A program made the position numbers and the translations under genes. Below, piece by piece: positions 1 to 34,887 of a stretch of 34,887 bases of DNA (position 1 is its first letter; every line of letters starts with the position of its first letter). The DNA comes from Schumannella sp. (GTDB lineage: Bacteria > Actinomycetota > Actinomycetes > Actinomycetales > Microbacteriaceae): the NCBI GenBank assembly GCA_025463555.1, contig JAODAS010000086.1, forward strand, positions 1-34,887, written 5' to 3'. The notes under the pieces are model-generated. The model saw only the letters and a list, made by a program, of their open reading frames with translations. It was not told where the DNA came from and searched no databases.

Positions 1-18
1 CCGACGATCTTCCGATCT
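1..18. other. Adapter-like sequence at the window edge
   Basis: Bases 2-18 read CGACGATCTTCCGATCT, which differs at one base from the 3' end of the common Illumina adapter (CGACGCTCTTCCGATCT). The first nine bases also match the end of the small-RNA 5' adapter (CCGACGATC). The true genome sequence probably begins near base 19, just downstream of the stop codon of the first gene. The adapter sequences are from memory. Confidence 0.6.
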
Positions 19-36
19 CATGCGTTTCCGGCCAAG

Positions 37-1425
37 TCAACCATCGTCGCGCTCCCCTCTGCGGGTAGGTGCTGGGCTCGCGGGTGCAGTGCCGGCCGGT
101 TCTGTGCCCGCCGGTTCTGTGCCCGCCGATTCTGTGCTTGCCGGGGTGAACCGCAGGCGGTCGATGCGCCGGCCGTCCATCCGCTCGACGCGGAAGACGC
201 CTGCCTCGATCTCGACCGTGTCGCCGACCTCCGCGATGCGGCCCAGTTCGCTCATCATCCAGCCGGCGACGGTCTCGTACGGACCCTCTTCGGGAACCAG
301 CACGTCGGCGCGCTCCAGCAGCTCGTCGGGACGAAGCGCGCCCGGGAACGTCAGCCAGTTGCGGCTGCGCACCACATCGGCGCGCGAGCGGTCGTGCTCG
401 TCGGACACCTCGCCGACGAGCTCCTCGACGAGGTCCTCGAGCGTCGCGACCCCGGCGGTTCCGCCGTATTCGTCGACCACGACCGCCATCTGGAATCCGC
501 GACCGCGCAGCTCGCCCAGCAGGGTGTCCAGCTTCATGGTCTCCGGTACACGCAGAGCTTCGGACTGCAGCGCCGAAACCGGGACCTGCGCTCGTCGTTC
601 CCGCGGAACCGACACCGCCTGCTTGACGTGCACCACGCCCACGATGTCGTCGATGTCCTCTTCGAAGACCGGGAACCGGGAGTATCCGGTGCTGCGGGCG
701 AGTGCGAGCACAGCGTCGGCCGTCTCCGCCCGTGCGACGGCGGCGACGCGCGGGCGCGGGGTCATGACGTCGGCGGCGATGTGGTCCGCGAACACCAGCG
801 TGCGCGCGAGCAGCGTCGCCGTGTCACGGTCGAGAGAACCCTGGTTGGCGGATCGGCGCACGAGCGAGCGCAGCTCCTCCGCGGTGCGGGCAGACGACAA
901 CTCCTCCTTCGGCTCGATGCCGACCGCGCGCAGGATCAGGTTCGCGGTGCCGTTGAGCAGCCGCACGAACGGTTTGAAGACGGTGGTGAACACGAGCTGC
1001 AACGGAAGCACGATCTTGCCGACCTGCCGGGGCAGGGCGAGCGTCAGCTTCTTGGGAAACAGTTCGCCGACGATCATCGACAACAGGGTCGCGACGGTGA
1101 CGGCGAGGATGCTGGCCACGACGGTGATCGCGGGCGACGGCAGCCTGACGGCGACGAGCCCCGGTTCGATCAGGCGGCTCAGCGCGGGCTCGACCAGGAA
1201 TCCGGTGGTCAGCGTCGTCAGGGTGATGCCGAGTTGAGCACTCGAGAGATGCGTCGATGTGCGCTTCAATCCGCGGATGACGGGGCCCAGCATCGACTCC
1301 CCGCGGGCCTGACGCGCCTCGAGGTCTGCTCGGTCGAGGTTCACGAGAGAGAACTCGCTGGCCACGAACAGCCCGGTCCCGATCGTCAGGAGGAAGCCGA
1401 TGAGCAGTGGAATCCACTCAGGCAT
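37..1425 (-). CDS. CNNM/CorC-type membrane protein (DUF21-CBS-CorC_HlyC)
   Basis: This 462-residue protein has the full hemolysin-C/CorC architecture. An N-terminal DUF21 domain has a first membrane segment at about residues 5-25 and further segments between 60 and 155, including the conserved GELFPKK. A CBS pair follows at about 210-345 ([38 protein letters not shown]), then a CorC_HlyC domain at about 355-430. Family members are linked to magnesium or cobalt handling; the substrate here is unknown. The C-terminus carries a low-complexity AGTEP repeat. The ATG at 1425 is chosen because the membrane segment begins immediately after it. The gene is separated by about 50 bp from the split HhH-GPD gene, which runs the same way. 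Confidence 0.93.
92..143 (-). repeat. 15-bp tandem repeats encoding AGTEP units
   Basis: Three near-identical 15-bp units (core CCGGTTCTGTGCCCG on the plus strand) sit at the 3' end of the CNNM/CorC-like gene. They encode successive [10 protein letters not shown] pentapeptides in the disordered tail. Such in-frame minisatellites can change copy number without breaking the frame. Confidence 0.75.
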
Positions 1426-1475
1426 CAGGCTGTCCAGGGTCGATCAGACGGAGGGTCATCCATTGTGCGGCGAGT

Positions 1476-1885
1476 CTACTTGGCTGCAGCCTTGGCGGCT
1501 TTCTTGAACTCCCGCACCTTCGTCAGGGACGCGGGGTCGACGATGTCCGCGACCGAGCGGTACGACCCCGCCTCGCCGTAGGGGCCGGCGGCTTCACGCC
1601 ACCCTGCCGCCTCCAACCCGTATTGCTTGCCCAGAAGCGCGAGGAAGATGCGCGCCTTCTGGGCGCCGAAGCCGGGCAGGTCCTCAAGCCGGCGCAGGAT
1701 CTCGGCGCCATCGCCGTCCGCCCAGATCGCGGAGGCGTCGCCACCCCAGTGCTCGGCGACGGCCCCGCACAGGCTCTGGATGCGGCCGGCCATCGATCCG
1801 GGAAAGCGGTGGACCGCGGGCGGTGTCTTGCAGATCTCGACGACAATGCGGTCAAGGCTTCGCCGGCGAAGGGCACCGCGACCAA
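1476..1885 (-). pseudogene. 3' part of a split HhH-GPD base-excision DNA repair gene
   Basis: Reading on the minus strand, this encodes the C-terminal two thirds of a small actinobacterial HhH-GPD family protein. It has KTPPAVHRFPGSMAGRIQ, the helix-hairpin-helix LPGFGAQKARIF, then GKQYG, GSYRSVADI and a lysine-rich end. The reading frame stays open to 1976, but its first 30-40 residues are not family-like and are encoded by the adjoining mobile element. The missing N-terminus lies 9 kb away at 10859-10975. Near 1860 a second frame reads VPFAGEALTAL, which resembles the family motif after DQQ, so a small deletion with frameshift may also have occurred at the junction. The product is probably inactive. 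Confidence 0.85.
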
Positions 1886-1925
1886 AGGCCGTCGGGCAGC
1901 CTGACCGACCCCGGACCCCGTGCTG
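1838..1925. other. Left element-chromosome junction (attL-like, approximate)
   Basis: HhH-GPD coding similarity ends here and element sequence begins. No clear direct repeat is visible against the other junction at 10842-10866, as expected for large serine recombinases, which need only about 2 bp of identity. A possible shared core is the AC in GCGACCAAAGG here and in CGTACTTGC at the right end. The exact crossover is not resolved. Confidence 0.45.
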
Positions 1926-1975
1926 CCTGACTGAGGGTGGCCGGGGGTCCGCGTGCTTCTTGAAAGGACGTACCA

Positions 1976-2619
1976 ATGACCACGATGGTCGGATACCTGC
2001 GCGTGTCCACAGAAGAACAGGCGAACAGCGGGCTCGGGCTAGAAGCTCAGCGAGACACGATCCAGCGTTACGCCGACGCTCATGGCTGGGACGTGCTCTG
2101 GTACGTCGATGAGGGTCTGTCGGCCAAGTCGTTGGCCCGCCCTCAGTTGCAAGCTGCGCTTGCTCGGCTCCACGTCATCCCCAAGCGCCGCGACCTTGAC
2201 GTCATCGTTGTCGCCAAGCTCGACCGCCTGAGCCGCAGCGTGCACGACTTTTCCGGCCTGCTGAAGCTCGCTGCGACGCGCAAATGGGCGCTCGTGGCAA
2301 TCGACCTCGGGGTCGACACCAGCACGCCGACCGGCAAGCTCATCGCCAACGTGATGATGTCCGTTGCCGAGTGGGAGCGCGAGGTTATTGGTGAGCGCAC
2401 GTCTGCAGCGATGCAGGCTGCCAAGCGCCAAGGCAGGCACATGGGTCGAGTGTCGGCGCTCCGCAGGCCACGGGGGACCGCCTGCTGAAGCTACGCGCCA
2501 AGCGGACGCTCGCGGGCACGGCTGCGCAACTCAACGCAGAGGGGCTCAGCACAGCGACCGGAGGGAAGTGGTCTGCGAATTCAGTAGCCAAGGCGCACGC
2601 GCGGCTCAGGGCCGCTTGA
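1976..2619 (+). pseudogene. Small serine recombinase (resolvase/invertase type), frameshifted
   Basis: The first 160 or so codons encode a resolvase-type catalytic domain: GYLRVSTEEQ with the nucleophile Ser11, then VVAKLDRLSRS and EREVIGERTSAAM. The frame ends at 2488, but the C-terminal segment continues in another frame from about 2462 (PQATGDRLLKLRAKRTLAG ... ATGGKWSANSVAKAHARLRAA) to a stop at 2617-2619. A single missing base near 2461 would restore a protein of about 214 residues with a C-terminal helix-turn-helix-like region. An AAAGGA ribosome-binding site precedes the ATG at 1976. It may be a decayed gene or a sequencing error. It could act on DNA within the element or be a remnant of an earlier insertion. 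Confidence 0.8.
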
Positions 2620-2630
2620 GCCGATTCCGG

Positions 2631-2882
2631 CTAGTCGTCGTTCGGCAGGTACCAGCCGTGCTCGCGGTGGCGCGTTGGAGGCGGGATCGGGTTGTCGCGG
2701 ACGTACGCCTTGTTGGCGCGGCGGGCCATCTCGGCATTCATGCTGTGAAGGACGTTGTAGAGCCTGGTCGACTTGTTGACGTCCTGAGTCGCGACGTACT
2801 GCAGCCGTATCGTTTCGTACTGCGACGCGAGCTGCTCATCAGTCGGGTGGATCATGCTCCCGATGAAGTTGAGAACGCCCAT
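2631..2882 (-). CDS. Small hypothetical helical protein
   Basis: This 83-residue protein starts MGVLNFIGSM and ends WYLPNDD. The frame could extend upstream to 3089, but that extension is arginine/serine-rich and unlike real coding sequence, so the ATG at 2882 is preferred. The central part (about residues 14-60) looks alpha-helical and charged, with no membrane segment. I do not recognise the family. It ends 12 bp from the end of the frameshifted recombinase, tail to tail, and is divergent from the DUF5343-like gene at 3170, so it could be a small accessory or regulator of that module; this is inference only. Confidence 0.5.
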   Translation of the reverse strand: MGVLNFIGSMIHPTDEQLASQYETIRLQYVATQDVNKSTRLYNVLHSMNAEMARRANKAYVRDNPIPPPTRHREHGWYLPNDD

Positions 2883-3037
2883 GCTCCATGCTGTCACCCT
2901 CGGCCGAGGCGGGCAACGATCTCGAGTGGTTCGGCGGCGCGCAGATGGATAACCGAGAACGCGATCGGAAATCGTCCCGACTTGACGCAGTCTCTGAGGA
3001 GAGCCGATTGTGACTACCGGATCCGTTGACGCTTCGA

Positions 3038-3053
3038 TACAAGGCTCCTTGTA
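3038..3053. promoter_or_regulatory. Short inverted repeat upstream of the DUF5343-like/PLD-like pair
   Basis: TACAAGG-CT-CCTTGTA is a perfect 7-bp inverted repeat with a 2-bp spacer in the 287-bp gap between the divergent genes at 2882 and 3170. It has no following T-run, so an operator is more likely than a terminator. TTGACG at 3026-3031 just upstream could be a -35 element. The rest of the gap shows nothing clear. Confidence 0.35.
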
Positions 3054-3169
3054 CGCCGAAAGCGAACGTCGGTAAACACGGCCCGACACAACGGTAGAAC
3101 GCGAATTTTACTGATATCGTTCCATCACCTCGCGACGGAGGATGTTTCAGGAACGGGAGCGGCTCGACT

Positions 3170-3982
3170 ATGACTGACGCGGCGACAGACGACCAAGGCG
3201 ATGACGCGGCGGGGAAGCTGCGCTCAAAGAACGGGGTGCCGAAGGCGAACCTCGCGACCATCGACGGTCAGGCCCAGAAGATCTGGGCTGCTGTGCGCAG
3301 GGGCGAAGTGGCACCGGTGCTGATTGCCCGCGCACTTACAGGCAAGGACGACTCGCTCGCGAGTGGTGGCACCTGGGCGACTCGGATTGGTGCGCTGCGC
3401 CTGTTCAACGTCGTTGAGAAAGGCCAGGGCAACACCTTCAAGCTGACCGAGCTCGGCATCGCGCTTTCCAATACGACCGACGCCGATGGCCACGCGCGGG
3501 CTCTCAAGTCCGCGGTGCTGGGAGTCCCCGCGTACGCCAACGTTCTTGCGCGCTACGACGGTGGATCGCTTCCCGAGGTCAGCATCATCGCGAGCGACTA
3601 TGAGTACAGCTACGAGCTGTCGAAGGCCGACGCTGCTGTTGCGGCCAAGCTATTTGTTGAAAGCGCCAAGTACGCCGGGCTAGCGGACGAGAAGGGGGCC
3701 GTCAATCTCGGTGGCCTCGTGGCCCCCAAGGACACCGCCGTTGCACCCGGACTGGCGCCAGAAGCCGACACCCCTGCCGCACCAGCCCCGACGACACCGG
3801 CCCCGCAGACCCCTCTGCCGATCCCGGCAACTCCTGCCACACCGCTCATTGCGTCCGTGACCGCGGGGAGTAGCACGCCGGTTGGTCTCAACGTCAAGCT
3901 CGACATGAGCGAGTGGGCCGTGGACGATGTGCTTCGCGTGCTTGCGGCACTCGGCTTCGAGGCACCCAGTGGACCCGAGTGA
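3170..3982 (+). CDS. DUF5343-like protein with Pro/Ala linker and small C-terminal domain
   Basis: This 270-residue protein has three parts. Residues 30-180 look like a winged-helix/DUF5343-type domain (GGTWATRIGALRLFNVVEK, NTFKLTELGIALSN). Residues 190-235 form a Pro/Ala/Thr-rich linker. Residues 238-270 form a short strand-helix module (GLNVKLDMSEWAVDDVLRVLAALGFE). The same order recurs in the protein at 6959-7660, which ends LHLDIQVHIDAAASAEQIDAVFASMAKH. DUF5343 has no fixed biochemical function that I know of. The gene overlaps the next by 14 bp, so the two products are probably made together. A GGGAG site lies about 12 bases before the ATG. A sensor or adaptor role is inferred, not shown. 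Confidence 0.6.
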   Translation: MTDAATDDQGDDAAGKLRSKNGVPKANLATIDGQAQKIWAAVRRGEVAPVLIARALTGKDDSLASGGTWATRIGALRLFNVVEKGQGNTFKLTELGIALSNTTDADGHARALKSAVLGVPAYANVLARYDGGSLPEVSIIASDYEYSYELSKADAAVAAKLFVESAKYAGLADEKGAVNLGGLVAPKDTAVAPGLAPEADTPAAPAPTTPAPQTPLPIPATPATPLIASVTAGSSTPVGLNVKLDMSEWAVDDVLRVLAALGFEAPSGPE

Positions 3983-4898
3983 GGACGGAGAAGTCCTCTT
4001 TGGTGTCGAGCAAGAAGGGCTGCTGACGGGGGTCAAGCGGCTAGGTACCGGCGAGACTGTGCTTGACGAGAAGGTCGCGCAGGTGCTGGCGCTCACCGGG
4101 CTCTCGCAAGACGGTGTTCAGCTCTCGCCGTCTGGCCTGGACCTCTATCGCGCTGCGTTTGTGGTCCGCGATGACAACGCCACCGATCGCCTCGTGGGTC
4201 AGGCCCTTCGAGCGCTCCTTCCCATCCAGGTGCTCGCGCAAGAGCTCGGCAATGCACCGGCAATCACGGAGGACGGAGCAGTCAGCCTGCTCGCGCTGCA
4301 CCGCGTTGTCACGCCAGACTTCACGGCGGACGACGCACGGCTTACATTTCGCTGGCTGAACGATGTTGGCGTGATCGTCTACTCCCGCAAGCTCAAGACG
4401 GTGCGATTCATCCCGGACGACCCAGGAGCAGCGAAGGCCGGCGAAGTCGCGAACCTCAGCGCGATGGTCTCGCCTCGAACGCCGTACTCGAATGTCGCGC
4501 GTCTCAGGAAGGTGCTCCGCATCCAGGCAGGAGTAGTTACCTGGGCGGACCAGCACTTCGGCGCTCGTGCGTTCGAGGAACTCGTTGACGAACTGGACCC
4601 GACCAAAGTCACGGAGCTCAGGATCATCTCGGGCGGTGCCGAGAACGTCTTGACCGCGAAGAGTTACAGGGACTATGAACGCTTCCAGCAAGAAATGGCT
4701 ACGAAGGGCATCGCCGTCGAGTGGCGGGTGGATGCCACGCGGGAGTGGCATGACCGCTGGCTCGTGGACGCATCAAAAGCGTTCAACGTTCCTCCCGTGA
4801 ACAGCCTGTTCGCCAACCAGTACTCGGAGATTCTCGCAACCGACCAGCGGCCTCCCGTGGACGAGTGGTGGGACCGGTCGGCTCCTCGCACTGCGTAG
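3969..4898 (+). CDS. PLD-like (MIT_C-like) C-terminal domain protein, putative defence effector
   Basis: The frame is open from 3927, but the GTG at 3969 (MDPSEDGEVLFGVEQEG) is preferred because it gives a 14-bp overlap with the preceding gene and follows a purine-rich CGAGG. The protein is about 309 residues. The middle (about residues 105-150, LLALHRVVTPDF ... WLNDVGVIVYS) resembles a winged helix. The C-terminal 140 residues resemble a phospholipase-D-like fold of the MIT_C type: TWADQHFGARAFEELV, VTELRIISGG, GIAVEWRVDA, then HDRWLVD with His261 and NVPPVNSLFANQYSEI. The canonical PLD HxK motif is HDR here, so nuclease or lipase activity is uncertain. It ends about 106 bp from the oppositely oriented alarmone-synthetase gene. 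Confidence 0.6.
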   Translation: MDPSEDGEVLFGVEQEGLLTGVKRLGTGETVLDEKVAQVLALTGLSQDGVQLSPSGLDLYRAAFVVRDDNATDRLVGQALRALLPIQVLAQELGNAPAITEDGAVSLLALHRVVTPDFTADDARLTFRWLNDVGVIVYSRKLKTVRFIPDDPGAAKAGEVANLSAMVSPRTPYSNVARLRKVLRIQAGVVTWADQHFGARAFEELVDELDPTKVTELRIISGGAENVLTAKSYRDYERFQQEMATKGIAVEWRVDATREWHDRWLVDASKAFNVPPVNSLFANQYSEILATDQRPPVDEWWDRSAPRTA

Positions 4899-5004
4899 CA
4901 TCCGCCGCGGTACCACCTTTGCCGGAATGGGGCCCTTCGGGCTATTGCGCTGGGGAACTTCGACAGGTGCGCGATGCAGAAGCGGCCGGAGGCGAGCGGA
5001 CGAT

Positions 5005-6105
5005 CTAGGACTCGGGTAACGAGTCATCGTCCAACCCCTCGGCGAGCTTGAGCAGGTAGTCGTTCCAGCCGTACTTTTGCCGGTAGTCCTCTCGCGCAAA
5101 TGCAAGAGCAAGCCTCGCGAGTCCCACCGTCTCAAACCTTCCGAATTCGATGGGCTCTTCCTCGTACCAACCGTCCTGTTGGTCGGCGTCATATTCGAGT
5201 TCGGCTCTGGTCGGCGGGTATGCCCGCTCGAACCGCTCAGCGACGGGCCAGTTCGGGCGCAGGGCCGAGTTCAGCTCCCCTAGAGATCTAATGCCAATGT
5301 CGAAAACTTCCTGAACGAACTCGGACACGTCGTTCTGGTCGCTGTGAACGCGGTTTGGAAGTTCCAACTGCAGGTACGCGTTCATGGTGGACCGGTCGAT
5401 TCCTATCTCACCCAATGGTCCTTCGGACGACGTAGTCGCAGGAATCAGTTCTGCGGCTTCATCGGAGGCAGACGTGACGAGCGCGGTGGCTGCCTCGTCC
5501 GATGCTGTCGACGCGCTGTATAGAGTCTCGAAATGCTTGTCTGCTATGAAGAAAAGCCCTGCGAGGGCGTGGAATTCGCGCCTCAACTCGGCGGGGATGC
5601 TCGCTTCGCCCTTGTAAGCAAGGTAATGAGACACGTTCGCCCAGGCGTCCATCAGAATCGTCCTGCACTGAATTTCGAACTTCATCCCGGCGAGGCCCTC
5701 GTATCGAGTTCCTTTGTTTTCCGGTTTGAGCGTGCACACGTAGTGGACAGACATGTAGCCAAATGAGTCGGTTGGCCCGCTGTCTATCTTGTTCTCCTCG
5801 GAGAGGACTTCGAACACATCAGTGATGACGGCCCGGAGTGCGGGCAGGTCGGTTATGAACAGGCAGACCACCCGCGCACCGACGAGATCCTCGACCTGCT
5901 CCAGCGGACGGTCGTAGGCCTTCCGCTGAATCTTCTCGATATAGCTATCGCGCTCTTTTACGCGCGTGGATATGCCATGAAGTTTGATCGCCCCATCTTT
6001 GAGCGCCTCGTTCAAGGTGAATTCAACCTCGAGTGCGAGTCGATCGAGCTTGTCCTTCACGGAGTCATAGTGAGCGGCCGGATTGAACTCTGAGGGTTCA
6101 GCCAT
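5005..6105 (-). CDS. RelA/SpoT-type alarmone synthetase domain protein
   Basis: This 366-residue protein carries a complete-looking RelA/SpoT nucleotidyltransferase domain at about residues 20-170. It includes STRVKERDSYIEK (Arg48, Lys50, Lys58), EDLVGARVV (Asp73), GYMSVH (116-121), EIQCRT (Glu144) and WANVSHYLAYK (154-165). There is no HD hydrolase domain before it and no TGS/ACT region after it, so it is not housekeeping Rel. The remaining 190 residues are acidic and helical and unfamiliar; typical small alarmone synthetases are only about 200-250 residues. It would transfer pyrophosphate from ATP to a guanine or adenine nucleotide, or possibly to tRNA as toxSAS enzymes do. It is the last gene of a minus-strand operon, 20 bp after the SEFIR gene. 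A growth-arrest effector role is inferred. Confidence 0.85.
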   Translation of the reverse strand: MAEPSEFNPAAHYDSVKDKLDRLALEVEFTLNEALKDGAIKLHGISTRVKERDSYIEKIQRKAYDRPLEQVEDLVGARVVCLFITDLPALRAVITDVFEVLSEENKIDSGPTDSFGYMSVHYVCTLKPENKGTRYEGLAGMKFEIQCRTILMDAWANVSHYLAYKGEASIPAELRREFHALAGLFFIADKHFETLYSASTASDEAATALVTSASDEAAELIPATTSSEGPLGEIGIDRSTMNAYLQLELPNRVHSDQNDVSEFVQEVFDIGIRSLGELNSALRPNWPVAERFERAYPPTRAELEYDADQQDGWYEEEPIEFGRFETVGLARLALAFAREDYRQKYGWNDYLLKLAEGLDDDSLPES

Positions 6106-6125
6106 GACTCAGAAGTCCCTCTCTC

Positions 6126-6962
6126 TCACCGCTGTAGTGCATCTAGTAGTCCCATCAGAGTTGCCAACCGCTTCTTGAGGTCGACGTTTGGATTTGTTTC
6201 GTCTTCTCTTGCGACCTTTTCGACCTCTTTACGCAGCGCCTCGTACTCACTGAACTCGCGGGAGTTCTTGCCGCGCTTACCAATGTTGATGCCTTCGACT
6301 AGCTTCGGCGGAAGAACAGGCACTTCGCCCAATTCAGGTATTTGAAATTCAGGCTGGCCTGTGAGGGTACGCAGGAGGCCGTCGAAGCTATCCGAGTCAT
6401 CCGGATCGACGTTGAACCGGAGGACGCGATTCAGGTCGGCAGGAATCTTGGCGCGGCCTGGTCCGGGCAATTTCACTAGAAGAACACGCCGCTGAAAATC
6501 TGACTGGTCCGTTTGCAGGATGCCCTTCAATGCGTCTGTCTCGACTACGGCGCCCGTTCCGACAGTCGGGTCGTTGGTGCCGGACCACCGTTCTCCCCAC
6601 GCCTTCGAGTTGACGATGACCACAAAATCGGCACTCAGGACCCCGGCTTGTCCGAACCTCGTCCAATCGATCTCTGGATCGTTCCCGTGGTACAGGTCCA
6701 TGTCAGCGTCAATGCCGAAAGTCCGCAGGGTCGTCGTAAACCCGATGACGCTGCGCTCCCAGTCGCTCGTCTGCTCCTGTGTCCAGCCCGTCTCAGAGTG
6801 AGCCCACGTGACGAAGACACGAACGGGCACCTTCGAAGCTGCTTTCACCGCGTCGACGTCAACCGAGCTAGCGGTTACCTCGGTCGGTTCGGCGCTCCCC
6901 TGGGCTCGAAGCTCCTGAAGAATGCCGTGCGCGACTCGGGTCGCGTCCCTCGCGTTGGTCAC
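6126..6962 (-). CDS. SEFIR-domain protein, putative NAD-consuming or signalling effector
   Basis: This 278-residue protein has a SEFIR (TIR-related) domain at about residues 45-170: VRVFVTWAHSE (47-57), LRTFGIDADMDLYHG, FVVIVNSKAWGERW and RRVLLVKLPG. The C-terminal 50 residues are predicted helical and charged (YEALRKEVEKVAREDE). Bacterial SEFIR proteins have been reported as phage-defence genes that deplete NAD; whether this one is an enzyme or an adaptor cannot be told from sequence. The start is a GTG (MTNARDATRV) that overlaps the stop of the preceding DUF5343-like gene as GTGA, a strong sign of translational coupling. Base composition is less G+C-rich than the chromosome. Confidence 0.85.
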   Translation of the reverse strand: MTNARDATRVAHGILQELRAQGSAEPTEVTASSVDVDAVKAASKVPVRVFVTWAHSETGWTQEQTSDWERSVIGFTTTLRTFGIDADMDLYHGNDPEIDWTRFGQAGVLSADFVVIVNSKAWGERWSGTNDPTVGTGAVVETDALKGILQTDQSDFQRRVLLVKLPGPGRAKIPADLNRVLRFNVDPDDSDSFDGLLRTLTGQPEFQIPELGEVPVLPPKLVEGINIGKRGKNSREFSEYEALRKEVEKVAREDETNPNVDLKKRLATLMGLLDALQR

Positions 6963-7660
6963 TTCTTATAGATGTGCTTCGCCATGCTGGCGAAAACGGC
7001 GTCGATCTGTTCGGCGCTAGCGGCGGCGTCGATGTGCACCTGTATGTCCAGGTGCAGAGCGGGTCCTTCGCCGCCTCCCCCACCTAGGACTAGTCCGCCT
7101 TGATTTCCGGCCAAGTTGCCGTCGTTGCCGGCTGAAGTGTTCTTGTCCGCCTCTGGAGCTTTGACCTTTGGTTGCTTAGCTTTGATTGACTCTGCGGGCT
7201 TCGTTGAACGCGGAACTCGTGCCTCGGCAGTCGGAAGTTCGCCCGACACCAGCATCAGGTAGAACTTCGCCTGCGAGGTCGCGCCGATCTGACCGCCGCC
7301 AGTGTCGAGCATGAACCAGTTGGCAACGTCCTGAACGTCTTCGGTGGGTCCCGGATACAGGCCACGCACCTCTTCTGGATAGACGCGATCGAGAATCTCC
7401 GCCACCGACGATTGGTATTCCTTGTCGACGCGGTACCGCTTTGCAAGGTCTTGAGGGACACCGTCGCTGTCGATCAGCCCAACGGTCTTGAGCTGCGGCA
7501 AGAGGTTTGAGGCGGCCTTAGCCGACGATTTGAAGACGGACTGAAGCCAGGTGGACGTGACGGTGTTTGGCACGTTCTTGACGAATGCACGCCGCAGTTC
7601 TGCCCACACATTGACGGACATGTAGGGATAGCCACGCTTGCGCTCGCTGTCGTCAACCAC
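6959..7660 (-). CDS. DUF5343-like protein, first gene of the SEFIR/alarmone operon
   Basis: This 233-residue protein starts at a GTG (MVDDSERKRGYPYMSVNVW) preceded by a good GGAGG. Residues 15-145 match the DUF5343 pattern as I know it: VTSTWLQSVFKSSAKAASNL, LLPQLKTVGLIDSDG and AEILDRVYPEEVRGLYPG. A Lys/Gly-rich linker (about 150-195) leads to a C-terminal strand-helix module (LHLDIQVHIDAAASAEQIDAVF). It heads an operon with the SEFIR and RelA/SpoT genes. A TAGTAT -10 candidate lies about 30 bases upstream, near 7690. The best inference is a DNA- or protein-binding sensor/adaptor that pairs with the downstream effectors; DUF5343 itself is functionally undefined. Confidence 0.65.
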   Translation of the reverse strand: MVDDSERKRGYPYMSVNVWAELRRAFVKNVPNTVTSTWLQSVFKSSAKAASNLLPQLKTVGLIDSDGVPQDLAKRYRVDKEYQSSVAEILDRVYPEEVRGLYPGPTEDVQDVANWFMLDTGGGQIGATSQAKFYLMLVSGELPTAEARVPRSTKPAESIKAKQPKVKAPEADKNTSAGNDGNLAGNQGGLVLGGGGGEGPALHLDIQVHIDAAASAEQIDAVFASMAKHIYKK

Positions 7661-7835
7661 TGATCCTCCATCGCTTCGGGTAGACGGATACTAGTGCGGC
7701 CCCGACAGTTTCTCGTCTATCGACACGAATTGGCTGTCGCAACGGCGCGCCCATAAGGTGAGCAGCTGCGACTGACCGTGGGATGCTCGGACCTTTTTGC
7801 CTGAAGGGCACCCATCAGGCATTCAGAGCGTGTGT

Positions 7836-8309
7836 CTACGACGCAGCCCGCACCCGTTCGGTGACGTCTTCGCCCATCTTCGCCGCCTTAGTGATGCGCA
7901 GTGAGCTTCCGTTGATGTGTGGCGAGTAGCGGGCAACGTCCTCGACTTCTTGTCGGGCGACCAGTCGCGCCCACTCAATCCGGTAGGTGCCGAGGTCGAG
8001 CGCCAGGAAGAGCGCATTGTCGAAGTCGAAGGATCGGAAGGCCGAAAACTTCGCGCTTGCGTGGACGCCTTCACCGATGGTCCGAGCCTTGACCTGAATA
8101 CGACTGCCGGACGGATCGAGAAGGTCGTAAGACTTTTCTGAGTTCGGCTGCAGCTCGCCCCCGAAAGCACGTTGCGCCAAGTACTCGGCATAGTCGCCCA
8201 GGGGAGCATTCCGGGTCCGAACAACCTCGCGATTCCTCAGCTCGACAAGGATCGCCGCGTACTGGGCGAGCAGCTCCTGCGTTGAGTGGTCGCTTGCTTG
8301 CCAGTTCAT
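7836..8309 (-). CDS. PD-(D/E)XK-like protein resembling DUF6998
   Basis: This 157-residue protein shows a restriction-endonuclease-like signature: GDYAEYLAQRAFGG (residues 38-51), then YDLLDPSGSRIQVKAR (about 61-76), which fits the D-x(n)-(Q/E)-x-K active-site pattern. It goes on to FDNALFLALDLGTYRIEWARLV and ends SSLRITKAAKMGEDVTERV. Proteins of this type are frequent in actinobacterial integrated elements. A DNA-binding or nuclease role is likely, but no methyltransferase partner is present. The ATG at 8309 follows the stop of the upstream minus-strand gene by 18 bp, so the two are probably co-transcribed. Confidence 0.65.
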   Translation of the reverse strand: MNWQASDHSTQELLAQYAAILVELRNREVVRTRNAPLGDYAEYLAQRAFGGELQPNSEKSYDLLDPSGSRIQVKARTIGEGVHASAKFSAFRSFDFDNALFLALDLGTYRIEWARLVARQEVEDVARYSPHINGSSLRITKAAKMGEDVTERVRAAS

Positions 8310-8327
8310 GCCGCAACGCTACCGCCG

Positions 8328-8636
8328 TCATCGCGCCTCCACTGCTGACGCCCACACCCAGGCCTTGTGCTGGGCCCCGCTCGGCATTGTCCATCGGAGC
8401 GCCACCGCACGCTCTGTCCAAGCGACAGCTTCGGCGTCAACCTGCAAGGCGTGCGGACCGAAGCGGACCCACGCTCGCACTGGCTTGGGCACCGGCGTCT
8501 TGGTTAGCGGCTGGGTGGCGAGTTCGAGCTCGGCGGGAGTCAGCGTGAAGGGTTCCAGCCCTTCCGCTTCGCGCTCAGCGATTCTCGCGTTCATGCGCCG
8601 GTCGATGGAGTCGGAGTAGCGCTTGTTGGTGCCCAT
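8328..8636 (-). CDS. Conserved actinobacterial hypothetical protein
   Basis: This 102-residue protein begins MGTNKRYSDSIDRRMNARI and ends WVWASAVEAR. The frame extends to 8825, but a perfect AGGAGG six bases before the ATG at 8636 fixes the start. The N-terminus is basic and helical, followed by LTPAELELATQPLTKTPVP and a beta-rich C-terminal half (VRAWVRFG, ALRWTMPSGAQHKAWVW) that looks like a small barrel. I recall close relatives in Microbacteriaceae genomes and mobile elements but know no function. It is divergent from the SOS-box gene at 8731. Confidence 0.7.
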   Translation of the reverse strand: MGTNKRYSDSIDRRMNARIAEREAEGLEPFTLTPAELELATQPLTKTPVPKPVRAWVRFGPHALQVDAEAVAWTERAVALRWTMPSGAQHKAWVWASAVEAR

Positions 8637-8695
8637 CAACCTCCTGTCCACGACACGCCGGACGGACTTGCACCGAATACCGCGCAGGCTCATTA

Positions 8696-8711
8696 TCGAA
8701 CATACGTTCGA
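8696..8711 (+). promoter_or_regulatory. LexA (SOS) box
   Basis: TCGAACATACGTTCGA matches the Gram-positive/actinobacterial LexA consensus CGAAC-N4-GTTCG perfectly and is symmetric out to the flanking T/A. It lies 19 bp before the ATG at 8731 and 60 bp from the divergent start at 8636. Confidence 0.85.
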
Positions 8712-8730
8712 CTCGCGGGAGGCCCAATTG

Positions 8731-8991
8731 ATGCAGACCATGACCGAGACCGTCTGCGTCTGGACTGACGACCAGCAGCCCGTCCGACTGGTGTGGCGCG
8801 GCCAGCGTTTCACGGTCACCGACACCCCGACTCCCGTCCGCGGCTACCTCGGAGCGCCCGAGCTGACGCACCCGCTAGAGCCTCTGTGGGGTTGGCGTTT
8901 CCAGGGCACTAACGACCGGGGCGACAGCTTCGTCTTCGATGTGCGGACCGGTGCGGGTCATGCCTGGCAGCTTGTCGCTGTCTACGACTGA
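8731..8991 (+). CDS. Small SOS-box-controlled protein, DUF6504-like
   Basis: This 86-residue protein starts MQTMTETVCVWTDDQQ. A GGGAGG lies 8 bases before the ATG at 8731. The sequence RLVWRGQRFTVTDTP resembles the strand-rich DUF6504 type of small domain (RAFRWRGRRYRV) that accompanies ImuB-like mutagenic polymerases, and the rest (LWGWRFQGTNDRGDSFVFDV, WQLVAVYD) continues as beta strands. The perfect LexA box just upstream implies induction by DNA damage, which fits that link. No imuA, imuB or dnaE2 is in the window, so it would be an orphan or would act with chromosomal partners. The family assignment is moderate only. Confidence 0.6.
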   Translation: MQTMTETVCVWTDDQQPVRLVWRGQRFTVTDTPTPVRGYLGAPELTHPLEPLWGWRFQGTNDRGDSFVFDVRTGAGHAWQLVAVYD

Positions 8992-9047
8992 TCGGTGCTT
9001 TGTGGACAACTCCTCCGCGGCTGGACAGCGCTCGATACGGTCACCCG

Positions 9048-9174
9048 ATGGAAGACGATCTGGAGGCGCTGCGGGACCCGTACTGCGGTCGGTTGCCTTG
9101 TCCGTCTACAGATCGCCGGCAGACCCAAGCGCCCGTTCTGGCTGTGCCCCGAGTGCGGGCTGGTCACCCTCTAG
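9048..9174 (+). pseudogene. Frameshifted small zinc-ribbon protein gene
   Basis: From the ATG at 9048 the sequence reads MEDDLEALRDPYCG. From about 9092 a different frame reads GCLVRLQIAGRPKRPFWLC then PECGLVTL to a TAG at 9172-9174. Joined, they would give about 41 residues with two Cys pairs (YCG-C and LCPEC), a plausible zinc ribbon. One extra base near 9090 breaks the frame. It could be decay or a sequencing error. The stop overlaps the stop of the convergent gene in the palindrome CTAG. Confidence 0.4.
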
Positions 9175-9347
9175 AGCGAACGACCGCGAAAGTATGCACG
9201 CACCTCGCTGGCGCGGGCGTCGGTCAGGACCCAGCGCGTCTCGTGCGGAGGCAGCTTGCCCCAGCGCGACCGCAGGTAGTTGCGGATCGTGAGCGGCGTG
9301 ACGCCCAGTTCGCGGGCAAGGTCACTTGGGGTGGTGTCGTCTGCCAT
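9171..9347 (-). CDS. Small excisionase-like helix-turn-helix protein
   Basis: This 58-residue protein starts MADDTTPSDLARELGV. It contains a MerR/excisionase-like helix-turn-helix (DLARELGVTPLTIRNYLR, residues 9-26) followed by a wing-like WVLTDARASEVRAYFRGRSL. Its size, HTH and position next to the large serine recombinase suggest a recombination directionality factor or a regulator. It is not preceded by a strong ribosome-binding site. Its TAG shares CTAG with the stop of the convergent zinc-ribbon remnant. The HTH is convincing; the role is inference from context. Confidence 0.65.
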   Translation of the reverse strand: MADDTTPSDLARELGVTPLTIRNYLRSRWGKLPPHETRWVLTDARASEVRAYFRGRSL

Positions 9348-9438
9348 GCGGTGAGGTTAGTCCTTCCAGGGGTTACACACCGTGTCGGGGTCGACCGCCT
9401 TCCTTGCTCGTGGCGCGGGCCGGTGAGCAGGAGCTACC

Positions 9439-10839
9439 TCAAGCCGCACTATCCGGCTCGGTGGCGTCATGCCAGACAAACTCGATGCGGTCAGGGTCAA
9501 ACTGATTTCCCCTTCGGGTTGCCGGACGAACGAGGACTGCGGCCAGCAGGGTCTCGATTACCGCCCGACGCTGGTCCACGCCCATCAGGTCCCACTCTCG
9601 CTGGTCCACGTTTGACACGTCCAACGCTGCCTCGGCGGTTTCCAGACGCTTTCTCTGAGTGCGTAGCTGGTCGCGATCCTCTTCCAGTTGCGCGACCGCG
9701 GGGAAGACCACCTCGGCCGAAAGCTCACGAGCCGTGAACGACGCCATAAGCCGGGCGATTGACTCTTCAACGTCGGCAAGCCGCGCAGCTCCGGCGAACT
9801 CCTGCTTCGGGGTATCAAGCTCGATGTCAGCGAGCCGAGCCAGCACTACGGCGGTGACCAGCTCGTCGACCGGGGCGGCGCTCGCGGCAACCACGTGCAC
9901 ATCGTCGGAGCACTTGTAGGTCGGATACTTCGCAGCGTTGCCATACATGATCGAGCCACAGACGCCGCATCGGAGGGTGCCCGTCAGTAGGTAGTGGCGT
10001 GCATTCTTCCTCGGCACGCGGGAGCGGTTGTCCTCCGGGCTGAGAGCAGCGACCAAGGCGTCGAACGTCGCCTGATCGAGCACCGGCTCCCACTGGCCGC
10101 GCACAGGCTGCCCGTCTCGGCCGATGGCGACCTGCCCTTGGTGGATTCGCCAGCCAGCGAGACGGGGCGACCGCAACATCCGGCTCAGGACGCTCCCCTT
10201 CCACGGCCTGCCAGTCGAGGTCGTCACACCTGCGTCGTTCCACCTCTTAGCAATCGAGTACGACCCGATCCCCGCGATGATGTCGATGGCCGCCGCGCGT
10301 ATCAGTGCGGACTCCTGCTCGTCGAGCACTCGCCCACCAACCTCCCAGCCGAATGGTCGAGTTCCACCTACGGGGCGACCCTCCCGTGCGCTCTCCAGAT
10401 GTTTCCGCGCGACGCGCTCTGCCGTGCGCTCCGCCTCGGCGGCATCTACCGAAGACTTGATACGCGCGACCATGCGGCCGTCGGCTGTGCTCAGGTCGTC
10501 GTTGCCCGACACGACGGTGACGAAGCGCACCGAGTGCTGCTCGTAGAGCGTGATGAGTTCTTCGAGTTCGAGCGGGCGGCGCGTGAGGCGGCTGTTCGAG
10601 TAGGCGACGATCACGCTGAACTCCCCCGCTCGCGCACGGCGCAGCATCTCGGCGTATCCGGGGCGGGACTTCTTCCGTGAGCGGGTGCTGGCACCTGTGT
10701 CGTTGTCGGAGAAGACTGCAACGACGTCGAGCTTGTCGCGGGCGGCGAGGTCCCGGCAGTCCTGCTGCTGGCGCGCCACACCGAGCGCATCGCCCTCTGA
10801 GTCAAGTGATATGCGCGTATAGATCGCCACCTGGGTCAT
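9439..10839 (-). CDS. Large serine recombinase (site-specific integrase)
   Basis: This 466-residue integrase has a resolvase catalytic domain at residues 1-150 (VAIYTRISLDSEG with Ser11, then VIVAYSNSRLTRRP), a recombinase domain at about 160-275 (SYSIAKRWNDAGVTTSTGRP, SVLSRMLRSPRLAGWR), a zinc ribbon (LRCGVCGSIMYG ... YKCSDD) near 300-325 and a coiled-coil region at 355-415. Its length is normal for the smaller members of the class. The ATG at 10839 lies only about 20 bp from the right junction with the disrupted HhH-GPD gene, the usual place for an integrase beside its attachment site. It probably inserted the element and, with a directionality factor, could excise it. Confidence 0.93.
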   Translation of the reverse strand: MTQVAIYTRISLDSEGDALGVARQQQDCRDLAARDKLDVVAVFSDNDTGASTRSRKKSRPGYAEMLRRARAGEFSVIVAYSNSRLTRRPLELEELITLYEQHSVRFVTVVSGNDDLSTADGRMVARIKSSVDAAEAERTAERVARKHLESAREGRPVGGTRPFGWEVGGRVLDEQESALIRAAAIDIIAGIGSYSIAKRWNDAGVTTSTGRPWKGSVLSRMLRSPRLAGWRIHQGQVAIGRDGQPVRGQWEPVLDQATFDALVAALSPEDNRSRVPRKNARHYLLTGTLRCGVCGSIMYGNAAKYPTYKCSDDVHVVAASAAPVDELVTAVVLARLADIELDTPKQEFAGAARLADVEESIARLMASFTARELSAEVVFPAVAQLEEDRDQLRTQRKRLETAEAALDVSNVDQREWDLMGVDQRRAVIETLLAAVLVRPATRRGNQFDPDRIEFVWHDATEPDSAA

Positions 10840-10866
10840 AGGCCCATTTTAGCAATGGTTAACGTA
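10840..10866. other. Right element-chromosome junction (attR-like, approximate)
   Basis: HhH-GPD coding similarity stops after the codons for LLDQQ (about 10867), and the next bases toward the element add Val-Arg then TAA at 10859-10861. The crossover is therefore near 10857-10866, perhaps at the AC in CGTACTTGC. Confidence 0.5.
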
Positions 10867-10975
10867 CTTGCTGGTCCAGCAGCATCCCGATCAGCAACGC
10901 GAGCGGATCGCTCGACAGCAGCGCGTCGGCCTCGGCGTCGCCGGTGATGTGCAACTCGATCGTCATGCGCACCAT
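10859..10975 (-). pseudogene. 5' part of the split HhH-GPD base-excision DNA repair gene
   Basis: The ATG at 10975 opens a 38-codon frame: MVRMTIELHITGDAEADALL, then SSDPLALLIGMLLDQQ, then VR and a stop. HITGD...ADALL...DPLALLIGMLLDQQ is the characteristic N-terminus of the small actinobacterial HhH-GPD family whose remaining part is at 1476-1885. It lies 11 bp after the guaB1 stop and in the same direction, so it was an operon partner of guaB1. The stop codon is provided by inserted DNA. Only a short peptide without a catalytic domain could be made. Confidence 0.88.
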
Positions 10976-10986
10976 GCTCGCACGCG

Positions 10987-12270
10987 TTACCACGAGACTG
11001 GCAGCGCCTTGCCTTCTTCGTAGCCGGCGGCACTCTGGATGCCGACCGTCGCACGCTCGTGGAACGCGGCCAGGTCGGCTGCTCCCGCGTAGGTGAACGA
11101 GCTGCGCACCCCGGAGGTGATCATGTCGAGCAGGTCCTCCAGCGAGGGGCGCAGCGGATCGAGGTAGATCTTCGAGCTCGAGATGCCCTCGGCGAAGAGC
11201 TCTTTGCGCGCCAGCTCGTAGGGATCAAGCCCGCCGAACCGCGCGTGCACGGCCTTCGTCGACGCCATGCCCCAGCTCTGCTTGAACACCCGTCCGGTGT
11301 CGTCGGTCTCCAGGTCTCCGGGCGCTTCGATGGTTCCGGCGAACCACGAACCGATCATGACGGATGCCGCACCGGCCGCCAGCGCCAGCGCCACATCGCG
11401 GGGATAGCGCACGCCGCCGTCCGCCCAGACGTGGGCGCCGAGTTCCCGAGCGGCCTGCGCCGTCTCGAGAACGGCCGAGAACTGGGGTCGCCCGACCGCC
11501 GTCATCATGCGCGTGGTGCACATGGCGCCGGGACCGACACCCACCTTCAGGATGCCGGCCCCGGCATCCACCAGATCGTTCACGCCGTCGGGGGTGACGA
11601 TGTTGCCGGCGACGACCGGGACGCCGATGCCGGCGACGGCGGACAGCGCCCGCAGCATCGCCTCCTGGTGGCCGTGTGCAGTGTCGAGGACGAGTACGTC
11701 CGCGCCGGCCTCGACGAGGGTACGGGCTCTGCCCGCCACGTCTCCGTTGATGCCCATCGCCGCCGCGACGAGAAGCCGCCCGTTCGCGTCGATCGCCGGG
11801 GAGTAGATGGTGCCGCGCAGGGCGCTCTTGCGGCTCGTCGTGCCGCCGCCGGCGATGCGCGCGAACTCGTGACCGCCGGCGACCAGCGCGTCGAACGCGT
11901 CCCGGGCATCCAGCGCGTCGATCGTCGGCAGCGCATCCAGGTCCACACCGGCCAGCCGCGGATCACCCGCGTCGAACGGATCGTCCCACAGGACGGACGC
12001 GTCCTTGACGGCGGAGATTCCCGCGACCATCTCGTCCGTCGACAGGTCCTGCGGCAGGACCCCGATGCCGCCACGGCGCGCGAGGGTCGCAGCCAGCCGG
12101 GGGCCGGTGACCGAGTTCATGTTCGCGGAGACGATCGGCAACGTCGCGCCCGTGCCGTCGCCGGGAGTCAGGTCCACATCGAGACGACTGGTCACCCCCG
12201 AGCGGCTCGGCACGAGGAACACGTCCGAGTAGGTCAGGTCGTGGGGCGGGAGGGCCGTCGAGAAGCGCAT
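10987..12270 (-). CDS. guaB1: GuaB1-family IMP dehydrogenase-related protein (likely GMP reductase)
   Basis: This protein of about 427 residues has the IMPDH/GMP-reductase barrel: LTYSDVFLVPSRS, ANMNSVTG, RGGIGVLPQD, DTAHGHQ, GNIVTPDG, the catalytic loop KVGVGPGAMCTTRM with its Cys, WADGGVRYPRD and MIGSWFAGT. The region between LPQD and TTSRKSALRGT, where IMPDHs carry two CBS domains, is only about 75 residues and looks degenerate. GuaB1 of mycobacteria has been characterised as a GMP reductase, so that activity is inferred here. The frame also has a GTG at 12279, but the ATG at 12270 lies 7 bases after a TAGCGT -10 element and is probably translated leaderless. Confidence 0.88.
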   Translation of the reverse strand: MRFSTALPPHDLTYSDVFLVPSRSGVTSRLDVDLTPGDGTGATLPIVSANMNSVTGPRLAATLARRGGIGVLPQDLSTDEMVAGISAVKDASVLWDDPFDAGDPRLAGVDLDALPTIDALDARDAFDALVAGGHEFARIAGGGTTSRKSALRGTIYSPAIDANGRLLVAAAMGINGDVAGRARTLVEAGADVLVLDTAHGHQEAMLRALSAVAGIGVPVVAGNIVTPDGVNDLVDAGAGILKVGVGPGAMCTTRMMTAVGRPQFSAVLETAQAARELGAHVWADGGVRYPRDVALALAAGAASVMIGSWFAGTIEAPGDLETDDTGRVFKQSWGMASTKAVHARFGGLDPYELARKELFAEGISSSKIYLDPLRPSLEDLLDMITSGVRSSFTYAGAADLAAFHERATVGIQSAAGYEEGKALPVSW

Positions 12271-12402
12271 GAGGTCCACGCTAGAGGCAAGAACCGGGGA
12301 ATTTCCGGGTCGCGAAAGCCGCAGGGCAGCCCGCGACTCCCAGGCGGAGTGAATAGGCTGTATCCATCCGATTGCACCAAAACGAGAGTGGGCGATTCTG
12401 CC

Positions 12403-15400
12403 GTGTCAAACCCGGTGACCGGGACGGTTCCCGACGACGGAAACTCAGGGGAATTCGGAGCCAATGAATGGCTCGTCGACGAGATGTACGAGCGTTACCT
12501 CGTCGACAAGAACTCGGTGGACCAGAGCTGGTGGCCGATCCTCGAGGCGTATCACCCGGTCTCTGACCCGACGCCGACCACGAGCATCCCGATCATCGAC
12601 CCCGCGGATGCCGCGCCGGCCCCGACGGACGACGCCGCTCCCGCGGCCGAGGCCGTCTCAGACGCGACCCCCACCGTCGAGACGCCGATCATCGCCCGCA
12701 CCACCTCCGCCCCTGCCAAGCCGCAGCCGATCCCCGCCGAGGCACCGCAGACCCTCAGCACCCCCGTGATCGAGGGTGAGGAGCCGGTCGAGCCGGAGAG
12801 CGTCATCACGACCCTCAAGGGCATGAGCAAGACGCTCGCGACCAACATGGACGCCAGCCTCAGCGTGCCGACCGCCACCAGCGTGCGCACGGTGCCGGCG
12901 AAGCTGATGATCGACAACCGCATCGTCATCAACAATCACCTCAAGCGCGCCCGCGGCGGAAAGGTGTCGTTCACGCACCTGATCGCGTGGGCGATGGTGC
13001 GGGTGCTCAAAGAGTTCCCCAGCCAGAACGTCTTCTACGACGAGCCCGACGGCAAGCCCAGCGTCGTCGCACCCGCACACATCAACCTCGGCATCGCGAT
13101 CGACCTGCCCAAGCCCGACGGAACGCGCTCACTGCTCGTCCCCGCGATCAAGCGCGCCGACACCATGACGTTCGCCGAGTTCCTGACGGCCTACGAGGAC
13201 GTCGTGTCCCGCGCCCGCAACGGAAAGCTGACCGCCGCCGACTTCCAGGGGGTGACCATCTCGCTGACCAACCCCGGTGGCATCGGCACCGAGCATTCCG
13301 TGCCGCGCCTGATGCGCGGGCAGGGCTGCATCGTCGGGGCCGGCGCGCTCGAATATCCGGCCGCGTTCCAGGGCGCCAGCCCCAAGACGCTGGCCGAGCT
13401 CGGCATCGGCAAGACCATCACGCTGACCAGCACCTACGATCACCGTGTCATCCAGGGCGCAGGTTCCGGCGAGTTCCTGAAGCGCGTGCACGAGCTGCTG
13501 ATCGGCGAGAACCACTTCTACGAGCAGATCTTCGCCGCGCTGCGGATCCCCTACGACCCGATCCACTGGGCAGAAGACATCAACGTCGACCTGTCCGACC
13601 ACGTGTCTAAGACGGCGCGGGTGCAAGAACTGATCAACTCGTTCCGCGTGCGTGGGCACCTGATGGCCGACATCGACCCGCTGGAGTACCAGCAGCGGTC
13701 GCATCCGGACCTCGAGATCGGCAACCACGGACTCACGTTCTGGGACCTCGACCGCGAGTTCGTCGTCGGCGGCTTCGCCGGCAAGCGCGCGGCCCTGCTG
13801 CGCGAGGTGCTGGGTGTCCTGCGCGACTCCTACTGCCGCACCGTTGGCATCGAGTACATGCACATCCAGGATCCGGATCAGCGTGCCTGGTTCCAGAACC
13901 GGCTCGAACTGCCCTACGAGAAGCCGACCAAGGACGAGCAGCTGCGCATCATGGGCAAGCTGAACGAGGCCGAGGCGTTCGAGACCTTCCTGCAGACCAA
14001 GTACGTCGGGCAGAAGCGCTTCAGCCTCGAGGGCGGCGAGTCCACCATCGCTCTGCTCGACGAGATCCTGCAGGGCGCCGCGGAAGCGGGCCTCGAAGAG
14101 GTCGCGATCGGAATGGCGCACCGCGGCCGGCTGAACGTCCTGACCAACATCGCGGGCAAGACGTACGGCCAGATCTTCCGCGAGTTCGAGGGCACACAGG
14201 ATCCCAAGACCGTTCAGGGCTCGGGCGATGTCAAATACCACCTCGGCACGGAAGGCACCTTCACGAGTGCCTCCGGCAAGCAGATCCCGGTCTACATCGC
14301 CGCGAACCCCTCGCACCTCGAGGTCGTCAACGGCGTGCTCGAGGGCATCGTGCGCGCCAAGCAGGACCGCAAGGACGACGGCACCTACAGCGTGCTCCCG
14401 CTGCTGATCCACGGCGACGCGTCGATGTCGGGCCAGGGCGTCGTGGTCGAGAACCTGCAGATGTCACAGCTGCGCGCGTACAAGACCGGCGGCACCGTCC
14501 ACGTCGTCATCAACAACCAGGTCGGCTTCACGACCCCGCCGACCGAGGCGCACAGCTCCATCTATGCCACCGATGTGGCGAAGACGATCCAGGCGCCGAT
14601 CTTCCACGTGAACGGCGACGACCCCGAAGCGGTCGTGCGCGTCGCGGAGCACGCCTTCGCCTACCGCCAGCAGTTCAAGCGGGATGTCGTGATCGACCTG
14701 GTCTGCTACCGCCGGCGCGGCCACAACGAGGGTGACGACCCCTCGATGACCCAGCCGCTGATGTACAACCTCATCGAGGCCAAACGCAGCGTGCGCACCC
14801 TCTACACCGAGGCCCTCGTCGGCCGCGGCGACATCACCGAAGAGGAGTACGAGGCAGCGCACAAAGACTTCCAGGGCCGCCTCGAGCGTGCATTCGCCGA
14901 GACGCACGCCGCCCAGACCGGCGCGATGGCGATCATCGCCGAGGGCACACCCGACGACAAGGGCGACCGCGTCTCGGTCGCCGACCTCGACAAGCCCGAT
15001 GCGCAGCAGGCGGATGCCGTGGCCGCCCCCAGCGAACCGGCATCGACCGCGATCGACGCGGGCGTCGTCGCCCTCATCGGTGATGCGCACGACAACCCTC
15101 CCGCCGGATTCACCGTCCACCCCAAGCTGCAGCAGCTGCTCAAGAAGCGGTACGAGATGAGCCGTTCCGGCCAGATCGACTGGGGATTCGGCGAACTGCT
15201 CGGCCTCGGCTCGCTGCTGCTCGAGGGCACGCCGGTGCGGCTCGCGGGCCAGGATTCCCGGCGCGGGACCTTCGTCTCGCGGCACGCCGTGTTCCACGAC
15301 CGGCTGAACGGCCAGGAGTGGCTTCCGCTGGCGAACCTGGCCGAGAACCAGGCGCATTTCGCGATCTACGACTCGCTGCTCAGCGAGTACGCCGCCCTCG

Positions 15401-16215
15401 GCTTCGAGTACGGGTACTCGGTCGAGCGTCCCGACGCCCTCGTGCTGTGGGAGGCGCAGTTCGGCGACTTCGCCAACGGCGCGCAGACCGTCATCGACCA
15501 GTTCATCTCCAGCGCCGAGCAGAAGTGGGGTCAGCGCTCCGGCCTGGTCATGCTGCTTCCGCACGGCTATGAAGGTCAGGGGCCGGATCACTCCTCCGCG
15601 CGTATCGAGCGCTACCTGCAGCTCGCCGCCGAGAACAACATGACGGTCTCGCGCCCGTCGACCCCGGCCTCGTATGCGCACCTGCTGCGACGTCAGGCCT
15701 ACGCACGTCCGCGTCGTCCGCTCATCGTGTTCACACCGAAGTCGATGCTGCGCCTCAAAGGCGCGACGAGTGAGGTCACCGACTTCACCACGGGCAAGTT
15801 CGAGCCGGTGCTCGACGACGTGCGCATCCAGAGGCTGTTCAACAACGACACCGGCGCCGTGCGCCGCGTGCTGCTGCACGCGGGCAAGCTTCACTACGAC
15901 CTGCTGACCGAACTCGAGAAGCGTGACGACGCCGGCGCCTTCGCCCTGGTGCGCTTGGAGCAGTACTACCCGCTGCCGGTCGACCAGCTGAACGCCGTGC
16001 TCGGGCGCTACCCGAACGCGGAGGTCGTCTGGGTGCAGGAGGAGCCGGAGAACCAGGGCGCCTGGCCGTTCCTGAACCTCGAACTCGTCAAGCACCTGCA
16101 GGGGCGCACGATCCGCGGGATCGCCCGTGCGGCTGCGGCGTCCACGGCGGCCGGATCGACGAAGGTCAGCGGGGCGCAGCAGGCGGCGCTGCTGGAGCAG
16201 GCGCTCGCGCTCTAG
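12403..16215 (+). CDS. odhA: Multifunctional 2-oxoglutarate dehydrogenase E1/E2 component
   Basis: This protein of about 1270 residues is the actinobacterial fusion of an E2-type acyltransferase with E1. The N-terminal helix FGANEWLVDEMYERYL is followed by an Ala/Pro-rich linker (about 50-125), then an acyltransferase domain with TSTYDHRVIQGAGSG (near 345) and no lipoyl domain. The E1 part has MAHRGRLNVLTN, GDASMSGQGVVVENLQMS (near 670), VINNQVGFTT and HGYEGQGPDHSSAR. It catalyses the decarboxylation and succinyl-transfer steps of the TCA-cycle complex, with lipoyl groups supplied by the pyruvate dehydrogenase E2. The GTG at 12403 (MSNPVTGTVPDDG) is chosen because the upstream frame only runs antisense through guaB1. 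A TAGGCT -10 candidate is at 12354-12359. Confidence 0.95.
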   Translation: MSNPVTGTVPDDGNSGEFGANEWLVDEMYERYLVDKNSVDQSWWPILEAYHPVSDPTPTTSIPIIDPADAAPAPTDDAAPAAEAVSDATPTVETPIIARTTSAPAKPQPIPAEAPQTLSTPVIEGEEPVEPESVITTLKGMSKTLATNMDASLSVPTATSVRTVPAKLMIDNRIVINNHLKRARGGKVSFTHLIAWAMVRVLKEFPSQNVFYDEPDGKPSVVAPAHINLGIAIDLPKPDGTRSLLVPAIKRADTMTFAEFLTAYEDVVSRARNGKLTAADFQGVTISLTNPGGIGTEHSVPRLMRGQGCIVGAGALEYPAAFQGASPKTLAELGIGKTITLTSTYDHRVIQGAGSGEFLKRVHELLIGENHFYEQIFAALRIPYDPIHWAEDINVDLSDHVSKTARVQELINSFRVRGHLMADIDPLEYQQRSHPDLEIGNHGLTFWDLDREFVVGGFAGKRAALLREVLGVLRDSYCRTVGIEYMHIQDPDQRAWFQNRLELPYEKPTKDEQLRIMGKLNEAEAFETFLQTKYVGQKRFSLEGGESTIALLDEILQGAAEAGLEEVAIGMAHRGRLNVLTNIAGKTYGQIFREFEGTQDPKTVQGSGDVKYHLGTEGTFTSASGKQIPVYIAANPSHLEVVNGVLEGIVRAKQDRKDDGTYSVLPLLIHGDASMSGQGVVVENLQMSQLRAYKTGGTVHVVINNQVGFTTPPTEAHSSIYATDVAKTIQAPIFHVNGDDPEAVVRVAEHAFAYRQQFKRDVVIDLVCYRRRGHNEGDDPSMTQPLMYNLIEAKRSVRTLYTEALVGRGDITEEEYEAAHKDFQGRLERAFAETHAAQTGAMAIIAEGTPDDKGDRVSVADLDKPDAQQADAVAAPSEPASTAIDAGVVALIGDAHDNPPAGFTVHPKLQQLLKKRYEMSRSGQIDWGFGELLGLGSLLLEGTPVRLAGQDSRRGTFVSRHAVFHDRLNGQEWLPLANLAENQAHFAIYDSLLSEYAALGFEYGYSVERPDALVLWEAQFGDFANGAQTVIDQFISSAEQKWGQRSGLVMLLPHGYEGQGPDHSSARIERYLQLAAENNMTVSRPSTPASYAHLLRRQAYARPRRPLIVFTPKSMLRLKGATSEVTDFTTGKFEPVLDDVRIQRLFNNDTGAVRRVLLHAGKLHYDLLTELEKRDDAGAFALVRLEQYYPLPVDQLNAVLGRYPNAEVVWVQEEPENQGAWPFLNLELVKHLQGRTIRGIARAAAASTAAGSTKVSGAQQAALLEQALAL

Positions 16216-16254
16216 AAGCCGCCGGCCGAGTAGCCGCGAAGCGCGTGCCGAGAC

Positions 16255-16491
16255 CTAAGCGTTCGCGCCGTCGAGCGTCGCGAGGATGGCGTTGCGCAGC
16301 TCTTCGGGCGCCGTCTCCTGGCAAGCCTGCTGAACCTTCTGCGTGATGGTGAGCCCCACGAGGTGCTCGCTGGTGCAGTCGGCGCAGTTCTCGAGGTGCT
16401 CGGTGATGTCGCGGAAGTCCTCAGCGCTGAGCTCCCGGTGCAGATACTCTTCGAGTTCTGCCTTTGCCTTGTCACATCCGCAGTCGGTCAT
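16255..16491 (-). CDS. rsrA: Zinc-binding anti-sigma factor RsrA
   Basis: This 78-residue protein is a redox-sensitive ZAS anti-sigma factor. It has [17 protein letters not shown] at the start and the motif HLENCADC (His-x3-Cys-x2-Cys, residues 31-38), with a helical C-terminus. In the SigR/RsrA system the reduced zinc form holds SigR inactive, and disulfide stress releases it. Its ATG overlaps the sigR stop by 4 bp (ATGA), so the two are co-translated. It is convergent with odhA, 39 bp away. Confidence 0.93.
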
Positions 16492-17105
16492 TTCTTGCTC
16501 CCAGATACCTTGGCGCCGGCGATGGCGTCTTCAGAGAATCCGCGCGTGCGCGCGTAGTCGGCGAGTCGCTCGCGCAGCAGGCGACGGCCTCGATGCAGCC
16601 GGCTCATGACAGTGCCGACCGGGGTCTTCATGATGTCCGCGATCTCCTGATACGCGAACCCTTCCACGTCGGCCAGGTACACGGCGAGGCGGAAGTCTTC
16701 GGGAATCGACTGCAACGCCTCTTTGACGTCGCTGTCGGGCAGGTGGTCGATCGCCTCGGCCTCTGCCGACCGCGTGGACCGCCCCTGCGTGAGCGACTCG
16801 GCCGAGCCGAGCTGCCAGTCCTCGAGTTCGTCGATCGCGTTCTGGTACGGCTGACGCTGATTCTTGCGGTAGCTGTTGATGAACGTGTTCGTGAGGATGC
16901 GGTACAGCCAGGCCTTCAGGTTGGTGCCCTGCTCGAACTGCGCGAACGCGGCATACGCCTTCGCGTAGGTCTCTTGCACCAGGTCGCCGGCGTCGGCGGG
17001 ATTGCGCGTCATGCGCATCGCCGCCGCGTACAGCTGGTCCATGAACGGGATCGCCTGCTCTTCGAAGAGGGCACGCAATACCTGTGGTGCGGGCTTGTCA
17101 GTCAT
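16488..17105 (-). CDS. sigR: ECF sigma factor SigR/SigH (thiol-oxidative stress)
   Basis: Starting at [17 protein letters not shown] the protein has 205 residues. Sigma region 2 is at about 15-85 ([33 protein letters not shown]) and region 4 at about 130-190 ([37 protein letters not shown]). It pairs with RsrA, encoded immediately downstream. An in-frame ATG at 17162 would add 19 residues ([19 protein letters not shown]). A sequence-perfect SigR-type promoter lies at 17172-17197, which would start transcription at or next to that upstream ATG. This resembles the longer, stress-induced isoform known for Streptomyces SigR. Both starts may be used. Confidence 0.93.
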
Positions 17106-17171
17106 CGCCGTCGAGCCTAGCTCCGACGGCACGGTGGCGCGCTCCAGGAGGCCGACTGTCATACCCTTGAC

Positions 17172-17197
17172 AACCGATGGGCCTGTCACGCTATTCC
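17172..17197 (-). promoter_or_regulatory. SigR-dependent autoregulatory promoter of sigR-rsrA
   Basis: On the minus strand GGAAT (17197-17193) and GTT (17174-17172) are separated by exactly 18 bases, matching the SigR consensus GGAAT-N18-GTT. It directs transcription into sigR-rsrA and lies entirely within or beside the first codons of the divergent aroA gene (ATG 17177). Transcripts would begin about 10 bases further on, around the alternative ATG at 17162. Confidence 0.8.
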
Positions 17198-18586
17198 GAC
17201 CGCGGTGCCGACATCCTGGGCGATCGCGACCCGGGCGTGCCCGACGTACCCGGTCCGTGGGTGGCGCCCGTGGCATCCGGCCCCCTCGCGGCACGCCTGA
17301 CACTGCCCGGATCGAAGAGCCTCACGAACCGCGAACTGGTGCTGTCGGCCCTTGCCGATGGCCCGTCGGTGCTGCACCGGCCGCTGCATTCTCGCGACAC
17401 CGCCCTCATGGTGGAGGCACTGAAAGAGCTGGGCGCCACGATCCGCGAGGTTGCCGGTGACGGGGAGTTCGGCCCTGACTGGATAGTCGAGCCGGGCGAC
17501 TTGCACGGCGGCGTGTCGATCTTCGCGGGCCTCGCCGGAACCGTCATGCGGTTCGTTCCTCCGGTCGCAGCGCTCGCCCTCGGTCCCGTGGCCATCGACG
17601 GCGACGAGCACGCCCGCACGCGTCCGATGCGGACGACGATCGAGGCTCTGCGCGGCCTCGGCGTCGACGTGGGGGACGACGGGCGGGGCGCGATGCCCTT
17701 CACGATCCACGGGACCGGGGCGGTCGAAGGCGGCGAGGTGACGATCGACGCCTCCGCGTCGAGTCAGTTCGTGTCGGGGCTGCTGCTCGCGGCGCCACGG
17801 TTCCGGCGCGGGCTGACGCTGCGGCACGCGGGCGCGCGGCTGCCGAGCATGCCGCACATCGAGATGACGATCGCGTCGCTCGCGCAGCGGGGCATCACCG
17901 TCGAGAGTCCCGAGCGGGGCGTGTGGATCGTCCCACCCGGCTCCATCGCAGGGCGCGAAGTGCAGCTCGAACCCGACCTCTCCAACGCGGCCCCGTTTCT
18001 CGCCGCAGCCCTCATCGCCGGCGGCACGGTCACGATCGGCGGCTGGCCGGATGCCACGACCCAGGTGGGCGATCATCTTGCGACCCTGCTCCCCCGTTTC
18101 GGTGCGACCGCGACCCGGCACGGCGACGAGCTGACGGTGGATGGCGGGGCCGGCCTTCTGGGCGGCGTCACGATTCCGGGCGTCGACCTCGACCTGTCCG
18201 AGGGTGGGGAGCTCGCGCCCACGTTCGCCGCGCTGGCAGCCCTCGCCGGCTCCCCCGGACGCATCACCGGCATCGGTCACCTGCGGGGCCACGAGACGGA
18301 TCGGCTGGCGGCGCTGCGCTCCGAGCTCACGGCTCTCGGCGCGGATGTCACCGAACTCGACGACGGTCTCGCGTTCGAACCGGTCGCGCAGTCGGCGTGG
18401 CACGGCGGAACCTGGGGCAGCTACGCCGACCACCGCATGGCGACGACCGGCGCTCTCGTCGGCCTGGCGGTGGCGGGTGTCGAGATCGACGACATCTCCA
18501 CCACCGCGAAGACGCTGCCCGAGTTCCCGGAATTGTGGGCGCGCATGCTGCGCCCGCCTTCCTCGACCAGCTGGATCGAGTTGTGA
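17177..18586 (+). CDS. aroA: 3-phosphoshikimate 1-carboxyvinyltransferase (EPSP synthase)
   Basis: This 469-residue protein of the shikimate pathway joins shikimate 3-phosphate and phosphoenolpyruvate. It has [19 protein letters not shown] (about 44-62), [68 protein letters not shown] and the closing [17 protein letters not shown]. There is no Shine-Dalgarno sequence before the ATG at 17177; a TACCCT -10-like element at 17162-17167 suggests a very short leader. Its 5' end overlaps the sigR promoter on the other strand. It is followed after 4 bp by rsgA, an arrangement common in actinobacteria. Confidence 0.95.
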
Positions 18587-18590
18587 CGCC

Positions 18591-19622
18591 GTGAGCTGGT
18601 TGCCGCCGGACGAACCCGACGACGACCGCGACTTCGGCGAGTGGAACGAGTCCGACGCGCGCGTCCGTCCGAATCCCAAGGGCAACCGGCCGCGCACCAA
18701 GACCCGCCCGGAGCACGAGGACGCGATCGTGGCGCGTGTGCTCTCGGTGGATCGAGGCCGCTACACGGTGCTGGCGGACGAGGACCGGCCCGAGGAGCGG
18801 GTCCTCACCGCCACTCGCGCGCGCGAGCTGCGCAACGACGCGATCGTCACCGGAGACAGGGTGGATGTCGTGGGCGACACGACGGGCGAGGAAGGCTCCC
18901 TGGGGCGGATCGTCCGCATCCAGCCCCGCACGACGTTGCTGCGCCGCAGCGCGGATGACACCGACGAGGTGGAGCGGATCATCGTCGCCAACGCCGACCA
19001 GCTCATGATCGTGGTCGCTGCGGCCGATCCGGAACCGCGTCCCCGGCTGGTGGACCGGTACCTCGTGGCGGCGTACGACGCAGGAATCGCACCGCTCATG
19101 GTGATCACGAAGACCGACCTGCAAGACCCCGAGCCGTTCCTGCAGAACTTCGCCGGCCTCGACATCCTGACGATCCGCAGTTCACAGCTCGACTTCCCGA
19201 TCGCGGAACTCGCTCCCCTGCTCGCCGGACACACCACCGTCGCGGTGGGTCATTCAGGTGTGGGCAAGTCGACTCTGGTGAACGCTCTGGTGCCGGGAAC
19301 GGATCGCGCGGTCGGCATCGTCAATCAGGTCACCGGCCGCGGTCGTCACACCTCGTCGTCGACGGTGTCGCTGCGCGTGCCGTCGGGCGGCTGGATCATC
19401 GACACCCCCGGCGTGCGCTCGTTCGGTCTCGGGCACGTGAACCCGAGCAGCATCCTGCGCTCGTTCACCGACCTCGCCGAGGTGGCGCTGGAGTGCCCGC
19501 GCGACTGCAGCCACCTCGCGGACGCCCCCGACTGCGCGCTCGACGAGGCTGTCGCGGAGGGCCGTCTGAGTGCCGAGCGCGTCGACTCGATGCGCCGCCT
19601 GCTGGCCACCCTCGGTGGTTGA
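18591..19622 (+). CDS. rsgA: Ribosome small-subunit-dependent GTPase A
   Basis: This 343-residue protein starts at GTG 18591 (MSWLPPDEPDDDRDFGEW), 4 bp after the aroA stop. It is a circularly permuted GTPase with an OB-fold N-terminus and the motif order G4 (VITKTDLQ), G1 (GHSGVGKSTL), G3 (IIDTPGVRSF), then a zinc-binding tail (CPRDCSHLADAPDCAL). RsgA assists late maturation of the 30S subunit. Its last codons and the TGA stop (19620-19622) are supplied by the first copy of a palindromic repeat (GGTGGTTGAGTAG), so the repeat forms the 3' end of the gene. Confidence 0.94.
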   Translation: MSWLPPDEPDDDRDFGEWNESDARVRPNPKGNRPRTKTRPEHEDAIVARVLSVDRGRYTVLADEDRPEERVLTATRARELRNDAIVTGDRVDVVGDTTGEEGSLGRIVRIQPRTTLLRRSADDTDEVERIIVANADQLMIVVAAADPEPRPRLVDRYLVAAYDAGIAPLMVITKTDLQDPEPFLQNFAGLDILTIRSSQLDFPIAELAPLLAGHTTVAVGHSGVGKSTLVNALVPGTDRAVGIVNQVTGRGRHTSSSTVSLRVPSGGWIIDTPGVRSFGLGHVNPSSILRSFTDLAEVALECPRDCSHLADAPDCALDEAVAEGRLSAERVDSMRRLLATLGG

Positions 19623-19700
19623 GTAGCGGCGCAGCCGCGTATCGAAACCCGCGCCCCGGTGGTTGAGTAGCGGCGCAGCCGCGTATCGAAACCCGCGCCC
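19613..19700 (+). repeat. Two identical 44-bp direct copies of a REP-like palindromic repeat
   Basis: Copies at 19613-19656 and 19657-19700 are identical. Each reads CGGTGGTTGAGTAGCGGCG ... GCCGCGTATCGAAACC plus CGCGCCC. The core GCGGC-GCA-GCCGC forms a hairpin, and the outer GGTTGAGTA/TATCGAAACC arms are an imperfect inverted repeat. A third copy in opposite orientation is at 20049-20085. I recall repeats of this kind scattered through Microbacteriaceae genomes. Confidence 0.9.
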
Positions 19701-19750
19701 CCTGTGCACAGCCCGCACCCCACCCCGGCGCCCCACGCCATGCTCGTCCG

Positions 19751-20899
19751 ATGCCCTTCATGTACATCCTCCAGTGCCGGGATCTCAGCTACTACGTCGG
19801 GAGCACCTGGAACCTGGAGCAGCGAATGGCCCAGCATCAGGCGGGCGAAGGCGCGGACTACACCCGGCGCCGTCTGCCCGTCGTGCTGGTCTTCGCGGCC
19901 GAGTTCGAGCGGATCGAGGATGCGTTCGTCATGGAGAAACGGGTGCAGGGTTGGTCTCGCGCCAAGCGCCGGGCTCTGATCGATGGACGGTACTCGGATC
20001 TGCCGAATCTTGCGAAGAAGACTTCCGGCGCGGTTCGGGGTGACGTGTGGTTTCGATACGCGGCTTCGCCGCTACTCAACCACCGGACCTACGCTGGAGT
20101 GGTGGCCGAATTCACTCTCGCCGACGACCTCGCCGTCGCCCTCACCCTCGCGCACGAGGCCGACCTGATCGCGATCGACCGGTACCGCGCCCAGGACCTG
20201 GATGTGCAGCTCAAGCCCGACCGCACCCAGGTGACCGACGGCGACACGCGCGTCGAACGCATGATCCGCGACCACCTTGCCCAGGCGCGTCCCGCGGACG
20301 CGATCCTCGGGGAGGAGTTCGGCGGAGCAGACCCGCACGCCCCCGGCCGCCAGTGGGTCGTGGACCCGATCGACGGCACCGCCAACTTCGTGCGCGGTGT
20401 TCCGATCTGGGGGTCCCTCATCTCACTCGTGATCGACGGCGTGCCAGAGGTCGGCGTGGTCAGCGCTCCGGCCCTCGGCCGGCGTTGGTGGGCGGCGACC
20501 GGTCATGGCGCGTGGGCGGAGGCGGACGGAGAGCCCGCGCGCCGCATCCATGTCAGTGCGATCGCCGATCTCGCCGACGCGACGCTCAGTTACAACAGTC
20601 TCAAGCACTGGGATGGAGCGGGCCGACTCGACCAGCTGATCCAGTTGAGCCGCGCCGTCCGCCGGACCCGGGCATTCGGGGATCTGTGGTCGTACATGCT
20701 GCTCGCCGAAGGCTCCATCGACATCGCCGCGGAGTTCGACGTCAAGCCGTGGGACGTCGCCGCGCTCATCCCGATCGTGCGCGAAGCAGGTGGTACCGTC
20801 ACCGACGCTTCAGGCGGCGACCGGCTCGATTTGCTGAGCATCGTCGCGTCGAACGCGGCGCTGCATCCGGCGGTACTGGATTTCCTGGCGTTTCGCTAG
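19751..20899 (+). CDS. GIY-YIG nuclease domain whose open frame runs on into hisN
   Basis: The first 85-90 codons encode a compact UPF0213/YhbQ-type GIY-YIG domain: MYILQCRDLSYYVGSTWNLE (residues 4-23), with the two-Tyr/Gly signature, Arg in LEQRMAQHQAG, and the catalytic-type Glu in VMEKRVQGWSRAKRRALIDG. Stand-alone relatives are about 90-100 residues. Here no stop codon follows: the frame passes LPNLAKKTSGAVRGDVW, then translates the inverted palindromic repeat (FRYAASPLLNHR) and continues into hisN, giving 382 residues. Whether the fusion is made, or whether hisN is started separately at 20102, cannot be decided from sequence. The nuclease gene is bracketed by inverted copies of the repeat. 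Confidence 0.75.
   Translation: MPFMYILQCRDLSYYVGSTWNLEQRMAQHQAGEGADYTRRRLPVVLVFAAEFERIEDAFVMEKRVQGWSRAKRRALIDGRYSDLPNLAKKTSGAVRGDVWFRYAASPLLNHRTYAGVVAEFTLADDLAVALTLAHEADLIAIDRYRAQDLDVQLKPDRTQVTDGDTRVERMIRDHLAQARPADAILGEEFGGADPHAPGRQWVVDPIDGTANFVRGVPIWGSLISLVIDGVPEVGVVSAPALGRRWWAATGHGAWAEADGEPARRIHVSAIADLADATLSYNSLKHWDGAGRLDQLIQLSRAVRRTRAFGDLWSYMLLAEGSIDIAAEFDVKPWDVAALIPIVREAGGTVTDASGGDRLDLLSIVASNAALHPAVLDFLAFR
20049..20085 (-). repeat. Inverted third copy of the palindromic repeat
   Basis: On the minus strand this 37-bp stretch matches the repeat at 19613-19649 with one mismatch, in the central loop. It lies between the GIY-YIG domain and hisN, so the nuclease is enclosed by oppositely oriented repeats. 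Confidence 0.9.
20102..20899 (+). CDS. hisN: Histidinol-phosphatase (inositol-monophosphatase family)
   Basis: From GTG 20102 (MAEFTLADDLAVALTLAHEAD) the protein has 265 residues, the usual family length. It has the metal-binding motifs GEEFGG, WVVDPIDGTANFVRG and the C-terminal WDVAALIPIVREAGG. Actinobacterial proteins in the aroA-rsgA-hisN neighbourhood act as histidinol-phosphatase, so HisN is preferred over a generic inositol phosphatase. A CTGGAG lies just before the start. The same frame is open upstream into the GIY-YIG domain, and automatic annotation would probably call one 382-residue fusion. Confidence 0.88.
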   Translation: MAEFTLADDLAVALTLAHEADLIAIDRYRAQDLDVQLKPDRTQVTDGDTRVERMIRDHLAQARPADAILGEEFGGADPHAPGRQWVVDPIDGTANFVRGVPIWGSLISLVIDGVPEVGVVSAPALGRRWWAATGHGAWAEADGEPARRIHVSAIADLADATLSYNSLKHWDGAGRLDQLIQLSRAVRRTRAFGDLWSYMLLAEGSIDIAAEFDVKPWDVAALIPIVREAGGTVTDASGGDRLDLLSIVASNAALHPAVLDFLAFR

Positions 20900-20942
20900 G
20901 CTTGCGGGGTTCTCAGGCCCGCACCCTTTGGAGGCACACCGC

Positions 20943-21458
20943 ATGAACTCGTCCGACTCGAAGCCGTGGGCCCGCGCGCTCACCCTCACGACCATCGCGG
21001 CGGCAGGACTGCTGCTGTCCGGCTGCAGCCTTCTGGGCCAGGTCCAGAACATCACCGGCGGTGGCGACCCCACCAACGCCAACACCCAAGACGACGTGTT
21101 CTCGCTGGTCCCGGGTGACTGCTTCAACGAGGAGACGGACGCCGAGACCGTGTCGACCGTCGACATCGTCGACTGCGCCACGCCGCACAGCTGGGAGGCG
21201 ATCGCGTCGATCCAGATGACCGAGGACTCGTATCCCGGCGACGAAGCCACGAAGAGCGAAGCCGACACCGCGTGCAACGACCCCTTCACCACGTATGTCG
21301 GGCTCGGCTACGAGGAGTCGATGTACGACTACAGCTTCTACTACCCGACGCAGGAAACCTGGGACGACTCGGTCCTGCAGGACCGCGAGATCCTCTGCCT
21401 CGGCAAGGCCGACGACGACAGCAAGATCACCGGCAGCATCAAGGGCGCCAACAAGTAG
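20943..21458 (+). CDS. Lipoprotein with septum-formation-like domain
   Basis: This 171-residue secreted lipoprotein starts at ATG 20943 after a good GGAGG. It has a basic N-terminus, a hydrophobic stretch and a lipobox LLLSGC (Cys near 28). The mature part contains VPGDCFNEETDAETVSTVDI, VDCATPHSWEAIA, TACNDPF and ILCLGKAD, matching the Septum_form pattern of paired cysteines in actinobacterial envelope proteins. The function is not established. A TAGGCT -10 candidate overlaps the hisN stop. A strong terminator follows. Confidence 0.85.
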   Translation: MNSSDSKPWARALTLTTIAAAGLLLSGCSLLGQVQNITGGGDPTNANTQDDVFSLVPGDCFNEETDAETVSTVDIVDCATPHSWEAIASIQMTEDSYPGDEATKSEADTACNDPFTTYVGLGYEESMYDYSFYYPTQETWDDSVLQDREILCLGKADDDSKITGSIKGANK

Positions 21459-21471
21459 AGCCCGCACCTGA

Positions 21472-21505
21472 CAGAACGGCCCGTCCTGGAGGACGGGCCG
21501 TTCTG
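21472..21505. terminator. Strong hairpin terminator between the lipoprotein gene and ssrA
   Basis: A perfect 15-bp stem, CAGAACGGCCCGTCC and its reverse complement, surrounds a 4-base loop (TGGA). It is followed by CTTCT on the plus strand. It lies between two convergent transcription units and may end both. Confidence 0.85.
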
Positions 21506-21532
21506 CTTCTCCGAGTGCGTGACAACCGCCAA

Positions 21533-21906
21533 TGGTGGAGATGGGGGGAATTGAACCCCCGTCCATCGCTGTGATTCCGCGCCTTCTCCGGGCGCAGCTC
21601 GTGAAAGCGTTCTACTCGGCTCCGACCTTTGCCACGAGCATCTAGGTCGACGAGCCCAGCCCCAGTGCAAGTCCCGCGTGACCCTGGAACACAGTCACAC
21701 AGCAAGCCCTCTAGATGGCGCCAGGATCCGGGTCGAAGGCGAGCCCGGTCTGACGGACGTTATAGCTCTACTGCTTACGCAGCGAGAGCAACGTCGGTGC
21801 GCTTGGAATTGGCACCTATGTTTTGCAGAGATCGTTTACGAGATAACCCTGCATCCTCGGCCCGCTTCTCGCAGTTTCGCAGGCGATGTCGAAACCGATC
21901 ATCCCC
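21533..21906 (-). ncRNA. ssrA: Transfer-messenger RNA (tmRNA)
   Basis: Read on the minus strand, the RNA begins GGGGATGATCGGTTTCGAC and ends in a tRNA-like arm GGTTCAATTCC followed by CCATCTCCACCA. The 5' GGGGAUG pairs with CAUCUCC before the ACCA end. The tag reading frame is at 21775-21813: GCC AAT TCC AAG CGC ACC and onward, encoding ANSKRTDVALAA then TAA, a typical actinobacterial tag. It rescues ribosomes on non-stop mRNAs with SmpB, encoded at 26889-27380. The CCA is encoded. Length is 374 nt. Confidence 0.97.
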
Positions 21907-21979
21907 ATGTTCACGACCCGATTCGTCGCCCGAGAGGGCGAGCGGTCAGGCAGAGAGCCGTTGTCACGCACTGTGGAGT

Positions 21980-22019
21980 TGTAGGACTGCGCGAGGCGGA
22001 AACCCCGCGCAGCCCTACA
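21980..22019 (-). terminator. Hairpin downstream of the beta-helix glycosidase gene
   Basis: TGTAGGACTGCGCGAGG and CCCCGCGCAGCCCTACA form a 17-bp stem with two G-U or mismatched positions. It begins 12 bp after the stop of the minus-strand gene at 22032. There is no clear U-tract. Confidence 0.55.
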
Positions 22020-22031
22020 GTCTACGTCAGA

Positions 22032-24065
22032 TCACCACGGAGCGGGTGCCGGCGGCACGACCACCGGCGGACGGTCATCACAGGTGATCGTGTTCGGCAG
22101 CTCCCATGAGGCGAACCACGGACCGGTCGTTCCGCCGCCGTCGTTGCCGCCCAGGTCGATGAGCGAGAACTCCGATCCGGCGGGCGTGAAGTGGAACGAA
22201 CCACAGTTGTTGACTCCGACTGCTCCGACGTTGCGCGCGTCCACATTCTCGAAACTGGCCGACCCCGCGACCCGCGCGCTCACGACCGACGTGCCGGTGC
22301 CATCCACCCGCACGTTCTTGAAGTGCACGTTCGTGATCGAGTACAGGTCCTTCACCGGGAAGTCGCTGACCAGCATGATCGCGTTGTACCCGCTGTCGAG
22401 GAAGTGGTCACCGATCACCTGGATGTCGGCATCGATGTTCTTCTCGAGCGCGTAGAACCAGATGGAGCCGAGCCCGATGTTCCAGTTGAGCTCGTAGGTT
22501 CCAGCCCGGACCGTGGTGTTGTCGGTGATCCAGAGGTGGCCGGTGAAGGCCTCCGCGCCGAACCGAGACCCGACGTGGATGCCACTGCCCTCGCGCACCG
22601 GATCGGCGACGAGGTTGTTCGACAGCGTGTTGTCGGTGCCGCCGTAGATGGCGATGCCGTTCGCGAGCACCGGCGACTGCACCGTGTTCTTGGTGAACGT
22701 GTTGTTCGCGTTCGCGGTGTGCTCCGACCACATGGCGAGGCCGTCGTCTCCGGTGTTGCGCACGAAGTTGTTCGACACGGTCGAGTTGGTCACGCCGACG
22801 TGGAAGTTCAGCCCGTCGGCGATCTGGTCGACGAAGTAGCTGTTCTTGACCACCGTGTTGGTCATCGGCCCGTCGAACCAGGCAGCCACCTTGGTGTGGT
22901 GGATGTACAGCCCGTCGATCACCGAGTTGCTCATGGCGCCGCCGATGCCGTTCACCTGGTCGGTGTCGATCCGCTCGCGTACATCACCCTGGATGGTGAA
23001 GCCGGACAGCTTCACATTGGTGCTGCCGCCCTGCGACGAGTCCTTGCCGTAGAAGCCGACACCGGTGTGCACCGAGCCGTCCGGGGCGGGAGTCGCCAGC
23101 GCGACCTCCTTGCCGCGGATGATCGTGTACCAGCTGCCCGCGCCTTGGATGGTCACGTTGTCGACCACGATGTGACGGTTCACCTGGTAGCTGCCCGGCG
23201 GCACGTAGACCGTCAGATGGTGCGCCTTCGCGTAGGCGATCGCCTTGTCGAACGCGGCGGCCGAGTCGCGCTTGCCGAACGGGTCGGCGCCGAACAGCAG
23301 CACGTTGGCGGCGACCACCTTGACGGCCGGCGCACCCACGAGTTCGGAGTCGAGCAGGTCGACGACCGTCCAGGCGGCATTGCTGTTCGCCGGCACGGTC
23401 AGTCGAACGAGATCGCCGGCCTTGTACGTCTTGCCCAGGAGCATCCGCTGCTCGTCGTAGAAGTGGCTGGGCCGGAACGGCGTCGTGATCGCCGGCGCGG
23501 GGCTCGTCGCGGCCGGCACGCACGAGCACTCGGTGATCCACCAGTCCGGGTGCAGCAGGCCCGCATTCGGGTCGTTGGAGAACGGGTACTGGTTGTAGAG
23601 CCACGAGTACTGCGAGGTCAGCGTCAGAGTGCCGACCTTCGACCCCTTCGCGCTCACCTGAAGCGGGGCGGTGATGCCTCCGCCGTTCGGGGCGTCCGGG
23701 ATGCTGTACCGCACGGTGATCGCGTTGGCAGCTGCGGGGAGCGTGAACTCGACGTACTGGCCGGGCGTCAGCTTGACCGCGGTGCGACCGGATGCCTCGG
23801 ACGGCAGGGTGTACGCGGTGCGGTCCGGGCCGATGACGGCACCGTTCGTGGCCGCGGACTCCGCCTCCTGCTCCTGGAACGCGACGTCGGCTCCGCGCCC
23901 CGTCACCAGCGCGGGGGCGAGTGCGGCGCGCGTGACCACGGGTGGTCGTGGCGCTGGGGCGGGAGCGCCGAATGCCGGTGCCGCAGTGGCGGCGACCATC
24001 GCAACGGCGATCGCGACAGCCGCGATGGGCCGCGCTCCGATTCGGGGGAACAGACGTGTCATCAT
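22032..24065 (-). CDS. Secreted right-handed beta-helix glycosidase, GH87-like (alpha-1,3-glucanase/mycodextranase)
   Basis: This 677-residue protein has a Sec signal peptide (AAVAIAVAMVAATAAPAFGA). A carbohydrate-binding-like beta-sandwich region follows at about 60-150 (EQEAESAATNG, PGQYVEFTLPAAANAITVRY), then a parallel beta-helix of about 400 residues with repeated N-x-(V/F)-x-N turns. ADGLNFH and, 23 residues later, RNTGDDGLAMWS place three Asp residues at a spacing like that I recall for GH87 alpha-1,3-glucanases; another pectate-lyase-fold glycosidase is possible. The enzyme would act outside the cell on alpha-glucans such as fungal or dental polysaccharide. It ends in a Pro-rich tail. 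The gap upstream (24066-24233) is AT-richer and probably holds its regulation. Confidence 0.75.
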   Translation of the reverse strand: MMTRLFPRIGARPIAAVAIAVAMVAATAAPAFGAPAPAPRPPVVTRAALAPALVTGRGADVAFQEQEAESAATNGAVIGPDRTAYTLPSEASGRTAVKLTPGQYVEFTLPAAANAITVRYSIPDAPNGGGITAPLQVSAKGSKVGTLTLTSQYSWLYNQYPFSNDPNAGLLHPDWWITECSCVPAATSPAPAITTPFRPSHFYDEQRMLLGKTYKAGDLVRLTVPANSNAAWTVVDLLDSELVGAPAVKVVAANVLLFGADPFGKRDSAAAFDKAIAYAKAHHLTVYVPPGSYQVNRHIVVDNVTIQGAGSWYTIIRGKEVALATPAPDGSVHTGVGFYGKDSSQGGSTNVKLSGFTIQGDVRERIDTDQVNGIGGAMSNSVIDGLYIHHTKVAAWFDGPMTNTVVKNSYFVDQIADGLNFHVGVTNSTVSNNFVRNTGDDGLAMWSEHTANANNTFTKNTVQSPVLANGIAIYGGTDNTLSNNLVADPVREGSGIHVGSRFGAEAFTGHLWITDNTTVRAGTYELNWNIGLGSIWFYALEKNIDADIQVIGDHFLDSGYNAIMLVSDFPVKDLYSITNVHFKNVRVDGTGTSVVSARVAGSASFENVDARNVGAVGVNNCGSFHFTPAGSEFSLIDLGGNDGGGTTGPWFASWELPNTITCDDRPPVVVPPAPAPW

Positions 24066-24233
24066 CGACTCGTTTCGTTGTTTCGAAGGGGTTCCCCGCG
24101 TGGGTCGGGTGTCGGGGATGCGGCGACTGTACGACCGTTATCGACTTCCGCACAAGGTCTTCACGAGTTTTCTCTCGTTTTCGTCGATTTCTTGCAAAAC
24201 TTGCGCTTCCTGCCTCGATGACAGGATGGGAGC

Positions 24234-24911
24234 ATGACCGCCACCATCACCGTTCAGGGCACCCACACCGCCTGGTTCGACGCCGAACGCGCGACCGTCC
24301 AGATCTCCGCCGCGTTCGACGGCGCGAAGCGCGATGAGGTGTTCGCGCAGGCGACGCGGGCGGCCGCCGATCTGACAGCGCTCATCACTCCGCTCTACGA
24401 CGCCGTCGCGGGGCCAGTCACCTGGTGGTCCTCCGACCGGGTCAGCGTCTGGTCGGAGCGGCCCTGGAACAACGAGGGCAAACGGCTGCCCCTCGTCTAC
24501 CACGCGAGCATCGGGTTGCAGGCGAAGTTCAGCGACTTCGACCAGCTCAGTCGGCTCATCGAGCAGATCGCGGTCATCGAGGGTGTCGCCATCGGCGGTA
24601 TCGAGTGGGACCTCACCGACGAGCGCCGCATCGCCGAAACCGACGCGGTGCGGCGGGCAGCGGTCGCGGATGCGGTGCAGAAGGCGGGCACCTACGCCGC
24701 CGCTGCCGGGCTCGGCAGCCCGGCAGTGATCGCCGTAGCGGACCCCGGCATGCTGGGCGACGCCGGGTCGAACGGCGGTGGCACTCCCGCTGCCTACGAG
24801 CGCATGTCGTTCAAGGCACAGGCGCTGGATGCCGGTGGCGGCGCAGGGATCAGCCTGTCGCCCGAGCAGATCCAGGTCTCGTCGAGCGTCGACGTCAGGT
24901 TCTCGGCCTAG
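24234..24911 (+). CDS. SIMPL (DUF541) domain protein
   Basis: This 225-residue protein matches the SIMPL family: ITVQGTHTAWFDAERATVQI at the start, a central SIGLQAKFSDFDQLSRLIEQI, IEWDLTDERRIAETDAVRRA and a closing SPEQIQVSSSVDVRF. Most relatives are secreted or periplasmic, but no signal peptide is seen here, so it is probably cytoplasmic. The function is unknown. A GGGAG precedes the ATG. It is divergent from the glycosidase and convergent with the following gene, 7 bp away. Confidence 0.85.
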   Translation: MTATITVQGTHTAWFDAERATVQISAAFDGAKRDEVFAQATRAAADLTALITPLYDAVAGPVTWWSSDRVSVWSERPWNNEGKRLPLVYHASIGLQAKFSDFDQLSRLIEQIAVIEGVAIGGIEWDLTDERRIAETDAVRRAAVADAVQKAGTYAAAAGLGSPAVIAVADPGMLGDAGSNGGGTPAAYERMSFKAQALDAGGGAGISLSPEQIQVSSSVDVRFSA

Positions 24912-24918
24912 CCGCGGA

Positions 24919-25581
24919 TCAGAACACGCCGAGGATCACGATCGCGACGCCCACCAGGAACGCGACGGCACCCCCGCCGGTCATCACCGCCGACACGTTC
25001 AGCCGCGTGCTGACTCCGGCGACTCCGAGCAGCAACAGTGCCACCGCGAACACCACGGACACGATGGTCATCAGGTACGAGCGCTCGCTCAGCGCGCGGG
25101 CCGCCTTGTCGGCCACGACCGAGGCGATGTTGTACGACTGCGGCTCCGCCTGCGAGAACGCCTCGTACTCCGGCGTCGCCACCGGAATGAGCGACAGGTC
25201 GTACCCGCTGTCCACCCAGGGCTGATATCCGGCGACCAGGGCCGGCGATGCCGCCGAGATGGCCAGCGTCTCTTCCTGCGCCAACTCGTCGGCCCGCTCC
25301 GGGTAGAAGATCGCCTGCGCGTGGAATCCGACGGCGTCCGACAGCCGCTGGCTGTCGTCGCCGGTGATGATCTGCCGCTCGATGAAGATCGCCAGGTTGC
25401 GATCACGCGCCTGCTGCGAGACGGAGGCGAGATCGGAGCTCTGCTGGCCCCATTGCCCGGCCTGGTAGGCGCCGACAGCCGTTGCGACAGAGACCAGTCC
25501 GAGCAGGATCGACGTGACGATCTCGAGGGCCCCCTTGGTGCGGGAGGGGTCTTCGCGCCTCCCGGTGCGTGCGCGCGCCAT
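24919..25581 (-). CDS. Membrane protein, second of a tandem related pair
   Basis: This 220-residue protein starts at ATG 25581, whose A is shared with the upstream gene's TGA (TGATG). It has one membrane segment near the N-terminus (IVTSILLGLVSVATAVGAYQ), a helical extracytoplasmic or cytoplasmic middle of about 120 residues, and two C-terminal segments (MTIVSVVFAVALLLLGVAGV and VAFLVGVAIVILGVF). The layout and motifs match the upstream neighbour at 25581-26258, so they arose by duplication. I know no function. They are coupled in translation and may form a hetero-oligomer. Confidence 0.8.
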   Translation of the reverse strand: MARARTGRREDPSRTKGALEIVTSILLGLVSVATAVGAYQAGQWGQQSSDLASVSQQARDRNLAIFIERQIITGDDSQRLSDAVGFHAQAIFYPERADELAQEETLAISAASPALVAGYQPWVDSGYDLSLIPVATPEYEAFSQAEPQSYNIASVVADKAARALSERSYLMTIVSVVFAVALLLLGVAGVSTRLNVSAVMTGGGAVAFLVGVAIVILGVF

Positions 25582-26258
25582 CAGTACGCCGTCGCCATGA
25601 TCATCAGCGATGCCAGATACGCCGCGCCACCGAGAACCAGCGTGGCGAACCTCGCCGTCCTGAGCCTGTTGATGCCGGCGACACCGAGCAGGAACAGAGC
25701 CAGCGCGTCGATGAGAGCCGCCTGCGCGAAGATCGCCGCCTTGCCCTGGAGCGCGTCCTTGAATCCGCCCGCCAGCGTCGAGACCACCGAGTACGCGTCG
25801 GACGTGCCGCGCAGATTCGCCTGGTACACCGGGTCCGTCGTGGGGTTCTGGTCCGCCGGGAAGCCCGCGTCGCGCCACGTATCGAACGCCTCGGGCAGGC
25901 CCTCGGAGAGGATCCGGCCGAGATAGTTGCCGACCATCACGTTGTAGTAGGCGCTGTCGCGTGGATCTCCGGCGGCGATGGCGGCGTCCTCGAGCAGAGC
26001 GTACTTACGGGCGTTGAGGATGGCGCCGGAGTCGAGGCGGCTGTCGTACTGCCAGGCGACCCCGCTGGCGATGCTGACATCTCGAGCATCGGATGAGCTC
26101 GCGGCATATCCATCCGCCTGGCGATTCCAGGTGGTCGCCTGCCATGCGCCGAGCGCCGTGGTCAGGGACACGACTCCGAGCAGCACCGCTGTCAGCACGT
26201 CGAGGCCCCGACTGTACTGGCGGACGTCGGTTCGCGCGGGCTCGGGGGAACTGCTCAC
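25581..26258 (-). CDS. Membrane protein, first of a tandem related pair
   Basis: From GTG 26258 (MSSSPEPARTDVRQYSRGLD) the protein has 225 residues. It has an N-terminal membrane segment (VLTAVLLGVVSLTTALGAWQ), a soluble middle (RDVSIASGVAWQYDS, ARKYALLEDAAIAAGD, YYNVMVGNYLGRIL), and two C-terminal segments (ALIDALALFLLGVAGI, TLVLGGAAYLASLMIMATAY). The frame is open much further upstream, but that part is antisense to the neighbouring gene. The GTG lies 7 bases from a TACCGT -10 element and is probably leaderless. Function is unknown; it is clearly related to the next gene. Confidence 0.8.
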   Translation of the reverse strand: MSSSPEPARTDVRQYSRGLDVLTAVLLGVVSLTTALGAWQATTWNRQADGYAASSSDARDVSIASGVAWQYDSRLDSGAILNARKYALLEDAAIAAGDPRDSAYYNVMVGNYLGRILSEGLPEAFDTWRDAGFPADQNPTTDPVYQANLRGTSDAYSVVSTLAGGFKDALQGKAAIFAQAALIDALALFLLGVAGINRLRTARFATLVLGGAAYLASLMIMATAY

Positions 26259-26261
26259 ATC

Positions 26262-26274
26262 CGATACGGTATCG
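26262..26274. promoter_or_regulatory. Palindromic bidirectional promoter between two divergent leaderless genes
   Basis: CGATAC-G-GTATCG is a perfect inverted repeat filling the 18-bp gap between the GTG starts at 26258 and 26277. TACGGT (plus, 26265-26270) and TACCGT (minus) are overlapping TANNNT -10 hexamers, each 6-7 bases from its start codon. Confidence 0.6.
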
Positions 26275-26276
26275 CT

Positions 26277-26873
26277 GTGAACGGCTCCCCTGCCAACGAT
26301 GCGGCCGCGGCTGTGCCTGACGCGCCGGCCGTCGTCGAAGACGCCCGCACCGGCTTCGCCGGACTCCCGCGCTGGTTGCGGATCGGGATCATCGCGGCTG
26401 CCACCGCCGTGCTCGTGCTGGTCATCGCCGTGATCATCAGGATCATCCTCCAGACCCCGGTCATCCCGCTCGGTGTCACCAAGGCCGAGGACCTCGTTCC
26501 GGGCGCCTGCCTTCTGGAGCCGGGCAGCTCGGAGGCGGAGTACACGGTCGTCGGCTGCGGCACGCCCCACCAGCAGCAGATCATCGCGCGCGTGGACCTG
26601 AACTTCCCGGGCGTGCCCTACAGCGCCGACGAGTCATTGGCCATCTACGCACGCGAGACCTGCAAGCGTCTGATCGAGTACCGCCTCTACCTGCCGCAGG
26701 ACATCGTCAAGACCGACTACGACGGCGATGCGGTGAACCCGCCGACGCTCGCCGAGTACGACTCCGGCAAGACGGTGACGCTGTGCGCCGTCTTCGACCA
26801 TCCCGACCGGCCCGTAGACGGTGCAGGGTCCGAAGATCTGACCCGCGACCTGTACCGGCCGATTCCCCAGTAG
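26277..26873 (+). CDS. Membrane-anchored septum-formation-like protein
   Basis: This 198-residue protein starts at GTG 26277 (MNGSPANDAAAAVPDAPA). A cytoplasmic N-terminus of about 35 residues is followed by one membrane segment (IGIIAAATAVLVLVIAVIIR) and an extracytoplasmic domain with cysteines: LVPGACLLEPGS, VVGCGTPHQQQIIARVDL, YARETCKRLI and VTLCAVFDHP. The pattern resembles the Septum_form domain also present in the lipoprotein at 20943. There is no ribosome-binding site, and the start is probably leaderless from the shared symmetric promoter. Confidence 0.7.
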   Translation: MNGSPANDAAAAVPDAPAVVEDARTGFAGLPRWLRIGIIAAATAVLVLVIAVIIRIILQTPVIPLGVTKAEDLVPGACLLEPGSSEAEYTVVGCGTPHQQQIIARVDLNFPGVPYSADESLAIYARETCKRLIEYRLYLPQDIVKTDYDGDAVNPPTLAEYDSGKTVTLCAVFDHPDRPVDGAGSEDLTRDLYRPIPQ

Positions 26874-26888
26874 GACCCGGGGCCGGGC

Positions 26889-27380
26889 TCATTCCCCCAG
26901 GTGCCGCTGCGTCGACATCGCGCGTTGCGCCTCGCGCTGGTCTTGCCGCTCGCGCAGCGCCTGGCGTTTGTCGTACTCGCGCTTGCCCTTGGCGACCGCG
27001 AGTTCGACCTTGGCCCGCCCGTCGCTGAAATAGATGCTCAGCGGCACGAGCGTGTAGCCGCCCTCTTTGGTCTTGTGCGAGATCTTGATGATCTGCGCAC
27101 GGTGCATCAGCAGCTTGCGCTTGCGCCGGGGCGCGTGGTTGTTCCAGGTGCCCTCGGTGTACTCGGGGATGTGCACCGCGTCCAGCCAGATCTCTCCCCC
27201 GTCGATGAAGGCGTAGCCGTCGACGAGCGACGCGCGGCCCTCACGCAGAGACTTGACCTCGGTGCCCTGCAACACGATCCCGGCCTCGTAGGTGTCTTCG
27301 ATCGTGTAGTCGTGGCGCGCCTTGCGGTTGGTGGCGACGACCTTCTGCCCACTGTCTCTGGACGATACGGCTTTCGGCAT
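26889..27380 (-). CDS. smpB: SsrA-binding protein
   Basis: This 163-residue protein starts at ATG 27380 ([20 protein letters not shown]), eight bases after AAGGAGG; a longer frame to 27422 lacks family similarity. SmpB signatures: [55 protein letters not shown] and the basic C-terminal tail [16 protein letters not shown]. It delivers tmRNA to stalled ribosomes. It lies downstream of ftsX in the same direction, about 5 kb from ssrA. Confidence 0.96.
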
Positions 27381-27445
27381 GACGCGCCTCCTTCCGGTCT
27401 CGTGGCGTGCTGTGCAGCCCACCAGTGTAACCGCGGGGCGCCCGA

Positions 27446-28360
27446 TTAGACCTTCAGGTACCGCCGGATCGCCACACTCGCCGAGACCGCCGCCAAGAGT
27501 GCGCCCGACAAGAGCAGCACCGGCACGACCAGCAGGGCATCCTTCAGATTCACCAGAGCGGTGCCCTGCAGGGCCTGCGCGAGGTAGCCCTGCACGAAGA
27601 ACTGCACGAGCACCACGATCAGGCCGCCCGCCAGGAGCGAGCCGATCAGTGCGGCCAGCACGCCCTCGAGGATGAAGGGTGTCTCGATGAACCGGTTCGA
27701 CGCACCGACGAGGCGCATGATCCCGAGTTCGCGCCGGCGTGAGAAGGCGCTCAGGCGGATCGTCGTTGCGATCAGCAGCACCGCAGCGATCAGCATGAGG
27801 CCCGCGATGCTGACCGCGGTGAATGTCGCCGCGTTCATGATCGCGAAGATCGGTTCCAGCAGGCCGCGCTGGTCGGTGACACTCTGGACGCCCGGCCTGC
27901 CCGTGAGCTGATCGATGATGATCTCGGCCTGGTCAGGATTCTTGAGGTTGATGCGGTACGACTCGTTCAAGATGTCGGGCGTCACCAATTGCACGGCCGT
28001 CGTCCCCTCGAACTGGACGAGGAAGTTGGCGTACGCCTGGTCGCGGCTTTCGAACTCGACCTTCTTGATGTACGGGCCGAGCGTGTCGCCCTCGAGCTCG
28101 GCCTTGACGTCGGCCTTCTGCGCGTCCGTGGCCGCAGTCTCATTACAGGGCGCCTCGGAGTCGTAGTCGGAGCAGAGGTACACGGCGACCTGCGCGCGGT
28201 CGTACCAGTACCCCTTGGTCTGACTGATCTGCGTCTGAAGCAGGATCGCCGCACCGAAGAAGGTCAGGGAGATGAACGTGACGAGCACGACCGACACGAC
28301 CATCGAGAGGTTGCGGCGGAAGCCCTGGCCGACCTCGCTGAGGATGAGTCCGAATCTCAT
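27446..28360 (-). CDS. ftsX: Cell-division ABC transporter permease FtsX
   Basis: This 304-residue protein starts at ATG 28360 ([20 protein letters not shown]), 28 bp after the ftsE stop. It has a first membrane segment ([20 protein letters not shown]), an extracytoplasmic domain of about 120 residues with a Cys pair ([16 protein letters not shown]), then three C-terminal membrane segments and the FtsX-type [20 protein letters not shown] motif. With FtsE it transmits ATP-driven signals across the membrane to peptidoglycan hydrolases at the septum. Confidence 0.95.
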
Positions 28361-28388
28361 CAGCACATCTCTTTCATCGGCGCTGCCT

Positions 28389-29444
28389 TCATCGGCGTGA
28401 CCGCGGTTCGTTGAGCGGCGGGGGCACAAGCGGTGTGGGCTGCGCCTCTGCGGGTTTGCCGGATGTCGGCGCGGCATCCGACCTCGGCACCGGCCGGTTG
28501 GCGAGCGGGGTCTCACGCACGTTGGTCACGGCCGGCTCGACCACGGTGATCGTCCCGGTGACGGGCGCGTCGGTCGGCGACTCGACGGGAGGCGGCGGCT
28601 GGGCGGCGACGGGCCGCGAGAACTCCGCACTGACGCGAGCAGGTTCGGGCCTCGGCTCGGGCTGCGACGCAGGCGGCGCGGCGAGGGCCGCATCCTCGAT
28701 GACGCTGTCGACCGTCTGAGCGGGCCGGTGCGTCTGCGGCTGCCGGATCACCGGCACGGCCTGAGTCTGGTAGCCGCCACCGCGCTCATCGCGGACCACC
28801 TGGCCGCTGACCAGTTCGATCACGCGTCGCTGCATCTGGTCGACGATTCCGACGTCGTGGGTGGCCATGATGACGGTGGTGCCGTTGGCGTTGATCGCGG
28901 ACAGCAGGGTCATGATGCCGGCGCTGGTGTTGGGGTCGAGGTTTCCGGTGGGCTCGTCGGCCAGCAGGATCGCCGGCTTGTTCACGACGGCACGGGCCAT
29001 CGCGACGCGCTGCTGCTCACCACCCGACAGTTCGTGCGGGAACCGCCCCTGTTTGCCTGCGAGCCCGACCATCTTGAGCACGTCGGGCACCGCTTCTTGG
29101 ATGAAGCCTTTGCTCTTGCCGATCACCTGCAGGGCGAAGGCGACGTTGTCGAAGACGGTCTTATTCGGCAGCAGCCGGAAGTCCTGGAAGACCACACCCA
29201 GGTTGCGCCTGAAGTACGGCACCTTGCGGCTGGCGAGGGTGTTCAGTTCTTGGCCGAGCACGTGGATCTTGCCCTTGGAGGGTTTCTCCTCTTTCAGCAC
29301 GAGCCGCAGAAAGCTGGACTTGCCTGAACCCGACGCGCCCACCAGGAAGACGAACTCCCCTTTCAGGATCTCAAGGCTGACGCCGTTGAGGGCTGGTCGC
29401 GTGGTTCCGGCGTATGTCTTGGTGACCTGGTCGAAACGAATCAT
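28389..29444 (-). CDS. ftsE: Cell-division ATP-binding protein FtsE with long disordered tail
   Basis: This 351-residue ABC ATPase has a Walker A ([10 protein letters not shown], 36-45), Q-loop ([10 protein letters not shown]), signature [15 protein letters not shown], Walker B ([12 protein letters not shown]) and H-loop (MATHDVG) in the first 225 residues. A further 125 residues rich in Pro, Ala and Glu follow, ending [11 protein letters not shown]. Ordinary FtsE is about 225 residues. The long tail is apparently intrinsically disordered and may bind other divisome proteins. A TAGCCT -10 element lies 9 bases before the ATG, suggesting a very short leader. prfB, usually the direct neighbour, lies about 1.2 kb away with two opposite-strand genes between. 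Confidence 0.95.
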
Positions 29445-29528
29445 GGCGACATAAGGCTAGGGATCCGCCCCCGTGATCCGGCGAGCGACACTCGCGGCGC
29501 CGAGACTCACAGGAACTAGCGTTGGGGG

Positions 29529-29933
29529 GTGGATTCCGCCCGGTTCAGCCCGACGATCGCACTGCTGACGCTTGCTCGCGCAGCAGAGGTGGATGTGGCC
29601 CGCATCCTCGAACCGGCGGGACTGAGCGTGCGCAAGCTGGTCATCCTGCAGCGCCTGTCGATGGTGCCTGGCGCCACCCCGCCGGACCTCGCCCGGGCGG
29701 TCGGCATCTCGGCGGACGAGGTCGCGCCGATGCTGCGTGCGATGACCACGGCCGGCCTGGTCCGGCTGGGGCGCGACGGCGTGTTGTCGGTCAGCGACGC
29801 GGGCTCGGCGGCTCTGGGGCGGGTGGATGGCGCCCTCACCGATCTCGATGACCGGCTGTTCGCGCAGCGTGGCGATCTGGCATCCGAATTGCTGGACGCG
29901 ACGACCCGGAATCTCGGGGACCCGCAGGACTGA
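29529..29933 (+). CDS. MarR-like winged-helix regulator
   Basis: This 134-residue protein starts at GTG 29529 (MDSARFSPTIALLTLARAAE). It has a winged-helix core: LSVRKLVILQRLSMVPGATP, DLARAVGISADEVAPMLRAM and the wing GLVRLGRDGVLSVSDAG, with a C-terminal dimerisation helix. This fits the MarR family, though slightly short. The start codon lies 6 bases after a TAGCGT -10 hexamer at 29517-29522, so the mRNA is probably leaderless. Its target is unknown; the membrane protein 20 bp downstream is a candidate. Confidence 0.7.
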   Translation: MDSARFSPTIALLTLARAAEVDVARILEPAGLSVRKLVILQRLSMVPGATPPDLARAVGISADEVAPMLRAMTTAGLVRLGRDGVLSVSDAGSAALGRVDGALTDLDDRLFAQRGDLASELLDATTRNLGDPQD

Positions 29934-29953
29934 CCCGGCGCTAGATTGTCGCC

Positions 29954-30595
29954 ATGTCGACGATCAACCCGGACGAACGCACCCGGCGCATCAGGCTGAT
30001 CGCGAAGCCGTTCGCGTTCGCGCTGCTGTACCTGTCCATCGCGATGCCGCCTGTGGTCGCCTTTCTGGCGTGGACGGTCGGCATCGGCGAGGACGCGATG
30101 ATCGGCGTGTTCATGACCTACGTGCTTCTGTGCGTCGTCGCGGGCACCGCTGTGATGCTCGTGCCGAATGGACGTTACGGGCGCCTGATGGCGGCGTACA
30201 TCCTGGTGTACATCGGGGGTCTGTTCCTGGTGATGCGCGCGGCTCAGCCGGTGGAGAACGGCGATCCGGCGGCGCTCAGCGTGGTGCTGATCGGCACGCC
30301 GTACGCGGTCGCGATCGTGCTGGTGGTGCTGCACATCCGGCAGCAGGCCGCAGTGCAGGTGACGACGGCGAGCGGGGTGGACACGACCGCGACGGTGGTC
30401 AGTGCCGCGGTCGACGGGATGGTCAACTACGTGCAGCATCAGCGTCTGACGCTGAAGTTCACCGATGACAAGGGGGTCGAGCGCTTCCTGCGGATCGGGC
30501 GCACCGGGGGCGGCTATTCGGCCGGCGACACTCTGCCGTTGCGCTATGACCCGGCTCGGCCGTGGGCGAAGCAGGCGATCGTCGTCGGCAGCTGA
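29954..30595 (+). CDS. Membrane protein with DUF3592-like C-terminal domain
   Basis: This 213-residue protein has about four membrane segments between residues 20 and 128 (FALLYLSIAMPPVVAFLAW, FMTYVLLCVVAGTAVMLV, AAYILVYIGGLFLVM, VVLIGTPYAVAIVLVVLHI). A soluble C-terminal domain follows: TATVVSAAVDGMVNYVQHQ, LTLKFTDDKGVERFL and AGDTLPLRYDPARP, which resembles DUF3592. Function is unknown. The ATG follows a TAGATT -10 element (29942-29947) by 6 bases, suggesting its own leaderless promoter. It is convergent with prfB, 12 bp away. Confidence 0.75.
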   Translation: MSTINPDERTRRIRLIAKPFAFALLYLSIAMPPVVAFLAWTVGIGEDAMIGVFMTYVLLCVVAGTAVMLVPNGRYGRLMAAYILVYIGGLFLVMRAAQPVENGDPAALSVVLIGTPYAVAIVLVVLHIRQQAAVQVTTASGVDTTATVVSAAVDGMVNYVQHQRLTLKFTDDKGVERFLRIGRTGGGYSAGDTLPLRYDPARPWAKQAIVVGS

Positions 30596-30607
30596 CGGGT
30601 CGGCTGT

Positions 30608-31717
30608 TCAGTCTTTGTCTTGTTTGCGCCAGCGGATGCCGGCGGCGATGAATCCGTCGAGGTCGCCATCGAAGACGGTCGCCGGGTTGCCGACCTCGTA
30701 GCCGGTGCGCAGATCTTTCACCAGTTGCTGGCCGTAGAGGAAGTAGGAGCGCATCTGGTCGCCCCAGCTGGCCGTGATGGTGCCGGCCAGTTCTTTCTTC
30801 TTCGCGGCCTCGGCTTCCCGGGTGAGCAGCAGCAGACGGGTCTGCAGCACGCGCATGGCGGCCGCACGGTTCTGGATCTGCGACTTCTCGTTCTGCATCG
30901 AGACGACCAGGCCCGTCGGAAGGTGGGTGATGCGAACGGCCGAGTCCGTGGTGTTGACGCTCTGGCCGCCGGGGCCCGACGATCGGAACACGTCGACGCG
31001 AATGTCGCCTTCGGGGATCTCGACCTCGACCGCTTCCTCCATCACGGGGATCACTTCGACCGCGGCGAAGCTGGTCTGCCGCTTGTCGGCAGAACCGAAG
31101 GGGCTGATCCGCGCGAGTCGGTGCGTGCCGGCCTCGACGCTGAGGGTGCCGAAGGCGTAGGGCGCGTCGACCTCGAAGGTCGCGGACTTGATGCCGGCGC
31201 CCTCGGCATACGAGGTGTCCATCACGGTGACGGGGTACTTGTGCTTCTCTGCCCACCGCAGGTACATGCGCATCAGCATCTCGGCGAAGTCGGTGGCATC
31301 GTCGCCGCCGGCGCCCGAGCGGATCGTCACCACGGCTGAGCGCTCGTCGTACTCGCCGTCGAGCAGGGTCTGCACTTCGAGGTCGCCGATCGCGCGTTGC
31401 AGGTCTTTGAGCTCGGCCTCGGCTTCGGCCGCGCTGTCGGCGTCGCCGTCGCCTTCGGTCGCCATCTGCACGAGCACGTCGAGGTCGTCGAGCCGCCGCT
31501 CGAGCCCGGTCACTCGAGCGAGCTCGGTCTGCCGGTGGCTGAGGGCGCTGGTGATCTTCTGCGCCGCCTCGGGGTCGTCCCACAGGTCGGGCACGCCCGC
31601 CTGCGCGCTCAGGTCGGCGATCTGCGCCTCGAGCTTCTCGGGTGCGATCACGGATCGGATGTCGTCGAACGTGCTGCGCAGCGATGCGATCTGGTCTTGC
31701 AGGTCGAGCTCGATCAT
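30608..31717 (-). CDS. prfB: Peptide chain release factor 2
   Basis: This 369-residue protein is RF2. It has the stop-codon recognition motif SPF (within [10 protein letters not shown]), the catalytic GGQ ([18 protein letters not shown]), [16 protein letters not shown] and the C-terminal [12 protein letters not shown]. It reads UGA/UAA and triggers peptide release. The frame is continuous, without the autoregulatory +1 frameshift found in many bacteria. A TAGGCT -10 element (31732-31727) lies 9 bases before the ATG. Confidence 0.97.
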
Positions 31718-31761
31718 GTCCGTTCCAGCCTACCGGCGGCCGCGCAGGTGCGATTCTGGGG

Positions 31762-32175
31762 TCAGGATGCTGTGGGCAACTCCTGCAGATCGGGTGCGGT
31801 GAAGGACGCGCGCGCGGCGTCCGCGTTCAGCAGTTCGCCGCTGTAGTAGTCGCTCAGCAGGTCGCGCCGCACCAGCTCGGGATGCGCGGCCAGGAAGTCG
31901 CCGAACCCGCCCGTGAAATCGGCGCGCGCCGCGACGATGATCTGCACCCACGCGACCGTCCGGGTGTCGTGATACGCCTCTGGTTTGCCGTTCGCCGCCG
32001 CCATCGCACGGATGCCGTCGCGCATGAAGGCGAGCGTCTCGGCCGGCGTCGCGCGCCCCGATTTCACGAAGACGACGTGCAGATGCTCTTCGTGCGGGAA
32101 GGCGGGCAGGGTGTTGGCGGCGAAACGGGTGAGCAACTCGTCGTCGTCGATGTCCGGATGAAGGTGGTCGGCCAT
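31762..32175 (-). CDS. Conserved hypothetical protein
   Basis: This 137-residue soluble protein starts MADHLHPDIDDDELLTRF after a GAGGAGA ribosome-binding site, and a TAGGCT -10 element lies about 27 bases upstream. Notable features are FPHEEHLHVVFV, with clustered His residues that could bind metal, ETLAFMRDGIRAMAA and YHDTRTVAWVQII. The HxxH and YHxTxTxAW pattern is one I recall in widespread uncharacterised bacterial proteins. No function can be given. It stands alone between prfB and the Tad-like cluster. Confidence 0.7.
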   Translation of the reverse strand: MADHLHPDIDDDELLTRFAANTLPAFPHEEHLHVVFVKSGRATPAETLAFMRDGIRAMAAANGKPEAYHDTRTVAWVQIIVAARADFTGGFGDFLAAHPELVRRDLLSDYYSGELLNADAARASFTAPDLQELPTAS

Positions 32176-32204
32176 GCGGTTCTCCTCGTGGGCGGCCCGC
32201 CAGC

Positions 32205-32648
32205 CTAGCGACCGAAGACGGTCCGCGAAACAGCCGTCGCGTCGATACGTAGCCCGTCCGGCACGAAGAGGGTGACGACGGGTGGGCGCCAGATCGCCGA
32301 GACGGTGACCTGCGCGCTCCGGCCGTCGAGGGTCGTGGCCTCATCGAGCGACAGCGCCTCGAACCGGCCTATGGGGTTGTGGTCCAGATACGAGCGGACC
32401 GCTGCGCGCACCTCGGCGGGGTCGAGCTCGATCCGGGGGCCGGAGGGTGTCACGGCGACGTCGGCGAGGGTGAACGACTCCGCGCCGACGAGTGCGGCCC
32501 CGTCTGCAAGGGTGAAGAGACGTTTGCGCTCGAGATACAGAGACGTCGCGGATGCGACGATCAGCGTCACGAGCAGCGCCAGTCCGGTGTAGAAGCAGAT
32601 CAGCGGCAGGATCGAGCCTTCATCGCTCGCGCCGCCGCGCGGCCTCAT
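32205..32648 (-). CDS. TadG-like membrane protein of a pilus-type cluster
   Basis: This 147-residue protein starts at ATG 32648 (MRPRGGASDEGSILPLICFY), overlapping the upstream gene's stop by 4 bp (ATGA). One membrane segment (LICFYTGLALLVTLIVASATSLY) is followed by an extracytoplasmic domain (ERKRLFTLADGAALVGAES) typical of the Rv3654c/TadG-like group. It is the last gene of the four-gene minus-strand cluster. Relatives accompany Flp/Tad pili or secretion systems, but no ATPase or platform gene is in the window. Confidence 0.75.
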   Translation of the reverse strand: MRPRGGASDEGSILPLICFYTGLALLVTLIVASATSLYLERKRLFTLADGAALVGAESFTLADVAVTPSGPRIELDPAEVRAAVRSYLDHNPIGRFEALSLDEATTLDGRSAQVTVSAIWRPPVVTLFVPDGLRIDATAVSRTVFGR

Positions 32649-33097
32649 CGCGCGCCCCAGAACCGCGACACCTGTTCCGTCGCGGTCGCCTCGACGGGCA
32701 GCCCTGCCGGCAGCCCGGTGTCGAGGAACGGCGGAGCGAGAGGCAGTGGCACCGTCATCCGGATCGTCACGGTGACGAAACCTCGCCGGGTCAGGCAGGC
32801 GTCCGCCCGTGGGCGGCACCCGATCTCGACGGACGCTGCCGCCGCATCCAGGCCATAGTCGGCGAGGGTGACCGCGATTGCCCGCGCGGCCGCCGAACGA
32901 GCAGACGCCGTCGATGCGGACTGGACGTAGACGCGGGTCGCTTGCCGCGCAGCACCATCGATGGCGAGAGTCGCCGCCTGCACGGCCGAGAGCGCGAGGA
33001 TCAGGTAGACGACCGGCACCAGCAAGACGACGCCCGCGGTGATGAATTCGAGGGAGGCGGACCCGCTCTCGTCACTCCAGCGTCTCGACGGCCGCAT
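32645..33097 (-). CDS. TadE/TadG-like pseudopilin
   Basis: This 150-residue protein has a basic start (MRPSRRWSDESGSASLEFI) with the pilin-like Ser-x-Glu-Phe motif, directly followed by a hydrophobic segment (AGVVLLVPVVYLILALSAVQ) and an alanine-rich extracytoplasmic domain (IDGAARQATRVYVQ). It has two Cys (IGCRPRADACL). It overlaps the preceding gene by 26 bp and the next by 4 bp, so all four are one transcript. Confidence 0.78.
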   Translation of the reverse strand: MRPSRRWSDESGSASLEFITAGVVLLVPVVYLILALSAVQAATLAIDGAARQATRVYVQSASTASARSAAARAIAVTLADYGLDAAAASVEIGCRPRADACLTRRGFVTVTIRMTVPLPLAPPFLDTGLPAGLPVEATATEQVSRFWGAR

Positions 33098-33461
33098 GAC
33101 CCGACACCTCCAGCGCGCCGCCGATGCCGAGCAGGCCGACGACCGGAAGCGTCGTCCGAACCGTGATGGTCACAGCCGGGTGCCCCATCCACGACCCGGA
33201 TGCCGCAGTGACGTCCGAGGCGTAGGAGCCTCCGATCGCGGCGGTGATCAGGGCCCGGCAGCGCGCGATGCCGTCGGACGGGGTGTTGTCGGCGAGCGCT
33301 GCGAACCGGGCCCCCTCGGATGCCGCATCGAGCACCGTATTGCGCACATGCAGGGCGAGAGCGAGTTGCAGTACCGACACCGTGAGGACGGTCAGGATCG
33401 CGCCGACGAGGGCGAACTCGACAACCGCCGAGCCGTGTTCGTCGCGCAGGTGCATGCGCAT
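33072..33461 (-). CDS. TadE-like pseudopilin
   Basis: This 129-residue protein starts MRMHLRDEHGSAVVEFALVG. GSAVVEFALV followed by a hydrophobic helix (ILTVLTVSVLQLALALHV) is the classic TadE signature, with the conserved Glu. The rest (RNTVLDAASEGARFAALAD) is the usual small extracytoplasmic domain. Its start overlaps the stop of the Flp-like gene by one base. Confidence 0.82.
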   Translation of the reverse strand: MRMHLRDEHGSAVVEFALVGAILTVLTVSVLQLALALHVRNTVLDAASEGARFAALADNTPSDGIARCRALITAAIGGSYASDVTAASGSWMGHPAVTITVRTTLPVVGLLGIGGALEVSGHAAVETLE

Positions 33462-33628
33462 CAGAGCCCGGTGACCTTCGAGATCGCGTTGGCGAAGATC
33501 TCGCTCAATGCCGGGCCTGCGAGCCCCCAGATCAGGATGACGAGGCCGGCCGTCATGAGGGTGATCAGGACCCAGCCGGGTACGTCGCCCTGCTCGTCGG
33601 CGAGCTTGCGCATCGATTCACGTGACAT
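33461..33628 (-). CDS. Small Flp-like single-pass membrane peptide
   Basis: From ATG 33628 (MSRESMRKLADEQGDVPGWV) this peptide has 55 residues; an in-frame ATG at 33613 would give 50. A short polar N-terminus precedes one membrane helix (VLITLMTAGLVILIWGLAGP) and a short amphipathic tail (LSEIFANAISKVTGL). The size and position before TadE fit a Flp pilin-like or DUF4244-like subunit, but the usual Glu-Tyr processing site is not evident. It is the first gene of the cluster. Confidence 0.65.
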   Translation of the reverse strand: MSRESMRKLADEQGDVPGWVLITLMTAGLVILIWGLAGPALSEIFANAISKVTGL

Positions 33629-33692
33629 ATGAGAATGCTGTCTGGTCGGCAGGGACTCGCGCGCGTTTCGTCCACAGGCCACCACGGTGGGC

Positions 33693-33854
33693 ATGACCAA
33701 GTACCTCATCTCGTTCCCCAGCGAAGCGATGGTCGTTCCCGAGGAGGACTTCCCGGCCGTGGTCGCCGAGCCTCACGCCTTCATCGAGGAGGCGAAGGCC
33801 GCAGGCGTGTTCGGCGGGCCATCCATCGCCCGCTGTGCGCGGCGGATCAACTAG
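33693..33854 (+). pseudogene. Truncated YCII-related domain gene
   Basis: This frame encodes 53 residues: MTKYLISFPSEAMVVPEEDF, then PAVVAEPHAFIEEAKAAGVF and an atypical end GGPSIARCARRIN. The first 40 residues match the start of actinobacterial YCII-family proteins (usually about 100-110 residues), but the remainder is missing or out of frame. It is probably a deletion remnant; a functional microprotein is less likely. Confidence 0.6.
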
Positions 33855-33863
33855 CCTCGGGCG

Positions 33864-34643
33864 ATGGCACCACTCCCGTACACCGGACCCCGTCTCGACT
33901 TCCAGTGCAATGTGTGCGGGTATGGCAACACGCGCGTGCCGCTCGACCTGGTGCAGAACCGCGAAGCGGCGTCGTGCGCGTCGTGCAGCAGCAGCCTGCG
34001 GATGCGGTCGGTCGTACACACCCTGGCGATGGAGTTGTTCGGCCAGCCGCTGATCCTGCCGGAGTTCCCCGAAGATCGCAGCATCGTCGGGCTGGGGTTG
34101 AGCGACTGGGACGGATACGCCATCGGTCTGGCCTCCAAGCTGGGTTACAGCAATACCTATTTTCACCGTCAGCCCTACCTGGACATCACCGACGCCGCGG
34201 AGCACTGGCTGGGCCGGCAGCGTTTCGTGATCTCGTCCGATGTGCTGGAACACATCCCGGTCGCGGGCCTGGATGCCGCGTTCCTCAACAGTCGCCGGCT
34301 GCTGACGCCCGACGGCGTGTGCATCTTCACGGTCCCGTTCGAGAAGACGGGCGAAACACGCGAGCACTTTCCCCGCCTCCACGATTACCGCATCGACGTC
34401 ACCGGCGGCACTGCGGTTCTGCACAACACGACAGTGGACGGAGAAGAGGAGATCTTCGACGACCTCGTCTTCCATGGCGGCGAGGGAGACACGCTCGAGA
34501 TGCGGATGTTCACCGAGCCCGACCTGCTGCGGCGGATTGCGGATGCGGGCTTCTCCTCCGCCGAGGTCCGCGTGCCGTTCGCGCCCGAGTTCGGCGTGCT
34601 GTGGAACATCGACTGGGCGGTGCCGATCGTCGCTCGCGCCTGA
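33864..34643 (+). CDS. Zinc-ribbon class I SAM-dependent methyltransferase
   Basis: This 259-residue protein begins with a zinc-ribbon-like module (FQCNVCGYGN at 13-22, ASCASCSSSLRMRS at 36-49). A Rossmann methyltransferase fold follows: IVGLGLSDWDGYA, DISDVLEHIP-type motif (ISSDVLEHIPVAGLDAAF), LLTPDGVCIFTVPF, and a late LEMRMFTEPDLLRRIADAGF. The glycine-rich motif I is not canonical. Similar proteins occur in sugar or glycan gene clusters, but the substrate is unknown. The ATG lies 6 bases after a TAGCCT -10 element (33852-33857) that overlaps the end of the YCII remnant, implying a leaderless mRNA. Confidence 0.8.
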   Translation: MAPLPYTGPRLDFQCNVCGYGNTRVPLDLVQNREAASCASCSSSLRMRSVVHTLAMELFGQPLILPEFPEDRSIVGLGLSDWDGYAIGLASKLGYSNTYFHRQPYLDITDAAEHWLGRQRFVISSDVLEHIPVAGLDAAFLNSRRLLTPDGVCIFTVPFEKTGETREHFPRLHDYRIDVTGGTAVLHNTTVDGEEEIFDDLVFHGGEGDTLEMRMFTEPDLLRRIADAGFSSAEVRVPFAPEFGVLWNIDWAVPIVARA

Positions 34644-34676
34644 GAAGGCGCAGACGATCCGGCGCTTCGCGTCAGC

Positions 34677-34887
34677 TCAGTTGCTGACCGTGCCGGTGAA
34701 TACCTCTCGGCCGGAATCCGGATTGTCGGTTTCGAATGCGGCCACCATGGAGCCGCCCCCGCGCAGGCCCTCGAAACTGCCGGTGCCGGTCACCACTTCC
34801 CATTCCGAACTCTGGACCAGGCTGAATTGCGTCGGGGAGTACTTCACCGTCAGCGTGCCGTCGGGACATGTGAACGTCGTCGTGATG
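34677..34887 (-). CDS. Hypothetical beta-rich protein, 3' end only
   Basis: The gene enters from beyond the window end. The visible 69 C-terminal residues read ITTTFTCPDGTLTVKYSPTQ, then WEVVTGTGSFEGLRGGGSMV, then AAFETDNPDSGREVFTGTVS and a final Asn. The pattern GTGSFEGLRGGGSM with alternating hydrophobic residues suggests a beta-barrel of the allene-oxide-cyclase/dirigent-like type. A Cys is present in FTCPDG. The function cannot be assigned from this fragment. Confidence 0.6.
   Translation of the reverse strand, partial: ITTTFTCPDGTLTVKYSPTQFSLVQSSEWEVVTGTGSFEGLRGGGSMVAAFETDNPDSGREVFTGTVSN

Follow-up and report, generated by a model that had tools for sequence, protein, structure and literature searches.

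Results

A GIY-YIG nuclease gene bracketed by inverted repeats

The window, the whole 34,887-nucleotide stretch of Schumannella DNA that was analyzed, contains a small GIY-YIG nuclease gene between rsgA and hisN (Table 1). Two direct repeat copies of 44 nt each, 98% identical, lie upstream of the gene, and an inverted copy that is 97% complementary to each of them, over 38 and 37 nt, lies downstream. A preliminary description of this DNA had reported the same arrangement with RsgA and HisN as the neighbors, and both points hold. The rsgA stop codon, TGA at 19620-19622, falls within the first repeat copy. The nuclease frame lacks a stop of its own and runs through the downstream repeat into hisN to give a frame of 382 codons that ends at 20899. 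The CTGTGCACAG element fails a one-mismatch test for the DnaA-box-like motif. The inverted-match score of the window flanks is 35. Controls were 2520 placements across twenty stretches of 20 kb from related genomes, of which approximately 2 reached that value (p = 0.0008).

Table 1. Features of the nuclease-repeat locus, in window coordinates.
Feature	Position	Strand	Remarks
rsgA (RsgA)	18591..19622	+	Start is the chosen frame position, not an annotated one
Upstream repeat copy 1	19610..19653	+	Core GGTTGAGTAG-stem-GTATCGAAACC at 19617-19649
Upstream repeat copy 2	19654..19697	+	Core at 19661-19693
CTGTGCACAG, possibly degenerate DnaA-box-like motif	19702..19711	undefined	Assigned by position alone
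GIY-YIG nuclease domain	19751..20035	+	Pfam match, alignments and structure model
Downstream inverted repeat copy	20049..20086	-	Core at 20049-20081
hisN (histidinol-phosphatase)	20099..20899	+	In frame with the nuclease; own start assumed

The nuclease is a small UPF0213-like enzyme

Pfam identified the nuclease as GIY-YIG (PF01541, E = 8.9e-14), and the only other match in the 382-codon frame was the fused Inositol_P domain of hisN. The structure model (pLDDT 92.9) has UPF0213 and Slx1 as its nearest neighbors. RAYT identity was considered and rejected on these results, which include no HUH or catalytic-tyrosine transposase domain. The nearest PDB profiles are the UPF0213 proteins 1zg2 (E = 1.1e-21) and 1ywl (E = 1.8e-16), which agrees with the earlier label "UPF0213-type", although no NCBIfam family matches the window protein. 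PHROGs and PADLOC held no family for the nuclease. Residues Y5, Y15, G17, R25, H29 and W68 are invariant across two alignments and E62 is present in at least 90%. The first alignment held 46 of the 50 Microbacteriaceae loci (without L041 and L080-L082; the window replaces L033), and the second held the window plus 45 of 80 loci from named genomes, with L178 omitted for an internal stop and the others by sampling. Most relatives are approximately 90-110 residues long, a separate DNA-binding domain was not seen in them, and 21 of 46 give weak matches to the model for group I intron endonucleases, with E = 1.6e-5 at best. Close relatives of the nuclease occur in distant phyla.

The repeats form a covarying hairpin class

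The repeat is multicopy in its own genome, with 33 places at up to 3 mismatches and 57 matches by a looser arm pattern (one nested within another). It was found in 53 of 150 Microbacteriaceae genomes, which bears out the earlier statement that such repeats are common in the family. In the window repeat type, GAGTAG is internal to the 5' arm. Other repeat types next to nucleases are GAGGAG and short CCTGAG, as well as GGTCGAGGAG in Agrococcus and CCCTGAG in Plantibacter. The window repeat belongs to a class whose stems covary around a Y-GA-G...C-GA-R core; the short CTGAGCTTGTCGAAG type and the CCTCATCCTGAGG...CCTCGAAGGAGG repeats of Methylobacterium are also members. Paired cells made up 96.4% compared to 83.3% after shuffling, and double changes numbered 57 compared to 18.3. 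Pairing, double-change cells and the covariation score were each reached in 0 of 500 shuffles, and two weaker measures in 20 and 36 of 500. For the arms of nuclease-flanking repeats, 163 of 256 were paired against a shuffle maximum of 142, with L197 dropped for a run of N. Folding of six stretches with standard parameters gave modest values for the three window repeats (z = -1.2 to -1.7) and -2.6 for L045; L041, which ends before the 3' arm, and L072, which lacks the intended repeat, were uninformative.

Adjacent pairs in the own genome resemble REPINs, with 9 inward, 0 outward and a spacer of 15-23 nt that is 16 nt in 5 of the 9. Pairs among typed repeat places in the Microbacteriaceae genome survey were 15 inward and 2 outward, and adjacent copies in the control stretches were 14 inward and 5 outward. 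Unlike the own genome, nuclease loci elsewhere had no preference, with 32 inward and 24 outward pairs in Microbacteriaceae and 62 inward and 60 outward in named genomes. In one genome (G021) the short repeat forms 54 clusters. The first half of the contig has 22 on the plus strand and 9 on the minus strand, the second half 7 and 16 (p = 0.005), halves of the contig being compared rather than replichores. This skew is a hint of replication-strand bias, with gene direction as a confounder. Among the places listed first, those of G139 were all plus and those of G037 and G033 were mixed.

In the own genome, 19 of 33 repeat copies terminate an open reading frame of 120 codons or more. Random in-silico arm insertion ended frames in 1935 of 4000 trials (48%), and the idea of a "soft landing" at gene ends was therefore dropped. 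The same figures bear on whether the repeats are mere RNA hairpins, such as terminators or mRNA stabilizers, as the rsgA stop within a copy and the covarying stems might suggest. Random insertion ends frames nearly as often as observed, no T run lies 3' of the window copies, and an Rfam search of 19000-20900 returned no family match and no intron around the nuclease gene. An RNA role would also leave the nuclease and the orientation of the pair unexplained, and we consider it highly improbable.

Repeats point inward at nuclease genes

Inverted flanks scored above the 99% control quantile at 32 of 50 Microbacteriaceae nuclease loci; a second set, taken from named genomes, had them at 45 of 74. 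The 74 were drawn from 80 (51 with inverted flanks) by removing L197, an N-run artifact, and five duplicate-genome loci (L149, L159, L190, L194 and L209), which are also left out of the tree, neighbor and DnaA-box-like motif counts but are still included in the arm-pairing count. The preliminary description had asked whether GIY-YIG genes are flanked by the repeat beyond chance. At 67 of the 124 loci the nearest repeats faced inward and at 8 outward, compared to 17 inward among 2520 controls, which supports this. Inward nearest repeats were found at 57 of 98 loci in Actinomycetota and, less clearly, at 10 of 26 in other phyla, where Chloroflexota had 0 of 6 inward and 2 outward. Six divergent loci (L073, L076, L078 and L080-L082) lie outside the main clade, yet are counted within the 50, and the inverted-match scores of their flanks all stay below the threshold. 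Related nucleases tend to have the same repeat type, with 27 changes of type on the nuclease tree compared to 36.0 when shuffled.

The presence of repeats also tracks the nuclease between genomes. At least 5 repeats were found in 32 of 39 Microbacteriaceae genomes with the nuclease and in 18 of 111 without a detected nuclease (p = 1.9e-13, 150 genomes). The other 7 nuclease-bearing genomes had fewer than 5 by the two patterns used. Of the 16 genera with both states, 11 agreed with the association, 4 went against it and 1 was tied (sign test, p = 0.059). The preliminary description had named repeats that are abundant without the nuclease and unassociated with it as a refuting result. The first half exists, in the 18 genomes and most of all in one with 629 repeats, but the second is contradicted by the association.

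Those 18 genomes would fit a passenger model, in which the nuclease is an unrelated gene that tends to occupy intergenes and the repeats, propagated by something else (a RAYT, for instance), collect there as well. Same-direction flank matches above the 99% control quantile are also frequent (22 of 50 Microbacteriaceae loci and 40 of 74 in named genomes), and control placements were made anywhere in the sequence rather than in intergenes alone. A passenger would not account for the inward preference among loci that have repeats on either side (67 of 97, compared to 17 of 85 such control placements), the clustering of repeat types on the nuclease tree or the genome association. Inverted flanks are moreover absent from the six divergent loci and from six of eight plasmid relatives (below). 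These results make the passenger model improbable.

The unit is patchy and occupies different sites

The rsgA-hisN junction was empty in the one congener compared, which answers the earlier question of its spacing in a relative without the unit. One Agrococcus intergene could be read in 9 genomes, of which 3 have the unit there and 6 do not; of the 17 genomes treated in the Agrococcus comparison, 8 are recorded with a readable intergene and 9 without. No target-site duplication was readable in the congener or at the Agrococcus sites, which are too diverged. Neighboring genes differ between loci, and 60 of 7750 locus pairs have one in common. Relatives of the nuclease appear in 18 plasmid and 21 phage records, all below 60% identity, and no plasmid had a DNA match to the nuclease-repeat unit. 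Eight of the 18 plasmid relatives were examined; two of Methylobacterium have inverted flanks (scores 30 and 40), and the other six, which include Bacillus yazA and a Sphingomonas gene adjoining nrdR, do not (8 to 10).

A DnaA-box-like motif lies upstream of the nuclease gene at 46 of 95 actinobacterial loci, in related units approximately 48 nt before the start codon, and two of the six divergent loci carry it. One analysis omits three loci with less than 300 nt upstream and another omits one with less than 100 nt. The position of the element suggests regulated expression, as would suit a host-serving enzyme. The nuclease could be a sequence-specific single-strand cutter that acts on repeat-bearing DNA when this is taken up or becomes single-stranded and so regulates recombination or transformation, with the repeats as address labels in a pair kept by the host. 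The conserved catalytic residues fit such a role, and a GIY-YIG nuclease is likewise reported to be paired with a dispersed repeat in the Ssn system of Neisseria meningitidis. The nuclease is, however, patchy (39 of 150 Microbacteriaceae genomes), present or absent at single sites, set among varied neighbors and related to proteins in distant phyla. Mobility is therefore likelier than a housekeeping role, and the host-serving cutter is rather unlikely.

Discussion

We favor the view that the locus is a REPtron-like selfish unit in which a small GIY-YIG nuclease takes the place of the usual HUH transposase, with a probability of roughly 60%. What is observed is the anatomy of the locus, the inward orientation, the recurrence in Actinomycetota with fewer loci in other phyla, and the covariation. 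Also observed are the genome association, the clustering of repeat types on the nuclease tree, and presence or absence at otherwise conserved intergenic sites. Similar units of enzyme and repeats at different places in many bacteria suggest that a widely found sort of short repeat is maintained or propagated with the help of a GIY-YIG enzyme instead of the customary transposase.

GIY-YIG enzymes hydrolyze DNA and form no covalent link, and the nuclease alone therefore cannot join strands. In single-stranded form, Y-GA-G...C-GA-R could give tandem G.A pairs between the complementary arms and leave the inner stem free. We infer binding with single-strand specificity, nicking or cleavage, movement and a copying route, as follows. 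The nuclease most likely recognizes and nicks the hairpin where the DNA is single-stranded, as it is on the lagging strand. Repeats would then be copied or relocated as the nicked copies are repaired or annealed, sometimes with the nuclease gene between them. The full proposal is that GIY-YIG nucleases spread a widespread class of REP-like Y-GA-G...C-GA-R repeats by replication-coupled nicking and homing, with DnaA-tied expression in Actinomycetota, lagging-strand nicks and repair that copies either the repeat pair or a nuclease gene enclosed by repeats. It is possible, though less likely than not. If true, it would be a form of bacterial DNA mobility that neither transposases nor classical homing covers.

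Many bacterial genomes are full of short palindromic repeats. According to a 2013 survey (PMC3733652), the large class of CGTC repeats apparently has no dedicated transposase; the window repeats belong to another class. If a GIY-YIG nuclease spreads repeats of the window type, part of bacterial repeats would be driven by a different chemistry. The family consists of enzymes of approximately 95 residues, and for many of them the sequences that flank the gene supply a predicted target, which makes nuclease specificity directly testable. A literature search did not find GIY-YIG together with repetitive extragenic palindromic repeats and returned one isolated mention of GIY-YIG in casposon work; searches with repeat strings gave unrelated titles among the matches listed.

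REPtrons consist of a RAYT gene flanked by inverted palindromic REPs, and REPINs are inverted doublets with a length-constrained spacer (PMC3733652, PMC3116915). The window unit is alike in its inverted flanks and its compensatory stem changes, and this part of the earlier "REPtron-like" label stands. Inward doublets with a spacer of preferred length occur in the own genome, whereas adjacent copies at nuclease loci of other genomes show no inward preference. The unit departs in the enzyme; the nuclease is not a RAYT, and RAYTs are HUH tyrosine transposases of a fold unrelated to a GIY-YIG hydrolase. The window repeat also lacks the terminal GTAG tetranucleotide of RAYT-associated REPs.

UPF0213 proteins and Slx1 resemble the nuclease in profile and fold. 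Bacillus yazA, an operon gene and probably a UPF0213-type member, differs in having no inverted flanks. Homing endonucleases of the I-TevI type have the catalytic domain in common with the nuclease, which by contrast is intergenic and has no intron (by Rfam only) or separate DNA-binding domain; a homing-like copying route is conceivable by analogy.

The closest known kind is probably the Ssn nuclease of Neisseria. Chenal et al. (Nature Communications, 2025) reportedly describe site-specific single-stranded GIY-YIG nucleases in Neisseria meningitidis. Both systems would combine a small free-standing GIY-YIG enzyme with a dispersed repeat as its presumed target, and the GIY-YIG fold and conserved catalytic residues that mark Ssn are present in the window nuclease. 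Compared to Ssn, the window unit would add inverted bracketing copies with a Y-GA-G/C-GA-R core, and units of its type would add REPIN-like doublets (in the own genome) and a DnaA-box-like element (in Actinomycetota).

The nuclease unit in the window

The preliminary description placed a GIY-YIG gene between rsgA and hisN with two direct repeats upstream and an inverted copy downstream, and this arrangement was present as listed in the table. The first repeat copy contains the rsgA stop codon. The stretch from 19751 to 20899 is a single 382-codon frame in which the nuclease has no stop before hisN and runs through the downstream repeat. Relatives of the nuclease are mostly ~90-110 residues long, and the continuous frame may reflect a fusion, loss of the stop codon or coupled translation. 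Alignments showed that the GIY-YIG catalytic positions are conserved, and the AlphaFold2 model (pLDDT 92.9) had UPF0213 and Slx1 as its nearest structures. The Ssn nucleases are probably relatives of this protein. The draft host genome (2.73 Mb, 291 contigs, 77% complete) has two GIY-YIG matches, the window gene and one within a 681-codon open frame that is presumably UvrC.

Features of the nuclease unit in window coordinates
Feature	Position	Remark
rsgA stop codon	19620-19622	TGA
Repeat, two direct 44-nt copies	19610-19697	
GIY-YIG gene	starts 19751	
Repeat, inverted copy	20049-20086	
hisN	frame end 20899	downstream of inverted repeat copy; shares frame with nuclease

Inverted repeats flank the nuclease gene

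A family search located the nuclease at 50 places in 39 of 150 Microbacteriaceae genomes. At all 50 loci the 450 nt upstream were matched to the reverse-complemented 450 nt downstream; 2520 control placements were set in twenty 20-kb stretches from within the family (99% quantile = 16). The inverted flank score exceeded this quantile at 32/50 loci and the control maximum at 7/50. A named set of 80 loci, the best among at least 578 relatives from named genomes (56-70% identity to the window nuclease), had 51/80 above the 99% quantile of its 1417 controls, which were placed within the loci themselves (control maximum 17), and 45/74 after removal of an N-run locus and five loci of already counted genomes. 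Same-direction matches exceeded their control quantile at 22/50 and 40/74 loci; thus, the flanks often carry clusters of copies in both directions. The nearest paired-arm repeats faced inward at 67/124 loci and outward at 8/124, compared to 17 and 20 of 2520 control placements set anywhere, in intergenes and elsewhere. Where a repeat lay on both sides, the pair faced inward at 67/97 loci versus 17/85 controls. The check proposed earlier was whether GIY-YIG genes are flanked by the repeats beyond chance, and by these counts they are.

Inward pairs occurred at 26/50 loci of the Microbacteriaceae set, 31/48 of other named Actinomycetota and 10/26 of nine other phyla: Bacteroidota (3/10), Thermodesulfobacteriota (2/3), Pseudomonadota (2/2, one apparently mislabelled), Spirochaetota, Cyanobacteriota and Planctomycetota (1/1 each), Chloroflexota (0/6), and Ignavibacteriota and Calditrichota (0/1 each). 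Host names are those of the records, and several are metagenome bins. Locus L199, recorded as Stenotrophomonas maltophilia, groups with Microbacterium by its nuclease and neighbour genes and is likely contamination or mislabelling. At L046, L150, L164 and L199, which have a neighbouring gene in common, both flanks contain the palindrome GTTTCACGTGAAAC, which we take to resemble a ParB site. The six Chloroflexota loci (L144, L167, L169, L171, L182, L193) had no inward and two outward nearest repeats. Inverted flanks were also present at two Methylobacterium plasmid relatives (~50% identity), as outward CCTCATCCTGAGG...CCTCGAAGGAGG repeats with the same Y-GA-G...C-GA-R core. Repeat orientation may be reversed in some lineages. 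Inverted flanks were absent at Bacillus yazA and at the Sphingomonas gene adjoining nrdR.

A DnaA-box-like element precedes the gene at some of the loci. TTRTCCACA with at most one mismatch occurred in the 90 nt preceding the start codon at 47/122 loci (exact in 19), compared to 1/122 and 2/122 in two windows further upstream, 34/4440 control windows and 5/380 starts of long frames. The position was 40-60 nt before the start for 36/48 sites. The element was found at 46/95 loci of named actinobacterial families versus 1/29 others, and at 2/6 divergent loci without repeats. In the window, CTGTGCACAG stands at the matching distance but fails the one-mismatch test. From the DnaA-box consensus, our guess is that DnaA binds the motif.

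The repeats share a hairpin core

The flanking repeats vary, yet they have a common core, 5'-Y GA G ... C GA R-3', with complementary arms (GGTT/AACC, GGTC/GACC, GATC/GATC, CCCT/AGGG, GGCT/AGCC, CGTT/AACG). GAG...CGA lay within the matching segment at 72 of the 82 loci whose inverted score was 16 or higher, a subset of 129 loci with duplicates still included, where the core was searched for and is partly present by choice. With the first core match taken and pairing not demanded, 163/256 arm cells were paired in 64 distinct repeats (shuffled mean 121.8, maximum 142). Two G.A mismatches side by side in a Py-GA-Pu context make a very stable DNA arrangement. Such a core would be compatible with a nuclease that recognises single-stranded DNA in folded form. 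By standard energy parameters, the window repeats form modest folds only.

Covariation was scored on a 12-pair structure in 44 distinct 33-nt copies among the matches listed from the host and family genomes, non-hairpin copies included. With arms partly fixed by the search patterns, 96.4% of stem cells were paired versus 83.3% after shuffling, 57 versus 18.3 were changed on both sides, and the covariation score was 0.300 versus 0.089 (each reached in 0/500 shuffles). Smaller differences were seen for pairs showing a double change (6 versus 4.3; 20/500 shuffles) and for further pair types (11 versus 8.8; 36/500). The signal was lost when pairing partners were slid.

The pattern GGTYGAGTAG...GTATCGARACC had 57 matches in the host genome, one nested inside another, and its reversed control had none. 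Neighbours at most 150 nt apart formed nine inward pairs, no outward pairs, and 4 and 1 same-way pairs. Inward spacers were 15-23 nt long (16 nt in 5/9), with varying sequence and mostly conserved length, and such doublets have the layout given for REPINs in PMC3116915. All seven pairs at L007, L009, L010, L014, L018, L021 and L025 in this genome have unlike stems in the two hairpins, with the arms kept and spacer length mostly kept. The window stem GCGGC..GCCGC has only two other copies among the host-genome matches. The GGTYGAGKAG...GTMTCGARACC matches listed for other genomes gave 15 inward, 2 outward and 12 same-way pairs. A looser repeat definition gave 14 inward and 5 outward pairs in control stretches, and 32/24 (Microbacteriaceae set) and 62/60 (named set) at nuclease loci of other genomes; therefore, nuclease loci do not in general share the inward-pair preference.

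Distribution of nuclease and repeats

GGTYGAGKAG...GTMTCGARACC occurred in 53/150 genomes and the short repeat CCTGAGCNTGTCGAAGG in 24/150. With the two patterns summed, at least five copies were present in 32/39 nuclease-bearing versus 18/111 nuclease-free genomes (medians 28 and 0), with a p value of 1.9e-13 that is too strong because phylogeny inflates it. Sixteen genera include both states; the genome with the nuclease was richer in repeats in 11 of them, poorer in 4 and equal in 1 (one-sided p 0.059). An association is seen between genomes, and 18 genomes with at least five repeats have no detected nuclease. A profile search with no positive control of its own found no nuclease in these 18 or in three others, and some of these genomes are incomplete. 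Genome G045 has 629 orphan repeats, which fit nuclease loss after spread, or another agent. The first half of contig C1 in genome G021 carries CCTGAGCNTGTCGAAGG mainly as plus copies and the second half mainly as minus copies, a hint of replication-strand preference.

Core type changed 27 times on the nuclease tree versus 36.0 after shuffling, and the outer arm 23 versus 35.3 (0/200 shuffles as low for each, duplicates dropped); shared descent of neighbouring loci contributes to this clustering, and the tree is poorly resolved. A homologous neighbour within ~1.5 kb was common to only 60/7750 locus pairs. The rsgA-hisN spacing, proposed for comparison in relatives lacking the unit, is ~9 nt in G041, the sole congener compared, when the first in-frame GTG is taken as the hisN start, and both nuclease and repeat are absent from this junction. 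Among 24 Agrococcus genomes, 17 were treated for one intergene, which could be read in 8 of them and in the query genome. It holds the nuclease in three (G118, G182 and G161), reversed in G161 (L248, L267), and lacks it in six (G049, G164, G169, G170, G176, G177) that gave no tblastn matches. By eye, a terminator-like hairpin alone is left in G170 and G176, and repeat remnants in G164. Presence, absence and inversion are seen at this single site, and exact unit borders are not visible in the nine readable genomes.

Proposed mechanism and comparison with known systems

The nuclease and the hairpin repeats are a recurring unit whose parts diverge together, and single sites are found with and without it. 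The nuclease may cut the hairpin in single-stranded DNA, and repair against another repeat copy would then spread the repeats. Alternatively, spread could come from capture of a released hairpin strand. The nuclease gene would itself travel between repeats. GIY-YIG enzymes only hydrolyse, so strand joining would be left to the host.

The unit had been called REPtron-like. A REPtron pairs an HUH transposase gene with flanking inverted REPs; the window unit lacks the HUH transposase feature and is not a member, and the likeness lies in how it would work. The inward doublets of the host genome, with their mostly kept spacer length, have a REPIN-like layout, but nuclease loci of other genomes show no such inward preference.
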